The notes under the pieces were generated by a model. It did not search any database. It had not been told where the DNA came from and saw nothing but the letters and a program-made list of their open reading frames with translations. A program made the translations under genes and the position numbers. A stretch of DNA of 60,674 nt from Phaeodactylibacter xiamenensis (lineage in GTDB: Bacteria; Bacteroidota; Bacteroidia; Chitinophagales; Saprospiraceae): contig NZ_JPOS01000078.1 of NCBI RefSeq assembly GCF_000759025.1, positions 1-60,674 of the forward strand. The letters are read 5' to 3'. Below, one piece after another: positions 1-60,674 of this stretch. Numbering within the stretch: position 1 is the first letter of the stretch; each line of letters opens with the position of its first letter.

Positions 1-1034
1 CTGCCGCTGCGGTAGTACTTCCGTTGCCGTTGGCATCGAGCTGCACGGTGAGGTTCCGGCAAAGCGCAACAGGGGCGACGTTATCCTCGACGGTGACAGT
101 AGTGTTGCAAGTGCTGACGTTTCCGTTGACATCGGTGACGGTGAGCGTCTCGGCATTGGCGCCGGCCTCTGCACATCCGAAGCTGGTCTGGCTGAGGGAA
201 AGCGAAGAGACCCCGCAAGCATCGCCGGAGCCGTTGTCGGCTGCCGCTGCGGTAGTGCTTCCGTTGCCGTTGGCATCGAGCTGCACGGTGACGTTCTGGC
301 AAAGCGCGGTAGGTGCTACGTTGTCCTCAACGGTGACAGTAGTGTTGCAAGTGCTGACGTTTCCGTTGACATCGGTGACGGTGAGCGTCTCGGCATTGGC
401 GCCGGCCTCTGCACATCCGAAGCTGGTCTGGCTGAGGGAAAGCGAAGAGACCCCGCAAGCATCGCCGGAGCCGTTGTCGGCTGCCGCTGCGGTAGTGCTT
501 CCGTTGCCGTTGGCATCGAGCTGCACGGTGACGTTCTGGCAAAGCGCGGTAGGTGCTACGTTGTCCTCAACGGTGACAGTAGTGCTGCAGGTGCTGACGT
601 TCCCGTTGACATCAGTGACGGTGAGGGTCTCGGCATTAGCGCCAACCTCTGCACATCCGAAGCTGGTCTGGCTGAGGGAAAGCGAAGCGACCCCGCAAGC
701 ATCGCTGGAGCCGTTGTCGGCTGCCGCTGCGGTAGTGCTTCCGTTGCCGTTGGCATCGAGCTGCACGGTGAGGTTCTGGCAAAGCGCGGTAGGTGCTACG
801 TTGTCCTCAACGGTGACAGTAGTGTTGCAAGTGCTGACGTTTCCGTTGACATCGGTGACGGTGAGGGTCTCGGCATTGGCGCCGGCCTCTGCACATCCGA
901 AGCTGGTCTGGCTAAGGGAAAGCGAAGCGACCCCGCAGGCATCGCTGGAGCCGTTGTCCACTGCTTCTGCGGTAGTACTTCCGTTACCGTTGGCATCGAG
1001 CTGCACGGTGACGTTCTGGCAAAGCGCAGTGGGA
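1..1034. repeat. Tandem 240-bp repeats coding for 80-residue HYR-like domains
   Basis: Four full units begin at 1, 241, 481 and 721, and a partial fifth begins at 961. The period is exactly 240 bp (80 codons). On the minus strand each unit encodes a domain beginning APTALCQN and ending with a VTVEDNV linker. Units differ at only a few positions, so the array can expand or contract in frame by recombination. It continues past the left edge. Confidence 0.95.
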
Positions 1035-4000
1035 GGCTGTTCGTCCCTGACCTCTAAGGAATAGCTGCAAGTTGCCGTTCCGGAGCCGGAGATCACTCGC
1101 CATTCGATTTCATGATGGCCGGGGTTGAAGGCCTGTTCGGAGCTGTTGGAAGGCATCCACCCGCTCCAGTCGCTGGCAGGGGCCTGGTTGGCATCAGTGG
1201 TGCGGGTACGGAATTCGAGTGTAGTGCCGCCGCAGGCATCGCTAATGGCCGGTACTGGCAAGGCGATGGTACTGGAGCAAGCATCCAGGTCGGTTACTTC
1301 GGAGAAGTCTGCCGGGCAGCTCAGCGAAGGCAGCAGGTCATCATTGAGGATGGTCCCGGTGGCGGTGGTATTGCCAAATACGACATCAAGGCTGCCGGCC
1401 TGCAGGTTGCTAAGGCTGATGGTGAACATCTCATCCGTCTCGATGAGGCAGTCGCCATTGACTGCCACGGTGATGAATTGTGTTTCCATCTCCATACCAG
1501 CGAATGAAAGGGTGCCGCTGTTAGCCACGTAGTCGCCATCGGAAACGGCTGCCGTACCGTCTGCGGTAGCGAAGTCAACGGTGAAAGGCATGTCTACTGC
1601 CTGGTCGAGGGCGACCTGGAAAGTGAAGTTGGTGGTGCCGTCATCGGTTTCGGCTTGTTCGAGGTTGGAGATGGTTAATGTGGCGGTATCGTCATTGAGG
1701 ATGGTGCCGGTAGCAGTGTCCATGCCGGCGGAGAGTTGGTATCCATTGCCACTGAGCAGGGTGAGCGTGATGCTCTCATCAGGCTCTACGGTGTTATCGG
1801 CTACCGGGTCGAAAGTGATAGCCACGGAGCTGACCCCGGCGTCCATGAATACCGTGCCTGTGGTGCCATCGAAAGTGCCTGCCCCGGTTTGGCTGTAGTC
1901 GGTGCTGAAGATGGCCGTGCCGCTCGCGCTGAAGTTGACCGTTATGGGCGCGAAGGCACAGTCGCGGCTGATGGTATAGGCCAGGTTGCCGGCTTCGTCC
2001 TCGTCTACGCTGATGGGGTCGACGGAGATGGAAACGAGTGGTTTTCGGAATTCAATGTCCACATTATCGGAGGAGGACGGGCAGGAGGAACCATTGGAGA
2101 TGGCCCATCTCAGGGTATAGGTTTGGCCGGGCGTGCCGGTGAAGCTGGAGTTGGGCGAAGCGGGGTCGGTGATGGCCCCTTGCCCATCGGCTTCGACAAG
2201 AATGCTCCACTGGCCCGTGCCCACGGAAGGCGTATTGGCGGCCAGGGAGGCGGTGCCGCACACCCCAAACTGGTCCGGGCCGGCATTGGCAGGGGTAGGC
2301 GCCCCTTCTAGGTTTACGGTGATGGGAACAGTCCGGGGGCAGCCCGGCGTGCCGTCCACGGAGAAGTAGAGCGTATGAGTGCCCGCGCCGATAGAGGAGG
2401 TGAAGGTATTGGACGATTGGTTGTAGCTGCCGGCGGGTGTGCTCAGGGCTTCGTCCGTGTACCAGGTGGCGGCGGCCGTGAAGCTGTTGGCACCGCCAAT
2501 CCCGAGTGCGGGGCTTAGCCCGCTTTCGCAACCAGCGACCGTGCCCACGATGAGGTCGTTGTTGGTCACGTTCGGGATGGGGTTGCCTTGCGGGTACACG
2601 ATGAAGCCGTCGTTGGTCAAGCCACTGTTGCTATGCGTATCGGTGGTATTGACGGTGAACAGGCCGGCGTTGGTGAAAGAAGCTGTATTGGATAGCGGCG
2701 CATTCATAAAGAGCTGGGCACAGGCGTCGTTCTGGAAAGTGGCCTGGTTTCTAATCCCCTCCGCTCCCGTGTTGCCCAGGGCTCCGAGATTGATTACCCC
2801 GGCATTGGTGAAGTTGCCACCTGAGAAGTTTCCGATTTCGCTACTCGTCGAGCGGTCGATGCGGATATGCCCTCCGGCGTTGTTGAAAAAGTTGCCGTTG
2901 TTTCTAAGGCCGTTTAGCCCGGTGCTTTCATGGGCTCCGATGGTGATCTCTGCCGCATTGGTGAAAGTACCGAAGTTCGTTATTCCTTCGAGTGTGGATC
3001 GGTCGATGTGGATATGCCCAGCGCTGTTGTTCTGGAAAGTAAAGCTGTTGGAAATGCCGACACTTCCTACGCTCTCATTCGCCCCGATGGTGATGTCCGC
3101 CGCATTGGTGAAAGTGCCAAAGTTGGAAATTCCATTGCCTGTGGAGCGGTCAATACGGATGTGGCCGCCGGTGTTGTTTTGGAAAGTAGAGCTATTGGTG
3201 TTGGAAATGCGGTACTGACCCAGGCTTGCCACGGCCCCGATGGTGATGTCGGCGGCGTTGGTGAAGGTGCCGACGTTGGTGATTCCATTGCCTGTGGAGC
3301 GGTCAATGCGGATATGGCCGCTGGCGTTGTTTTGGAAAACGGCTTGGTTGTAAATGCCATTATCCCCCACACTGGATACCGATCCGAGCACCAGTTCGCC
3401 GCTGTTGTCCACCGTACCTTCGTTGTTCAGCCCCGCTGTGAAATTTGTGGGCGAGGTATAGCTTGCTGAGCCATTGATGGTCAGGCTGGCCATCGGCTGT
3501 ATGCTCAGCACCGCCCCGCTTTGCACGTGCACTGATTGGGCGAGGGCCGCCGTGCCGGCTGAGATGACGGGGTCGTTGGCCACATCCGGGATGATGACGG
3601 GATTATCGGCCGTGGGTACGCAGGCGGGGCTCCAGTTGCCGTCGGTGTGCCAGTCGGTGGAGACACTGCCCGTCCAGGTACGTTCGGCAATGCAGAGGCA
3701 GGGGTCGGGCGTAGCCTGGTACTCGTAGGCGCCCAGGTCCACCGTGCCGTTGTTGAAGAAGCGGGGGGTGCCTCCGAGATCGGTTGCTATGCCTGCGGGG
3801 ACGGCCGTATTATCACCCGCGTCAATAGCCGGCGAACATGGCTGTAGCGCAAAGTTACCATTGGCGGCATCCACGAACAAGGGGTCTACATTCCCATCGC
3901 CGCCGGGGCAGTTGGCGCAGGGAGTGTAGCCGCTTTGTACGATGGAATTGCTTAAGGTTGGTATTGCTGCTCCATTGCTAAATTCTATTTGGGCGGAGGA

Positions 4001-6070
4001 GGATGGGGCTTGGTTCCCCGAAAAGTTACCCCATAGTATAGAATTTGTTAGGAGCACTTCAGTGTTTATTACATTACTAGCTAATCCTCCAGGAGTGCTT
4101 GATTGCGAGGAATTCCCATAAAATACACAATTAGTGCATGTGAAAGTACCAACTTCAACTTGTGCGCCACCACCATGGTTTCCTGCTATATTCTTAGCGA
4201 ATATGCAGTTCACAAAAGTGGGCGAAGCATTGCTAGTGTAAAGACCGCCGCCATTTGAGTTGGCAAAGTTATTTCGTATGATACAGTTAATGAATAAAGG
4301 CGAGGCATCGGTGTTTCGAATCCCGCCGCCTTGACTGCCATTACCTAAATTAGGATTGTAAGCATTCTGTATGATAAAACCATTCAGGATGGCAGTGTTG
4401 TCTAAACCTCCGCTATGGTTATTAATTACCCGGTAGCTATTATCTGTATTGACTCCTACCGTACCGATATCCCCACTGAGCACAGTCTCATTCGCCGCCC
4501 AATCCCGTACACTAAAATCACCTTCCTGCCCCGGCAGGCCGGGAAAACCGCCGTAAATCCCCACGCCATTGATCATGGAAAAAGAAACACCCCTGTCGGT
4601 ACCGGTAGTGGGCTTGTACGTCCCTTCCGCTACCCAGATTTGAGCGATGCCCGGATTGTTCCTGGCCTGGTTTAGCGCATCCTGCAGGTCGTTGAAGGCA
4701 TCGGCCCAGGAAGAGCCATCGTTATTGCCGCTGGCATCGTCATTAACGTAAAGGATGGTGCAGCTTGATGTGAAATCGTAGCTGGACTGGTATTCATAAG
4801 CACCTATGTCAATCGTGGTCGCGCCGGTAGCATTGAATACCCGGGGATTACCATCGAGGTCGAGCGAACTGGAATTAGCCGCATTGTCCCCCGCATCAAT
4901 AGCCGGGGAACATTCCCGCAGGCGCAAATCGCCGTTGGCAGCATCCACGAAAAGCGGGTCTGCATTCCCGTCGCCGCCGGGACAGTTGGAACAAGCACCG
5001 AAGCCCCCCTGCACGATAGAGTGGCTGATGGTGAAGTCGCCAAAAAAGTTATTGTTGCTATTGTCCCACAGGATACAGTTTTGCACCTGCGTGTTGGTGT
5101 TAAAGAAGTTACCCAACACGGCATTACGGGTGCTGTTGCCGCTGATGGTACAGTTGATGAGCAGGCTACCCCCACCGTCAAAGTCAAAAATCACCCCATC
5201 GCCTGCCCCGCCATTGGTATTTTGGGTGAACAGGCAGTTGGTGAATACGGGCGAGCAGTTGGTCGCATTGATGACGCAAGAGCCATTGCGGGCACCGAAA
5301 TTGTCCCTGAACACGCAATTGTTGATGGTTGGACTGGCCTGGAAGTTGGACATAGCCGCACCTTCCTGGGTGGCAGCAGAAAAGCCATTGGCGTTGCCGC
5401 CGCTCAGGGTGAAGCCGTCGAGGACTGCCGAAGCATCAAGGTTACTGTTGTTGAAAATGTGAATGCTGTTGTCACTGTTGTCATCCGGCGTGCCGATGTC
5501 ACCACTTAGGATGGTCTCGTATGCTACCCAGTCCCGGTCGGTAAAGACAGGGTCGCCGGTATTGGGGAAGCCGCCGTAGATAGCCACGCCGTTTTTCATC
5601 ACAAAAGAAGCGTTACGGTCGGTGCCGGAGGTGGGCTTGTAGGTGCCTGCGGCTACCCAGACCTGTTCGACACCACAGGCTTCAATCATCGCCTGCAAAT
5701 CACCGGAGGCATCAGCCCAGGAAGTGCCGTTGCCCGTGCCGCCTGCCTTGACGTAGCGGATGGGCACAGTCGGGATCACTTTAGCCTCTGTCCAATTGGA
5801 GCTAGTGCCGCTGAGGGCGAAGTTGTTAAGGATACCGGGGAATGTACTGGTGTTGGCACTATTGGCTAAGATATTGATGTTTGGGTTGTCTGCATTTGCT
5901 ATGCCCTGATTGAACTGGTAGTAGGCAAGCAATCCCGTTTGGGGCAAACCGAGTTCATCGCATAGGCCAGCCCGTATTTCTGCCTGGGTGCGTGCGATAG
6001 TCCAGATGCGTACTTCATCGAGCGTACCGTTTGTAAATTCGATAGTACCATCGAACCCAGGTAGATGCCG
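1..6070 (-). CDS. Giant modular surface protein, downstream part (frame-shifted, runs off the left edge)
   Basis: This is the continuation of the gene that starts at 8601. It is open in one minus frame from 6070 to base 1; I checked the frame at seven points. It has no start of its own. The order is: second half of a LamG/concanavalin-like domain (an EVRIWTIARTQ-type ending near 6010); two right-handed beta-helix modules, each beginning with a VNDDASGNNDG or RYVKAGGTGNG type motif; a region of repeated GHIRIDRST units (about 2820-3330); an Ig-like part; Calx-beta domains (about 1580-2000); then HYR-like 80-residue repeats to the edge. This architecture is that of a very large exported adhesin or cell-surface protein, and a T9SS sorting domain beyond the edge is expected but not seen. 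A one-base loss near 6048-6058 puts it out of frame with the upstream part. Whether it is translated as it stands is uncertain. Confidence 0.7.
5021..5670. repeat. Direct repeat copy A (beta-helix module), partner at 6721-7370
   Basis: This block matches 6721-7370 at a constant offset of 1,700 bp without visible indels. It includes a stretch of more than 50 identical bases (about 5193-5248 against 6893-6948). Both copies encode the same beta-helix module. Weaker similarity extends further, to about 4900 and 6600. Confidence 0.9.
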
Positions 6071-6327
6071 CTACTGAAGGCAGGCAGCGGGGTGTCCGAG
6101 GATTGTCGCTGCTCAACCAACTCTCCGTCTAGATAGGACTTGAATCCGTTGGGCGTATTGCGTTGCCAGGTGAAGGCGATGTGATGCCAGTTGCCATCAT
6201 CAAAACCTGTACCGACAGAGATACCGCTGGATGTACCACCGTCGTTGGATAGGATTTGGACATTGTTTTGCCAGGCGGTCACAATAAAGCCATCCGCACT
6301 CTGCATTCGTACGGCGGATTGGCTATT

Positions 6328-8601
6328 CTAACCCTTGAACCAGTACTCCACCGTAATAGCATCCCCGCCGGGGAAAAAATCGTCGGCGGGGCAGCTCGTA
6401 TAAATATATACATGGTCATCTACCCCGTCTAAATTCAGCCCATTATCGTTAGTGGAGGGGGTGGAGATAGTCAGCTCTTGATAAACGCCTTGAAACTCAT
6501 ACGCTCCTATATCTACTGCTCCGCCGTTATAAAATCTGTCATTGCCATCCAGGTCGGTGTTGATGGCGGAAGGTAGAGCGGTGTTGTTGCCGGCATCAAT
6601 GGCGCAGGAACTGGCTTGCAGGCGTAAATCGCCACTAGCGGCATCCACGAAGAGTGGGTCTACATTCCCATCGCCGCCTGGACAGCCGGTGCAGGGATCG
6701 TAGCCACCTTTTACAATAGAGTGGCTGATGGTAAAGTCGCCCCAAAGGCCGTTGGTGCTATTGTTCCACAAGATGCAGTTTTGCACCTGCGTATTAACGT
6801 TTGTCAAATTGGCTAGCGCGAAATCGCGGGTAATATTGCCGCTAATGGTGCAGTTGATGAGCAGGCTGCCCCCGCCGTTAAAGTCAAAAATTACCCCATC
6901 GCCTGCCCCGCCATTGGTATTTTGGGTGAACAGGCAGTTGGTGAATACCGGCGAGCAGTTGGTCGAGTTCATGACGGCAGCACCGTTGCGGAAACCGAAA
7001 TTGTCCCTGAACACGCAATTGTTGATGGTCGGGCTGGATTGCTGGTTGACTATGGCGCCACCTTCCTGAGTTGGAATAGAAAAGCCATTGGCATTGCCGC
7101 CGCTCAGGGTGAAGCCGTCGAGGATAGCCGAAGCATCAAGGTTATTGTTGTTGATAATGTGAATGCTGTTGTCGCTATTATCGCCCGGCGTGCCGATGTC
7201 GCCGCTGAGAATAGTCTCGTGCGCTGCCCAGTCCCGGTCGGCAAAAGTGGGGTTGCCGGTATTGGGGAAGCCGCCGTAGATGGCTACGCCGTTTTGCATG
7301 GAAAAAGAAATATTGCGGTCGGTACCGCTCGTGGGCTTGTAGGTGCCTTCCGCCACCCAGATTTCCGTTACATCCGGGCAGGAAGCGGCCAGGGCCAGAG
7401 CCTCCTGCAGGTCGTTGAAGGCATGGGCCCAGGAGGTACCGTCGTCATTGCCACCAGCATCATCGTTGACGTAGAGGATGTTGCCCGGGCAGATGAAGGC
7501 ACTCACTTCCGCACTGTTCACGCTCGTCAGGTCGTTGGGGTTGTCCCGGAGAACATTTCTAGGGTTACTCACGTGTGCCGGGGTGAAGGTGCGCACCACA
7601 AAGTAGTTGGTGCCGCCGGGCAGGCCCGTCACGGTGAGTCCGGCAGCTGTTTTGCCGCCGGTGCTTTCGGTGGTGCCGTAGGAAGTGTAGGGACCGCCGG
7701 GGGTTGGAGAAGCCAGCACCTCGTAGTAGCCGCCGTCTCCGGTGTAGCCGATGGGCGTCCAGCTCAGGGTGGCTTCGTTGGCGGCACCCGGCGTTACCTG
7801 TACGTTGGTGGGCGGCACCGTTTGGGTGTTGCGCCAGCCGAGCTGGGCATTGTCAATGGGGCCGGGCGGTGTGTTGACCACGTCAAATTTGTTGTAGTGG
7901 AGTCTTATATCACCTCCCGTATAATTGACCCAATCGGGCGGTAACACCCCCTCTAATTGATTGCCAACATATCTAAAAACATTTGGCACATTATTCGAAA
8001 GCGTCCCCTCCACCCGGGTCTGATTGATAAACCGAACGACATTACCCGGCATATCGGGCGGAAAAATGCCGCCTATGCCGCTGTTGGTAATCTCTATCGC
8101 CCTGAAATTGGGAAAACTGGTCATGATGCTATTGCCCAGTAAATCCTGCAAGGTACCGGTGAGGCCGGTATTGTCATCCAGGCGCAGGATGTTGAGCTTC
8201 GAGAGGTTGGTGAGGTCTTTGGCGGTGGCGGGATTGTTGGGGTCAGTCCAGCAGTCTCTTATCTGCAGCTCAGTCAACTCAGTAAGTTGGTTCAGCTCCG
8301 CCGGGAAGTCGGTGGTGAGTTTGTTGGCGCCGCAGGAAACCTGGAGTTCGACGACCCGTCCGTTATTGCAGATCACGCCCGGCCAGTCGGCGGCGGCTAC
8401 CGGGCAGGGGTTGCCGCTGCCCCAGCCGAGGGCGACGTCCCAGCCGTAGTCGTCGCGCAGGGTATTCATGATGGCCAGGTCGGGCCCGCCGAGTTGGGCG
8501 AGGGAGGGGAGCGACAAGGCGCAGCAGAAGAATAGGGACAGCAGGCCTGCCCGAAAAAGGAGGGCGGGCTTGAAAGGGGCGGAGAAAAACAGCATAGTCA
8601 T
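6328..8601 (-). CDS. Giant modular surface protein, N-terminal part (LRR, FN3, beta-helix, start of LamG)
   Basis: 757 codons starting at the ATG at 8601, with a Sec signal peptide (residues 1-36, ending SLAQ). Next comes a plant-type leucine-rich-repeat region (about 40-235, opening with a W-x-GV-x-C cap), a fibronectin type III domain (about 268-368), a right-handed beta-helix of the polymorphic-outer-membrane kind (about 378-700) and the first residues of a LamG domain. It stops at an in-frame TAG (6330-6328) just after EYWFKG. The same frame resumes at once with the missing LamG core, so this is a truncated product of a larger gene. No membrane anchor is present in this part. The role is probably surface adhesion or matrix. 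The upstream neighbour is a broken hybrid regulator on the same strand, but no operon link is evident across the 273-bp gap. Confidence 0.85.
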   Translation of the reverse strand: MTMLFFSAPFKPALLFRAGLLSLFFCCALSLPSLAQLGGPDLAIMNTLRDDYGWDVALGWGSGNPCPVAAADWPGVICNNGRVVELQVSCGANKLTTDFPAELNQLTELTELQIRDCWTDPNNPATAKDLTNLSKLNILRLDDNTGLTGTLQDLLGNSIMTSFPNFRAIEITNSGIGGIFPPDMPGNVVRFINQTRVEGTLSNNVPNVFRYVGNQLEGVLPPDWVNYTGGDIRLHYNKFDVVNTPPGPIDNAQLGWRNTQTVPPTNVQVTPGAANEATLSWTPIGYTGDGGYYEVLASPTPGGPYTSYGTTESTGGKTAAGLTVTGLPGGTNYFVVRTFTPAHVSNPRNVLRDNPNDLTSVNSAEVSAFICPGNILYVNDDAGGNDDGTSWAHAFNDLQEALALAASCPDVTEIWVAEGTYKPTSGTDRNISFSMQNGVAIYGGFPNTGNPTFADRDWAAHETILSGDIGTPGDNSDNSIHIINNNNLDASAILDGFTLSGGNANGFSIPTQEGGAIVNQQSSPTINNCVFRDNFGFRNGAAVMNSTNCSPVFTNCLFTQNTNGGAGDGVIFDFNGGGSLLINCTISGNITRDFALANLTNVNTQVQNCILWNNSTNGLWGDFTISHSIVKGGYDPCTGCPGGDGNVDPLFVDAASGDLRLQASSCAIDAGNNTALPSAINTDLDGNDRFYNGGAVDIGAYEFQGVYQELTISTPSTNDNGLNLDGVDDHVYIYTSCPADDFFPGGDAITVEYWFKG
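6721..7370. repeat. Direct repeat copy B (beta-helix module), partner at 5021-5670
   Basis: This is the second copy of the beta-helix module, 1,700 bp from copy A. The LamG domain with its stop codon and frameshift lies between the two copies. An intact gene would need a spacing divisible by three (for example 1,701), which agrees with the loss of one base between them. Confidence 0.9.
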
Positions 8602-8874
8602 TGTGCTTGTGATTTTGAAAAGTTTTCAAACAACGGCCGCCGCTTTACCGTCAAAGGCAGGGGGCCGTTGCGCCGTGCTTTTCCTGAGTGTTGCAGAACA
8701 GGCTCCCAGGCCAAAGAGGCACTCCGAGGCTGTATTTTCAGAAAAAAGCACTGTCACGAAGATGCGGTAATCAGTGGCAGCGGATTCCCATTTTCCATTC
8801 TGAATGGTGGATTTTCTATTTATGGTAAAAAATTAAAATATGTAAAGTGCTTGTTTAAAGAGGGTAGAAAAATG

Positions 8875-9600
8875 TTAAATTTTACTGGGCGGCAGGCCAA
8901 ACTCATTGGAGAACACCCGGCTGAAATATTTCGGGTCGGTGAACCCCACGGCGTAGGCGACTTCACCTACGGTCATATTCTCCTCTTGCAAGAGTGCTTT
9001 GCCCCTGGCCAGGCGGACGGAACGGATGAAGAGTGTGGCGTTTTTTCCGGTCAATGCCGTTAGCTTTCGATGAAGCTGGGGCTGGCTCATTGCGATCATC
9101 CGGCAGAGGTCTTCCACCGAAAAATTGGAATCGGAAAGGTGCTCCAGGACGAGGGCGTGGATTTTTTGGAGAAAGGCCCCTTCGGTTTCCTCCTTGGTTT
9201 CTTGCGGTGGCATGTCCGGAAAGGCAGCGTATTTGGCTTGCAGTTTCTGTCGTATTGCAAGCAGGTTGCCCAACGTAACCAGCAATTCCTCTTCGTGGAA
9301 TGGCTTGGCCAGATAAGCATCCGCGCCGCGCCGCAAACCGGCAATGCGGTCTTCCACACCGGCACGTGCGGTCAGTAATACGATGGGGATGTGGCTGGTG
9401 CGCTCGTCTTCCTTCAGGGCCGCACATACTTCAAAGCCATCTTTTTCCGGCATCATCACATCGCTGATGATCAGGTCGGGGATTTTCTCGTAAGCCAGGT
9501 TTATGCCATCTGCTCCGTTGTAGGCGAAGCTCAGCTCAAAAGATTCCTTAAGGCAGGAAGTCAGGTATTGTACCACATCGGGGTTGTCCTCTATAATCAA
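8875..9600 (-). CDS. Response regulator receiver with AraC-type DNA-binding domain (C-terminal piece of a hybrid two-component protein)
   Basis: 241 codons from a TTG at 9600. Residues 1-115 form a receiver domain: acidic IIEDN, phospho-acceptor Asp in DLIISDVMMPEKDG, the conserved Thr in LLTARAG, and Lys in AKPFHEEEL. Residues 140-241 form an AraC/HTH_18 domain ending FSNEFGLPPSKI. The frame is the same as that of the kinase ending at 9619, and only one TAA separates them. In the hybrid two-component family of Bacteroidota these parts are one polypeptide. There is no good independent start, so this is probably the tail of a gene split by a nonsense codon, though a separately translated regulator is possible. 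Its role would be to bind DNA after phosphorelay and control nearby secreted-protein or polysaccharide genes. Confidence 0.8.
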   Translation of the reverse strand: MIIEDNPDVVQYLTSCLKESFELSFAYNGADGINLAYEKIPDLIISDVMMPEKDGFEVCAALKEDERTSHIPIVLLTARAGVEDRIAGLRRGADAYLAKPFHEEELLVTLGNLLAIRQKLQAKYAAFPDMPPQETKEETEGAFLQKIHALVLEHLSDSNFSVEDLCRMIAMSQPQLHRKLTALTGKNATLFIRSVRLARGKALLQEENMTVGEVAYAVGFTDPKYFSRVFSNEFGLPPSKI

Positions 9601-9618
9601 AAGCTGGGGCAGCTGACG

Positions 9619-12447
9619 TTAGCCTTTTTCAGGAGAAGGGCTTGCGCTGGTATTTGTTGAAATGGTGGGCGGCTCAGGCGGGGAAGCTTGAGCCGGGGCT
9701 GCGAGCTGTCTTATGGGGAGGTGTACCCTGAAGGCTGTGCCCTTCCCAACCTGGCTGTTCACCTTGATTGCCCCGCCCATGGCATGAACCAGCTCCCGGG
9801 TTAAGGCCAGGCCGATGCCCGTACCACCGGTAAATGCTTTTTCCAGGTGGGCTGCCTGATGAAAGCGGTCGAAAATGTGAGGCAGGTTTTCCGGCGCAAT
9901 CCCAACGCCCGTATCCCGTACCAGCAGCAGCAGTTGTGAAGACGGTTGCCCTACCATCTTTTCCACCTGGGCTTGCAGCACGACCTGGCCATCAGCGGGG
10001 GTGAACTTAATGGCATTGGACAGCAGGTTGTGAACGATTTGCTGTAATCGCTCAGGGTCATAGTCCATCACAATCGGATCATTTGGGTAATCGATCTGAA
10101 GGGAAACGCCACGCACAGCAGCCAGGGAGTGCAGGCTTTCCGCAACATAACGCAGATAAGGGACGACGTCGCCCTGAATATAGTTGAGGTTCAGGTTGCC
10201 GGATTCCAGCTTGGCGAGGTCGAGCAATTGGTTGATCAGGCGGAGCAGGTTTTCTCCGTTTCTTTGGATCAGGTCGATTTTATGGGTAGACTCCCGGGCT
10301 GACAAAGGCGTTTTGCTGGTCTTGAGTTGCTTGGATAACCCAAGGATGACCGTTAGCGGAGTGCGGAACTCATGGGTGATGTTGACAAAAAACCGGTTCT
10401 TGAACTGATCCAGTTCTTTGAGCCTAAAGGCTTCCTGCACTTGCAAGCGTTGCCGTAACTGTATCCGGTAGACCAGGCCCACAGCCAATGCCGTTAGCAG
10501 GATATAGGCCAGGTAGGCCCACCATGTTGCCCACCATGGCGGGCGGATGGTGAAGGAAAGCAAATCGGGCTGATTGCTCCAGGTGCCGTCATAATTGCTA
10601 CCCAGTACCCTGAACTGATAATGGCCCGGCCGGAGGTTGGCCAACTGTACGCTGTTGTTGGAACCCAAATCCACCCAGGCGCTTGTTTCGCCCTGGCCAA
10701 AGCTGTTGTTGCGTATTAGTTGGTAGCGATAGTGGTTTTGTGCCGGGTTGGAGTATTCAAGGGCGGCAAATTCTACAGAAAGCAGGTTCTGCCGGTGGGT
10801 CAGGTTGAGGTAAAGCTGCCCCTGATTGGTCGCTTCCAGCAAAGGGGCGCTTTTTTTCTGCCTAGCCCCGGCTCTGTAGCTTGCCAACTCATTGTTGACC
10901 CAGACCCGGGTAATCGCTGTGGCAGGTTGGTACTCATTGAATTGCAGGCTGTCCGGGTAAAAGACCGTCAGCCCATTGACGCCGCCAAAGATTAGATGGC
11001 CGCTTCGGGTGCGCAGATAGCTCGACTGGTTGAATTCGTTGCTTTGCAGCCCATCTGCTGCAGTAAAATTACGGGTAGTTTCTTTCCGGGTATGAAAACG
11101 GCAAAGGCCCCGGTTTGTACTCAGCCAAAGGTGTCCGTGATCATCCGGCAAAACACCATAGACGACGTTATCCGGCAGGCCTTGTTGGGTCTTGAAATGC
11201 CGGAAGGTGCCATTTGCCCGGTCAAGGCGGTTGAGCCCTCCTCCCTTCGTGCCTACCCAAAGATAACGGGTCGGCTCCAAAGGGTCAGCTGCCACACTGA
11301 GCACATAGTCTTCGGAGAGCGAGCCAAAATGAGTGGGGTCGTTTCTGTAGTAATGGTATTGATAGCTATGCTCTTTAGGCCTGGCTTCAATCAAGCCTTT
11401 GAAGGCGAATATCCAAATGGTGCCTGTGGGGTCTTCGTACAAAAAACGCGAGTAGCGAAAGGCTAATTGGGATGCCGGGAGAGTGTCAAAGGGGATCAGC
11501 CGGCTTTGCGCTGTGGCCGGGTCGAGTTGAAGCAAGCCTTCTTGGTGTATGGAAAGGAGTTTCCCATCCTTGGTGCAGATCAGCCCGAGCCCTTTCCAGG
11601 GAAAGTACTGCTTCGACTTCGTTCTGGCATCAATGCGGAAGAGACTGTCCCGGTTGCTATTGACCCAGGCATTGCCCTGGTTGTCAAAAACGGTGATGGA
11701 GCGGTCGTCGATGGGGTCGAAAGGAGTTGCCCAGGGGTTGGGAAAAACCTTGTCCAACTGAACGGAACGGTAAGCGGTTTGCCGGAACCCCATGGCAAAC
11801 AAATGGCCCTGTGGGTCTTCCGTAATCACCCGTTGGGTCGTACCCTCCAGATAGCTGGTGAATTTCCGCGGAGCAGTAACCATTTTCAAAACACCGAAAC
11901 CATTCGTCCCCAGCCAGACTAATCCGGAGCGGTCAAAATCGACGGTTCGAATATGAAAGGCCTCATTTTTAATGATATCTTGATCGCAAGTTACCGTCAA
12001 ATCCGGAGCCTTTCCGTTGATGAAGGCCCCGGGCTTCCATTTGGTAAATGTAATATTCATGGATGCCCAGGTCCACAGTGCGCCATCCGGCCCGAATTTG
12101 TGCCGGCCGTACGGGAAGCAGGGAATGGTACGCAGGCTTGCGTTTTCCTCCTCCCAAAGCCATAAGCCGCCGCAATCCTCCCTGAGATAAAGCCCGGTTA
12201 AGTCCGGGGCTATGGCCTCAATCCAGACGTGCCCTTGCTGGTCTTGCCCAAAGACGTTTACCGGCTGTCCGGCCAGGGCTATTGGGTAGGGCACGTTATC
12301 GGTTTTGCTAACTTGAAAAAGCCCCTGATTGGAGCCGAGCAATACGTTCCCTTTTTGGGTCAGCAAAACAGAACTGAACAGTACGTCGGCTAATTTGATC
12401 TCTGTTATCTGAAGGGCAGGGAATGCCCGCTCGGCTTCGGCCGCCAT
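9619..12447 (-). CDS. Hybrid two-component sensor: propeller repeats, Y_Y_Y domain, membrane helix and histidine kinase
   Basis: 942 codons from an ATG at 12447 that lies inside the beta-propeller. The protein has many Reg_prop repeats (for example GLPDNVVYGVLPDDHGHLWLS), then a Y_Y_Y domain (around residue 600). A single transmembrane segment follows (WATWWAYLAYILLTALAVGL). The kinase has the H-box NITHEFRTPL, N-box NLLSNAIKFT and G-boxes DTGVGIAPE and GGTGIGLAL. There is no signal peptide; that sits in the fragment at 12405-12917 in another frame. As written the sensor half would not be exported. Intact family members sense carbohydrate in the periplasm and pass phosphate to their own receiver. 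The gene ends with TAA at 9619, in frame with the downstream regulator. Confidence 0.85.
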   Translation of the reverse strand: MAAEAERAFPALQITEIKLADVLFSSVLLTQKGNVLLGSNQGLFQVSKTDNVPYPIALAGQPVNVFGQDQQGHVWIEAIAPDLTGLYLREDCGGLWLWEEENASLRTIPCFPYGRHKFGPDGALWTWASMNITFTKWKPGAFINGKAPDLTVTCDQDIIKNEAFHIRTVDFDRSGLVWLGTNGFGVLKMVTAPRKFTSYLEGTTQRVITEDPQGHLFAMGFRQTAYRSVQLDKVFPNPWATPFDPIDDRSITVFDNQGNAWVNSNRDSLFRIDARTKSKQYFPWKGLGLICTKDGKLLSIHQEGLLQLDPATAQSRLIPFDTLPASQLAFRYSRFLYEDPTGTIWIFAFKGLIEARPKEHSYQYHYYRNDPTHFGSLSEDYVLSVAADPLEPTRYLWVGTKGGGLNRLDRANGTFRHFKTQQGLPDNVVYGVLPDDHGHLWLSTNRGLCRFHTRKETTRNFTAADGLQSNEFNQSSYLRTRSGHLIFGGVNGLTVFYPDSLQFNEYQPATAITRVWVNNELASYRAGARQKKSAPLLEATNQGQLYLNLTHRQNLLSVEFAALEYSNPAQNHYRYQLIRNNSFGQGETSAWVDLGSNNSVQLANLRPGHYQFRVLGSNYDGTWSNQPDLLSFTIRPPWWATWWAYLAYILLTALAVGLVYRIQLRQRLQVQEAFRLKELDQFKNRFFVNITHEFRTPLTVILGLSKQLKTSKTPLSARESTHKIDLIQRNGENLLRLINQLLDLAKLESGNLNLNYIQGDVVPYLRYVAESLHSLAAVRGVSLQIDYPNDPIVMDYDPERLQQIVHNLLSNAIKFTPADGQVVLQAQVEKMVGQPSSQLLLLVRDTGVGIAPENLPHIFDRFHQAAHLEKAFTGGTGIGLALTRELVHAMGGAIKVNSQVGKGTAFRVHLPIRQLAAPAQASPPEPPTISTNTSASPSPEKG

Positions 12448-12917
12448 TTAAGCCCTTCTGTTGCCCCTTCAATCTTCCAGCACTTCCCATTGACGGTCAG
12501 CCAAATTGTGCCGTCCGGCAGCTCAGCGAAGGAAACCATGTCACCATTTGTACCGGGCAAGTCAGGCAGGAGGTGAAAAAAACGCCCGGTATTTGGCAGG
12601 TAGACATCAAGCCCACCGGGAGAAGCCAGCCAAAGCCAGCCCCGTTGGTCTTCGTAAATGCTCCATACCTCATTGGAAACGATTGAAAAAGGGTCGAAGG
12701 AATCATTGGTGAATACCTCAAACCGGTAGCCGTCGTAGCGGTTCAGCCCATCTTTGGTCGCGATCCAAATGAATCCATCCCGGGTTTGATGGACATCAAA
12801 AATCATCCCTTGTGAAAGCCCTTCATTGACCGACAGCAGAGATGTTATTTTTGATTGCTGGCTCGAAAGGAGAAGAGGAGCCAGTAACGAAAAAAACAAG
12901 ATGACAACTGGTTTCAT
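12405..12917 (-). CDS. N-terminal fragment of the hybrid two-component sensor (signal peptide and first propeller blades)
   Basis: 170 codons from the ATG at 12917. A signal peptide (residues 1-20, LLAPLLLSSQQS) is followed by the typical opening of a Bacteroidota hybrid sensor (SLSVNEGLSQGMIFDVHQTRDGFIWIATKDGLNRYDGY is spread over about residues 28-66) and further Reg_prop blades. It overlaps the next frame by 43 bp. The propeller continues in that frame, so one base was lost or gained in about 12410-12440. On its own it would be an exported propeller stub without a kinase. I read it as the 5' end of a frameshifted gene of about 1,350 codons. Confidence 0.8.
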   Translation of the reverse strand: MKPVVILFFSLLAPLLLSSQQSKITSLLSVNEGLSQGMIFDVHQTRDGFIWIATKDGLNRYDGYRFEVFTNDSFDPFSIVSNEVWSIYEDQRGWLWLASPGGLDVYLPNTGRFFHLLPDLPGTNGDMVSFAELPDGTIWLTVNGKCWKIEGATEGLKWRPKPSGHSLPFR

Positions 12918-13339
12918 GACTCCATATCTTCCAAGTTTAATCTAAGCAGAATGAGGTAGTCAGCCCGGGGAGTTTAGTCCATTTTTAGACTTGGCAATTT
13001 ACTGCCCCCCTTACATAGCTCACAGTCCTGCAAGCTGAGCCTCAGAAAAGGCAGCATGAAAAAACATACTGGTAATGCTGAGTTCCGCTTAACTGCTGTT
13101 TTAAACCTTAGTGTTGTTTAGTTATAATATACGGGCAACTAAAATAAGGCTAAAGCATGATAAAAGCCGCTTAGAAATAAGTAAAGGCATGTTTATTTTC
13201 AGTAAAGGGCAGGTTTTTGTCAGGGAAGCGTTTTGAGCAAAAAAATCCCGAATACCAGCCTGGGCCAGCATTCGGGATGGATGAAGAATTTTGTTTAAGG
13301 CTTATAAGCTTGTTCCGCTTATTGTTTAGCCTGTTTTGT
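12918..13339. other. Intergenic region, 422 bp
   Basis: AT-rich spacer between the start of the hybrid sensor and the end of the M43 protease. It holds the terminator at 13239-13278. No coding frame or consensus TAnnTTTG promoter for the sensor was recognised. Confidence 0.6.
13239..13278 (-). terminator. Intrinsic terminator of the M43 protease gene
   Basis: On the minus strand ATCCCGAAT pairs with ATTCGGGAT (13278-13270 and 13253-13245), with a nested GC-rich hairpin in the loop, followed by seven T. It lies about 60 bp past the stop at 13340. Confidence 0.75.
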
Positions 13340-16273
13340 TTACCGCACTACCACAAAGCGGCGGACGATATGCTCCTGATTAGCGCTCAGGTGCAGGAAG
13401 TAAACGCCGGGGGCGAGTGTGGACGCGTCCATTTCATGTACGGAGGTGCCTACCTGTCCCAGCCACTGCTGTTGGCTGATCACCCGTCCGTCCGTACCGG
13501 TCACCATCAATTGTACCGGGCCTGCTTCAGGCAGGGTGAAGGACAGCTTGAGGTCGCCGTTGGTCGGGTTCGGGAAGAGGTTGATGTCAGCAATTTGCGG
13601 TACAGCTTGTGCCTGTGGGCCACGGAAGGTGCTTTGCTCAACCGATGGTTTCACATAGTCAGCGGTAAGTACAGGATTAGCCGTACGGTCACCACTTTGG
13701 CAACCGCTGATCACGATGTCATCCAGGTAAACCCAATCAGAATTACCGGAGGCATCACAACGGAAACGGAGGCGGGTGTTACTGGTGAACGGGCCAGAGA
13801 TGACCACCGCATCGAAGTAGCGCTGATTGTTCTGGAACTCATCGCCCAGATTCCACTCTTCGATGGTGGTGTAGGTGCTGCCGCCATTGGTAGATATCTG
13901 TAGCCAGAAGTCTTCGTTAGCGTTGTCCATACTGACCGGGAAGTAGCTGAAATCGACTGTGAGTTCGCTGTAAGCGGTCAGGTCCAGGTTATCTGTGGTG
14001 AGCACGGATGTACTGGAGTTGTCCCGCAGTGCCAGGCTAACAGACCCGGTATTGGGGTTGCTGTTGCTGCGGTAGCAATCGCTGCCGCCATCATTCCAGA
14101 TGCCAAAGCCAGACTCAAAGCCTTCGCTGTTGAGCGTGAGGTAGGTACAACCGCCACCGCCTCCGCATGGTGCACAGCTGGAACCGCCGCAGTCCACGCC
14201 AGTCTCGTCACCGTTTTGGATGCCATCGTTACAGGTTGGGGCCGTACCGCCATCGCCTGCGCAGAAGTTGGTGCTTTCTGAAGACGCAAAAGCGCCACCG
14301 GAGGCCAGGGTGTTACCCAGTTCATCGCTCAGGCTGTAGGAGCCACTGCCGTAAGCACAGCAGATACCATCACCGTAAGAATCAAAGATGGTAAAGGTAT
14401 AATCGCCACCTGAGAGGCTGAACGTTTCAGTAACGGTAGAGCCATTGGGCTGTGAACCATAGGGGCCGCCCGAAGCTACGGTAGTACCACCATCAGTCAC
14501 GGTCCAGGTGGTTTCACCGGGATAGTTGTCGAGTACGATGGTCAGGGTGAAGTTGTTGCCGTTACTGCAGGAGGTATTGCAAGGTGCACAGTCCGGACCA
14601 CCGCAGTCTACACCGGTTTCGCTGCCATTTTGGATCCCATCGTTGCAGGTAGCACAGGGGGCACAGTCCGGCCCGCCGCAATCCACGCCAGTTTCATTGC
14701 CGTTTTGAATGCCATCGTTGCAGGTCGGGCAGGCTGCACAGTCCGGGCCACCGCAATCCACACCGGTTTCGCTACCGTTCTGAATGCCGTCAGTACAGGT
14801 TGGGCAAGCCGGGCAGTTGGTGCCGCCGCAGTCTACGCCGGTCTCATCCCCGTTTTGGATACCATCGTTACAGGTTGGCGTAGGGCCGCCAGCGCAGAAA
14901 CTGGTGCTTTCGCTGGAACCGAAGCTGCCACCGGATGCGATCACTGCGCCAGTGCCATCGGTCAGGGTGTAGGAACCATTGCCATATGCACAGCAAATAC
15001 CGTCCCCATAGCTGTCACTAATGGTGAAGGTGTAATCGCCAGTGCCGAGGCTGATGCTTTCGGTAACGGTAGAGCCATTGGCTTGCCCGCCGTAAGTGCC
15101 ACCGGAAGCTACCGTAGCACCACCGGCATCGGTAACGGTCCAGGAAGTTTCTGCAGGATAGTTATCGAGCGTGATGGTCAGAGTCAGGTTGGGGGCATTA
15201 CAGGGGCATGGTGCACAGCTGGAACCGCCGCAATCCACGCCGGTCTCGTCGCCATTTTGAATGCCATCATTGCAGGTAGGCGTAACGGGCGTGCCGCAGG
15301 CTGTGGAGTTCAGCAGGCTGGCACGGGCGCCACCGGGCTCAAACAAGGCCCGCATACGGGCAGTCTGGCCTTGCGTGAAGAGGTTCATACAGCCATCATC
15401 GGAATAGTCCATGTAGTTTTGGAACATATCCGGCAGGTCACCGGTCCCTTCATTACAGGAGTTATTGCCGGGGAAATTACAAGGTGAACCCGTGTAGTTT
15501 GGCCCGCCAGCCCGTGGCGTATCACTGACGAAGTCGTCGGCGTTGCAGTTGCCATCACCCCAGATGTGGCGAAGATTGAGGTAGTGCCCCACCTCGTGCG
15601 TACCGGTCCGGCCCTTATCGAAAGGAGCGGTAGCGGTGCCAATATCCCCGAAGTACTGGTAGTCTACAACCACCCCATCTGTACTGGCAGGGCCACCGGG
15701 GAACTGCGCATAGCCCAGAATGCCGCCGCTGATATCACAAACCCAAAAGTTCATGTAGTCACTGGCAGGCCAGGCGTCTTTGCCACCACTGGAGTTAAAC
15801 TTCACCTCGTCATTAGTGCCGAAAGCAGTGACACTGGTTGGGGTGCGTGTAATGCCATCGGTTGGGTTGCCCTGCGGGTCAACGGTAGCCAGGCAAAACT
15901 CAATTTCCACATCGGCTGCTACGCCCTGAAATACAGAAGGCGTGTTGACTGCATCCGCATTCAGGCGGCGGAAGTCTTCATTCAGAATATCAATCTGGCT
16001 TTGCACCTGAGCCGCGCTGATGTTCTCAGTGGCGTTGTTGTACACCACATGTACCACTACGGGGATGGTAATGGTGCCTGTCACCGAGCGTGAGGCGTTT
16101 TCCAGAATCCGGGCAGTATGCTGTTCAATTTCCTTGAGCCGTTGTTCGCGCTCAGGGTGCATATCATGCTGATGCTGCAGGTAGTCCATACTGCCACAGT
16201 TGCGCTGCGCCCAGAGGCTGCCTGTCAGGCCCAACAGCAATAGAACAAGAAGGGTGTTCAAGGTTTTTTTCAT
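13340..16273 (-). CDS. Secreted M43 (pappalysin-like) metalloprotease with T9SS sorting domain
   Basis: 977 codons with a signal peptide (1-22, SLWAQ). The catalytic domain spans about 65-330. Zinc ligands are H226, H230 and H236 in [11 protein letters not shown] with catalytic E227, and a Met-turn lies in [11 protein letters not shown]. After it come six copies of a short Cys-rich module ([17 protein letters not shown]), two near-identical copies of a domain ending in [18 protein letters not shown], a jelly-roll domain (about 720-880) and a C-terminal T9SS type A sorting domain ([13 protein letters not shown] to the end). It is expected to be exported and attached to or released from the cell surface, where it cleaves proteins. 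The gene is monocistronic by context, with a terminator after it. Confidence 0.92.
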
Positions 16274-16652
16274 ACTAATTCAAGGTTTTGGTAATGAGAA
16301 TAAAAAGTACGCCACAACGACGTTGTGTTGCTTTTTACCGGGGTGAGTGCTGTCTAGTCTGGAATAAAAACTGTGATGAGATGGCTAAGCTAATAAATTA
16401 TTTGGTTAAGATTTTTAATTTCTTCCACAAAATATTTGATATAAATCCTTGTTGGCAGATAGGATTTACGAGGCGTAAGAGGGACTAATCGGGCTGATAT
16501 TCACGGATTACGAGCGAGGTAGAGCTGTTAAGGATCATCGGCACCAGAGAGCCATTTTGCGCGAAGGAGTCGATTGTTCGAGCCTGCAAAACAAAAAGGA
16601 GCACCTCTGTTCAGGTACTCCTTTAACATTCATTTTATTTGATTTAAGCCCA
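16274..16652. other. Intergenic region, 379 bp
   Basis: Contains the upstream region of the M43 gene, a perfect 7-bp inverted repeat around a single base at 16313-16327 (CACAACG-A-CGTTGTG), and the terminator of the next gene at 16594-16624. No coding frame was found. Confidence 0.6.
16594..16624 (-). terminator. Intrinsic terminator of the dockerin-cohesin gene
   Basis: On the minus strand AAAGGAGTACCT pairs with AGGTGCTCCTTT around a short loop, followed by TTGTTTT. It lies 29 bp after the stop at 16653. Confidence 0.8.
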
Positions 16653-17759
16653 TTACTGCACAATCAATTTTCTGGAAAAGACCCCGCTGCTGTTCCCGCC
16701 CTGTACCTGATAAATGCCGGGAGGAAGCCCATGTAAGGGGATAGGGCGGGGCGCTGTGGTATGCTCCAGGAGGGTAGGAGGGGCCTGCCAAATCACGTGG
16801 CCATAGGCATCCACCAGTTTCAGGAAGCTGAGCGAATGAGGGAGTTTAAGGTAGCACTGTCCGCTTGCCGGGTTGGGGAATATACGGGCAGGCAGGTCTG
16901 ATAATTGACGAACGCTGCTAAGTTTAGTGGTATCATCTGCAATGATGATCGTAGCCGTATCGGGGACCATGGGTATACGCTTGAAGTTGTTGTCAATAAG
17001 CAACACACTGTCTATGCGCAAGCGGAAGGTGTCTACGGTCAGTCCGACTATAATGTCTTCGATAATAATGCTAAACTCCGCCACTTGTCCGCTGCCGCTG
17101 ATGGTGGTTTGATTAATACGGGTCAGCGCGAGTTCTGAGCGGCCCTCCAATTCGTCCTTATAGAAGACATCCTCTATCTCAGCGCCATCTGCATTGATCC
17201 AGGAGTTATCCAGGTCGTCGTATTCAAAACCAGTGGTGGGCTCTACTAAATCAGTATCGTAGCTCATGGCAAGGGCAATGCCATAAAAATTCTCCAGGGG
17301 CTGGCTCAAATTACCGAGGCTAAGGCCAATATTAATGGTAGCTCCGGCTTCTACAAGTGTGGCACTTGGCGTCAACGTGACTTCGGGGGCACCGATACCC
17401 GGTGCGGCATTGGCATAGCCATCAGCCGTGGTGGATGGCTGGGAAAGGCCAAAGTTAGGGATGAGTGCGTTGGTGATATCATCATCTTCAATCTCACCGT
17501 CTCCATCCGCATCTGCGTACCCGTAATCGGTGCCATCTGCAAAAGTTTGCCCCCAAAGTTCAAAGGGCTGAGCTTCCCAGTTGGTGGTGGCATCGTCTCG
17601 TTCGGGGCCTTCAGCACCATAGGCAATGCCGATGTAAAGTACATCCACGGCATTCACCACACCGTTATTGTTGGCATCGCCCGGCCACATTTCCTGGGCC
17701 GTCAGGGTGGAAAAGTAAGTGGCAAAAAATAGCGCGATCAGAGGGACTTGATATTTCAT
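16653..17759 (-). CDS. Secreted protein with dockerin-like, cohesin-like and T9SS sorting domains
   Basis: 368 codons with a signal peptide (1-21, TLTAQ). Residues about 25-105 carry two dockerin/EF-hand-like calcium loops (DANNNGVVNAVD and DADGDGEIEDDD). Residues about 128-275 resemble a cohesin domain, with AGATINIGLSLGN and an MSYDTDLVEP-like strand. The end is a T9SS type A sorting domain (ARIFPNPASGQCYLKL to the last residue). Dockerin and cohesin modules bind each other in cellulosomes, but in Bacteroidota they occur in free secreted proteins, so a scaffold role is only inferred. A good promoter lies at 17788-17818. Confidence 0.8.
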   Translation of the reverse strand: MKYQVPLIALFFATYFSTLTAQEMWPGDANNNGVVNAVDVLYIGIAYGAEGPERDDATTNWEAQPFELWGQTFADGTDYGYADADGDGEIEDDDITNALIPNFGLSQPSTTADGYANAAPGIGAPEVTLTPSATLVEAGATINIGLSLGNLSQPLENFYGIALAMSYDTDLVEPTTGFEYDDLDNSWINADGAEIEDVFYKDELEGRSELALTRINQTTISGSGQVAEFSIIIEDIIVGLTVDTFRLRIDSVLLIDNNFKRIPMVPDTATIIIADDTTKLSSVRQLSDLPARIFPNPASGQCYLKLPHSLSFLKLVDAYGHVIWQAPPTLLEHTTAPRPIPLHGLPPGIYQVQGGNSSGVFSRKLIVQ

Positions 17760-17787
17760 GTAAGCTGTTTATTTATTCCTTATGCTG

Positions 17788-17818
17788 CAAACTTAGGGGC
17801 AATTTACCATTGGGTCAA
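17788..17818 (-). promoter_or_regulatory. Bacteroidota-type promoter for the dockerin-cohesin gene
   Basis: The minus strand carries TTG (17818-17816), a 20-bp spacer and TAAGTTTG (17795-17788), matching the TTG-N19-21-TAnnTTTG consensus. It lies 28 bp upstream of the ATG at 17759. Confidence 0.65.
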
Positions 17819-17955
17819 TTACAAAAATAGGAATTTGTCAATGTTGGTTCTGTGATTTGCTTTGCATTGGTGTGTGAAATTACCGTTATTGTTGAAAGAT
17901 ATAGAGGAAGAAGTTATCTGTTTTTGTATTTTGTCAAAAAAAGAGACTGGACGGG

Positions 17956-19383
17956 ATGCAAAAAAACAAGGTAATCATTGCATTAAAGAAGCTTAAGCCG
18001 GAAGAAACAGCCGCTTTTCGGGATTTTGTTGCTTCTCCATATTACAACAAAAGAGTAATCCTGCTGGACTTACTGGACCATCTGTTGACCTTCGCACCAG
18101 CTTTTTCCGGTGAAGGTATCGGGAAGGAGCAGGTCTTTCAGGCCATTTTCCCGGATGAGCCTTACAATGACAAACAGCTTCGTTATCACCTGAGCTGGTT
18201 GAACAAGCTGCTGGAGCAATTCTGGCTGGTGCAGCGGCAGGCTGTACAGGAGGAACACAATCTTGTTGTACTCATGGAAACCCTATCAGAGCGGGAACTG
18301 GAGAAACACTACCGGCAGCAGGACCGAAAGCTACAACAGCTGCTTAATGGTGTGGAAGCCCCTGATGCTGCTCATTTCAGGCACCGGCAGGAATGGGCGG
18401 ACACGAGAGAGCGGCATTTTCAGCGGCAGCGCCTGCGCCGTTTCAATGAGGATTTGCAGGATGCTGCCGATGCGCTGGACCGGTATTACTTTCTGGAAAA
18501 AATGAAATACGCCTGTGCGATGCTCGACCGGCAGGCGATCCTTCAGGGGGCCTACAACGTCAACATTACGCCGGAATGGCTGGAATATATTAAAGGCCAG
18601 GATTACTTCGGGCTGCCATTGCTAAAGTTATATGTGGATATTTTCAGGGCACTCTCCGATGAAGGCCAGGAATACCATTTTGATGCGTTGCTGGGAGAGC
18701 TTGACACGATTTCTAAAGCGGTTCCTACCGACCGCCTTCGGGAAATCTATTTTATGGCGATCAATTACTGTGCCCGTAAAATCAGACAGGGGCAGGAGCG
18801 CTACGTAGAGGAGGCTCTTTCGCTTTATACGAAAGGTATTGAGCGCCGCATTCTAATGGAGCAGGACAACCTCTCGCCCTGGACCTTTACGAATGTAGTC
18901 AAACTGGCACTTCGCCTGAAGCGGTATCAGTGGATCGAGCAATTTATAGCACAAAAAGGAAAACTGCTGCCGGAAGCCTTTCAGGAGAATGCGCTGCACT
19001 ACAACTACGCGGAGCTCTATTATTACACCAAATCCTACGAAAAAGCTCAGGAACATTTGATGCAGGTGGCTTATTCCGACCTCAACTACTACCTCGGAGC
19101 GCGTACTATGCTGGCCAAAATTTATTATGAGCAGGACGAAGAGGAGGCTCTGCTTTCGCTCATTGCTGCCTTCACTATTTTCCTCAAGCGTAACAAGCAG
19201 GTATCCAGCGCTATTAAGGAGACTTTCCTGAATTTCTGTGACCTGCTTTATCAATTAGTACGCCGGGAGGGCAGGAAGCTGGAAGGGCTGGAAAAACGGA
19301 TTGCCGGTACCGAGCTGCTCACTGATCGGGCGTGGCTTCTCAAAGCCTGGCAGCAAAAAACAGGAAAAGCTCCGGAGCGGTAG
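17956..19383 (+). CDS. Helical protein of unknown function (475 residues)
   Basis: There is no signal peptide and no clear catalytic motif. The protein is strongly helical and rich in Leu, Glu, Arg and Tyr. The N-terminal 90 residues begin VIIALKKLKPEETAAFRDFVASPYYNK. The C-terminal half has aromatic-rich repeats such as HYNYAELYYYTKSYEKAQEHL that look TPR-like. I recall proteins of this layout as a repeated family of unknown function in Saprospiria. A cytoplasmic scaffold role is a guess from the TPR-like part. It is transcribed alone, divergent from the dockerin gene and closed by the terminator at 19363-19399. Confidence 0.75.
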   Translation: MQKNKVIIALKKLKPEETAAFRDFVASPYYNKRVILLDLLDHLLTFAPAFSGEGIGKEQVFQAIFPDEPYNDKQLRYHLSWLNKLLEQFWLVQRQAVQEEHNLVVLMETLSERELEKHYRQQDRKLQQLLNGVEAPDAAHFRHRQEWADTRERHFQRQRLRRFNEDLQDAADALDRYYFLEKMKYACAMLDRQAILQGAYNVNITPEWLEYIKGQDYFGLPLLKLYVDIFRALSDEGQEYHFDALLGELDTISKAVPTDRLREIYFMAINYCARKIRQGQERYVEEALSLYTKGIERRILMEQDNLSPWTFTNVVKLALRLKRYQWIEQFIAQKGKLLPEAFQENALHYNYAELYYYTKSYEKAQEHLMQVAYSDLNYYLGARTMLAKIYYEQDEEEALLSLIAAFTIFLKRNKQVSSAIKETFLNFCDLLYQLVRREGRKLEGLEKRIAGTELLTDRAWLLKAWQQKTGKAPER

Positions 19384-19399
19384 CGCCCCGGAGCTTTCC
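19363..19399. terminator. Terminator between convergent genes
   Basis: GGAAAAGCTCCGG pairs with CCGGAGCTTTCC around a short loop, overlapping the last codons of the plus-strand gene. A-rich and T-rich flanks allow use from both sides. Confidence 0.7.
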
Positions 19400-19419
19400 A
19401 AAAGATTCTTGTAAACAAG

Positions 19420-20952
19420 TTATTGCACTGCCTGGGCAGCATTAATGGTGCCCCAGCCAAAGTTGCCGTCCCGTGCAGGGTAGTTGGAGGAAGCATTCAT
19501 CAGGCGCTGCATCACCTGGCTCCTGCTTTGGTTCGGGTTGGTGGCCCAAACCAGGGCCGCAATACCAGCTGTTGTTGCTGTAGCGGCTGAAGACCCGCCG
19601 ACATAGGCCGGCTGACTGCCACTCATAGCCAGAGTGAGTGAAGTACGGCTGGTGTTGGACGCACGCTGCATAACGGCTACAAAGTCCACCTCCGGCCCTT
19701 CATGGCAGGTATGGCACCGCTGATTCATATTGTCCCGGATACCGGTAACGGCTACGGTCTGAGCCATATTAGCCGGGAAGATCACGCCCCACCAGCTCGT
19801 CCAGCTCAGGGAGGTGCCAGCTGCAGCAAACATCAGTTTGCCCCGGTTGAAGGCGTAAAAGATACCATCCGCAACGGTGCTGCTGTAGAATACATCGCCG
19901 ATGGACATGCTAATGATCTTTACGGCACTGTCGTTGCCGGAGATCACAAGCGCATCCCGGACACCATCCTTTTCACTGCCTGAGTTGATGATCACATCAG
20001 TAGTTGCCCGGAAGGCTTTCAGGTTGCAGTTGTAAGCGGCACCGAGCGTGGAGCCGGTGGTACTGCGGGGTGCTGCGATGAGGCCTGCCATTTGGGTGCC
20101 GTGCCCGCAGGCATCATTGGGGCCATCATTGGAAGCCCACCACCACCAGCCACTGACATGCGTGCCCAGGCGCTCCAGGCTGCGCCCGGAGGAGAAGCCG
20201 GAGTTGAACTCATTCCCCAGCTTGCTCTGATTGGGGGAAGTGCCGGTATCGATGAGCGCTACCTTAATCCCGGAACCAGTGCTGGTCGACCATGCGCCAG
20301 GTACGTTCATGCTCGGATGACTGAAATTCCAGGGCACTTTGGCATTAGGTGATACGGTGGTAAAGTCAGCAGAGGGAAGGTTGCTGGCCGGGCTGTACCC
20401 ACAGCCACTGTCGCTGCGCCGGTCAATCTCGCCCATGGTGTAGCTCATTGGCTCGATGTAGCGCACTTCCGGCATCTGACGAAGCTTTTCGATGATTTCC
20501 TGGTTGAAAATGCGCACATCAAGTGTGGGCAGGTACGCTTCGTCAAGGTTGAGGAAAAGGTCTTCGGCTTTGGCGTTCAGATCAGGGTAGGCAGCGTTTG
20601 TTGCTTCGACTACAAATGTGATGAGCTGATCTTTGACCGCCGACCATTCTTCCGATGCGAGATCAATTTCATGGATGCGTTCCTCGATACGCTCAAATCC
20701 TGCGGGCTGATACCCGAGCGACATAACGGAGTCTGATCGGACAGAAGCACTCCAGATCATGCGGTCTGTAGCATCTTTCCAGTAGTAAACGGTATTAGTG
20801 GCGAGCAAGGTCTCCTCGATGATCTGATCCATTTCGGCTTTGGTCATCGGGTCATTCTGATGGGCCTTCTCAGGCGTTGCGAGCTCCATTTTGGAACAAG
20901 TCATCAATGCGAAAGCGACAAGCGCCAGCAGTAATAGGTTGCTAAATTTCAT
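19420..20952 (-). CDS. Subtilisin-like (S8) serine protease lipoprotein
   Basis: 510 codons. The N-terminus looks like a lipoprotein signal (Cys19 in LMTCS). A propeptide-like region fills about 30-175. In the S8 domain the catalytic Asp is D235 (VALIDTG), His is H284 (CGHGTQMAG) and Ser is probably S455 (GGSSAATATTAG). The position that normally holds the oxyanion Asn (AAAGN) is Thr380 here (FAAAGTS). There is no T9SS sorting domain. A CHTCH string at 413-417 resembles a haem c site but is probably chance. It is expected at a membrane or the surface, where it would process proteins; activity may be altered by the Thr. Its 3' end faces the helical protein gene. Confidence 0.87.
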   Translation of the reverse strand: MKFSNLLLLALVAFALMTCSKMELATPEKAHQNDPMTKAEMDQIIEETLLATNTVYYWKDATDRMIWSASVRSDSVMSLGYQPAGFERIEERIHEIDLASEEWSAVKDQLITFVVEATNAAYPDLNAKAEDLFLNLDEAYLPTLDVRIFNQEIIEKLRQMPEVRYIEPMSYTMGEIDRRSDSGCGYSPASNLPSADFTTVSPNAKVPWNFSHPSMNVPGAWSTSTGSGIKVALIDTGTSPNQSKLGNEFNSGFSSGRSLERLGTHVSGWWWWASNDGPNDACGHGTQMAGLIAAPRSTTGSTLGAAYNCNLKAFRATTDVIINSGSEKDGVRDALVISGNDSAVKIISMSIGDVFYSSTVADGIFYAFNRGKLMFAAAGTSLSWTSWWGVIFPANMAQTVAVTGIRDNMNQRCHTCHEGPEVDFVAVMQRASNTSRTSLTLAMSGSQPAYVGGSSAATATTAGIAALVWATNPNQSRSQVMQRLMNASSNYPARDGNFGWGTINAAQAVQ

Positions 20953-21348
20953 AGGAATCGTAGATAGTTTGGTTAGTAATGGATGTTCGTTGCTATAAAT
21001 AAAGCTTAACGGATAAGCAGAGCTTAACCGAGTAGGTTTGTTCAGGAAATTTTGGAAGTTACTATCCGACGAGCCGGGTGGCTGATGAAAAATAAAAGTG
21101 AGGTAGCTTGGTCAGGGCTGAACTTTCATTCTTTTTCAGCGGAAAAATAGTGATAAAAATTTGTTGGGCAAAGCAAAAGAAAAAAATCTTTAGCCAAGTT
21201 AGCAGATGCTCACCCTGTCACTTATTTTGTGCAAAATTGCAACACTTACCAAAAGGCTTGCGTAAACATCAAAAACATTCAAGCAAACGCCCTGTGACTT
21301 TGGGCAACATCATAAGTCTTAAAAACCAATTCCAAACACCATTTAAGT
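20953..21348. other. Intergenic region between divergent genes, 396 bp
   Basis: AT-rich. It must hold promoters for the subtilase and the OmpA-family gene, but no exact TAnnTTTG match was found; the nearest is TGACTTTG at 21295-21302. A short direct repeat AGCTTAAC occurs near 21003 and 21021. Confidence 0.5.
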
Positions 21349-22887
21349 ATGAGAAAAGTATTGTTCTGCCTGGGTCTGCTCTTCGTAGCATCTTTACAGC
21401 TGCAGGCGCAGACTGACCCCAACAAAAACGCCTTTTCGGCCAAAGTGCTGTTCCTGGATTACGGGACACCCAATGACGTTGACGACCAAAATATTACTAA
21501 CGGCCTGGAACTGACCTATATCCGGGAGCTGCTCCCCTGGCTGAATTTTGCTATCCCGGCGAAGGTGGGGGTGATTGATGTGGACAACGATATCAACAAC
21601 CGTACCTTTTTTAGTATTGATGGCGTGCTGCAGTTGCAGTACAAAAAATCAGATACCGCTTTTATTACGCCTTACCTGATGGGCGGCGGAGGTATTACCC
21701 TGGAGGAAGAACTGGGCAGTAATGTTCAGATTCCGGTGGGAGCTGGCTTCAATTTTAAAGTCGGCACACGTTCCTACATCAACTTACAGGGCGAATACCG
21801 GATTTCACAGGAAGAGAACCGAAATAATATTCAGCTTGGCGTAGGCTATTTGCATAAGCTTGGCCGTATGGATGCCGATGGCGATGGGGTTGTGGACAAC
21901 CTGGATAAATGCCCGCGTGATGCCGGAAGCCCGGAAACTGATGGTTGTCCGGATACGGACCTGGATGGTGTGGCGGATATTGAAGACAAATGCCCCGCCC
22001 GGCCTGGTAAAAAGCGGTTCAAAGGTTGCCCGGATACCGATGACGATGGTGTCATGGACGATGAGGACAAATGCCCCGAAGTGGCAGGGCTGGCAAGCCT
22101 GATGGGCTGCCCGGATTCAGATCAGGATGGTATCACAGATGCGGACGATGATTGTCCGCAAGTGAAAGGAACAGCTTCTGCTAATGGTTGCCCGGACCGC
22201 GATGGTGATGGTGTGGCGGACGCTAAGGACCAATGCCCGGATCAGGCTGGCACTGCTGCAAATAATGGCTGTCCGTTCAAAGACCGGGATAATGATGGCG
22301 TAGCTGACAGTCAGGACGAATGCCCGGATGAGCCCGGTACGCAAGCCGCCAATGGCTGCCCGGACCGCGATGGTGATGGTGTGGGCGATGCCAGGGACCG
22401 GTGCCCGGATGATGCCGGTGATATGGAAGGCTGCCCGGATACAGATGGCGATGGCGTACACGATGGCAAAGATGCTTGTATTAACCAAGCGGGCACTGCT
22501 GAAAATAAAGGCTGCCCTGAGCTCAATAAGGAGGAGCAGGAGGTGCTGAGCTTCGCTATGCGCGCTGTGCAGTTCGAAACCGGCAAGGCCCGCCTCAAGG
22601 AGGAGTCTAAAGAAGTGCTGGATCAGATTGTGAAAATTATGCAGCGCTACCCGGGCTATGCTCTTGCCATCAATGGCCATACCGATAATGTAGGTGATGC
22701 CGAAAACAACAAGATACTATCTGAAGACCGCGCACGTGCCTGCTACGCTTACCTGGTCAGTGAGGGGATTTCGCCAAAACGGATTTCCTTCCAGGGCTTT
22801 GGTGAAGAACAGCCAATTGCCACGAATGATACCCGGTCCGGACGTACGCTGAACCGTCGGGTAGAGTTTAATCTTTATATTGAGTAA
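21349..22887 (+). CDS. OmpA-family outer membrane protein with thrombospondin type 3 repeats
   Basis: 512 codons with a signal peptide (1-21, LQLQAQ). Residues about 28-170 form a beta-barrel-like domain. Residues about 175-390 hold roughly ten calcium-binding thrombospondin type 3 repeats (DxDGDGVxDxxDxCP). The last 115 residues form an OmpA C-terminal peptidoglycan-binding domain, including NGHTDNVGDAENNKILSEDRA and the final NRRVEFNLY. It links the outer membrane to peptidoglycan through a calcium-stiffened arm. The gene is monocistronic, ending at a strong terminator. Confidence 0.93.
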   Translation: MRKVLFCLGLLFVASLQLQAQTDPNKNAFSAKVLFLDYGTPNDVDDQNITNGLELTYIRELLPWLNFAIPAKVGVIDVDNDINNRTFFSIDGVLQLQYKKSDTAFITPYLMGGGGITLEEELGSNVQIPVGAGFNFKVGTRSYINLQGEYRISQEENRNNIQLGVGYLHKLGRMDADGDGVVDNLDKCPRDAGSPETDGCPDTDLDGVADIEDKCPARPGKKRFKGCPDTDDDGVMDDEDKCPEVAGLASLMGCPDSDQDGITDADDDCPQVKGTASANGCPDRDGDGVADAKDQCPDQAGTAANNGCPFKDRDNDGVADSQDECPDEPGTQAANGCPDRDGDGVGDARDRCPDDAGDMEGCPDTDGDGVHDGKDACINQAGTAENKGCPELNKEEQEVLSFAMRAVQFETGKARLKEESKEVLDQIVKIMQRYPGYALAINGHTDNVGDAENNKILSEDRARACYAYLVSEGISPKRISFQGFGEEQPIATNDTRSGRTLNRRVEFNLYIE

Positions 22888-22916
22888 CAGGGCTTCATTG
22901 GCCTGATTAAACAAGG

Positions 22917-22952
22917 AAACGGGCTGTTACCTGATTGGTAGCAGCCCGTTTT
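22917..22952. terminator. Bidirectional terminator
   Basis: AAACGGGCTGTTACC pairs with GGTAGCAGCCCGTTT. It lies between the convergent OmpA-family gene and the T9SS cargo gene, with T or A runs on both sides. Confidence 0.85.
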
Positions 22953-22979
22953 AATATTGCCCAAAGGGAGGTCAAAAAA

Positions 22980-24704
22980 TTATTGCTTGATGAAGCGTAC
23001 TGTCTTTTGCGCTCCGTCGGCAAAAAGGCGCAGGAAGTAAATACCCGGCTGCAGGTCTTCCGTTGGGACATCAAAGGTATGATCCCCGGACGGGATCTGG
23101 CCAAAGTTCAGGCGCTGAATGGTCTGCCCGAGCGAATTCGTAATCTCGGCTTGCAGGTTCAGGCTTTCCTGAGCCTTAAAGCTCATCGTTGCCGCGTTGC
23201 GCACCGGATTAGGGAAGAACCGGAACGCCCCCAGTTGCAATGCCTCCAGGCTGGAAAATGGCGTGCCGACCAGCTGAAACCAGAAGTCACCGGGCAGGTC
23301 GCCTCCGGTCACACGAGTGGAAACGCGGATAAGGTACTCTGTTGGCTCGCCCGGGAAGTTTTCCAAAGGCACTTCGAGGAAGGTATTATCGAAATCCTCG
23401 GTTTCAATGCAGAAGTAGGGACCGTCTAATGGGTCAGCCTGTATACCGCACGTCTCGAACAGGTCGATGATAAACTCGGCGTTTGTAGTGGTCTTATTGA
23501 AGCGTAGCGTCAGCTCCGTATTCTCACCGGAATTAAAGGTATACCATACATCGCGGAAGTCCCCATCGTTATTGCAAATCGGTGTGGCAAACTGTGGCTG
23601 TCCGGTAGAGAGCTTGTTGGTCCCTTCGAAGATAAAATCAAAGTTGTCGGCTTGCTCCTGAGAAATGACAAAGGCGTCCAGTGCATTGGAGCAATCGTCG
23701 TTGGCTGGCGGTACGACGGGCTCAATCCGCTTGATGAGCACCGAACCGGCACCGCGGTCACCGGAAGACCAGCCGCCCAGGCGGAACAGGTAGCTTTGAC
23801 CTTGTTCTACGTTGAATAAGGCACGGGAAGTAAACCCGCCACAGGGAACGCCATTATCGGCATTCTCATCGTCGCCACAGCCGACCAGGGTGCTGGTATC
23901 CGGTGGGCAGGTGGTGGACTGGTAGACGGCAAGGCGGGAATCAAATGTAGCCGTGCCACATGTGGAAAACTCCAGCCCACCTGTAAAGGTGGCTGTCCAG
24001 GAGTACCAAATGTCGTTGTATACAAATTCTTCGCCTGGCTCAAAGCAGGATTGAGGGACCTCGTGCTGAGGGAGCCCTGTTGAGGCTTCTACGGTGTTGA
24101 ATTGGAGTACGATCGAGTCTTGTGGCCCCAGGTCAAGCGGTGTGGCGTTTTCGCAGTCGTCGTTGGGCGGGCCAGTGACGGGCATAGTTTCTTCAATGGT
24201 GAAGGTGCCACTGCCTTCCTCGCCCGGGCTTTCTGAGCCCCAGCCGCCGATTTGGATGATGTAAACCGAGCCTTCCTCGACTTCCCAGGTGACCCGGGAG
24301 GTGAAATTGGCACAGTCCTGACCATCCGGCGTCACGCCATCTTCATTACAGGCGATGACGTCATCCGGAGAAGGTGGGCAGGAGGTCCCTTGGTAAATAG
24401 CAACGTTGGTATCATAATCGGCTGTGCCGCAGGTGCTGAACTCCGCCAGACCGGTAAAGTCGGCGGTATAGATGAACCAAACATCGTTGTAGAGGGAGTC
24501 GGAGCTACTGCCCCCTCCGGCGGGACAAGTCGCCGGATAGGCGCCGGAACCTCCGGTGGTCGCCTCAAGTGTGGTGAAATCATGAGTGCCACTACTTATG
24601 GGAATGGCATTTTCGCACTCATCATTTACCGGTTGGGCAAATGCTGGAATACTGAAGGCTGTAAATGCTAACAGGGTCAGTAGTAAATGTAGATTTTTTC
24701 GCAT
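22980..24704 (-). CDS. Secreted T9SS cargo protein with repeated beta-sandwich domains
   Basis: 574 codons from the ATG at 24704. This start places the signal peptide MRKNLHLLLTLLAFTAF...AFAQ at the N-terminus; an earlier ATG at 24764 would add 20 unlikely residues. Three domains follow, each opening with a NDDCENA or NDECENA motif and a VWF or IWYSW strand. The first two share LEFSTCGTA-type strands, a DxxxAVYQ segment and a GGW segment, as in bacterial pre-peptidase C-terminal-like domains. The end is a T9SS type A sorting domain (FRFFPNPVRNAATMSF to the last residue). There is no catalytic domain. It probably binds ligands or contributes to adhesion at the cell surface. Confidence 0.85.
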   Translation of the reverse strand: MRKNLHLLLTLLAFTAFSIPAFAQPVNDECENAIPISSGTHDFTTLEATTGGSGAYPATCPAGGGSSSDSLYNDVWFIYTADFTGLAEFSTCGTADYDTNVAIYQGTSCPPSPDDVIACNEDGVTPDGQDCANFTSRVTWEVEEGSVYIIQIGGWGSESPGEEGSGTFTIEETMPVTGPPNDDCENATPLDLGPQDSIVLQFNTVEASTGLPQHEVPQSCFEPGEEFVYNDIWYSWTATFTGGLEFSTCGTATFDSRLAVYQSTTCPPDTSTLVGCGDDENADNGVPCGGFTSRALFNVEQGQSYLFRLGGWSSGDRGAGSVLIKRIEPVVPPANDDCSNALDAFVISQEQADNFDFIFEGTNKLSTGQPQFATPICNNDGDFRDVWYTFNSGENTELTLRFNKTTTNAEFIIDLFETCGIQADPLDGPYFCIETEDFDNTFLEVPLENFPGEPTEYLIRVSTRVTGGDLPGDFWFQLVGTPFSSLEALQLGAFRFFPNPVRNAATMSFKAQESLNLQAEITNSLGQTIQRLNFGQIPSGDHTFDVPTEDLQPGIYFLRLFADGAQKTVRFIKQ

Positions 24705-24971
24705 TAGATAGACGATTTGGTGATTGAATGCTAATCTTAATTGCCACAAATTAAAAAAAATCAAAAAGAATCCACCGCTTTGTTCAAATCGATCTCTGGT
24801 TCATCCTACGATTTCCAACCTGCCGCCAAATAAAATACGCCCGCTGATGAGCTTACATTGAGTTCACGATTTGATAACAAAAGCCTTACCTCGATTTGAC
24901 CTGCACTTAACACCTCAAATTGATCTTTGCTGCCATTAAGCCAAATTTCGATCACTAAATCTTTTTCAAAC

Positions 24972-26864
24972 ATGAAGAAAGTAGTACTTTCTATGCTGCT
25001 CAGCAGCATGTGCGCACTCTTTGTCAGTGCTCAGGAAACCATCTTTTCTGAAGAAATTGAAATCCCGGAAGGTTACGTTATTGACGACCTTCTGATGCCT
25101 CCTTCTCCACTCTCTCTGCAAGTCCTTTTTGTGGGCGGTGTTGACCTGGTACAAACTACGCCTACTTACGGTTACGAAGCGGGTGTGGCTTACGCCAAGG
25201 AGTGGCACGACTTTATCGGCTTTACGCCGGACGAGACTGGTGAATCACTGGGTTGGGTTTCTGTCAACCACGAGATGATCTACCAGGACAACCGCATCGG
25301 TGACGGTGGTGGCATGACGGTATTCCGTGTTGAGCGCGACCCCGTTTCCGGTCAGCTGGAAGTAGTGGAGCAGGAACTGGAAGACGGCCGTAAAGGTGAG
25401 TTCTTCAACGTAGACTTTGTTAACACAGTTGGTGAAACCGGTATGAACTGCGGTGGTATCAGCTCTATCGTTGACGGCCGTATCTGGACCGCTGAGGAGT
25501 GGTTCCGTAGCAACAACGGCTCTATTTACAACGGTGGATTCTCTTCTCCTGCCAGCTCTGGTGGCTATCCTAAGTCTCCAGGCGGTGCAGAAAACCAGGG
25601 TGTACGTGACACTTCCACTTACCTGATCTCTTCTGACATTGAAGGTTTCGATGGGTTGGAAGTACCTAAGTACGAGAACTTCAACTGGATGGTTGAAATC
25701 GACCCACGTCAGGCGAAGGCTGTACGCAAGCAGTACAACTGGGGCCGTCAGGGCTTTGAAGGTGGCGTAGTTGCTGCTGACAATCAGACGGTTTACCTCG
25801 GTGTGGATGCAACGCCTGCTTTCTGGGCGAAGTTCGTAGCTGATGAGCCAGGTGACTTCACAAAAGGCAAGACTTACATTTACAAGCACGATGCTCCTGA
25901 AAAGTGGCTCGAAGTAGACAACACTGACCCTGAGAAAATGCTGAACTTTGCTGATCAGGCAGTTGAACTGGGTGGTACGATGTACAACCGCGTTGAGTGG
26001 GTAGCCATCGATGCAACCAGCGGTAAAATCTACTGGACTGAAACAGGCCGTGACCGTCCGGGCTCTCGCTGGGCTGACGAAAACGCAGCAGGTGCTGTGC
26101 ACGACCCCTATCACATCAACCGTGCCATTGAGAAGGGCATCGACAGCCCTAACTCTTCTGAGTATCCTGACTACTACGGCCGCGTATGGGTTTATGACCC
26201 AGCTATCGATTCCAACTACGTATTCCTGGAAGGTGGACCGGACTGGGACGAAGAAACCAGCCCATCCGAAGCGGACTACTTCACCAAGCACATGTCTAAC
26301 CCTGATGGCCTGAACGTCATGATGATTGATGGCCAGCCATTCCTGGTGATCTGCGAAGACCTTAATGGTACTTCCTATGGCCGTATGCCTGCAGGTATCA
26401 GCAACCCCACCTGCGAACTGTGGCTGCTTGACCTTAGCATTGAGCAACCAACTGTTGACGACCTGATCCGTATCACAGCTGTGCCACGTGGTGCAGAAAT
26501 CACTGGTGCAATGCCTACACCTGACGGTAAGTCGCTGCTGGTGAACTCTCAGCACCCGAACTCTAACAACCCATTCCCATTCAACCACTCGCTGACTTTC
26601 GCGATCCATGGTTTTGATGAGGTAACGGTTACAAGCCTGGAGGAGCCTCAGTTTGAGTCTACCAGCCAGCTGCAGATCTTCCCGAACCCAACTACACGTA
26701 CCGTATACCTGAGCGAAATGACTGACCTTGCTGTGTACAACGCAGAAGGCCAGCGCCTGAAGGTATTCCGCAACACCAATCAGATTGACGTTTCCAACCT
26801 GCCTGCGGGCATGTACTTCCTGCAAACTGCAGCGGGTGAAACGAAGAAGCTGATCGTTAAGTAA
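24972..26864 (+). CDS. PhoX-family (DUF839) secreted phosphatase-like protein with T9SS sorting domain
   Basis: 630 codons from the ATG at 24972, chosen because it starts a clear signal peptide (MKKVVLSMLLSSMCALFVSAQ). The body (about 40-550) matches the PhoX/DUF839 family: LGWVSVNHE, NCGGISS, TAEEW, and the late motif PRGAEITGAMPTPDGKSLLVNSQHP spread over about 522-546. The end is a T9SS sorting domain (LQIFPNPTTRTVYLS onward). PhoX enzymes are calcium- and iron-dependent alkaline phosphatases; phosphatase activity here is inferred. The codon use is unlike the neighbours: CGT, GGT and AAC are strongly preferred, as in highly expressed genes. It is followed by a hairpin and then a di-haem peroxidase gene on the same strand. 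Confidence 0.87.
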   Translation: MKKVVLSMLLSSMCALFVSAQETIFSEEIEIPEGYVIDDLLMPPSPLSLQVLFVGGVDLVQTTPTYGYEAGVAYAKEWHDFIGFTPDETGESLGWVSVNHEMIYQDNRIGDGGGMTVFRVERDPVSGQLEVVEQELEDGRKGEFFNVDFVNTVGETGMNCGGISSIVDGRIWTAEEWFRSNNGSIYNGGFSSPASSGGYPKSPGGAENQGVRDTSTYLISSDIEGFDGLEVPKYENFNWMVEIDPRQAKAVRKQYNWGRQGFEGGVVAADNQTVYLGVDATPAFWAKFVADEPGDFTKGKTYIYKHDAPEKWLEVDNTDPEKMLNFADQAVELGGTMYNRVEWVAIDATSGKIYWTETGRDRPGSRWADENAAGAVHDPYHINRAIEKGIDSPNSSEYPDYYGRVWVYDPAIDSNYVFLEGGPDWDEETSPSEADYFTKHMSNPDGLNVMMIDGQPFLVICEDLNGTSYGRMPAGISNPTCELWLLDLSIEQPTVDDLIRITAVPRGAEITGAMPTPDGKSLLVNSQHPNSNNPFPFNHSLTFAIHGFDEVTVTSLEEPQFESTSQLQIFPNPTTRTVYLSEMTDLAVYNAEGQRLKVFRNTNQIDVSNLPAGMYFLQTAAGETKKLIVK

Positions 26865-26893
26865 TTATTGATCTCTCCTTTTTAATAATCCTC

Positions 26894-26931
26894 AAAGGTG
26901 GCATGCCCGAAAATTCGGGTGTGCCGCCTTT
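26894..26931 (+). terminator. Terminator or attenuator after the PhoX gene
   Basis: AAAGGTGGCATGCCCGA pairs with TCGGGTGTGCCGCCTTT, a long stem. The following T run is weak (GCAGGTTTT), so partial readthrough into the peroxidase gene at 26976 is plausible. Confidence 0.65.
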
Positions 26932-26975
26932 GCAGGTTTTGCATTAGTACCACAACACACCAACCATTTCAGACC

Positions 26976-28940
26976 ATGAAAGCGACACTTACCGGCTTGC
27001 TCTACCTTACGCTTTTGCTAATGGCCACCCACTTCATCAGTTTCGTGCCCCCAAAGGCATACACTGCTGCTGAGGCACTGCGCAATGTACGTGCTGAATT
27101 TCAAACCGCTCTTACCAAACTAGACGAGACCGCGGCGGCGTATGAGGCCACTGCAAATGCCTTCGTGCGGGGGGAAGCCAACGCTGAAGCGCTTCAAAAA
27201 GTACATTCCCAGACCCGGCTTGCCTACAAGTCTCTTGAGTTTTTACTGGAATACAATGACCGGGAAGCCGTCAAAAAGTACCTCAATGGCCCGCCGCTGC
27301 TAAGTGTGGAGCCGAAGGTGCCGGAAGTCCGCATTATTGAACCGGTAGGGCTGCAGGTGCTGGACGAACTGGTCTACGGCGAAAATTCGCAAGCGGAGCA
27401 GGAAGAAATCCTGCGCCTGGTCCGCCAGTTCAATAAGGATTTTAGCAAAGTGAAAGCCTTTCAGGAAGGCGTAGTGCTGCAACACCGCTTTGTTTTTGAA
27501 GCTTTTCGATATCAGTTGGTCCGCATCTTTACGCTGGGGCTGACCGGATTTGACACGCCGGGCTCAGGGGCAGCCCTGCCGGAAGCCAGGCAGTCTCTGG
27601 AGGGCGCAGCAAAGGCGCTGATGGCTTATTTCCCACTTTTAGAGCAGATTGATGCTCAACTGGCCACCGACTGCCGCCTGGAGCTCGGATCGGCTATCGC
27701 AGCCTTGTCTCAGCCTGCTGATTTCAATGACTTCCGCCGGCTACAATTTCTAAAAAAACACCTAAACCCACTGCTAAAGCTTTCCCTGGAAGCACAAAAA
27801 AACCTGGAGGTAGAACTCCTCAGCGAAATTACCGATCGTCCGCAGGCCTGGAATTACGAAGCAGATAACCTGTTCTCGGATGAATTTCTAAACCCCAGTT
27901 ATTACACTAATCTAAGTGATGCGGCTCAAAGTGAGGAACGCATAGCCCTTGGGCGGATGCTGTTCTACGACCCCATCCTTTCTGCGAATAACGAGCGTTC
28001 CTGTGCCTCCTGCCATCATCCGGACAAAGCCTTTACCGATGGGCTGCCCCGGAGCATGGCCCTCAATGGCGAAGGCAGCATTCAGCGCAATGCCCCAACT
28101 TTGATCAACAGCGTCTACGCCGAACATTATTTCTACGATCTGCGGGAGCCGAACCTGGAACGTCAGGTCAAGCATGTGGTGCGGGACGAAAAGGAATTCA
28201 ATACTGACTTTCTGGAAATTGTAGACAAGCTTAAGCAAAGCGCAGCCTATCGCTCGCTTTTTGCCAGTGCCTACCCGGAGCATCCGCAGTATCAGATTTC
28301 AAAGTGGTCGATCTCCAATGCTCTGGCTTGTTATGTTGCCGATTTGCGGTCCTTCAATAGCCCCTTTGATCAGTATGTTCGGGGGGAGCGGGAAGCCGTT
28401 GCAGCGGAAGTAGAGCGTGGGTTTGATCTTTTCATGGGCAAAGCCAACTGTGGCACCTGCCATTTTGCACCAACATTCAACGGGACCGTGCCTCCGTACT
28501 TTCAGGAAAGCGAGTCGGAAGTACTGGGGGTGCCTGCCGCTGCGCAAGGACCAGACAGCCTTGCTTTAGATCCCGACCCTGGACGTTTTGCCAGCTACAA
28601 GCCCATTGACCAAACGCCTTTTTACCTGCATTCCTTCAAAACGGTGACCGTACGCAATGCCGCACTGACTGCGCCCTACATGCATAACGGGATTTACCAA
28701 AGCCTGGAGGAAGTCGTGGAGTTTTACAACAAAGGAGGCGGGGCAGGCATGGGCATAGAAGTCCCCTATCAAACCCTGCCGGATACGCCACTAGAACTAT
28801 CCGAGCAGGAAGTGAAGGACCTGGTTGCCTTTATGGAGGCGCTGACCGATACTACCGGGATGACGGCTGTCCCGGCGCAGCTGCCCGCTTTTGAAACCCA
28901 TCCTGACTGGAACAAAAGACGGGTAGGAGGCACCTATTGA
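26976..28940 (+). CDS. Imelysin-like domain fused to a di-haem cytochrome c peroxidase (MauG/CcpA type)
   Basis: 654 codons from the ATG at 26976, which starts a signal peptide (MKATLTGLLYLTLLLMATHF); an earlier in-frame start at 26898 adds an unlikely leader. Residues about 25-300 are helical and contain AYKSLEFLLEYND and IIEPVGLQVLDEL, resembling imelysin-like domains. The C-terminal half is a bacterial di-haem peroxidase with haem sites CASCHH and CGTCHF and the APYMHNGIY motif. It is longer than usual CcpA proteins because of the N-terminal domain. It would sit in the periplasm and use peroxide or oxidise a partner protein. It follows the PhoX gene by 111 bp. Confidence 0.87.
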   Translation: MKATLTGLLYLTLLLMATHFISFVPPKAYTAAEALRNVRAEFQTALTKLDETAAAYEATANAFVRGEANAEALQKVHSQTRLAYKSLEFLLEYNDREAVKKYLNGPPLLSVEPKVPEVRIIEPVGLQVLDELVYGENSQAEQEEILRLVRQFNKDFSKVKAFQEGVVLQHRFVFEAFRYQLVRIFTLGLTGFDTPGSGAALPEARQSLEGAAKALMAYFPLLEQIDAQLATDCRLELGSAIAALSQPADFNDFRRLQFLKKHLNPLLKLSLEAQKNLEVELLSEITDRPQAWNYEADNLFSDEFLNPSYYTNLSDAAQSEERIALGRMLFYDPILSANNERSCASCHHPDKAFTDGLPRSMALNGEGSIQRNAPTLINSVYAEHYFYDLREPNLERQVKHVVRDEKEFNTDFLEIVDKLKQSAAYRSLFASAYPEHPQYQISKWSISNALACYVADLRSFNSPFDQYVRGEREAVAAEVERGFDLFMGKANCGTCHFAPTFNGTVPPYFQESESEVLGVPAAAQGPDSLALDPDPGRFASYKPIDQTPFYLHSFKTVTVRNAALTAPYMHNGIYQSLEEVVEFYNKGGGAGMGIEVPYQTLPDTPLELSEQEVKDLVAFMEALTDTTGMTAVPAQLPAFETHPDWNKRRVGGTY

Positions 28941-29039
28941 TCTACTTCGGTGGAAATAAAACCGGTAATCGGAAAGACCGGTTATGCTCCGGTAGACCGC
29001 CGACATTAGAGCGCTGGAACACCAGGTAGCTTCCAATTC

Positions 29040-29073
29040 TTGTGCAGGCAGAATGTTCATTTTCGTAGCTTTG
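29040..29073 (+). promoter_or_regulatory. Bacteroidota-type promoter for the membrane glycosyltransferase
   Basis: TTG at 29040-29042 and TAGCTTTG at 29066-29073, with a 23-bp spacer (slightly long). The -7 box ends only 4 bp before the ATG at 29078, which would give an mRNA with almost no leader. Confidence 0.5.
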
Positions 29074-29077
29074 CGCC

Positions 29078-30709
29078 ATGGAAAAATGGCAGCAGTTGTG
29101 GAAAGTGCCGGGCTATCGCTGGCCGGTCTTGTTTTTTGCGGCTTACTTTGTGTTTGGACTGGCGTTGTACGGTGACTATGGCATGTCGTGGGATGAAGCC
29201 CTGCAACGGCAGCATGGGTTCGTTTCCGCAGAGTATGTCAATCAGCAGTTCCACCTGACGGATAAACAGTACGACTGGCGGCAGCTGCATGAGTATATGT
29301 ACCGCTACCACGGCGTATGGTTTACCCTGCCTATGGCCTGGCTGGAAGAAGCCTGGGATTTGACTTCTTTCCGGCAGCAGTTCCGGATGCGGCACCTGGC
29401 TGTTTTCCTGTTGTACTGGGGAGCCGGGATCGTCTTTTTCAGGATATTGCTCCGCCGTTTTGCCAACTGGAGGTGGGCACTGCTGGGCGCTGCGTTTTGG
29501 GTGCTCAGCCCGCGCTTCTTCGCGCATTCCTTTTTCAATCCTAAAGACTTGCCTTTTCTCTCACTTTTTGTGATCAGTACCTGGACGCTTTTCCGGTTGT
29601 GGCTGCGCCCTGGCATTGGCACGGCCCTGCTGCATGCGCTGGCTTGCGGTATGCTGATCGGGATGCGGATCATCGGTGTGCTGATGCCGGTGATGACGGT
29701 TTTCCTGTTTGCCGCCGATGTGCTCGTGGGTAAATCAGGGACCCGCCCGCTTTGGTGGAAACGGATCATTGGGCTGGGGGTCTTCGGGCCAATGGCTTAC
29801 TGGGCTATAGTGGTATTTTGGCCCTTTTTGTGGCCTGACCCTCAGTTGCAGTTTTTGGAAGCGTTTGAGATTATGTCCCAATACGGCTGGGGTGGGAAGG
29901 TCCTCTTTCAGGGGCAGTTCTACGCAGGTCCGGAAATCCCGTGGTACTACATCCCGGTATGGATCGGCATTTCCACGCCATTGCTTTATCTTTTGCTTTC
30001 TCTAACCGGTACTTTAAGCTTGCTGCCCCGGGCTTGGCAGCATTTGCGGCAGGGCTCCATTGGGATTTGGGCTATTGCTGCTGACCGGAAAGACTGGGCT
30101 AATGTTGGCCTGGTGCTGGCTCCGGTTCTGGCGATCATCGTTTTGGAATCGGTGGTTTATGATGGCTGGCGGCACCTGTTTTTTGTGTATCCCAGTTTGC
30201 TCTACCTGGCTGTACTGGGCACAAAGGTGGTTTGGGACTGGGCCTCAAGCCGGGCGTGGTGGCGTCGTGGGCTGCTTGCGGGGTTAAGTCTGCAAGGAGG
30301 GTATCTGCTGATTTGGATGGCAGTGAACCACCCGCACCAAAACGTTTTCTTCAATGCGCTGGCCTGGGGCAATCAACTCGGGCAGTATGACCTGGATTAC
30401 TGGGGGAATTCCTACAAACAGGGCTTTGAAGCGCTGGCCAAACTGGATGGCGCACCGATCATCAAAGTAGCTTACCAATCCTATCCGGCTACACTGAATT
30501 ACGAATACTTGCACCCCGAGCTTCGGGCTCGTTTCGAACTCACCGAAGACCCGGCACAGGCTGATTACTTCCTGTCGGACTACCGGGTTTGGCGATCAGG
30601 GCTTAACCAGGCTTTAAACCGGGAAGGGCCCTACAGTGGGGAGGAGGTTCATGCAATCTACGCCGGAGCGACTAAGATTCTGGGTATTTACCGCTTGCGC
30701 AAAAACTGA
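29078..30709 (+). CDS. Polytopic membrane glycosyltransferase (GT-C/GT39-like)
   Basis: 543 codons with about ten hydrophobic segments. The first periplasmic loop has the acidic motif MSWDEALQRQHG typical of GT-C enzymes that use lipid-linked sugars. Later motifs include SPRFFAHSFFNPKDLPFL and a soluble C-terminal tail of about 100 residues (from DLDYWGNSYKQGFEAL). It is predicted to transfer sugar from a polyprenyl-phosphate donor to a lipid or protein on the outer face of the inner membrane; substrate unknown. Its 3' end overlaps the convergent PmoA-like gene by 22 bp. Confidence 0.8.
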   Translation: MEKWQQLWKVPGYRWPVLFFAAYFVFGLALYGDYGMSWDEALQRQHGFVSAEYVNQQFHLTDKQYDWRQLHEYMYRYHGVWFTLPMAWLEEAWDLTSFRQQFRMRHLAVFLLYWGAGIVFFRILLRRFANWRWALLGAAFWVLSPRFFAHSFFNPKDLPFLSLFVISTWTLFRLWLRPGIGTALLHALACGMLIGMRIIGVLMPVMTVFLFAADVLVGKSGTRPLWWKRIIGLGVFGPMAYWAIVVFWPFLWPDPQLQFLEAFEIMSQYGWGGKVLFQGQFYAGPEIPWYYIPVWIGISTPLLYLLLSLTGTLSLLPRAWQHLRQGSIGIWAIAADRKDWANVGLVLAPVLAIIVLESVVYDGWRHLFFVYPSLLYLAVLGTKVVWDWASSRAWWRRGLLAGLSLQGGYLLIWMAVNHPHQNVFFNALAWGNQLGQYDLDYWGNSYKQGFEALAKLDGAPIIKVAYQSYPATLNYEYLHPELRARFELTEDPAQADYFLSDYRVWRSGLNQALNREGPYSGEEVHAIYAGATKILGIYRLRKN

Positions 30710-31620
30710 CGGTACAGCCGGTCTGTTTTTTGGTCTTTCATGGGGCCGCGGTGCAATAACAGCCGGTTGCGGAAACGCAGTGGTTCCTGCTGTGATAATT
30801 TAATGGCTGTGGCACCGGGAAAAGCGGGATTCTGCATGCTGTTCTGCTTGCGCAATATCCAACCCTGAAACTGGGGCAGTTCCTCAGGCTCGCACATCAT
30901 CACTACCGAAGTCTGCTCCGGCAGCAGCGCATTGAAGTTGCCGCTTGCCCGTACCCATCCCCCGGCTTGTACTGGGGTGGTTTGTGGCGTTACGGTTCCG
31001 TTGCCGTTGGAGAAAGTGAGTGGGTTGGTGGTGTTAAGCCGCACGGAAAACCCTCCGTAGCCCTTCTTATCCTCCGAGCCGCCGATGCGGATGTCGGGTG
31101 CCATTGCGGTAAGCTGAATATCAAAGTCCAGCAGGCGCACATCCTGGCCCTTTTGCCGGATATATATGCGGACATCCTCCCGAACCAGCGTGTCCGGTAC
31201 ACCCTGTGGTGCATCCGGCCCTGCCATCCAGTAAACGATAGCCTCTATGCTTGCCCGTTTGCGGCGGGCCTGGGTTTCCAGTACTTTGACTTCCCAGCGG
31301 ATGCCCTCGCACAGCCAGGGGTCGCCCACCCGTACCTCACCTGCAAAGAGCTGATGCCAGGTCCAGAAAACACCCCGGTGGTGGCGATGGTCTTCCGGGA
31401 AGTCCTGGGTAAGCAGCGCACCGCCCAATCCATAAACCGGGTGGAGGTAATTGGAGCGCGGATAGGCATCGGCGTATGCCAGTGTGCCGGTCTGATAGGC
31501 AAAGCAGGGCTGTTCACCATAGTAGAGGGTCAGCGCATCCAGGTCCCGCCGGAATTCGAAGGGCTGAGCGTTTAGGTAGCCAGTGAAAGTAAGCCCTATC
31601 ACCAAGATCGGGAGTCTCAT
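30688..31620 (-). CDS. PmoA-like (DUF6807) exported protein
   Basis: 310 codons with a short signal peptide (1-18, GYLNAQ). The family hallmark is YLHPVYGLGG followed by LTQDFPEDHRHHRGVFWTW (about 58-88). The protein is an all-beta fold similar to galactose-mutarotase-like domains. In Bacteroidota it is often found near sugar catabolism genes; its reaction is not established to my knowledge. It lies on the opposite strand to the glycosyltransferase, and its last 22 bp are shared with that gene's end. Confidence 0.85.
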   Translation of the reverse strand: MRLPILVIGLTFTGYLNAQPFEFRRDLDALTLYYGEQPCFAYQTGTLAYADAYPRSNYLHPVYGLGGALLTQDFPEDHRHHRGVFWTWHQLFAGEVRVGDPWLCEGIRWEVKVLETQARRKRASIEAIVYWMAGPDAPQGVPDTLVREDVRIYIRQKGQDVRLLDFDIQLTAMAPDIRIGGSEDKKGYGGFSVRLNTTNPLTFSNGNGTVTPQTTPVQAGGWVRASGNFNALLPEQTSVVMMCEPEELPQFQGWILRKQNSMQNPAFPGATAIKLSQQEPLRFRNRLLLHRGPMKDQKTDRLYRQFLRKR

Positions 31621-32085
31621 AAATGAAGTTTTAAAGGAAGTTAATCAATGTACGGGTTAAGTAAGCTGTTGTAACCTGTTTCTGGTCATTTCCTGTCTTT
31701 TTCTTCAGAAAGGCTACCATCTCACCAAAGCGTTTAACGCTGAAATTCGTTTCTTAGACCAGCCAGGTAGGCTCGAATCAAAATTAAAAGGCAAATATCC
31801 AAATGTACACTAAGGCGAAGCCCCCCAAGACACATTTCTAATCAGTGACGCGCCGCATAAGTGCTTCCAAAGGCCCTCTTTTGTACTTCTTTCGCCACCT
31901 GTGGGAGAACCATACGAGCAGTACACTAAAGGCCAGAGCCAGAGCTAAAGCTAAAGGTATTTAATTTTTGTTAAGCCTTGGCTATCCCGGATTTTTGAGC
32001 CTCACTCCGGCAAGGCTGCCGCTTCGCCCGCCGTCCGACAAAACTTTTCTTGCAAAGCATTGCAAAATCCCCTTATCTTTGCAGC
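31621..32085. other. Intergenic region, 465 bp
   Basis: Spacer between divergent genes. It has a hexamer-doubling tract (CCAGAG CCAGAG CTAAAG CTAAAG, near 31932-31956), the string GTACACTAAGG or GTACACTAAAGG near 31804 and 31922, and the promoter of the next operon at 32050-32081. No coding frame was supported. Confidence 0.5.
32050..32081 (+). promoter_or_regulatory. Bacteroidota-type promoter of the MbnP/MbnH operon
   Basis: TTG at 32050-32052, a 21-bp spacer and TATCTTTG at 32074-32081. The box ends 4 bp before the ATG at 32086, so the transcript would be nearly leaderless. Confidence 0.65.
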
Positions 32086-32463
32086 ATGAAGCAACTGTGG
32101 GCTATACCCTTACTACTGTTAGTGCTGTCGCAAGTGGCGTTTCTGCCGGCTGTGACTGCCTGGCTGTCGTATAACCAAGCCTACATTGCCAGCGAGCTCT
32201 GCGAAAACCGCTTTGAGCCCGAGCTCATGTGCAGCGGGCGCTGCTATGTGCAAGAGGTTACAAGTGCGGCAATAGGCCATGAGCAGGAGGGCGAACAAGC
32301 GCCAGTCGTTGAGGATCAGCGTACCGGTTTGTCGCCTTTTTTACCGGCTCACTACGTCCTTTCTGTGGAGCGCGATCTCTATTCCTTTAACCCCCTGCCG
32401 CCGGCAACAGCGCTGCGGCCACAACTGCTCTCCTCCGGGGTCTTCCATCCTCCACGGGCCTAG
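32086..32463 (+). CDS. Small exported protein with CEN-x(n)-CxGxCY motif
   Basis: 125 codons from the ATG at 32086, which fits the promoter and gives an N-terminal hydrophobic segment (AIPLLLLVLSQVAFLPAVTAW). Just after it comes a conserved Cys cluster, with Cys in SELCENRFEPELMCSGRCYV. I recall proteins of this kind (N-x2-YI-x(3)-LCENK-x-P-x(3)-C-x-GKCYL) as widespread in Bacteroidota beside metal transport and TonB receptor genes; they have no assigned function. Three closely spaced Cys suggest metal binding or a disulfide. It heads the copper-type operon that runs to 35748. Confidence 0.7.
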   Translation: MKQLWAIPLLLLVLSQVAFLPAVTAWLSYNQAYIASELCENRFEPELMCSGRCYVQEVTSAAIGHEQEGEQAPVVEDQRTGLSPFLPAHYVLSVERDLYSFNPLPPATALRPQLLSSGVFHPPRA

Positions 32464-32478
32464 TGCCCATACGCTCTA

Positions 32479-32538
32479 AGAGGCATTTTCGCCTCCTCAT
32501 GTACGCTCCCAACGGGTAGGCCGGTCTGTACATGACCG
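32479..32538 (+). promoter_or_regulatory. Paired hairpins in the leader between operon genes 1 and 2
   Basis: Two short stem-loops lie in the 147-bp gap: GAGGC/GCCTC at 32480-32495 and CGGTC/GACCG at 32522-32538 around TGTACAT. They could act in transcript processing or attenuation. No known riboswitch class was recognised. Confidence 0.35.
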
Positions 32539-32610
32539 ACCGTGGTGATGTTAGCAGATGTGTGCCTCCCGTAATGGCGTATGCTTTTTGTTTTTTAAAT
32601 ACAAATATTC

Positions 32611-33519
32611 ATGTTATTCCGATCTTTTTGGATTGGGGTGCTGCTGTTGCTTGCTTCGCCTGCCCTGGCCTGCGATGCCTGTGGCTGTAGCATGTCCCCT
32701 TCCTATGCCGCTTTGATGCCGAGCCTCGGTGGGCACTTTGTGGGGTTTTGGTGGCAGCATCAGCACTACCGGACCTTTGCGGATCCGGCTTTTGATGCCG
32801 GTGCGCGCCCGCAGGACGAATACTTCAATACCCTGGAGATTCGGGGCCGGTGGGAAATTCATCCCCGCTTGCAGGCCACGATAATGCTCCCCTATGCCTA
32901 CCATCTGCGGCAGGATGCCAACGGGCCGCGAACAGTCAGCGGGCTGGGCGATGTGACCGGGCTGCTCAGCTATACTTTTTTTGACAATAGCGATAGCCTG
33001 CAACAGAAAGTCAGACACCGGGTCGTGGCGGGCATAGGTGGTAAAGCGCCAACGGGAGCGTTTCAGCAACCTGCCGCCAACGAGGTGGTGAACCCTAACT
33101 TTCAGGTTGGGACGGGCAGTTGGGACGCTTTGTTCAACCTCAATTACACTGCACGGAGCGGACGGTCCGGGCTATTGCTCGACGCCACCTACCGCCTCAA
33201 TGGGGCCGGTGAGAATGGCTATCAGTTTGGTAACCGCTTTGCCGGGCTGTTGAGCCTTTTCCGGGTGGAGCAGATTGGTGGCGTCAGCGTGATGCCTAAC
33301 CTGGGGCTCTACTATGAACAGGCCGACTGGGACATTGAGAATGGCTACTACCGCACTTATACCGGTGGGGAAGCCTGGCTGGTCAATGCCGGCGCCGAGG
33401 TGTTCTGGCAGCGCTACAACCTGGGGGTGACTTACAGCCTGCCTCTGCAACAGGATTGGAATACAGGATTGGTGGAGGCCCGCTCAAGGGTGGCGCTCCA
33501 CCTCAATTACTTTTTTTGA
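32611..33519 (+). CDS. Cys-rich outer-membrane-like beta-barrel protein of the MbnP operon
   Basis: 302 codons with a signal peptide (1-20, SPALA). The mature protein would begin with CDACGCSMSPS, a tight cluster of three Cys and a Met that could bind copper. The rest has alternating aromatic/hydrophobic strands (for example LQATIMLPYAYHLR, GLGDVTGLLSYTFF) and ends in LHLNYFF, an outer-membrane-barrel-like C-terminus. It is probably a transporter-like or porin-like outer membrane protein. It lies 4 bp before the DUF4625 gene, so they are probably cotranscribed. A specific transport function is inference from context. Confidence 0.75.
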   Translation: MLFRSFWIGVLLLLASPALACDACGCSMSPSYAALMPSLGGHFVGFWWQHQHYRTFADPAFDAGARPQDEYFNTLEIRGRWEIHPRLQATIMLPYAYHLRQDANGPRTVSGLGDVTGLLSYTFFDNSDSLQQKVRHRVVAGIGGKAPTGAFQQPAANEVVNPNFQVGTGSWDALFNLNYTARSGRSGLLLDATYRLNGAGENGYQFGNRFAGLLSLFRVEQIGGVSVMPNLGLYYEQADWDIENGYYRTYTGGEAWLVNAGAEVFWQRYNLGVTYSLPLQQDWNTGLVEARSRVALHLNYFF

Positions 33520-33523
33520 TCAA

Positions 33524-33901
33524 ATGCGAAAACTAACCTGGCTTCCGGTTTTTATGATCGCCTTTATAGGCTGTCAGAAGGAAGCAATTATTGATACGGT
33601 GAAGCCGGACATTCAGATTCTGGCACCCACAGCAGGCGCCGTTTTGTCGGTGGGAGATGTGATGCCCGTAGAGGTGGACTTCTCTGAAAACCTGGGGCTG
33701 CATACCTACTTCATTTGGCTTGTTGCCGAAGACGGAATGCCGACTCTGGTGGAAAAGCAGCACCTGCACGCGCTGCGCCACGAGGTACGGCTGGAATTTC
33801 CGCTCAATGGCCTGGAGCCCGGCACTTACGAGCTTCAGGTAACAGCTGATGATCATGACCAGAATACGACAAATGCTGTGGTTTTGGTTCATCTGCAATA
33901 G
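33524..33901 (+). CDS. DUF4625 lipoprotein
   Basis: 125 codons with a lipoprotein signal (Cys17 in FIGCQK). The domain is a small Ig-like beta-sandwich: KPDIQILAPTAGAVLSVGD, then FSENLGLHTYFIWL, EKQHLHALRH and a closing GTYELQVTADDHDQNT. His residues cluster in the middle and at the end, which would suit metal binding, but this is inference. It sits between the barrel protein and the MbnP lipoprotein in a tight plus-strand series. Confidence 0.82.
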   Translation: MRKLTWLPVFMIAFIGCQKEAIIDTVKPDIQILAPTAGAVLSVGDVMPVEVDFSENLGLHTYFIWLVAEDGMPTLVEKQHLHALRHEVRLEFPLNGLEPGTYELQVTADDHDQNTTNAVVLVHLQ

Positions 33902-33943
33902 CACTTAAAACAACTTCTAATAACTTTAAATAAAAATTGACCA

Positions 33944-34693
33944 ATGACAAAATTCAAATTTTCCACCCTTGCGCTGCTTGCGGTCTTCGCGCTTGCGTTT
34001 TCAGCTTGCGACAATGATGATGAAACACCTGGTATTCAGGAAGGCACCGTGAATATGATGTTTGAGTACACTGTAGATGGTGCTGCTTTTGATACAACGC
34101 AGGTGTACGATATTAATGGGACTTCCGTACAGTTCACTATTGCTAACTTCTATGTGGGCGGTATTGAGCTGATGCCGGAAGAAGGCGATGCAATTCCCGT
34201 AGAAGGCAAGTACCTGCTGGTGACGCCGGAAGCAGGCATGCAGGAAGTGACCACTGTCCCTGCCGGGCATTACCACATGGTGAACTTCTTTGTGGGCGTA
34301 GACCCTGCCATCAACAGTCAGTCTGAAGACGACTTCACTTCCCGCGACGCTGAGGATCCGCTCGCTATTCAGTTCCCGGCTATGCACTGGAACTGGAACT
34401 CCGGCTACCGCTTCCTGCGTATTGACGGCAAAGTAGATACAGATGGTGATGGTACGATGGATGAAACTATGGCTTTCCATCTGGGTACAAACAATATGTT
34501 GCAGAATGTGAGCCTCACTGCCCACAAAGACGTGGAAAAGGGCAGCAACATGCTCCACATGGAATTTGACCTGGCGAAACTGTTTGAAGGTGTTGACCTT
34601 TCTACTGATTTCTCTACCCACACCATGAATAATCCTGAACTGGCTGCGGCTGTGCGGGATAACATCCCGGCTGCGATCAGTATGATGCACTAA
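33944..34693 (+). CDS. mbnP: MbnP-family copper-binding lipoprotein
   Basis: 249 codons with a lipoprotein signal (Cys22 in AFSACDN). The body matches the MbnP family: VNMMFEYTVDGAAFD near the start, VQFTIANFYVGGIEL (about 62-76), and the hallmark FPAMHWNWNSGYRFLRIDG with Trp149 and Trp151, followed by a long strand DKVVKG-like end. In studied MbnP proteins a Trp is oxidised to kynurenine by the partner di-haem enzyme MbnH, which creates a copper site. A candidate partner gene follows at 34741. It is thus predicted to be a surface or periplasmic copper lipoprotein. Which Trp is modified here is unknown. Confidence 0.85.
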   Translation: MTKFKFSTLALLAVFALAFSACDNDDETPGIQEGTVNMMFEYTVDGAAFDTTQVYDINGTSVQFTIANFYVGGIELMPEEGDAIPVEGKYLLVTPEAGMQEVTTVPAGHYHMVNFFVGVDPAINSQSEDDFTSRDAEDPLAIQFPAMHWNWNSGYRFLRIDGKVDTDGDGTMDETMAFHLGTNNMLQNVSLTAHKDVEKGSNMLHMEFDLAKLFEGVDLSTDFSTHTMNNPELAAAVRDNIPAAISMMH

Positions 34694-34699
34694 AACTGA

Positions 34700-34735
34700 A
34701 GGGTTGCCTGCGAAGAGCGGGCAACCCTAAATTTT
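34700..34735 (+). terminator. Terminator/attenuator between mbnP and its di-haem partner
   Basis: AGGGTTGCC (34700-34708) pairs perfectly with GGCAACCCT (34720-34728) and is followed by AAATTTTT. It ends just before the ATG at 34741. Partial termination here would keep the enzyme scarcer than its substrate lipoprotein. Confidence 0.75.
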
Positions 34736-34740
34736 TGATT

Positions 34741-35748
34741 ATGCGGTATTGCCCATTTCTTTTGTTGCTCTTGTTTTTTGCTTCCTGCGAAAAGGAGCCG
34801 GTCTCTCCGGTCGACACCACGCCTTACGTTTTGGAATTGCCGCCGCACTTCCCTTATCCGGATATCCCGGAAGATAATGAGCTGACCGAGGCGCGTGTAG
34901 CACTGGGGAAAATGCTGTTTTTTGAGCCTGCCATGTCGGTAGATTCGAGTATTACCTGTGGTGCCTGTCATAAGCAATCGCTTGCCTTTGCCGATGACCT
35001 GCCCATCAGTCCCGGTGTACGGGGGCGGCTGGGGTTTAGAAATTCACCTACATTGGTCAATCTGGCCTATCTCACCAAAGTCAACAAGGACGGGGGCGTG
35101 CCTAAGCTCGACATTCAGGCGTTAGTGCCCATCGAAGACCATGCCGAGATGGACCTGCCGATCCTTCATGCTGCTGAGCGACTCAATGCGGATCCGGAAT
35201 ATGTAGACGCTTTTCAACGGGCATATGGCGAGCTTGCTAGTCCATTTACCATCACCCGGGCACTTGGGGCTTTCCAGCGCACCCTCATTAGTGCCAACAG
35301 TACTTACGATCAGTACCTCATGGGCGAAGTTAGCCTCAATGCTGCCGCAGAGCGTGGCCGCCAACTGTTTTTCAGCGATGCAACCAACTGCAGCAGCTGC
35401 CACGGAGGCTTCAATTTTACGGAAAACGGCTTTTTCAACAACGGGCTGTACGAAACGTATGAAGACTGGGGCCGCCGCCGCGTCACGGGCCTGCCTGAAG
35501 ATGATGGCGTCTTTCGTGTGCCTACCTTACGAAACATAGCCCTTACCGCACCCTACATGCATGATGGCAGCCTGCCGGATTTGCAAGCCGTGCTGGAGCA
35601 CTACAACACCGGCGGCACAACCCACCCGAACAAAGACAACCGCATTCAGCCACTTCACCTCTCCACCGAACAAATGGCTGATCTGGAAGCCTTTCTGCAT
35701 ACTCTTACCGATACCTCCTTTTTAACAGACCAGCGATTTAAGCCCTAA
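34741..35748 (+). CDS. mbnH: MbnH-type di-haem protein (cytochrome c peroxidase/MauG family lipoprotein)
   Basis: 335 codons with a lipoprotein signal (Cys16 in FFASCEK). Haem c attachment sites are CGACH (73-77) and CSSCH (217-221), and the APYMHDGSL motif follows near 275. Length and layout are those of MauG/CcpA/MbnH proteins without extra domains. The neighbouring MbnP gene makes MbnH the likeliest assignment: it would use peroxide to oxidise a Trp of MbnP. A general peroxidase role is the alternative. It is the last gene of the operon and faces a repeat-rich spacer. Confidence 0.82.
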   Translation: MRYCPFLLLLLFFASCEKEPVSPVDTTPYVLELPPHFPYPDIPEDNELTEARVALGKMLFFEPAMSVDSSITCGACHKQSLAFADDLPISPGVRGRLGFRNSPTLVNLAYLTKVNKDGGVPKLDIQALVPIEDHAEMDLPILHAAERLNADPEYVDAFQRAYGELASPFTITRALGAFQRTLISANSTYDQYLMGEVSLNAAAERGRQLFFSDATNCSSCHGGFNFTENGFFNNGLYETYEDWGRRRVTGLPEDDGVFRVPTLRNIALTAPYMHDGSLPDLQAVLEHYNTGGTTHPNKDNRIQPLHLSTEQMADLEAFLHTLTDTSFLTDQRFKP

Positions 35749-35762
35749 TTGAAATCGCACAT

Positions 35763-36008
35763 TAGGGTACACTCCTTCCCGTCCGATGTAGTGAAAATGG
35801 CCTTCGGGCGTTAGGGTACGCTTTCCCATCGTGCCCTAACTTGTACTGAGGTTAGGCAGACTTTCCCAGTATGCCCTAACTTTAACGAATAGGAATCATA
35901 CTTTAGAGTATACCCTTCTCTGTCCGCTGTAGCGAAGCGAAACTGGGCCATCGTGCCCTAACTTGTACTGAGGTTAGGGCAGACTTTTCCAGTATGCCCT
36001 AACTTAAA
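35763..36008. repeat. Intergenic palindromic repeats built on GTTAGGG/CCCTAAC
   Basis: Seven or more GTTAGGG or CCCTAAC words occur in both orientations. A block of about 59 bp (CCATCGTGCCCTAACTTGTA onward) occurs twice, at about 35826-35884 and 35948-36008. In the second copy GCCCTAAC and GTTAGGGC can form a perfect 8-bp stem. It lies between convergent genes and runs into the last codons of the D-amino-acid oxidase gene. It may be a REP-like element or a complex terminator. Confidence 0.75.
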
Positions 36009-36943
36009 CCACGAATAATCTTCAAAATTTCCCCTGCGCAGCCCCAGGACACGGTAAAGCCCGCACCACCGTGCCCGTAATTATGGAAAATAGGCTGCCC
36101 AGGCTCCTGCTCACAGCGGATGGCCGGCCGCTTGGGGCGGAGTCCTGCGGCAGCATTGATCAACTTAGGTTTGGTAAGGGAAGGCTGCAATTGAGCGCAG
36201 CGCCGGAGGATAATTTGAGTGTCTTCCGGAGAAGTCGTGTTGTTGTAATCATGTTCGTAGTCGGTACCTCCCAGAATGGTATCCTTACCGCGTTGGATCA
36301 CATAGGCCAGCTTGCCTTTGTCCATGGAGTCTACCATAGACCGGGTGCCAGGTACATTTTCCACTTTGACCACTTGCCCGCGAATGGGGTAGACCGATTC
36401 ATCCTGACATAATTCCCGTGCCCCAAGCCCGGCACAGTTGACGAGGAGGTCCGCTTCCCTGGCCAGGTCAGTCAGGTGATGTACGGTTGCTTGTTGGAAT
36501 AATCCACCCGCTTTCATAAAACGGCTTTGAAGGTCGGGTAGGTAGACGGGTGTTTCTGCGAGGGGGACTTTGGCAAGGTAGCCCATTTCATACCCCTGCG
36601 GCAGTTCTTCAGATTTTGCCAGGCGTACGGCACCTTCCGGCAGTTCCTCCCGCCAGCTGTTATCGAGCCCCGGGCGGGTGAGGACCAGGAAATCGGTCAT
36701 GCTTACCCCGGTGGCTGGTGTTTGCGCCAGCTGCTCAAAAACCCGGTAGGACTCGGCACTCCAGCGATTGGCAGCATGGACTGGCGCTACGGCATAGGGG
36801 AACCAAATGGCGGCGGCTACAGCGGAGGTCGTGGCACCGGGCAGGTCTTGAGTGTAAATGGTGACTGCGTAACCCGCTTCCTGCAAGGTTACAGCAGTGG
36901 TCAGGCCCGAAACGCCCGCTCCGATAACGATGACCCGCTTCAT
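35999..36943 (-). CDS. D-amino-acid oxidase family flavoprotein
   Basis: 314 codons from the ATG at 36943; an upstream in-frame start at 37072 adds a poor leader. An FAD-binding Rossmann motif (VIVIGAGVSGLTTA) opens the protein, and the signature HNYGHGGAGFTVSWGCA lies near the C-terminus, as in D-amino-acid and D-aspartate oxidases. It would oxidise D-amino acids to keto acids, ammonia and peroxide in the cytoplasm. The start overlaps the stop of the DinB-like gene (ATGA), so they are coupled. The stop codon lies inside the palindromic repeat region, which may have rewritten the last residues. Confidence 0.87.
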   Translation of the reverse strand: MKRVIVIGAGVSGLTTAVTLQEAGYAVTIYTQDLPGATTSAVAAAIWFPYAVAPVHAANRWSAESYRVFEQLAQTPATGVSMTDFLVLTRPGLDNSWREELPEGAVRLAKSEELPQGYEMGYLAKVPLAETPVYLPDLQSRFMKAGGLFQQATVHHLTDLAREADLLVNCAGLGARELCQDESVYPIRGQVVKVENVPGTRSMVDSMDKGKLAYVIQRGKDTILGGTDYEHDYNNTTSPEDTQIILRRCAQLQPSLTKPKLINAAAGLRPKRPAIRCEQEPGQPIFHNYGHGGAGFTVSWGCAGEILKIIRGLS

Positions 36944-37551
36944 TTCTCCATCGCTTTGCCCTGAAACCAGCTGATGCCGGGGAATACCGGGTTGCCTGCT
37001 GCCCGCCGAAAGGAGACCACCTGGCCAACGTGCCAAAGGGCATCCGCAATGGGGCCATTGAGCTGGAACCAAAAGGGGACAGTGGAATGTACGCCTTCCC
37101 GCTCAAAGATCAGGTCAAAGCGCTCCATATCATTGGTATTGGCTTCCCGGAACTGATCGCTGGCTGCTTTAAGGTTCTCCAAAGTGGTTCGCCGGAGGTT
37201 TACAAAGTCTTCGGGAGCGGCTGGGGCCGGTCGTTTATTGGGCAGCTGAAAGGCGCTGTTGTAGACCATCATTGAAAGGCCGTGAATGTGGGCCAGCGTT
37301 TCCATAGTAGTGCGTCCATCCGGGCTGGGCTTGTACAGCAGGTCTTTTTCGGTTAGCCCTTCGGTTGCCCAGTAATAGCGGAAGCCAAGGCCATCAATCA
37401 TTCTGGCAACGGTGGCGCTGCTGGTGTAGGATTCCGGAGCATCGGGGATTTGCCGGTAGGGTAGGGTGTCGCCTTGCATAGCGGTTTGGGTTTGGGCGTT
37501 GGTGGCCATGAATAAGAGCAAGATGCTCAGTAGAAAAGGATAAGGCTGCAT
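36940..37551 (-). CDS. Exported DinB-like protein
   Basis: 203 codons with a signal peptide (1-19, MATNAQ). The rest is a four-helix DinB-like domain: METLAHIHGLSMMVYNSAFQ (about 84-103) and ADALWHVGQVVSFRR (about 170-184) provide the usual metal-ligand His positions. DinB-like proteins are often metal-dependent thiol transferases or have unknown roles; an exported one is unusual. It overlaps the oxidase gene by 4 bp and follows the M14 gene by 35 bp, suggesting one operon. Confidence 0.8.
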   Translation of the reverse strand: MQPYPFLLSILLLFMATNAQTQTAMQGDTLPYRQIPDAPESYTSSATVARMIDGLGFRYYWATEGLTEKDLLYKPSPDGRTTMETLAHIHGLSMMVYNSAFQLPNKRPAPAAPEDFVNLRRTTLENLKAASDQFREANTNDMERFDLIFEREGVHSTVPFWFQLNGPIADALWHVGQVVSFRRAAGNPVFPGISWFQGKAMEK

Positions 37552-37586
37552 GCGTAAGTTTTTTCTGTTGTCAAGGTATCGGCTGC

Positions 37587-39113
37587 TTATGGTAGTTTGA
37601 AAGCAGGGAGGTCTTCCCTCAGGTCATAAGCGAAACCATTAACGATCGCGTAGTGATACTGCCCGTTTTTTTCGAGCAGAAAACTGGGATTGCTGTATTG
37701 GTAGAGGGCGTTGTTGGGTTGTTTGCCCGGAGCAATAAGGGCTACTGGCCACCGTGCGGAAGCCTGGGCAGGTGGGCGGTTCGTGACTGCAAAATCGGTA
37801 TACCCTTGTGAAAGCAGCCCCCGGATATCCTTTTGGCGCAGGGTACCAACATCGGGGAGGGCCTGAGGGTACAGCTTGCCTGGTACGATGGTGTAGCCTG
37901 TGGCATCCAGTTCTTCGTAACCATGATAAGTGGAGAGGTCGCCCAGGTCGCTAATGCTGCCCCGGAGGTAATAGGCACGGGCATCGTCAACGTCAATTTC
38001 CCGGTGCCGCCACGCCAGGTCGGTCACAAAGGGCTGATCCTCGTACATGCGGGTGGCATTGCGGAGGATGAAATCATAAAAAGCCCCGCTGTCGTTGTAG
38101 GGTATATCTTCGTAAGCTGCCAGCGGCCAGCTTTCAAAACTGCCATCGGCGATCGCCTGGAACGCAGTCAGCAGGATGGTGAAGTGCAACTGCCGCAGGT
38201 ACTGCTTCTCCCGGTCTTCTTTTAGTCCGCCGCTTTCAATGAGAATGGTGTTGGTGCCCCATTTTTGCATATTGTCACCGAAAGCCCGGGGCTCGAAGGT
38301 GTCATCGTACCGGCCGGTCATGCCAGGGATGTACTGTTGCAGCACCTCATTCATCAAAACAATGAGCTGCATGGCATTCGCACGGCCCTCGTTAATGTCT
38401 TTTTCAGTATTGAAGGCGGGGGCAAGGAAGGAAACAGAGGCTGTTTTGGGGCTATCCCCGGCGGCATAGTATCGGTTTTTATCGTGCAGGTTGAAGCCCC
38501 AAACCGCTCGTGTGCGGTCACGAGCGGCTTTCAGGATATTGGACTCCGGGCTCTGCAGGCGAAGGGCATCCCGGTTGAGGTCGATATCGAGCACATTCCG
38601 CCTTTGGTAGCGCTCTGCGCCATCTGGGTTGAGCATGGGGATAAAGTGCAGGGTCAGCTCTGAGGTAATCCGGTTTCTCAAACTGTCGAAACGATCGCCA
38701 CTGGCTTTGAAAAAATTGAAAATGTCCATAATGGCCATAGTAGCGGTGGGCTCGTCGCCGTGCATTTGCGACCAAAGCAAGACGGGTACCGGCCCGTTCC
38801 CGATACGCACTTCGTAGATAGCGCGATCTTCCAGGGAGCTTCCGAGTTTTTCCACTTCAAAATCGTCAGGCAGGTCATTGATCAGCGGCTCGATGTCCGC
38901 ATGCTTGAAGCGCAGGTCTTGGATGGTTGGTTCCCTGTATTGCTCAAATGCCTCGTGCAGTTGTGCGGCCAGCGGAGGTGCATTGGGGCGGGTTATGGCC
39001 TGGGTTATGGAGTCGCCTTCGCCAAGGAGCGGGGTATCGAGTTCTTCGGGGGCATTCTGGCAGCCTGCGGCCCAAAGTATTGCGAGCAGGCAGAAAGGTA
39101 GAAGGTGTTTCAT
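37587..39113 (-). CDS. M14-family zinc carboxypeptidase lipoprotein
   Basis: 508 codons from the ATG at 39113, which begins a lipoprotein signal (Cys19 in WAAGCQ); an earlier start at 39206 is less likely. The zinc motif is QMHGDEPT (His and Glu), with the third ligand His in WGFNLHDKNRY and substrate-binding NPDGAERYQRRNVLDIDLNRD. The second half (about 330-500) is of unknown role. It would remove C-terminal residues from peptides in the periplasm or at the surface. It heads a minus-strand set with the DinB-like and D-amino-acid oxidase genes. Confidence 0.88.
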   Translation of the reverse strand: MKHLLPFCLLAILWAAGCQNAPEELDTPLLGEGDSITQAITRPNAPPLAAQLHEAFEQYREPTIQDLRFKHADIEPLINDLPDDFEVEKLGSSLEDRAIYEVRIGNGPVPVLLWSQMHGDEPTATMAIMDIFNFFKASGDRFDSLRNRITSELTLHFIPMLNPDGAERYQRRNVLDIDLNRDALRLQSPESNILKAARDRTRAVWGFNLHDKNRYYAAGDSPKTASVSFLAPAFNTEKDINEGRANAMQLIVLMNEVLQQYIPGMTGRYDDTFEPRAFGDNMQKWGTNTILIESGGLKEDREKQYLRQLHFTILLTAFQAIADGSFESWPLAAYEDIPYNDSGAFYDFILRNATRMYEDQPFVTDLAWRHREIDVDDARAYYLRGSISDLGDLSTYHGYEELDATGYTIVPGKLYPQALPDVGTLRQKDIRGLLSQGYTDFAVTNRPPAQASARWPVALIAPGKQPNNALYQYSNPSFLLEKNGQYHYAIVNGFAYDLREDLPAFKLP

Positions 39114-39154
39114 GGATAAAATTTTAGGCTTGCCGACAAAATAGGGATTCTTGG

Positions 39155-39185
39155 TTGATAGTGCGGGGGCATTTCTGTATCTTAT
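39155..39185 (+). promoter_or_regulatory. Possible promoter upstream of the orphan sorting-domain ORF
   Basis: TTG at 39155-39157, a 20-bp spacer and TATCTTAT at 39178-39185, one or two bases off the TAnnTTTG consensus. It lies 35 bp before the ATG at 39221. Confidence 0.35.
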
Positions 39186-39220
39186 AGGCATTACGCCACA
39201 AAACATTAAATCGTCAAGCT

Positions 39221-39379
39221 ATGAAAATCAGGGCGTCTTCCGGGCAATTGCTTCAGTCGGGTACTGTGCAACAATCCGGCAGTCCCTTGAATGTCAGTTC
39301 TTTGCCTAAAGGGTGGTATGTACTGTCGGTGCTTCTGCCAGACGGGCAGCAGCGCCCCCTGCCTTTCATAAAGCAATAA
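39221..39379 (+). CDS. 52-codon orphan T9SS sorting-domain fragment
   Basis: The ATG at 39221 opens a frame of 52 codons ending at TAA 39377-39379. Its product (MKIRASSGQLLQSG, then LNVSSLPKGWYVLSVLLPDG, ending FIKQ) is the second half of a T9SS type A sorting domain and nothing else. There is no signal peptide. It is either the relic of a deleted T9SS cargo gene or a small expressed peptide. The next gene, also a T9SS cargo, starts 42 bp downstream. Confidence 0.55.
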   Translation: MKIRASSGQLLQSGTVQQSGSPLNVSSLPKGWYVLSVLLPDGQQRPLPFIKQ

Positions 39380-39421
39380 GTAGGCCCATAAACCACGCCT
39401 TCAATCCAAAATTCACTCAAA

Positions 39422-40798
39422 ATGAAAAATATACTACTCCTATTTCTATCCATCTTTTTTGCGGTATCGCTCAATGCTGCTTCCATCCGGGGCGGGGAAA
39501 TCACTTTTCAGCAAACCGCGCCTCTAACACTGGAGGCGGAGCTCCACCTGTATGTTCAGGCTAATGCCACGGCTACTGTACCGGACTCTGTCACGCTATG
39601 CTGGGGAGACGGGAACTGTTCAACTGCTTGGGTTTCTAATGGCATAGATGCTAATAATGATGGCTTGCCCGACGGGGAACAATTAACGCCGGTTCAATTG
39701 CTGGGCATCTATCGGGTGTCCCACACTTATGGGGAGACCGGGCAGTACACCCTTTCGGTCAATGAACCCAACCGGGTGATCGTTATGAATGGAGGGCTTG
39801 AGCCTTTTCCGTTTTATGTTGAATCGCTGGCTATGGTCACCGAGTCGGATGAGCCCCACTACAGCCCGGTGTTTTTCGAGCCTGCCATGCTGGACCGCAG
39901 TGCGGTGGGACAGGTGTTCACACATCTATCGGCTGCTTTTGACCGTGATGGAGATGTGTTGGTGCATCAGCTGCTAATCCCAAAGTTAGAAGAAGGTACT
40001 ATCCCGGGTTATCAGGAGCCTACGTCTATCAACCCTGGCCCCAATAATCAGTTGACAATAGATACCGGGACCGGGTTCCTCAATTGGGACGCCCCACAGC
40101 GGCCTGGCCGGTACTTGATCAATATCATGGTCAGCACCTACCGGGATGGGGCGCTTTGGGAGCAGGTGACTCGTGATATGCTGATTGAAGTCGAAGAGCT
40201 GATGGCGCTTCCTCCTGCGCTTACCCTTTCGGATGACACCCCTTTGCAGGAAGTGCAGGTGGGCGATGTGGTAGAATTGGAGGCGGTGGCCCAAAGCATC
40301 CCTTTCGGGGAGGAGGTAGAGCTGACCGCAGCGGGTGGCCTGCTGGCCTTTTTCAATACCCCGGCGGTTTTTGATACCACGACTGGCCCTCAGCCGCTCG
40401 AAGCCTTCTCCTGGATGGTGGAGCCGGAAGATGACAGAGCCGCGCCCTACCTTGTTAGCTTTAAAGCCAAAGACCTGAGCAGCGGGCTGTCGACATTCAT
40501 CCCCGTGCAATTCCAGGTGGTGGAGGAGCTGACCGGGTCGGTTGATGTGGAAAGGTCAATTCCGCTGCGTGTTTTTCCAAACCCAGGAGCTGGAATATTG
40601 CAGGTTGAAATAGAGGCATTAAATCCCCCTGCGCGCTATGAGGTGTACGATGCGAACGGCGCAAGGGTTACTTCCGGGCAGTGGACAACCTTCCCCGCTC
40701 AGCTCAATGTACAGCAGTTTCCGGGCGGTGTCTACCGGCTAAGGGTCTGGGGTGCAGAAGGTCAGGGGGTGGAACGCTTCATTGTCGCTGGAAAGTAG
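39422..40798 (+). CDS. Secreted T9SS cargo protein, function unknown
   Basis: 458 codons with a signal peptide (1-19, SLNAAS). The body (SIRGGEITFQQT, GDGNCSTAW, HTYGETGQYTLSVNEPNR, GPNNQLTIDTGTGFLNWDAPQRPGRY) resembles cadherin/PKD-like surface proteins of Bacteroidota that accompany gliding or adhesion genes. No catalytic motif is seen. The end is a T9SS type A sorting domain (LRVFPNPGAGILQVEIE onward). It is expected on the cell surface. Confidence 0.8.
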   Translation: MKNILLLFLSIFFAVSLNAASIRGGEITFQQTAPLTLEAELHLYVQANATATVPDSVTLCWGDGNCSTAWVSNGIDANNDGLPDGEQLTPVQLLGIYRVSHTYGETGQYTLSVNEPNRVIVMNGGLEPFPFYVESLAMVTESDEPHYSPVFFEPAMLDRSAVGQVFTHLSAAFDRDGDVLVHQLLIPKLEEGTIPGYQEPTSINPGPNNQLTIDTGTGFLNWDAPQRPGRYLINIMVSTYRDGALWEQVTRDMLIEVEELMALPPALTLSDDTPLQEVQVGDVVELEAVAQSIPFGEEVELTAAGGLLAFFNTPAVFDTTTGPQPLEAFSWMVEPEDDRAAPYLVSFKAKDLSSGLSTFIPVQFQVVEELTGSVDVERSIPLRVFPNPGAGILQVEIEALNPPARYEVYDANGARVTSGQWTTFPAQLNVQQFPGGVYRLRVWGAEGQGVERFIVAGK

Positions 40799-40825
40799 TT
40801 ATATTGCCGGTTCAAAAAGCGAATT

Positions 40826-41269
40826 ATGGCTTCGGCAATTTCAGAACTGGCAGATTTTCCGGTACAGACGAACATCACCGTACAGTGGGGCGAGATGGAC
40901 GCTGCCAACCACGTCAATAATGTAGTTTACCTGCGGTGGTTTGAGCATGCGCGTGTGGTGTACCTTGACCGGTTGAATTACCCGGTCGTACTGGAGCAGG
41001 AGGGGCTGCCGGGCGTGATTCTGGCAAAGCAAGACTGCAAATACCTGTTCCCGGTCCGCTATCCGGACAGGATAACGATGGGGATTAAAGTCACGGAAAT
41101 AGGGGAGGACCGCTTTGTGATGCATTGCAAAATGTATAGTCAGGAGCATCAGCGCCTGGTGGCGATTGCGAATGCCACAATCGTTACGTACGACTATGTA
41201 AAGCAGTCGAAGGCGCCTGTTCCGGAAAGCCTTCGTCAGGGCATACAGGCTATAGAACAACAAGTATGA
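40826..41269 (+). CDS. Acyl-CoA thioesterase (4HBT hot-dog fold)
   Basis: 147 codons. The motif VQWGEMDAANHVNNVVYLRW (about 19-38), with its Asp and following helix FEHARVVYLDRL, is that of 4-hydroxybenzoyl-CoA-thioesterase-like enzymes (YbgC/FadM group). It would hydrolyse acyl-CoA in the cytoplasm; the chain length is not predictable. Its stop overlaps the start of the flavoprotein gene (ATGA), so the two are translationally coupled. Confidence 0.87.
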   Translation: MASAISELADFPVQTNITVQWGEMDAANHVNNVVYLRWFEHARVVYLDRLNYPVVLEQEGLPGVILAKQDCKYLFPVRYPDRITMGIKVTEIGEDRFVMHCKMYSQEHQRLVAIANATIVTYDYVKQSKAPVPESLRQGIQAIEQQV

Positions 41270-42408
41270 AAGCGACACCGATTTTAATCGTTGGGGCAGG
41301 GCCGGCAGGGTTAGCCATTGCCGGCCGGTTGCGCCACCGGGGGCTCGATTTCGAGCTGATTGAGCAAAGCCAGGAAGTCGGGCACGCCTGGCACCACCAC
41401 TACGAGCGGGTGCACCTGCATACCGTGAAGGAATTTTCTCACCTGCCCCATCTTCCTTTTCCAGAGGAGTATCCGCAGTACGTCTCCCGTCAGCAGTTGG
41501 TAGATTACCTGGAAAGCTATGCCGCCCATTTCAAAATTGCGCCCCACTTTGGGCACAGCCTGGAGCGGGTAAGCCGGGAAGGCGATCACTGGGTCGCGGC
41601 CTGTGCAAATGGGGCTCACTTTAAAGCGGAGCACATCGTCTTCGCCACCGGGGTCAACCGAGTGCCCAACCGCCCGCATTTTGAAGATCAGGAGGATTTT
41701 TCGGGCACTATGCTTCACAGCAAGGATTACCGCAATCCGGAACCCTTTGAGGGTGCCACCGTTTTGGTCGTAGGTATGGGCAATACCGGTGCGGAAATAG
41801 CGCTGGACCTGAGCGAAGCAGGCATTCCAACCTTGCTATCCGTCAGAGGTCCGGTCAATATTGTGCCCCGCGATTTCCTGGGGCGCCCCACTCAAAAGAC
41901 GGCCTTCACTCTTGCCAAGCTGCCTGCGCCCATTGGAGACTGGATTGGCAAGCAGGTACAGGGGCTTGCATTTGGAGACCTAAGGCCTTACGGGTTGAAG
42001 CCTTCCGCTATGCCGCCTGCGCGTCAGTTGCGGGAGACAGGCAAAACACCGGTCATTGATATCGGCACGGTAGCCGCTATCAAAGCCGGTAAAATCAAAG
42101 TGGTTCCTGAACTTAAGGCCTTCACGCCAGATGGAGCCATCTTTGAGGATGGGAGCGAGCACCATTTTACCCATGTCATTTTGGCCACTGGGTACCACGC
42201 CCGCCTCGAAGCCTTTATTCCGCAAAGCGAGACCTTGTTCAATGCAGATCACCTGCCCAAAAGCTGTATAGGGGAGGGGCCGCACGAGGGGCTCTACTTC
42301 CTCGGGTTTGACAATTATCAGCCCGGAGGAATACTGGGCGTAGTGTACCGGGACTCAGCGCGTATTGCAGAGGCGATACAGGCCCGGTTAACGATTAGTA
42401 GTTCGTAA
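41266..42408 (+). CDS. FAD/NAD(P)-binding monooxygenase-like flavoprotein
   Basis: 380 codons. The FAD site is LIVGAGPAGLAIAGRL at the N-terminus, the NAD(P) site is VLVVGMGNTGAEIA (about 165-178), and the late ATGYHAR motif is typical of flavin-containing and YUCCA-like monooxygenases. The string AWHHHYERVHLHT also fits that group. It probably hydroxylates or oxygenates a small lipophilic substrate. It is coupled to the thioesterase gene. Its last 21 bp overlap the convergent secreted hydrolase gene. Confidence 0.83.
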   Translation: MKATPILIVGAGPAGLAIAGRLRHRGLDFELIEQSQEVGHAWHHHYERVHLHTVKEFSHLPHLPFPEEYPQYVSRQQLVDYLESYAAHFKIAPHFGHSLERVSREGDHWVAACANGAHFKAEHIVFATGVNRVPNRPHFEDQEDFSGTMLHSKDYRNPEPFEGATVLVVGMGNTGAEIALDLSEAGIPTLLSVRGPVNIVPRDFLGRPTQKTAFTLAKLPAPIGDWIGKQVQGLAFGDLRPYGLKPSAMPPARQLRETGKTPVIDIGTVAAIKAGKIKVVPELKAFTPDGAIFEDGSEHHFTHVILATGYHARLEAFIPQSETLFNADHLPKSCIGEGPHEGLYFLGFDNYQPGGILGVVYRDSARIAEAIQARLTISSS

Positions 42409-43842
42409 CACTTTTACAGTAGAACTGCCAGTCGGCGTATTGATCTTCAGCAGGTAAAGACCAGCGGGGTAAGGGCTCATTTTCAGTTCCGCCGTTGGTC
42501 CGGCTGCAATTTGTTCAAACATGATCTGTCCGTTCGTATTCATTAGCTGTAAGGTGGTTCCAGATGGGAGTTCCCGCAGGTGCAGGATATTGCTCACCGG
42601 ATTGGGAAACACCCTTAGGTTCCAGTCCGGAGTGAAGACAGAAGTATTGGAGATGAGTTCACGGTAACCCAGGAAGAAAATCGCGCCGGCAACGGTAGCT
42701 GGTTGTATACATTCAGTATGGTTGAGGGTCGTGCCGGCATCTACCGCAAGGACATCCGGTGCGCCATTGGCATTCATGACCGAATCGGCGAGGATACTGT
42801 TGGTAAACGCCACCTGATCATCTGCAGTACAGTAGTACAGCCGGGTTGGTGCCTGTGGTGCCCAGTCGTATACATCGTTGGCTTCCAGCGCCTGCAGGAT
42901 AGGGTGGTCGCTATTCTCATCCTCCAGAGCGGTGAGCAGGGAGTCCTGCAGCATGTAGCGCGGAATGGGCGCCCCTTCGTTGGTGTTCAGCAAGTCGATG
43001 AGGGTGCTGTTCAGGGTACTGAGGGTGATAGCGCCCTGATAAAACTGTTCAATCGGCTCAGCATAGGGCGGCTTGAAGTATGCTTCCACGCTGTCAAAAA
43101 GCCCATAGGCTTCGTTATAGGAAAGGGCGGTGTAAGCCAGGTAGCCCTGATAGAAGTAGGGTTCGTCACTGAGCAGGGCGCTGCGCATCGCTCCGGAGAT
43201 ACTGTAGGGGCCGGACATAGGGGCGGAGGCAGTGACTGTGAATTCATCGGTGTAGTTCGCTTCCAGTTCGCGATGGACGGCCGCCGCAGCGTGTCCACCC
43301 TGAGAGTATCCGGTGACAAATAGCTGATCATTCAGTGCTGGCCCTTCGCTTTCGCAAAATGCCCGCGCTGCAAATAGCATGTCAATACCCGCTGAAGCCT
43401 CCGTATCGGCATGTACATAAGGATGGAAGCCCCGGGAATCGCCAAGCCCCAGAAAATCCGGGGCAGCCGCAACATAGCCTAGTCCGCCCCATGCGGCGGC
43501 GAGTTCCCAGCCGCCGGCCAGATTGGAGGGGACATCTGTTTTACTGTCTACGGTACCATGCATATAGCACAGCAGCGGGTATTGAAATTCGGCTTCCCGC
43601 ACCGGCAGAACGATCAGTCCGGAGGCTGTATCCGTGACGCCATTAATATCGGGTGTCGTGTACCGGATTTTGTAGTATTCAATGCCGTTTTGCATTAAAA
43701 AGCCGTACTGTGCCTGCATTTGTGCCAGGGTTTGGCTGCCTTTGAATTCAAAATCGACGAGGTCCTGTGCCAGCGCAGCCTGACTGAGGAGGAGAAGGGC
43801 GCTGAGGCATAGGTATTTCAGGTAGTGGTTGAAGGTGTTCAT
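42388..43842 (-). CDS. Secreted alpha/beta hydrolase with T9SS sorting domain
   Basis: 484 codons from the ATG at 43842, which begins a signal peptide (ending LLSQAALAQ); an in-frame start at 43974 adds an implausible leader. The fold is alpha/beta hydrolase with nucleophile Ser in VTGYSQGGHAA, an oxyanion region near CYMHGTVDSKT, an Asp in CTADDQVAF and a late His in TTLNHTECIQ. The end is a T9SS type A sorting domain (LRVFPNPVSNILHLREL onward). It is likely an extracellular esterase or lipase resembling secretory lipases. Confidence 0.85.
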   Translation of the reverse strand: MNTFNHYLKYLCLSALLLLSQAALAQDLVDFEFKGSQTLAQMQAQYGFLMQNGIEYYKIRYTTPDINGVTDTASGLIVLPVREAEFQYPLLCYMHGTVDSKTDVPSNLAGGWELAAAWGGLGYVAAAPDFLGLGDSRGFHPYVHADTEASAGIDMLFAARAFCESEGPALNDQLFVTGYSQGGHAAAAVHRELEANYTDEFTVTASAPMSGPYSISGAMRSALLSDEPYFYQGYLAYTALSYNEAYGLFDSVEAYFKPPYAEPIEQFYQGAITLSTLNSTLIDLLNTNEGAPIPRYMLQDSLLTALEDENSDHPILQALEANDVYDWAPQAPTRLYYCTADDQVAFTNSILADSVMNANGAPDVLAVDAGTTLNHTECIQPATVAGAIFFLGYRELISNTSVFTPDWNLRVFPNPVSNILHLRELPSGTTLQLMNTNGQIMFEQIAAGPTAELKMSPYPAGLYLLKINTPTGSSTVKVLRTTNR

Positions 43843-43955
43843 ACCGATTGATTTTGAGGTGATGGGTTTGGCTGGACAAAGTACTACTTTTCTGATAATT
43901 TGGATATTGGACGAAAACAAAAGTTTTAAAGATACGGTTTTTAACACAATAAGTG

Positions 43956-43963
43956 TATTTTTG
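43956..43963 (+). promoter_or_regulatory. Possible -7 box for the Rpn-type nuclease gene
   Basis: TATTTTTG matches TAnnTTTG and lies 18 bp before the ATG at 43982. The upstream TTG box is not clear. Confidence 0.35.
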
Positions 43964-43981
43964 TCGTAAAGCAATCTCTGT

Positions 43982-45019
43982 ATGCCTAAACAACCTCAAG
44001 TATATCAACCGGATGACCGGTATTTCCAACAAGTGATGAGTAATCCGGAAGTTGCCAAAGACTATATTAAGTATTTTTATCCTGATATAGCTTCGATTGC
44101 CGACCTGGATACGCTTAATCCTCAAAAAGTTAAATTATTAAGCCCCCATTTAAAGCTTTTTAGTGCGGATGTAGTGTATCGGTGCAGGTTAAAGGCGGAA
44201 AAGGGTGCTTATCTTAATTTCTGCCTGTTGTTTGAGCACAAATCCCAGCCCGATGAGCATGTTTCCGTACAGGTAGGGCTTTATATTTTCCTGTTAATGC
44301 AGGATATGGTGAAGCAAAAAGGGCGGAAGCTGGAACCGGTACTGCCGCTTTTATTTTATAATGGTGAGAAAGAATGGCAGCCAAAAACAGTCCGGCAATT
44401 GTTTCAAGGCTTTCCTCATTTTGAAATATTGAAATCTCACCTGCCGGATTTTGAGTTTCTGTTTGAGGACGCCCACCGTTTGCCTCCCGGGGAATTGCTT
44501 AAATTGGAGTTAAGTTACTTTCGTACGGCATTAATGTCAATGGCGCTGAAGCACCGGGTGGACTTGATATTTCAATATTTTGAGGTTATTTTTGAAGGAG
44601 CATCCGACAAAGATGAGCGATTAGCAACAATAACCTATATTCTCGGTGTTGCGGAACGATCTGCAGATGAAGTCATGGAGGCACTTGATCAAAAAGAATT
44701 TGGCACAAAATCAAAAGTTATGAGCACGCTTGAGCAATTATTGGAAAAGGGGCAGCAAGTGGGCAAGCTAAAGGCCCGGGTTTTTAATTTACTGAAAACA
44801 TCCACCCGCTTCCCACAGATGAGCGCTGTGGATTTGGCTGATTTTACGGAATTAGAGGTCGAAAAGGTTATCGGGTTATTTGATCAATTAGCTGCTCCCG
44901 GTCAGCCGGAGCTCTTGGGCTATATTCAGGCGCAGTTCCTGCCTGAGATTAAACTAAGCACTGAAGAATCCACAAAGTTAAACCAACTTGTTGCGGATTT
45001 GCTCGACTCCCGCAGATAA
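43982..45019 (+). CDS. Rpn/YhgA-type PD-(D/E)XK nuclease (putative transposase family)
   Basis: 345 codons. Residues about 40-110 carry a PD-(D/E)XK core: Asp in LFSADVVYRCR and Glu-x-Lys in LLFEHKSQPD. Next come VQVGLYIFLLMQDM and VLPLLFYNGEKEW as in the Rpn family. The C-terminal third is helical. Rpn proteins are DNA endonucleases that promote RecA-independent recombination and are abundant in Bacteroidota. The gene looks more AT-rich than its neighbours, hinting at transfer. A perfect hairpin terminator follows. Confidence 0.85.
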   Translation: MPKQPQVYQPDDRYFQQVMSNPEVAKDYIKYFYPDIASIADLDTLNPQKVKLLSPHLKLFSADVVYRCRLKAEKGAYLNFCLLFEHKSQPDEHVSVQVGLYIFLLMQDMVKQKGRKLEPVLPLLFYNGEKEWQPKTVRQLFQGFPHFEILKSHLPDFEFLFEDAHRLPPGELLKLELSYFRTALMSMALKHRVDLIFQYFEVIFEGASDKDERLATITYILGVAERSADEVMEALDQKEFGTKSKVMSTLEQLLEKGQQVGKLKARVFNLLKTSTRFPQMSAVDLADFTELEVEKVIGLFDQLAAPGQPELLGYIQAQFLPEIKLSTEESTKLNQLVADLLDSRR

Positions 45020-45072
45020 ATTAAGAGAAGCGGGGTTGCTGTAGCATCTTCTCAACTTGGGTAGTTTAAACA

Positions 45073-45108
45073 ACAGGGCCTTCAATCATTGCTGATTGAA
45101 GGCCCTGT
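45073..45108. terminator. Perfect bidirectional terminator hairpin
   Basis: A 16-bp perfect stem (ACAGGGCCTTCAATCA pairing with TGATTGAAGGCCCTGT) around the tetraloop TTGC. It lies between the nuclease gene and the convergent desaturase gene. Confidence 0.9.
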
Positions 45109-45134
45109 AAGTTTAAGGGCTTTTTAGACTATGT

Positions 45135-46247
45135 TTATGCCGCCAGTTGCCGCTCGTACTTATTGTTGCCCAATTTGTACAGCATCCGAAAGTGGCTGCG
45201 CAGGGCGGCCAGGAAAGTAGGATGCTCGTAATAGGGAATACCGTACTCCTCAGCGGTCGCTTTAACGATCGGTGCGATATCCGGGTAGTGGATATGGCAG
45301 ATATTTGGGAAAAGGTGGTGTTCTACCTGATGGTTCAGCCCGCCGATGAACCAGGCGAAAAAGTGGCGCCCGTTCGCGAAGTTGGCCGTAGTCTTGAGCT
45401 GATGAACGGCCCAGCTGTTTTCTACGCTGCCATGCTCATCCGTTTTGAAGAAGTGGGTCTCCTCCAGTACATGGGCGCCCTGGAAAACCAGTGCCAGGAA
45501 TAGCCCCGAGATGAAGTGCATCATGAGGAAACACAGCAGGGTTTGCCACCATGCGAGGGGTAAGATCATTATTGGAAGGACCAGCGTAATGGCTACGTAA
45601 GCGATTTTCAACAGCACAACATGCATCATGGCGCTGCCGTAAGAAACGCCCTGTGCTTCCAGCAGCCCGCGCTTGTGATAATCCCGGGTTTGCAAAAAGT
45701 CTTTGGCAACCAGCCAAAAGATCGTCATCATCCCATAAAGGATGGGCGCGTAGATGATTTGAAACCGGTAAAAGGGCTTGTGCTCCTGATCTGGTGAAAG
45801 GCGGAAAATGCCTTTGTCGATGTCCTCATCGTGCTCGTGCACATTAGTATAGGAATGATGCAGCACATTATGCTGGATTTTCCAATTGATGTGATAGCCA
45901 CCAACAAAGTTCAGGATGCCGCCTAATGCACTGTTTACCTTAGGATTAGGAGAGTATGCACCGTGATTGGCATCATGCATAACGGAAAAGCCGATACCTG
46001 ACATACCCAGCGCCATAAGTACCCACATGAGGACAATCGCCCAGGTCGCCTGTACTAGTCCGGATAGCATAAGCACCAACGGGACGGCGTAAAGGGCTAC
46101 CATGAATACCGTTTTGAAGACCATACGGCCATCACCGTATTTAGTGATGCCTTTGTCGGAAAAATGTTGGTTGACTCGCTTGCGAAGGACCTGAAAAAAT
46201 TCGGGCTGATCGTCCTTGTTGAAACGAACAGTAGAAGAAGTTGCCAT
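45135..46247 (-). CDS. Fatty acid desaturase (acyl-lipid type)
   Basis: 370 codons with four transmembrane segments. The three His boxes are HDANHGAYS, QHNVLHHSYTNVHEHD and NHQVEHHLFP. The QVEHH variant is typical of front-end and bacterial acyl-lipid desaturases. There is no fused cytochrome b5 domain. It would introduce a double bond into membrane lipid acyl chains using oxygen and an electron donor. The gene is monocistronic. Confidence 0.9.
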   Translation of the reverse strand: MATSSTVRFNKDDQPEFFQVLRKRVNQHFSDKGITKYGDGRMVFKTVFMVALYAVPLVLMLSGLVQATWAIVLMWVLMALGMSGIGFSVMHDANHGAYSPNPKVNSALGGILNFVGGYHINWKIQHNVLHHSYTNVHEHDEDIDKGIFRLSPDQEHKPFYRFQIIYAPILYGMMTIFWLVAKDFLQTRDYHKRGLLEAQGVSYGSAMMHVVLLKIAYVAITLVLPIMILPLAWWQTLLCFLMMHFISGLFLALVFQGAHVLEETHFFKTDEHGSVENSWAVHQLKTTANFANGRHFFAWFIGGLNHQVEHHLFPNICHIHYPDIAPIVKATAEEYGIPYYEHPTFLAALRSHFRMLYKLGNNKYERQLAA

Positions 46248-46447
46248 AAAAGTCGTTTTGTCTGATGATATTTAATCACTCAAGGTAAGGCAGCCGTAGT
46301 AGGAATCCGAAAGATAGTCGAAAAAACTTTGAAAGAAGGGCATAGATTTACGAAAATCAGACATGAAGTATAATTCGGGTCGCCAAATAAATTGTAGCGA
46401 ACCTCGCCAAGTTGCAAGCCGTTAAGAACTTAAACAAAACAAAAATT

Positions 46448-46798
46448 ATGCGATTACTCATCTCCCTTTTGGTTAACGGTCTTTTGGTATACCTCTGCGC
46501 TGAAATCCTGTCGGGCGTTGGCATAGACGGCTACTTTGATGCCGTTATCGTGGCGCTTTTGCTCGGTATGGTCAACTTCTTTGTGAAACCTGTGCTTACC
46601 CTGCTCACCTTGCCTATTACTATTTTGACCCTGGGCCTGTTTCTGCTTGTGATCAACGGCGCTATGGTACTGCTGGTCGATTGGATGCTTGACGGCTTTT
46701 ATGTAGATGGCTGGATATGGGCAATCGTCTTTGCACTCGTGATGTCCTTCTTCAACCTGTTCGTCGGTCAGTTTTCCGTTAAGGAAGAACGGAAGTAA
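46448..46798 (+). CDS. Small membrane protein of the phage_holin_4_2 family
   Basis: 116 codons from the ATG at 46448; an in-frame start at 46412 would add 12 polar residues. Four hydrophobic helices are visible: LLISLLVNGLLVYLC, FDAVIVALLLGMVNFFV, TLPITILTLGLFLLVING and IWAIVFALVMSFFNLF. The spacing and the KPVLTLLTLPITILTLG motif are those of the DUF/holin_4_2 family, which is chromosomal in many bacteria and not tied to phages. Its function is unknown. Confidence 0.82.
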   Translation: MRLLISLLVNGLLVYLCAEILSGVGIDGYFDAVIVALLLGMVNFFVKPVLTLLTLPITILTLGLFLLVINGAMVLLVDWMLDGFYVDGWIWAIVFALVMSFFNLFVGQFSVKEERK

Positions 46799-46849
46799 TT
46801 GCTTTTCCGGAAAGATACCGTTAACTTATCAGCAACTAATTCCATCATT

Positions 46850-47425
46850 ATGAGAGCTTTCCTGGCCTTTTTATACTCGGAACGGAGAGGTTTGGGCGTA
46901 AGGCACAAACCCGACGCACGAGTATATGCCGACACGAAGTCATGTTTGGTCCCAAACTACTTCGTCGTCGGTATAGCATTCATTACCGTCATCAATCCAA
47001 GCCTGGCCCAGTCCGAACAGTACTGCAACAGTGACTTCGGGTTCTGCCTGGAATACCCGGAGCGTTTCTCTATGCTGACGGCAAAGGGGGCGACCGACGA
47101 ACCTGCCTTATTCGTGGCAGATGAAGGGCAGACGAAAATTGAGATAGCGGGTCATGCCAACACAGCGCACTGGAGCCTTGAAGACATCTACTATATGAAC
47201 TTTGAGGACTACCTGCGGGAAAACCCTGACCTGAATATCGTTGAAGAAAAATTCGGTAAAGATCAGTTTGAGGTATTGTACGAGGAAAACGGTCAGCTTC
47301 ACTACTTTCGGGTACAACAACGCCCCGGGCAGTACATCAAGCTTTCCGTTTTGCTGCCTGCTGAAAGGCGGTCAGAACTGGCTGAACTGAAGGCTCAATT
47401 GTCTGTTCAGACTCCAAACCCTTAA
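46850..47425 (+). CDS. Secreted protein of unknown function with a palindromic insert in its signal peptide
   Basis: 191 codons from the ATG at 46850. The N-terminus reads MRAFLAFL, then about 34 charged or polar residues, then AFITVINPSLAQ. Without those 34 residues (bases 46873-46974) the ends join as a normal signal peptide, MRAFLAFLAFITVINPSLAQ. The mature part (SEQYCNSDFGFCLEYPERFSML onward, about 130 residues) is a compact alpha/beta domain without known motifs. As it stands, export may fail unless translation starts within the insert, for example at a TTG codon (MVPNYFVV). It is followed by a 39-codon microprotein. Confidence 0.65.
   Translation: MRAFLAFLYSERRGLGVRHKPDARVYADTKSCLVPNYFVVGIAFITVINPSLAQSEQYCNSDFGFCLEYPERFSMLTAKGATDEPALFVADEGQTKIEIAGHANTAHWSLEDIYYMNFEDYLRENPDLNIVEEKFGKDQFEVLYEENGQLHYFRVQQRPGQYIKLSVLLPAERRSELAELKAQLSVQTPNP
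46873..46974. mobile_element. 102-bp palindromic insert, in frame in a signal peptide
   Basis: The ends form an imperfect 24-bp inverted repeat (46873-46896 ATAC...GTTTGGG; 46951-46974 CCCAAAC...GTAT) flanked by TA. The right half (about 46923-46975) is itself a long imperfect palindrome with GTTTGG/CCAAAC at its core and CCGAC/GTCGG further out. It contains no gene. The length is 34 codons and it has no stop in the host frame. It resembles MITEs or the in-frame palindromic elements described in Rickettsia; a repeat elsewhere in this genome is expected but not seen in the window. Confidence 0.55.
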
Positions 47426-47428
47426 GCT

Positions 47429-47548
47429 ATGCAGGATTTGCTAACTGGTTATCTATTGCCCATCGCGCTAATGCTGGTCATCTGGCTTGTGCTCATGAAT
47501 ATGGGCAAACGCAGGCGCCGGAACCAAAGAGACCGGAGGCGTTTTTGA
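47429..47548 (+). CDS. 39-residue membrane microprotein with Arg-rich tail
   Basis: It starts 3 bp after the previous stop. MQDLLTGYLLP is followed by one transmembrane segment (IALMLVIWLVLMNMG) and the basic tail KRRRRNQRDRRRF. The tail would face the cytoplasm and could contact nucleic acid or phospholipid. No family was recognised. The tight spacing to the gene before suggests cotranscription. Confidence 0.5.
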   Translation: MQDLLTGYLLPIALMLVIWLVLMNMGKRRRRNQRDRRRF

Positions 47549-47718
47549 GTTAATTGCTGCATCGGCTGCCTCGCTTGGGCAAGCTGATGGGTTTAAAAGC
47601 TCAGCGGGGCTTACCTGCTCTTCGTTTACAGAGCTGCCAACTGAAGTGGGATTTTTTGCCAACCATTTTTCCAAATTCCCGTTTGGTTTTTATCCAGTTG
47701 ACCTTCAATCGCTTACCT

Positions 47719-48432
47719 ATGAAAATGCCAGCCCTGTTTTCTGCACTCCTGTTGACCGCAAGCCTCATGGCGCAGCGCCCGGTCATTGATGATTTCACCA
47801 TCAGTGGAGATACCTACCGTACCGACAATGATTGCTTTCGGTTGACCGAGGAGCGGGACTACTCTTCCGGCTCCATCTGGTATCGTCGCCCCATCAGCCT
47901 GAACGAGCCTTTTTCCATCGAGCTGAGCGTATACCTGGGCTGTAAGGACGATGCGGGTGCCGATGGGATGGTCTTCATTTTTGCGCCCAGCGCCAATCTG
48001 ACAGGCTGGAGGGGAGAAGGCATTGGCTTTGCCGGGCTACGGCCTTCTATTGGCATCGAGATTGACACCTGGCTGAATGAGCACCTGCTGGACCCGGTGG
48101 AAGACCACGTAGCAATCATGGCCAATGGAAGAGTGGGCCATTTCAACAACCTGGCAGGGCCCAAGCCTATTCTCAATATCGAAGACTGTGAGCAGCACAA
48201 ACTGGCAGTGCGCTGGTCCCCGGCAGAACAGCGCCTGTCTGTGGAAATCGACCGCCGGGAAGTCATCGCTGCGGAAGTCGATTTGAAAAATGCCATTTTC
48301 CAGGGCAATGACGTCGTATACTGGGGCGTGAGCGCAGCCACCGGGCGTTACAATAATTACCATGAGGTATGCTTTGACCGCTTATCCTGGCTGCCGTTGG
48401 AGGAGGTAGGACCTGTCTACCGTGGGAAGTAG
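47719..48432 (+). CDS. Secreted L-type lectin-domain protein
   Basis: 237 codons from the ATG at 47719, which begins the signal peptide (ALFSALLLTASLMAQ); an in-frame start at 47554 adds 55 improbable residues. The rest is an L-type lectin fold: DGMVFIFAPSANL, GIGFAGLRPSIGIEIDTW, then DPVEDHVAIMANGRVGHF and a closing YYHEVCFDRLSW-like strand. Such domains bind glycans with calcium (Asp in DG and IDT). There is no T9SS domain. It is expected in the periplasm or secreted. Confidence 0.85.
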   Translation: MKMPALFSALLLTASLMAQRPVIDDFTISGDTYRTDNDCFRLTEERDYSSGSIWYRRPISLNEPFSIELSVYLGCKDDAGADGMVFIFAPSANLTGWRGEGIGFAGLRPSIGIEIDTWLNEHLLDPVEDHVAIMANGRVGHFNNLAGPKPILNIEDCEQHKLAVRWSPAEQRLSVEIDRREVIAAEVDLKNAIFQGNDVVYWGVSAATGRYNNYHEVCFDRLSWLPLEEVGPVYRGK

Positions 48433-48452
48433 CATGAGCTGAAAAGCCCGCA

Positions 48453-48986
48453 TCATTCGATAGCTAACACTTTGAGTCGATCTATGGCTAATGGCTTTTT
48501 ACCATTGGATTGCCAGAACTGGACTTCCAGCTGATCATATTGCTTATTCGGCACCGGCACGTCAAGGAAAAGCGTTTTCGTGCTGTTAGGCGGCAACAGC
48601 CGAAATAGGCGCAGGAAGCGCGTCTGTATTTCTTTATCACCCTTTTTGAACTTCACCATAAGCTGTGCCATTAGCCAGTACTCCCATTCTTTTTCCTGGC
48701 AGCGGAAGTCTCCCTCCACTCTTATCCAGGGGGTATTGATTGCACTGGCAGGTATGTGTATAGGGGGCGAAAATTGGGTGTCCTCCGACAGGCAGAGAGA
48801 CCGGTCGCCTTCTATTGGTGGAATGGGGCAGTCGTGAGCCAGGGAGTCCGATTCGAAATCCAGATAGGCGAGCGATTTGATAATATTGGGCGTTCCGGAA
48901 TAAAGCTCTTTGGTATCCAGCAGCTTGATGGTTTCCTCGGGTACTTCACTGCGCAGAAAAATAGCTTTTAAGTAAGGCAGGGTCAT
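48453..48986 (-). CDS. Beta-sandwich protein, probably the split C-terminal domain of the upstream membrane glycosyltransferase
   Basis: 177 codons starting with the ATG at 48986, immediately after the TAA of the upstream gene and in its frame. It has no signal peptide or membrane helix. The fold looks like an all-beta domain (SPPIHIPASAINTPWIRVEGDF, YWLMAQLMVKFKKGD, RFLRLFRLLPPNSTKTLFLDVP). Domains like this often follow the last helix of GT-C enzymes. I infer it is that enzyme's C-terminal domain, cut off by a stop codon. An independently translated partner, coupled by TAA-ATG, remains possible. Confidence 0.65.
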   Translation of the reverse strand: MTLPYLKAIFLRSEVPEETIKLLDTKELYSGTPNIIKSLAYLDFESDSLAHDCPIPPIEGDRSLCLSEDTQFSPPIHIPASAINTPWIRVEGDFRCQEKEWEYWLMAQLMVKFKKGDKEIQTRFLRLFRLLPPNSTKTLFLDVPVPNKQYDQLEVQFWQSNGKKPLAIDRLKVLAIE

Positions 48987-50267
48987 TTATTCCGTCACGA
49001 ATAATCCCCCCTTGTGGGCCTGATGGGTCAGCCAAACGTTGTAATAGATACAACCGAGGCCAAAGGTTATTATTCCGATTTTTAATGCGCGTTGCTTCCA
49101 TGCCGATTGTATCAATGCAGCCATTGGGAAGGCAAGGACGGCGTAGGACTGTACCATCGCCCGTTGCCCTAAGCTGCCTCCGTACCACCAGATATCCCAT
49201 GCAAAGGTGATGTAAATGAAAAGACAAGCGAAGATGGCTACTGCGGGGAAAAGCGGTCGTTTTTTTCGCCAAAGCGCTATAAAACCGGCGAGCGAAAGGA
49301 TCATAGCGGGGGAATAAATCAGCCAGCCTCCCTTACCACTAAAAAAGCCCTGCCAGAGGTGCGGGCGCAGCCAGCTGAACCCCTGATCCTGATATCTGTA
49401 CACGAGCCATTCTCCTGTCACATATTTCCAGTAAATCAACTGAATACTGCCAAGGGTAACTGCACCTAATGCGGCAACTAAAAGAAACTTCAGCCCCCTG
49501 CGGTTGCTAAGGAAGAATTGAAGCCGCTCGGATAATGGTTTCCTGCCTTCCAGTCCCCAGAGCAGCGGAATAAGTACCGCAATGATTTCTGTAGGTCGGG
49601 TGAGCGCCATTAGCCCAACGGTTGCCCCAATGCACCAGGCACGCCAGGAGGCCGGTCGTTCGTAAAACCGGATAGACTGCCAGATGAGCAGGGCATAGAG
49701 CGCGAATAGCCAATTGTGGGTCATGGCGTTATCGATAGCACTGTAATTCAGGTAGTTGGTTGCCGTAACGATCAATACCAATGTGAGGGCGGTTGCCGTA
49801 TCGCTAAAGTAACACAGCAAGCTTTTCCTCAGGTAAAACAACCCCAGAAAAGCCATCAACAGGCTGCCAAAACTAATCGCCATCTGATAGGGGCGGGAGA
49901 AGCCATCCGCCGGATACCTGGAATAAGCGGCGACGGTATGGGCAATGGCAAAGAATGGTAAATACTGTAAGGCCATTCCTGCCGAGTACTTCATAACCCG
50001 GTTGCCGCTTTCATGGTCATACGCCTGATAGCTCCCGCTTGACATTTCGTATTGCTGCACTACGCTGTCTCGGAATTCGACCTTTTTGATGTCTTTATAA
50101 ATGAAAAGGGCGGGCAGGTAAAAATAATACCCGGAAACATCCCAGCTGATGGTGGCTTCCGTTTTGGTCATCTGCCACTTAGGATAGTAAGCATGGGTGC
50201 CCAGTATAAAAGCGACACAAAAAAGAAAGGCTAGGAAAGAGCGATTTTGGGGTTTGGGTGCGGCCAT
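48987..50267 (-). CDS. Polytopic membrane glycosyltransferase-like protein
   Basis: 426 codons with about ten hydrophobic segments. The first periplasmic loop holds TISWDVSGYYFYLPALFIYKD, resembling the acidic site of GT-C enzymes. Motifs in the middle include DNAMTHNWLFALYALLIW and TRPTEIIAVLIPLLWG, and later WDIWWYGGSLGQRAMVQSYAVLAFP. It probably adds a sugar from a lipid-linked donor. It lies 4 bp after the glycosyltransferase 2 gene and directly before the beta-sandwich ORF, so the three form one operon. Confidence 0.78.
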   Translation of the reverse strand: MAAPKPQNRSFLAFLFCVAFILGTHAYYPKWQMTKTEATISWDVSGYYFYLPALFIYKDIKKVEFRDSVVQQYEMSSGSYQAYDHESGNRVMKYSAGMALQYLPFFAIAHTVAAYSRYPADGFSRPYQMAISFGSLLMAFLGLFYLRKSLLCYFSDTATALTLVLIVTATNYLNYSAIDNAMTHNWLFALYALLIWQSIRFYERPASWRAWCIGATVGLMALTRPTEIIAVLIPLLWGLEGRKPLSERLQFFLSNRRGLKFLLVAALGAVTLGSIQLIYWKYVTGEWLVYRYQDQGFSWLRPHLWQGFFSGKGGWLIYSPAMILSLAGFIALWRKKRPLFPAVAIFACLFIYITFAWDIWWYGGSLGQRAMVQSYAVLAFPMAALIQSAWKQRALKIGIITFGLGCIYYNVWLTHQAHKGGLFVTE

Positions 50268-50271
50268 CTGA

Positions 50272-50982
50272 CTATAAATTATATTTTAAAATACAATAAA
50301 TCGCCCGAAAACCGTCCTTCCAGTTGATCTTTTTACCCTCGGCGTAGGTGCGGCCGTAGTAAGAAATGCCCACCTCATAGATGCGGATGCCGGGAATGCG
50401 GGCAATCTTGGCCGTGACCTCAGGCTCGAAGCCAAAGCGCTGTTCTTTCAGCTGCAGGCTTTGGATGGTCTCCCGGCGGAAGAGCTTGTAGCAGGTCTCC
50501 ATGTCCGTGAGGTTGAGGTTGGTCATGGCATTCGACAGGAAGGTCAGGAATTTGTTGCCTATAGAGTGCCAAAAAAACAAAATGCGGTGCGGCTTGCCAC
50601 CCATAAACCGGGAGCCGTAGACGACATCGGCCACTTCATCCAGTACTGGCTTGAGCAAAATATTGTACTCCTCCGGGTCGTACTCCAGGTCGGCATCCTG
50701 AATGATAACGTAGTCGCCGGTGGCTTCCCGAATGCCGGTATGCAGGGCAGCTCCTTTGCCTTTATTCACTTCGTGCTTGTAGTACTGAATATTGAAACCG
50801 GGATTTTCCTGCTGATAGCGCTGAATGGCAGCCTCGGTATCATCAGTGGAGCAGTCGTTGACGATAATGATCTCCTTCTGAAGGCCCCCACTGAGCACCA
50901 CAGCCCGGACTTTATCAAGTATAAAATGGATGGTCGGCCCTTCATTGTAGGCTGGGATGACGATAGACAGGGTCTTGCTCAT
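50272..50982 (-). CDS. Family 2 glycosyltransferase (DPM1-like)
   Basis: 236 codons. GT-A fold motifs are [20 protein letters not shown] at the start, [12 protein letters not shown], and the DxD-type [13 protein letters not shown] downstream region, [12 protein letters not shown] with [15 protein letters not shown], matches dolichol/polyprenyl-phosphate mannosyltransferase-like enzymes without C-terminal membrane helices. It would make a polyprenyl-phosphate sugar that the downstream GT-C protein could use. A -7 box (TACCTTTG) lies at 51034-51027. Confidence 0.9.
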
Positions 50983-51026
50983 GCGCGTGGATTGTATGTC
51001 GCTTTTTGTTGGTTCCTATAAAATGT

Positions 51027-51034
51027 CAAAGGTA
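51027..51034 (-). promoter_or_regulatory. Possible -7 box for the glycosyltransferase operon
   Basis: The minus strand reads TACCTTTG, a match to TAnnTTTG, 44 bp upstream of the ATG at 50982. No clear TTG box at the usual distance. Confidence 0.4.
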
Positions 51035-51128
51035 AAAAAAGCTGCTTAGATGAGCGGTGGGCATATTGGCCCCCCTGTTGGCAAAAGCCAATCCTGTGCA
51101 AAAGAGCGTAATTACAGCAGGTTTTGGG

Positions 51129-52190
51129 CTACTGCTTCGCGAAACGACCAATGTCTACGGCTTCATCCAGTTCGTTCCCATTCACCAGATGAGCCGCCAG
51201 ATGATGCGCCCAGTAGGGGCCAAGAGAAGCACCCTTGGTACCCAGTCCGTTAAAGATCGCAAGGGCAGGGAATTCAGGGTGTTGCCCCAGGAACGGGCGA
51301 CGGTCTTTGACCGTTGGGCGGACGGCTGCCCGGTGCTCAACCACGTCAAAGGGCAGGCTTAAGACATCTTTTAGCCGTTGTTCGAGGTAATCCCGGCCCC
51401 GGGAAGTGGGCTGGTCATCGTCGAATTTCCAGTCGTAGGTAGAGCCGATCCAGTAAAGCCCGGAGTCTGCAAGGGGGACAATGAATACCCGGTGTTTTAG
51501 GATTTTCTCAAAATCAGCCCCCGGGATGCGCACGATGAGCACTTCGCCTTTCGCTCCTCCGAAGGGGAGGTAGTTGAAGTAAGGGTTCTGAGTGCCCAGG
51601 TGCCCTTCCGCAAAAATAAGCTGTGAAGCCGAAACTACGTTTTTGTAAGTGGCTTGCTCCGGAGTCAGGGTAAGCAGACTGTAGTCGAAGTGGTCCTCCA
51701 GCAGCGCGCCTTTTGATTTCAGGTACTTGCGGTAAGCCCCGGTCAGGCGGACCAGATCGGTTTGTCCGGACTGTGTGACCTCTCCATAGCTGTAGGCGAG
51801 TACGGTCTTGGTGGCGTACTGGTCGAGCACGGGCTGATCGAGCATATAGGGCGTGTAAGCCGGGTCTCCCGTGCGGGCCAGCCAATCGTTTTCTTCCCCC
51901 TGATTGAATAAAGTGCGAATGATATTCCGCTCATGGAAAATTGGAATATTGAGCTGAGCCTCCAACTGCCGGTAGGTGCGGACCGCAAATGGGATGAGGT
52001 CATCCACCCGCCAGGACTTGACGTAGCGCCTTCCCGTGATGGGGTTGATAATGCCAGCCGCCACCTGAGATGCTGCGTTCGGGCTGTAGTGATCGATGAC
52101 AAAAACGGATTTTCCTGCTGCCTCCAGAAAGTGCGCCAACAGGGTGCCTGCAATGCCTTGCCCCACGATGATGAAGTCTGCGTGTTTCAT
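51129..52190 (-). CDS. DAO-family FAD-dependent oxidoreductase
   Basis: 353 codons. The FAD site FIIVGQGIAGTLLAHFLEAAG is at the N-terminus, followed by SQVAAGIINPITGRRYVKSWRVDD and, near the end, AVRPTVKDRRPFLG and GLGTKGASLGPYWAHHLAAHL, as in DAO-fold amine oxidases. The substrate is unknown; the family includes glycine, sarcosine and D-amino acid oxidases. It is probably cytoplasmic. It stands alone between the glycosyltransferase operon and the divergent TonB receptor gene. Confidence 0.83.
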   Translation of the reverse strand: MKHADFIIVGQGIAGTLLAHFLEAAGKSVFVIDHYSPNAASQVAAGIINPITGRRYVKSWRVDDLIPFAVRTYRQLEAQLNIPIFHERNIIRTLFNQGEENDWLARTGDPAYTPYMLDQPVLDQYATKTVLAYSYGEVTQSGQTDLVRLTGAYRKYLKSKGALLEDHFDYSLLTLTPEQATYKNVVSASQLIFAEGHLGTQNPYFNYLPFGGAKGEVLIVRIPGADFEKILKHRVFIVPLADSGLYWIGSTYDWKFDDDQPTSRGRDYLEQRLKDVLSLPFDVVEHRAAVRPTVKDRRPFLGQHPEFPALAIFNGLGTKGASLGPYWAHHLAAHLVNGNELDEAVDIGRFAKQ

Positions 52191-52315
52191 ATCATCCTTA
52201 ACAAAAAAGCGGCAGCGGGGTTGTCAGAAGCGGTTCAGCAAATGGAGCGACAAAAGGAGGTGTTTTTCCAACATTTTTTATGGGCATAGGTTATTACCGG
52301 TACAAATACTGAAGC

Positions 52316-54664
52316 ATGAGCCTATCACTGCAGGTGCAAAGCGCACTCGCTTTCGTTTTTCTCTTTTTTGCTTTTTCTGCCGCTGCACAGGACAAATACG
52401 TGCTCAGTGGCTATGTGAAAGATGCGGCCACCGGTGAAACGCTGATTGGCGCGGCCGTTGTGGTAGCCGATTCAGCAGGGCTGGGCACGGTCACCAATGC
52501 CTATGGCTTTTACTCTTTGGAAATACCGGCAGGCACGCACCGGCTGCGCTTTTCCTACGTGGGCTACGCAGGGGAGGAAGCAACGGTAACCCTCAATGAA
52601 GCGAAGCGCCTGAATGTAGAGTTGGCTGAGGAAAGTGTGGAGCTGCAGGAGGTCGTCGTCAAGGCTCGCCCGGATGACGCCAACGTCAAAAGTACAGAAA
52701 TGGGTACGGTGGGCCTACAGATGGATAATGTGAAAAAGCTGCCGGCGCTCATGGGCGAAGTGGATGTGCTAAAGACCATTCAATTGTTGCCCGGCGTACT
52801 GTCGGCAGGGGAGGGGAACGCGGGGTTCTACGTTCGGGGTGGTGGGCCGGATCAAAACCTGGTCCTGCTGGATGAAGCCGTGGTCTACAATCCGGGGCAT
52901 TTACTGGGCTTCTTCTCTGTATTCAATGCGGATGCCATCAAGAATACCACCCTGATCAAAGGGGGCATGCCTGCACAGTACGGTGGCCGGCTTTCCTCGG
53001 TAGTCGATATTCAGATGAAGGAGGGCAACGACCGGGAATATGCAATGGAGGGCGGCATCGGGCTCGTGGCCTCCCGGGTGACCTTCGAGGGGCCTATCGT
53101 AGAGGAGCGCAGCAGCTTCATTGTTTCCGCCCGACGGACCTACGCCCTTGACCTGGCTCAGCCTTTCTTCGACAATACTTCCTTTGCAGGGACGAACTAT
53201 TATTTTTACGACCTCAATGCCAAAGCCAATTACCGGTTTAGCGATGAGGACCGTCTGTATTTCAGCACTTACTTTGGCAGAGACGTGCTGCAGTTCCGGA
53301 GCAATGCCCGCGACTTCAACTTCGATATGCCCTATGGCAACGCAACAGCCACTCTGCGCTGGAACCACCTGTTTAGCGATAAGCTGTTTATGAATGTTTC
53401 TGCCATCTACAATGACTACGACTTCGGCTTTAGCGGCGGGCAGGGCGACTTTAGGATAGGGCTGGAATCCGGTGTGCGCGACTGGAATGGGAAGGTGGAC
53501 TTTGAGTACTTCCCAAATCCTAACCATCATCTGAGGTTCGGCGCGAACTACACCTACCACCGGCTGACCCCAAGCCTGGCTACCGCAACGAACGGGGAGG
53601 AAGTTTTTGCCAATGAAGGAGAAATCCGTTTTGCTCATGAAAGTGCGGTCTACCTTGCAGACGAAATAAAAATCGGACCAGGTATCCGGTTGAATGCCGG
53701 GCTCCGCGTTTCTGCCTTTACGCAGCTTGGCCCTTACACCTCAAAACAGGACAGCACTGAGTATGCTGCCGGGGAGCCGGTGAAGACTTACATAGGGGTG
53801 GAGCCCCGGCTGGCGGCTACCTTTTACCTCAATGCTGTATCATCTCTGAAGGCAGGGGTGACGGTGGCGAACCAATACCTGCATCTGGTCAGCAATTCCA
53901 CAAGTACGCTGCCTACTGATATTTGGATGCCCAGTTCAGAAATCATCAAGCCACAGATCGGCGTGCAATATGCGGTGGGGTATTTCCGCAATTTCCAGGA
54001 CAACCGTTATGAAGCATCCGTGGAGGTTTACTACCGTGATTTGTACAACCAGATTGACTTCCGGGAAAACTACGTGGATAATGTCGCCAATGACCTGGAG
54101 GAGGAGTTTGTATTTGGTCAGGGCAGGGCCTATGGGCTGGAGCTTTTCCTGCAAAAAAAGAAGGGGCGCTTTACTGGCTGGATTGGCTATACCCTGTCCC
54201 GAACCGAGCGCATCTTCCCGGAAATTAACAACGGCAATCCATTTCCGGCGATTTACGACCGGCGGCATGACCTTTCGGTGGTGGCGAATTACACCCTCAA
54301 TAAGAAATGGGAATTTGGTGGTGCCTTTATATTTGGTACGGGCAATGCCTTTACCCCCGTGCAACGATTGTACTTCATCGATCAGTTTCCGGTGCAGGAG
54401 TATGGCCCGCGCAACAGTGCCCGCCTGCAGGACTACCACCGCGTGGATTTCTCGGCAACCTATACACCCAAACCGGACTCCAAAGCGCGCTTCCGGTCCA
54501 GCTGGAACTTCTCGGTCTACAATGCCTACAGTCGGCAGAATCCATTTTTCATTTACTACGATTTTGAGTCGGACCCTAATGCGGGGACTGCGGCAGCACG
54601 GGCTTACCAGGTGTCGCTTTTTCCGGTGATTCCTTCGGTGACCTGGAATTTTTCCTGGCGGTAG
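52316..54664 (+). CDS. TonB-dependent outer membrane receptor
   Basis: 782 codons with a signal peptide (1-24, SAAAQ). Residues about 27-110 are a carboxypeptidase-like regulatory domain (LSGYVKDAATGETLIGAAV). The plug follows (MGEVDVLKTIQLLPGV, GFYVRGGGPDQNLVLLDEA, GGMPAQYGGRLSSVVDIQ), and then a 22-strand-type barrel ending VTWNFSWR. It would import a ligand across the outer membrane using TonB energy. There is no SusD partner next to it, so it is not a typical SusC; metal complexes or vitamins are possible ligands. Confidence 0.9.
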   Translation: MSLSLQVQSALAFVFLFFAFSAAAQDKYVLSGYVKDAATGETLIGAAVVVADSAGLGTVTNAYGFYSLEIPAGTHRLRFSYVGYAGEEATVTLNEAKRLNVELAEESVELQEVVVKARPDDANVKSTEMGTVGLQMDNVKKLPALMGEVDVLKTIQLLPGVLSAGEGNAGFYVRGGGPDQNLVLLDEAVVYNPGHLLGFFSVFNADAIKNTTLIKGGMPAQYGGRLSSVVDIQMKEGNDREYAMEGGIGLVASRVTFEGPIVEERSSFIVSARRTYALDLAQPFFDNTSFAGTNYYFYDLNAKANYRFSDEDRLYFSTYFGRDVLQFRSNARDFNFDMPYGNATATLRWNHLFSDKLFMNVSAIYNDYDFGFSGGQGDFRIGLESGVRDWNGKVDFEYFPNPNHHLRFGANYTYHRLTPSLATATNGEEVFANEGEIRFAHESAVYLADEIKIGPGIRLNAGLRVSAFTQLGPYTSKQDSTEYAAGEPVKTYIGVEPRLAATFYLNAVSSLKAGVTVANQYLHLVSNSTSTLPTDIWMPSSEIIKPQIGVQYAVGYFRNFQDNRYEASVEVYYRDLYNQIDFRENYVDNVANDLEEEFVFGQGRAYGLELFLQKKKGRFTGWIGYTLSRTERIFPEINNGNPFPAIYDRRHDLSVVANYTLNKKWEFGGAFIFGTGNAFTPVQRLYFIDQFPVQEYGPRNSARLQDYHRVDFSATYTPKPDSKARFRSSWNFSVYNAYSRQNPFFIYYDFESDPNAGTAAARAYQVSLFPVIPSVTWNFSWR

Positions 54665-54675
54665 AGGGCTGGCAT

Positions 54676-55450
54676 ACTGAAGCCGCTGATCTGACTGCTC
54701 ACACTGATCTTGCAACCCTGCTGCCGCCCCACAAACATGCCCCGCTATTATGCCCCCGCTCGAAATCCGTGAAAATCCGCGCAATCCGTCTAATCCGTGT
54801 TCTCCCTCACGCCGCGCACGACAATAGTACACTGAAGCCGCTGATCTGACTGATCACACTGATCTTGCAACCCAGTGCCGCCCCACAAACATGCCCCGCT
54901 ATTATGCCCCCGCTCGAAATCCGTGAAAATCCGCGCAATCCGTCTAATCCGTGTTCCCCCTCACGCCGCGCACGACAATAGTACACTGAAGCCGCTGATC
55001 TGACTGATCACACTGATCTTGCAACCCAGTGCCGCCCCACAAACATGCCCCGCTCTTATGCCCCCGCTCGAAATCCGCGAAAATCCGCGCAATCCGTCTA
55101 ATCCGTGTTCTCCCTCACGCCGCGCACGGCAATAGTAAACTGAAGCCGCTGATCTGACTGAAACCACTGATCTCTGCAACCCAGTGCCGCCCCACAAACA
55201 TGCCCCGCTCTTATGCCCCTGCTCGAAATCCGCGAAAATCCGCGAAATCAGTCTAATCTGTGTTCCCCCTCACGCCGCGCACGGCAATAGTACACTGAAA
55301 CCACTAATCTTTGCAACCCAGTGCCGCCCCACAAACATGCCCCGCTCTTATGCCCCTGCTCGAAATCCGTGCAAATCTGCGCAATCAGTCTAATCCGTGT
55401 TCTCCCTCACGCCGCGCACGGCAATAGTAAACTGAAGCCGCTGATCTTTT
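54676..55450. repeat. Tandem array of ~154-bp intergenic units with 9-bp subrepeats
   Basis: Units start with ACTGAAGCC or ACTGAAACC at 54676, 54831, 54985, 55139, 55294 (shorter, 137 bp) and a partial unit at 55431; spacing is 154-155 bp. Each unit has two opposing tracts with a 9-bp period. One reads ATCCGCGCA-ATCCGTCTA on the plus strand; the other, on the minus strand, reads ATCAGTGTG-ATCAGTCAG. The core also contains CCCCACAAACATGCCCCGCT and CCTCACGCCGCGCAC. There is no gene; the short frames in it are not credible. The array fills the gap between the TonB receptor gene and coaD. Nothing else is seen in 54665-55573 apart from the coaD promoter. Confidence 0.9.
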
Positions 55451-55530
55451 CCACCAAGGCTTGCCTCGCTGAAGCGCCCCTGAAAAATCACCTAAACCCT
55501 ATTCCCAATACCCAGTCTGCCCGATTTTTA

Positions 55531-55538
55531 TATTTTTG
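55531..55538 (+). promoter_or_regulatory. Possible -7 box of the coaD promoter
   Basis: TATTTTTG matches TAnnTTTG and lies 35 bp before the ATG at 55574. No exact TTG box was found upstream. Confidence 0.4.
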
Positions 55539-55573
55539 TACTCAATTCCCGAAAAGCCACCAAGCTCAACTAC

Positions 55574-56047
55574 ATGTCTAACATCGCCATTTTTCCAGGT
55601 TCCTTCGACCCCATCACCATTGGTCATGTCGACCTGATCAAGCGCGCTCTGCCGCTTTACGATAAAATCATTGTTGCTATCGGCGTCAACAGCCAGAAGA
55701 AGTACCTTTTTTCCCTTGAGGAAAGGTTGGAGTGGCTCCGGGAGGTCTTCGCAGATGAGCCCAAGGTGGAAGTCGGGCATTTCTCCGGCCTCACGGCACA
55801 CTATGCCCGTCAGATTGGTGCGCGATACCTGCTGCGCGGCTTGCGGAATGCCTCTGACTTTGATTATGAAAAGACGATTTCCCAACTGAATAACATCGTT
55901 GGGGAGGGGATAGAAACTATTTTTCTGATTAGTCAGCCGGCCTACTCCCACATTAGCTCCACAATCGTAAGGGAAATCATTATTGGCGGGGGAGATGCAA
56001 CGCCCTTTGTGCCCGAGGCCCTGCGGGAGCGCTTTAAGTCTACTTAA
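55574..56047 (+). CDS. coaD: Phosphopantetheine adenylyltransferase
   Basis: 157 codons, normal length for CoaD. The nucleotidyltransferase motif is ITIGH (T/HxGH) after FPGSFDP, and the second motif is SHISSTIVRE (ISSTxxR). The core RGLRNASDFDYE is also characteristic. It transfers AMP from ATP to 4'-phosphopantetheine, the penultimate step of coenzyme A synthesis, in the cytoplasm. Its last 8 bp overlap the convergent protease-like gene. Confidence 0.97.
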   Translation: MSNIAIFPGSFDPITIGHVDLIKRALPLYDKIIVAIGVNSQKKYLFSLEERLEWLREVFADEPKVEVGHFSGLTAHYARQIGARYLLRGLRNASDFDYEKTISQLNNIVGEGIETIFLISQPAYSHISSTIVREIIIGGGDATPFVPEALRERFKST

Positions 56048-56459
56048 GCTCTTTACGGGCGATGAGCGGGGTTTTGGGATTGACAATCATTTTCTCCTCG
56101 CGGGGTAAAAGCACTACATCCATATCCTCCAGAGGGATTTGGCCCAATAGGGGCTCATTGTCCCCAGGCAGCAAGACTGCTCTGGTGGTTGTAGCCCGGT
56201 TTTCAAATTGGATGTCAATGGGGCCTACGATTGGATACTTTTCCTGTTGTCCATTCGCCAATTCGAAGACTTGTTCATCAATAATCGGTAAGCCAAGCTG
56301 TTCTTTGATGGTTTCATTAATAGCGAGGTTATACGCGCCGCTATCTACCAGAATGCTAAGCTCAAGGCTTCTAATGGCCGCTTTATCCATCGCTTTGGCA
56401 TCAGCCAGAACGACATCCCGGGTATTAATGAGCCTTATTGTTGCATAAATTTTTCCCAT
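56040..56459 (-). CDS. Clan AA (retropepsin-like) aspartic protease-like protein
   Basis: 139 codons without a signal peptide. The catalytic motif is VDSGAYNLAINE (D-S-G-A), about residues 38-49, followed by LGLPIIDEQVFELANGQ and LLGQIPLEDMDVVLLP. These match small bacterial single-domain clan AA aspartyl proteases, which act as dimers. Its substrate is unknown. The stop lies within the end of coaD on the other strand. Confidence 0.82.
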   Translation of the reverse strand: MGKIYATIRLINTRDVVLADAKAMDKAAIRSLELSILVDSGAYNLAINETIKEQLGLPIIDEQVFELANGQQEKYPIVGPIDIQFENRATTTRAVLLPGDNEPLLGQIPLEDMDVVLLPREEKMIVNPKTPLIARKELK

Positions 56460-56489
56460 GCTACAAATTACAAAACACTGCCATCATAA

Positions 56490-57242
56490 TCAATCCTCCC
56501 CGTCCACGTGCACGACCTGATCTTCTTCCAGCAGCGGCATAAGCTTGTAACGGAGGTAGAGCTGAGTGGTTGCCAGCACATCCTTCTCGCAGTAAAAGGA
56601 AATACGCCGCAGGTCCTTGTCTTCCCAGTATACCCGGCCTACCTGCGAGCCATCGATGTCATCTTTGGGCGATGGGAAGCCCAGCACAGCTGCCAGCAAC
56701 TTCAGGGAGGTGAAGTTCTTACGGTCGCCGAAAGACCACATGTCCATCGTGTCGATGATGTGCTTGGTTTCCCAGGGTTTCTTGCCCGATAAGTCAAACG
56801 GAGCAGGCAGGGGCAAGCGGTTGATGATGAGGCGGCGGCAGATGTAGGGGATGTCAAACTCCTTTGCATTGTGCCCGCAGAAACCGAATTTATTGGAGTC
56901 GTTGTAGTACTTGAAGACCATCTGTGAGAAGCCCTGCAGGAGCTCGGCTTCATTTTCACTGGCAAAGGACTTGAGCCGGATTTTGAGTTTTTTTTCTGCT
57001 TTATCCCGGTGTACCACACCAACGGAGATACAAACGATTTTTCCGAACTCTGCAAAGATGCCAGCCTTTTCTGTATAAGATTCTGCTACCTCTTCTTCAG
57101 TTAGTGGTTCGGTCCGGCCACGCGCCAGCTGATTGGCTTTGATGGTCCAGAGTGCTTTGAGGTCGTCATTGAGCCCATCGAAATTAGGCTTTCCTGAAAC
57201 GGTTTCGATATCCAGGAACAGAATGTTGGCTATATCAGGCAT
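56490..57242 (-). CDS. PolB-type 3'-5' exonuclease (DEDDy superfamily, DNA_pol_B_exo2)
   Basis: 250 codons from the ATG at 57242; an in-frame start at 57287 adds a doubtful leader. The DEDDy motifs are LFLDIETV (D-x-E), FCGHNAKEFDIP (D) and FYCEKDVLAT (Y-xxx-D). This is the single-domain exonuclease family related to the proofreading domain of DNA polymerase B. It would degrade RNA or DNA from the 3' end in repair or RNA turnover. A possible promoter lies at 57268-57261. Confidence 0.85.
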   Translation of the reverse strand: MPDIANILFLDIETVSGKPNFDGLNDDLKALWTIKANQLARGRTEPLTEEEVAESYTEKAGIFAEFGKIVCISVGVVHRDKAEKKLKIRLKSFASENEAELLQGFSQMVFKYYNDSNKFGFCGHNAKEFDIPYICRRLIINRLPLPAPFDLSGKKPWETKHIIDTMDMWSFGDRKNFTSLKLLAAVLGFPSPKDDIDGSQVGRVYWEDKDLRRISFYCEKDVLATTQLYLRYKLMPLLEEDQVVHVDGED

Positions 57243-57260
57243 AGAAGATGCGATTTTTGA

Positions 57261-57268
57261 CAAAAATA
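57261..57268 (-). promoter_or_regulatory. Possible -7 box for the exonuclease gene
   Basis: The minus strand reads TATTTTTG, a match to TAnnTTTG, 18 bp upstream of the ATG at 57242. The nearest upstream TTG (57287-57285) is 16 bp away, shorter than usual. Confidence 0.35.
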
Positions 57269-57453
57269 AAATAAATACAGCTACCAAATCCTATCGGGAG
57301 CGATATGGGGGCGTAAGTGTTTGGCGATTTGTAATAAAATTTCGATTTTAACGCCCGCTTCTGAATAAATATTCAGCAGCGTATTGTCTACAAAATTATG
57401 ATACAAGGTGGAGTGGCCCAAAAGTGGGCGCCTGGCCTTTAAAACCAAAACTT

Positions 57454-58521
57454 ATGCTTCGTTCAAAAATTGGGGGCATTGGTTCCTACGTGCCCGATAA
57501 AGTGGTAACCAATGACGATTTAACCAGAGTCATGGATACCAGTGATGAGTGGATTCAGGAGCGGACCGGCATTAAAGAGCGCCGGTATGGCACCAAACAC
57601 GAAGAGACTACGACCACCATGGGGGCCCGCGCCGCTGAGATTGCCATCGAACGTGCCGGGATCAGTAAGGAAGATATAGATTTTATCATTTTCGCCACCC
57701 TCAGCCCGGACTACTATTTCCCTGGCTGTGGTGTTTTGCTGCAGCGCGAGTTGGGTATAACTAATACCGAGATTGGCGCGCTGGACATCCGGAATCAGTG
57801 CAGTGGGTTTGTGTATGGGCTGTCTGTAGCAGACCAGTTTGTGAAGACCGGCATGTACAAAAACGTACTGCTGGTAGGCGCAGAAATGCACTCTATGGGC
57901 CTGGATTTTAGCACAGAGGGCCGTGGTGTGACTGTCATTTTTGGCGATGGTGCCGGTGCGGTTGTGCTACAGCCCACTGAAGAAGAAGGTCAGGGCGTGC
58001 TCCAAACCTGCCTGCACTCGGATGGTACCTATGCAGAAAAACTGGCCTTTATCAACCCCGGCTCCCACGGTGGCTACCATAAAAAATATACCGGTGAGGA
58101 AGTCGATTATGGCTATTCGGATGCTGAATTTGGCGAGATTTTCCTGAATCAGCACATGCTCGACAACGATCAGATCTACCCGAATATGGAAGGGCAGTTC
58201 GTATTCAAAATGGCCGTGCAGAAATTCCCTCAGGTCATCATGGAGGCCCTGGAGAAAGCGGGCCTGAAGAAAGAAGACATCAATATGCTCGTGCCTCATC
58301 AGGCCAATCTGCGCATTAGCCAGTTCGTGCAAAAGCGCCTGGGGCTTAAGGATGAGCAGGTTTGGAATAACATTCAAAAATATGGCAACACCACTGCGGC
58401 ATCTGTGCCCATCGCGCTTTGCGAAGCCTGGGAGTCCGGCGCAGTCAGGGATGGTGACCTGGTGTGCCTGGCTGCTTTTGGCAGTGGTTTCACCTGGGGC
58501 GCAGCTCTGATCAGATGGTAA
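57454..58521 (+). CDS. 3-oxoacyl-ACP synthase III family protein (FabH-type)
   Basis: 355 codons from the ATG at 57454. The thiolase fold is complete: catalytic Cys116 in DIRNQCSGFVYGL, His in LVPHQANLRIS and Asn in QKYGNTTAASVP. It is longer than E. coli FabH (317 residues), with an insertion around GSHGGYHKKYTGEEVDYGYSDAEFGE. Such paralogs are common in Bacteroidota beside the housekeeping FabH. It may start acyl chains from a branched or non-standard acyl-CoA. It is monocistronic. Confidence 0.88.
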   Translation: MLRSKIGGIGSYVPDKVVTNDDLTRVMDTSDEWIQERTGIKERRYGTKHEETTTTMGARAAEIAIERAGISKEDIDFIIFATLSPDYYFPGCGVLLQRELGITNTEIGALDIRNQCSGFVYGLSVADQFVKTGMYKNVLLVGAEMHSMGLDFSTEGRGVTVIFGDGAGAVVLQPTEEEGQGVLQTCLHSDGTYAEKLAFINPGSHGGYHKKYTGEEVDYGYSDAEFGEIFLNQHMLDNDQIYPNMEGQFVFKMAVQKFPQVIMEALEKAGLKKEDINMLVPHQANLRISQFVQKRLGLKDEQVWNNIQKYGNTTAASVPIALCEAWESGAVRDGDLVCLAAFGSGFTWGAALIRW

Positions 58522-58660
58522 GCTGAACCAAAGCGACAGGAATGCTAAACAGGAGGTTTCCTATCTGTTTCTGGGCATTCCCTGCCAAATTTTGTATGTT
58601 AGCTGTTCATCTTCTATTCACGGAAGTTGTATTAACTTTTTCATAGCACATTAATTTTGG

Positions 58661-58690
58661 TCCCCGTTCATTGCAGCGGGGATTTTTTTT
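58661..58690 (+). terminator. Intrinsic terminator
   Basis: TCCCCG pairs with CGGGGA around TTCATTGCAG, followed by eight T. It lies 140 bp after the FabH-type gene and before the DUF6794 gene, so it probably ends the former. Confidence 0.75.
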
Positions 58691-58799
58691 GCCTGACAGA
58701 CTTTAACGGATGGCTGCCTGGTGCAGGGTTATGTGGATTCGCTGGCCGGAAAAGACAATACGGTAAGCCCGAAAACAGTTTTATCTACGAAATCAACCA

Positions 58800-59360
58800 A
58801 TGAGGAAAATGAAGGAAAAGGTGTTATTTTTTTGTTTGGGCTTTTTACTGGCCGGCGCATCTGTACTGCATGCACAGGAGGAACCGGTGGCTACGGAAGC
58901 TGAGTATGACAAAGCTTATGAGCGGCGCATTAAGCAGGAATACCTGTATGGGGTATACATCCCCAAGGACCTGAGCGACGCTATTGTTCAACTGAATAAA
59001 CTTGCAGACCGGGAGTCGCTCCAGAAGTTTCGTATGGCGGAGGAGGAGGAAGCCGTTCGCAAGTTACACTTTAGCCTCGGGCGGTGGATTATTCATAACT
59101 GGGGCTTTTACGGGGGGTCTCGTCTTTCGGTGGCCCTCAAAGACATGGGCGTGCACCATCCTGATGACATGGCGCGGCTCATCATCCGGTCCATGCACCG
59201 AAGCTTGAATAAAAAACCAATAGAAGTAAAAGAACAGGTTATTGCGCTGCAGGAAGCCCGGGAAGCAGAACGGAAAAAGCGAATGGAATCTGCAGAAATC
59301 CTCTACGAAGGAAAACGGCAGTTGAACCGGGATTCAGTGGAGCTTCGTAAACAACGATAG
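58800..59360 (+). CDS. Exported DUF6794 domain protein
   Basis: 186 codons with a signal peptide (1-25, ending SVLHAQ; the n-region MRKMKEK favours this start). The domain includes LYGVYIPKDLSDAIVQLNKL, LGRWIIHNWGFYGGSRLSV and MGVHHPDDMARLIIR, as I recall for DUF6794. The C-terminus is a charged helix (EAREAERKKRMESAEI). The function is unknown. It faces the symporter-hydrolase gene, with 9 bp between their ends. Confidence 0.78.
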   Translation: MRKMKEKVLFFCLGFLLAGASVLHAQEEPVATEAEYDKAYERRIKQEYLYGVYIPKDLSDAIVQLNKLADRESLQKFRMAEEEEAVRKLHFSLGRWIIHNWGFYGGSRLSVALKDMGVHHPDDMARLIIRSMHRSLNKKPIEVKEQVIALQEAREAERKKRMESAEILYEGKRQLNRDSVELRKQR

Positions 59361-59369
59361 TCTTAGCCC

Positions 59370-60674
59370 TTATTTGAGAAAGGCCCGGATGTGCGCCACT
59401 ACCTCATCGGCACATTCCCATTGAATGAAGTGCCCGCACTTAGACACAAAGAAAAGCCTGGCGTTAGGGAGTTGGGCTGCTCCCTCCCGGGCTACCTTCT
59501 CTGTGGTCAGGCCAGGGTTGATCATTTTGTTGGGGATAAGGGCATCCTCTTTTCCGTACAAGACTAAGGTGGGGAGTTGCAAGTCCGGGAGGCGGTCGAA
59601 AACCGGGTGGTCAAGCATGCCGAGGACGCATCTGGGGATCATGTTGCAGTACTGTACGTAAGCTTCCGTATCTGCTCTTAATGCCATGCGTTCATCGATC
59701 ATGAACTGCGCATCAGCAGGGAACTGATGGAAATTGGCGTGGAAGTTGCGCTCAATCTGATGGACAGGCGTAGCGCGCAATAACGCTGGTTTGTAAAAGG
59801 TCCGCAACCACTCCCGTGCAGCCGAGTTGAAACGCTCAAACCCGGCCGGGGCCAGCAGGATGAGCTTTGCAAAATGTTCCTGTGCCTGGAGTGCCGTAAA
59901 AATACTGGTCTGCCCGCCCATGGAATGACCGATGAGGACCGGCTGCCGGAGCTTCAGCGCCTCCTTAAATTGTAAAAGGGTTTCGGCAAAAAATGGAATA
60001 TCAAAAGAATAGTCGCCTTTGTCAGACAGCCCGTACCCCGGCAAATCCAGCGCAACGCACCGATAATCGGACGACAGCTGTGGAATGACCTTGTCCCAGG
60101 CCTTCAGGTTACTGCCCAGCCCATGCACCATCAGCAGTGTGGTACGCCCTTTGCCACGGTCCGTGTAATGAACCTTTGTGCCATTGGGCAAATCTATAAA
60201 GCGGTGCCATTCTGAAGCTTGTGCCAAAGCCATTGCTGATGAGGTTGCTGATGAATCAGGGGGAGGCGAAGCTACACTTTGTTGCGGACTTTTCGGGCGT
60301 GCTGCTGCTTTTTTACCTTCCTTTGGCCGCAGCCAGAGGTACACTAATCCGCCAACAAGCAGTGAAGCCAGTATAGCAAAGGTCACGGCTACGGCCGGAT
60401 TGCGGACCTCGGCCTGCATATACCAGCCAATGCGCCCGTAGTAGACGCCAAAGTGGACCAGAACCGCAGTCAGGCTTGCCGCTATCGGTGCCTGACGGGG
60501 GACTTCCTTCAGGAAAATGCCCATCAATACAGGTACAAAGGCTGCAGAGAAATAAGCATAGACTCCATTCTGAGCAAAAATGCCCACGCTCAGGCTGGGA
60601 TGAATCAGCTGCTCGTAGGAAAGAGCTATGGAAATGACTGCGAGTATGACAATAACTATTTTATTAATAGCAAC
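59370..60674 (-). CDS. Sodium:solute symporter fused to an alpha/beta hydrolase (partial, runs off the right edge)
   Basis: The frame is open from the right edge to the stop at 59370; a GTG at 60587 is only an internal codon. The first 110 visible residues are the last transmembrane segments of a pantothenate/proline-type symporter (SVGIFAQNGVYAYFSAAFVPVLMGIF, VHFGVYYGRIGWYM). A Pro/Ser/Ala-rich linker of about 30 residues follows. Then comes a full alpha/beta hydrolase: MVHGLGSNLKAWD, nucleophile in IGHSMGGQ, Asp in YGKEDALIP, His in CGHFIQW. The fusion suggests that the hydrolase acts on the transported solute at the inner membrane. The solute is unknown. Confidence 0.85.
   Translation of the reverse strand, partial: VAINKIVIVILAVISIALSYEQLIHPSLSVGIFAQNGVYAYFSAAFVPVLMGIFLKEVPRQAPIAASLTAVLVHFGVYYGRIGWYMQAEVRNPAVAVTFAILASLLVGGLVYLWLRPKEGKKAAARPKSPQQSVASPPPDSSATSSAMALAQASEWHRFIDLPNGTKVHYTDRGKGRTTLLMVHGLGSNLKAWDKVIPQLSSDYRCVALDLPGYGLSDKGDYSFDIPFFAETLLQFKEALKLRQPVLIGHSMGGQTSIFTALQAQEHFAKLILLAPAGFERFNSAAREWLRTFYKPALLRATPVHQIERNFHANFHQFPADAQFMIDERMALRADTEAYVQYCNMIPRCVLGMLDHPVFDRLPDLQLPTLVLYGKEDALIPNKMINPGLTTEKVAREGAAQLPNARLFFVSKCGHFIQWECADEVVAHIRAFLK

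Follow-up and report, generated by a model that had tools for sequence, protein, structure and literature searches.

A Putative Copper-Responsive Arrest Leader Heads an MbnP/MbnH Operon and Recurs in Bacteroidota

Results

The window analyzed here, a 60,674-nt stretch of Phaeodactylibacter xiamenensis DNA, probably contains a copper-handling operon (barrel, MbnP, and MbnH) whose first gene, here called G1, encodes a translational arrest leader that responds to copper. ORF calling over 32086–35748 returned five consecutive plus-strand genes, all of them real, in agreement with the initial annotation: g1 (G1; 32086–32463, 125 aa), g2 (G2; 32611–33519), g3 (33524–33901), g4 (MbnP family; 33944–34693), and g5 (MbnH/MauG-like di-haem protein; 34735–35748, with the ATG at 34741 as the likelier start). 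A promoter-like TTG...TATCTTTG lies on the plus strand at 32050–32081 (TTG at 32050 and TATCTTTG at 32074–32081, 4 nt before the ATG of g1), and this is what we take to be the Bacteroidota promoter type; a sigma70 promoter scan, on the other hand, was empty upstream of g1. Across the family, TAnnTTTG occurs within the 12 nt upstream of the chosen start in 29/125 G1 genes compared with 35/1857 controls, the start-choice rule differing between the two sets. A scan of 31000–36500 gave no Rfam match up to E 1, so no known riboswitch is indicated there. Because hairpins with T-runs are found in both the g1–g2 gap and the g4–g5 gap, the latter being a strong terminator-like structure of 12 pairs (34700–34728, plus strand), the five genes may not share a single unbroken transcript.

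The assignments of the last two genes held. The g4 product has a lipobox by eye and the MHWNWNSGYRF motif (WNW codons at 34388–34396), and it scored 134 bits against the MbnP family PF20243 (cut-off 27) and 64.2 bits against the MbnP equivalog TIGR04052, below the cut-off of 140; its closest solved structure was 7l6g (E 0.0097). The WxW motif was present in 36/36 MbnPs from G1-bearing loci and in 70/85 overall. The g5 product, which also has a lipobox by eye, is di-haem MbnH-like, with 163.8 bits against CCP_MauG (PF03150), reaching the cut-off, 266.4 bits against the MbnH model TIGR04039, below the cut-off of 362.85, and an E value of 2.9e-49 against the MbnH structure 6e1c. At the inter-haem position, the window MbnH has Lys, compared with Trp in the 6e1c MbnH and in 68 of the 93 aligned sequences (6e1c included). 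We take this position to be that of the functional Trp between the haems.

The G2 protein is predicted to be an outer membrane beta-barrel. As annotated, a signal-like N-terminus is followed by CDACGCSM, and AlphaFold2 produced a barrel model with a pLDDT of 82.2 and a pTM of 0.80. The nearest structures found by Foldseek were the COG4313 outer membrane channel 4rl8 and FapF (5o67), which share the barrel fold of the model at query TM-scores of 0.66 and 0.62, respectively, but differ from it in that identity is 15% and the N-terminal Cys motif of G2 falls in a part that the model left unplaced. The window G2 had no Pfam match, and 5 of 24 G2 relatives matched PF13557 (Phenol_MetA_deg).

Together with G1, these genes form a recurrent Bacteroidota cassette. 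In 81 MbnP-containing sequences (the window and 80 fetched loci, from which six weak or truncated MbnP places were left out), we found a G1 relative in 39, a G2 relative in 28, and an MbnH relative in 80. All four genes were called in 27 of the 79 loci with a called MbnP. The count of G1 in these called loci (36/79) is a lower bound, and 39/81 is the fuller count, as the gene calls omit G1 in L091 and L098, where an overlong MbnP ORF overlaps it, and MbnP in L037 and L088. In the named loci with G1, the following gene was co-directional in 80/80, the spacing from the Cys core to the C-terminal PP was 69.1 ± 1.0 residues (79 genes), and G1-MbnP-MbnH-G2 was found in 27; L225, from F. limicola DSM 15094, shows this four-gene arrangement.

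The architecture of G1 is what suggests a leader. The window G1 carries CENRFEPELMCSGRCY, matching the CEN...CxGxCY cluster seen initially, and ends in VFHPPRA directly before the stop, a feature absent from the initial annotation. The family layout consists of a hydrophobic N-terminus (by eye), a CxGxC core, a variable linker, and a C-terminal (F/D)(H/R/K)PP before the stop. In 28 aligned relatives, C39, C49, G51, and C53 of the Cys core (CENRFEPELMCSGRC; 32200–32244, plus strand) and P122 and P123 of the C-terminal motif (FHPP codons at 32443–32454, plus strand) are invariant. The distance from the core to the PP is 67.4 ± 2.7 residues (range 61–73, 121 genes), while mean pairwise identity is 13% in the linker, 46% in the Cys core, and 50% at the C-terminus. 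PP lies within the last 7 residues, one to five before the stop, in 119/125 G1 genes compared with 13/410 controls (unlabelled genes of 100–180 aa from the same loci), and the commonest motif variants are FHPP (43), DHPP (20), and FRPP (17). A profile of the N-terminal half only recovered the same G1 ORFs, with PP in 120/127, which speaks against the PP being an artefact of profile selection. The Pfam profile scan gave no family above cut-off for G1, and 0/28 G1 proteins matched DUF2946 (PF11162) up to E 1.

Furthermore, G1 is widespread and consistently placed. It was found in 103 of 247 Bacteroidota genomes, and again in 103 with the N-terminal profile, compared with 6 for DUF2946, the CruR family. 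Counting only genes of 100 aa or longer, the following gene was co-directional in 123/123 cases for G1 and in 1359/1885 for controls, and the median gap to the next gene was 120 nt compared with 50 nt (147 nt between G1 and G2 in the window); the loci are related and do not count as independent. The first neighbor was MbnP in 31 cases, G2 in 16, and another gene in 74, of which 47 matched the TonB plug, 8 YtkA, and 3 SCO1, so that many operons lacking MbnP or G2 are also preceded by G1. SCO1- and PCuAC-like sequences were seen by eye in L199 and L206. The gene before G1 is on the same strand in 84/123 cases, like ordinary genes, and lies less than 40 nt upstream in 20/123, so some G1 genes may be operon-internal. 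A few loci have an opposite-strand ORF call of 60–100 aa between G1 and its neighbor. Two G1-less loci have an RGPP-type leader in the G1 slot directly before MbnP: a DUF2946 match ending IRGPPGLLA in L103/L305 and a Cys protein ending RGPPAVA in L084.

On the plus strand, C exceeds G at 32326–32544 (sliding C minus G), spanning the 3' end of G1, a possible Rho loading site, and the best 78-nt C minus G value at the 3' end was 0.192 for 123 G1 genes compared with 0.107 for 468 controls. Most of this excess follows from amino acid composition: a synonymous null accounts for 0.162 of 0.181, and genes with z > 1.64 make up 9.8% of G1 and 10.7% of controls; RNA-level selection alone was rejected as its cause. 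A small synonymous excess is left (mean z 0.53 in G1 compared with 0.09 in controls, p 8e-6). The C-rich, G-poor 3' end of G1 is compatible with a Rho-type switch, and a Rho gene is present in this genome.

Discussion

Could the small, Cys-bearing G1 protein serve as a sensor of copper while it is still being made? From the features above, we infer arrest, copper binding, a copper response and its sign, a role for Rho, and the site of sensing as follows. G1 would be translated first, from an mRNA beginning at or beside its start codon. At low copper, the ribosome would stall at the C-terminal FHPP and mask the C-rich 3' end of G1, and transcription would continue through the G2, MbnP, and MbnH genes. 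Copper, where available, would be bound by the nascent chain at its Cys core, and the stall would be relieved; the exposed RNA would load Rho, and transcription would end before G2. Given the length of the path through the ribosome and the translocon, a spacing of ~67 residues would place the Cys core just beyond both, so that copper might be read in the periplasm.

For the family as a whole, the case seems to us evenly balanced that G1 is a widespread Bacteroidota class of copper-sensing arrest peptides with no detectable kinship to CruR and its own motif, (F/D)(H/R/K)PP. Such a class would read copper outside the cytoplasm, keep its linker for length and for the G-poor, C-rich RNA that feeds Rho, and control MbnP/MbnH-barrel, TonB-receptor, and SCO1-type copper operons.

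A doubtful but possible alternative is that G1 is a copper-responsive leader that switches through an RNA hairpin, either by intrinsic attenuation or by CutF-like exposure of a ribosome start, and perhaps with copper turning expression on. The window itself lends this some weight, since its G1–G2 gap folds into a large hairpin ending in a T-run (32501–32596, plus strand; z −2.83, with 4/200 shuffles folding as well), the fourth strongest structure of 101 G1 gaps, and a stem-loop through which copper activates is described for CutF in PMC9973294. The family as a whole argues otherwise: its gaps are long, as noted above, and terminator-like structures are no commoner in them (44/101) than in other co-directional gaps (195/486), strong ones being rarer (12/101 compared with 103/486). 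Intrinsic attenuation was therefore rejected as the general mechanism, and the hairpin is a possible attenuator of this copy.

It is unlikely that G1 is instead a working chaperone, periplasmic or membrane-anchored, that delivers copper to MbnP, to the barrel, or to a TonB receptor, and whose PP has another role. The hydrophobic N-terminal segment and Cys core of all 28 aligned G1 proteins and the copper-type neighbors would suit a chaperone, and CutF was itself initially thought to be one, according to PMC9426467. A chaperone would not readily explain, however, a linker so divergent and yet fixed in length, a PP at the extreme C-terminus, the unbroken co-direction of the following gene, or RGPP-type leaders in the equivalent slot elsewhere. 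For this small Cys protein, the role of a regulatory leader is a better reading than that of the pathway component proposed initially.

We consider it rather improbable that G1 answers to another metal (zinc, iron, or nickel) or to redox state; Cys-rich cores bind several metals and the TonB receptors carry no metal specificity, whereas the first neighbors of G1 include MbnP/MbnH, SCO1, and YtkA, and the SCO1- and PCuAC-like sequences of L199 and L206 point the same way. Least likely is the original view of the five genes as one outer membrane copper pathway with G1 and g3 as structural or copper-binding members, since, against the joint occurrence of G1, G2, MbnP, and MbnH in 27/79 loci, no g3 relative was found in the other 80 sequences and G1 heads many operons without MbnP or G2.

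The expected co-occurrence of five families thus stands for four of them across Bacteroidota and fails for g3. The g3 protein is DUF4625-like and His-rich, with a lipobox by eye, and scored 25.5 bits against DUF4625 (PF15418), below the cut-off of 27. DUF4625 was found in 10/41 genomes, never beside an MbnP cassette, in a search limited in reach because it also missed the window's own g3. With both searches of limited reach, a conserved partnership of g3 is unsupported, and g3 is probably incidental to the cassette.

If the arrest-leader reading is true, the widespread G1 class would mark copper-responsive operons of Bacteroidota, including TonB receptors, MbnP/MbnH, and the Cys-motif barrel, and would add a new arrest motif. 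It would also be a second nascent-chain solution to copper sensing, in a phylum that PMC12992588, a recent survey, describes as lacking copper-related RAPP/RGPP leaders. The reading also opens the role of Bacteroidota MbnP/MbnH to testing: if the pair shares one switch with TonB receptors and copper shuts it down, it would more likely serve copper supply than detoxification.

Comparison with Known Systems

The window pair resembles the methanotroph MbnP/MbnH (PMC3621798; PDB 7l6g and 6e1c) in its adjacent genes for MbnP and a di-haem MbnH and in the WxW motif, and differs in scoring below the TIGR04052 and TIGR04039 cut-offs and in having Lys in place of the MbnH Trp. Similarly, in CorA/CorB and MopE, as PMC3912023 describes them, a copper protein with a Trp-derived kynurenine adjoins a di-haem peroxidase gene and is copper-repressed; MbnP is reported to lack marked sequence similarity to MopE or CorA (PMC3621798).

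Arrest peptides ending in RAPP or RGPP, as covered by PMC12992588 and PMC10987492, arrest at a C-terminal PP upstream of the genes they regulate, a placement that G1 shares; in most G1 proteins the ending is instead FHPP, DHPP, or FRPP, and we found no published test of arrest at FHPP. According to these papers, copper-related RAPP/RGPP uORFs occur in many lineages and Bacteroidota uORFs ending in proline lie upstream of sec genes, and PMC12992588 names Bacteroidota among the groups without the copper-related type. Among the matches listed from open-licence literature, no title or abstract opening described a G1 leader family.

CutF, as presented in PMC9973294, is an exported nascent copper sensor with a C-terminal proline motif that precedes a copper gene, a layout like that of G1, whereas its activation by copper through a stem-loop is opposite to the sign proposed here. 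With its length of 125 aa, a PP among the final 15 residues, and a same-strand neighbor within 1000 nt, the window G1 passes three of the CutF-like filters given there. Bacteroidota make up 19% of the CutF-like catalogue, or 40% when normalized, so G1 may already be listed in it.

The closest parallel is CruR (DUF2946) of Bordetella pertussis, as described in PMC9426467. Like G1, this uORF is small, with an N-terminal export signal (in G1, a hydrophobic segment), a Cys pair, and a PP at fixed spacing that lies about three residues from the C-terminal end; it heads copper operons with TonB receptors and also MbnPH-like genes, a position that G1 may share, and it is followed by a long gap, with a stretch of C over G that holds a rut site. 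The two differ in the Cys motif (CxGxC in G1 compared with CXXC), in the ending (FHPP/DHPP/FRPP compared with RAPP), and in the spacing (about 67 residues compared with 45). A leader switch of the CruR/CutF type is already known in other bacteria, and the G1 family would be a variant of that type.

The operon and its recurrence

The five plus-strand genes of the operon (32086-35748; g1 to g5) are all present in the sequence. The fourth encodes MbnP (Pfam match of 134 bits against a cut-off of 27) and the product of the fifth falls, by profile match, in the di-haem MauG/MbnH group, as the initial annotation had proposed. The third matches DUF4625, the family named for it, but scores below the cut-off, and the profile search gave no family above the cut-off for the small Cys protein g1 or the barrel g2. 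As for the promoter claimed before g1, a Bacteroidota-type sequence lies directly upstream, judged by what we take to be the Bacteroidota promoter consensus, but a sigma70 scan finds none there. Short repeats (GCCCTAACTT, TTAGGGCA-like) were seen by eye directly 3' of the operon (35755-36003). Upstream of it, a second di-haem CCP/MauG-type gene (26898-28940) has a long N-terminal part without a Pfam match and carries Tyr where the inter-haem Trp would be.

A profile search found MbnP in 67 of 247 Bacteroidota genomes. We fetched 80 regions around the matches, with neighbouring matches sharing one region and six weak or truncated places left out. Among these and the window, relatives of g1 (family G1), g2 (family G2) and MbnH occur in 39, 28 and 80 of the 81 sequences, respectively; gene calling gave slightly lower figures (G1 36/79, G2 28/79) because overlap removed two ORFs each of G1 and MbnP. 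The commonest order is G1-MbnP-MbnH-G2 (24 loci), and G1-G2-MbnP-MbnH is found in three loci, namely the window, L041 and L065. In a second set of named loci, mostly Flavobacterium and the best 80 of 589 from a search pattern chosen on the Cys core, the former order occurs in 27 of 80 and the gene after G1 is co-directional in 80 of 80. The other 80 MbnP-locus sequences yielded no relative of g3. DUF4625 places were found in 10 of 41 genomes, all away from the MbnP cassette, but this search missed the window's own g3 and may therefore have missed relatives too. The proposed co-occurrence of five families holds for G1, G2, MbnP and MbnH; within the reach of these searches, g3 was seen in the window alone. 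The reading of a five-partner outer-membrane copper pathway is partly supported, and its most interesting part shifts to G1 as a probable leader.

G1 as a candidate arrest leader

Could G1 be a copper-responsive arrest leader ending in (F/D)(H/R/K)PP? Gene calling on 161 sequences, namely the window and 160 loci that are not phylogenetically independent, yielded 125 G1 genes, two of 127 ORFs being lost to overlap. Six positions are invariant in 28 aligned proteins: three Cys, one Gly and two C-terminal Pro. Of the 125, 119 have PP within their final 7 residues, compared with 13 of 410 unlabelled 100-180 aa genes of the same loci, and the terminal motif is FHPP (43), DHPP (20), FRPP (17) or one of scattered others. 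Cys and PP are separated by 67.4 ± 2.7 residues (121 genes, range 61-73), and mean pairwise identity is 13% in the linker, 46% in the Cys core and 50% in the C-terminus. From this spacing, we infer that G1 would sense copper outside the cytoplasm. That PP is an artefact of profile selection was rejected: a profile of the N-terminal half again gave 127 ORFs, of which 120 carry PP among their final 7 residues. G1 occurs in 103 of 247 Bacteroidota genomes and 52 of 122 genera, with an identical genome tally from the N-terminal-half profile.

Two G1 copies look broken or cut, one an ORF without a PP end (L073:9447-9749, minus strand) and the other a match with an internal TAG (G006:C21:170865-171227); the two are possibly one gene. 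Flavobacterium-like G1 genes are also carried by metagenome bins titled Rhizobium sp. Q54 (L246) and Bifidobacterium breve (L252), titles that are probably wrong.

Wherever a gene of ≥100 aa follows G1, the first such gene is co-directional with it (123 of 123), whereas the figure for all gene ends in these loci is 1359 of 1885. A few loci have a called 60-100 aa ORF on the opposite strand in between. Against a strict head position, a same-strand gene lies <40 nt upstream of 20 of the 123 G1 genes. The first neighbours are MbnP (31), G2-type barrels (16), G1 (1), MbnH (1) and 74 unlabelled genes (50 of at least 600 aa, 19 of 200-350 aa, 5 other); of these 74, 47 match a TonB plug, 8 YtkA and 3 SCO1. 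The window's genome has two additional G1 genes, one before a TonB receptor (L203, G000:C83:218500-230900) and one before a gene group with, by eye, an SCO1-like sequence (L199, G000:C39:247100-259500). The G1 genes of this genome likely form a copper regulon. A second MbnP locus of the genome (L093, G000:C83:97000-115000) has an MbnH-like gene and two MbnP genes side by side; G1 was not found among its called genes.

Possible switch at the RNA level

At their 3' ends, G1 genes reach a C minus G of 0.192 in the best 78-nt stretch, compared with 0.107 in controls (123 vs 468 genes, p = 7e-34). This excess is highest in the final 30 nt of the gene (0.195 vs -0.037) and fades within 60 nt downstream of the stop. 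Most of the excess (0.162 of 0.181) is recovered after recoding with synonymous codons. Mean z is 0.53 for G1 and 0.09 for controls (p = 8e-6), but individual genes with z >1.64 are no more frequent in G1 than in controls. Terminators are not enriched in G1 gaps (44/101 vs 195/486), and the window's own G1-G2 gap folds well. Within 12 nt upstream of the start codon chosen for each gene, TAnnTTTG is found for 29 of 125 G1 genes and 35 of 1857 controls, the start rule differing between the sets. It sits most often at 4-5 nt, so near the G1 start as to suggest an mRNA almost without a leader. A Rho gene is present in the window's genome, and a Rho-type switch is tentatively the favoured reading.

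G2, MbnP and MbnH

The AlphaFold2 model of G2 is a beta-barrel (pLDDT 82.2, pTM 0.80) whose nearest structures are FapF and a COG4313 channel; residues 6-38, containing the Cys motif, are not placed. All 24 relatives in an alignment share both Cys of CDxC. Across a wider set, some lack the Cys motif: CxxCGC occurs in 22 of 28 relatives from MbnP loci and 26 of 42 overall, and several G2-type barrels that follow G1 immediately in loci without MbnP are among those that lack it. WxW is present in 36/36 MbnPs from G1-bearing loci and 70/85 overall. In the window's MbnH, Lys takes the place of the Trp, a reason for caution about kynurenine formation by this protein. The median MbnP-MbnH gap is 0 (80 pairs). 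A hairpin with a T-run separates the two genes in the window (34700-34728). Besides this one, 12 of the 18 gaps that measure 25 nt or more have such a hairpin (L081, L082, L083, L085, L041, L053, L057, L058, L060, L061, L062 and L066). These hairpins could reduce the amount of MbnH compared with MbnP.

Comparison with known leaders

RAPP/RGPP uORFs of copper genes are reported from a wide range of lineages, Bacteroidota being among the exceptions (PMC12992588). The protein list of the CutF paper counts Bacteroidota members and may contain G1 (PMC9973294). DUF2946, the CruR family, has matches in 6 of 247 genomes, and in 3 of the 6 they exceed the cut-off. In one of them (L103/L305), a match ending IRGPPGLLA lies 142 nt before MbnP; the L103 leader came from the DUF2946 search and not from our filter for Cys and PP. 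Among the 43 MbnP loci in which no G1 was called, that filter found an upstream ORF in 3 (L084, L089 and the doubtful L107), so most of these loci show no such leader. The L084 protein has Cys and ends RGPPAVA, 133 nt before MbnP. A third, Cys-rich leader-like ORF (L089:9618-9995, minus strand) ends WTPPKIG, 147 nt before MbnP.

The CruR leader has CXXC, a 45-residue spacing and RAPP three residues from its end; the gap to the next gene is long, and a stretch with more C than G contains the rut site; copper relieves the arrest, transcription is then stopped by Rho, and operons headed by CruR homologues include MbnPH-like genes (PMC9426467). G1 does not match the DUF2946 family, but it has the plan in common with CruR and, on sequence grounds, is a candidate copper-responsive leader resembling this known kind.
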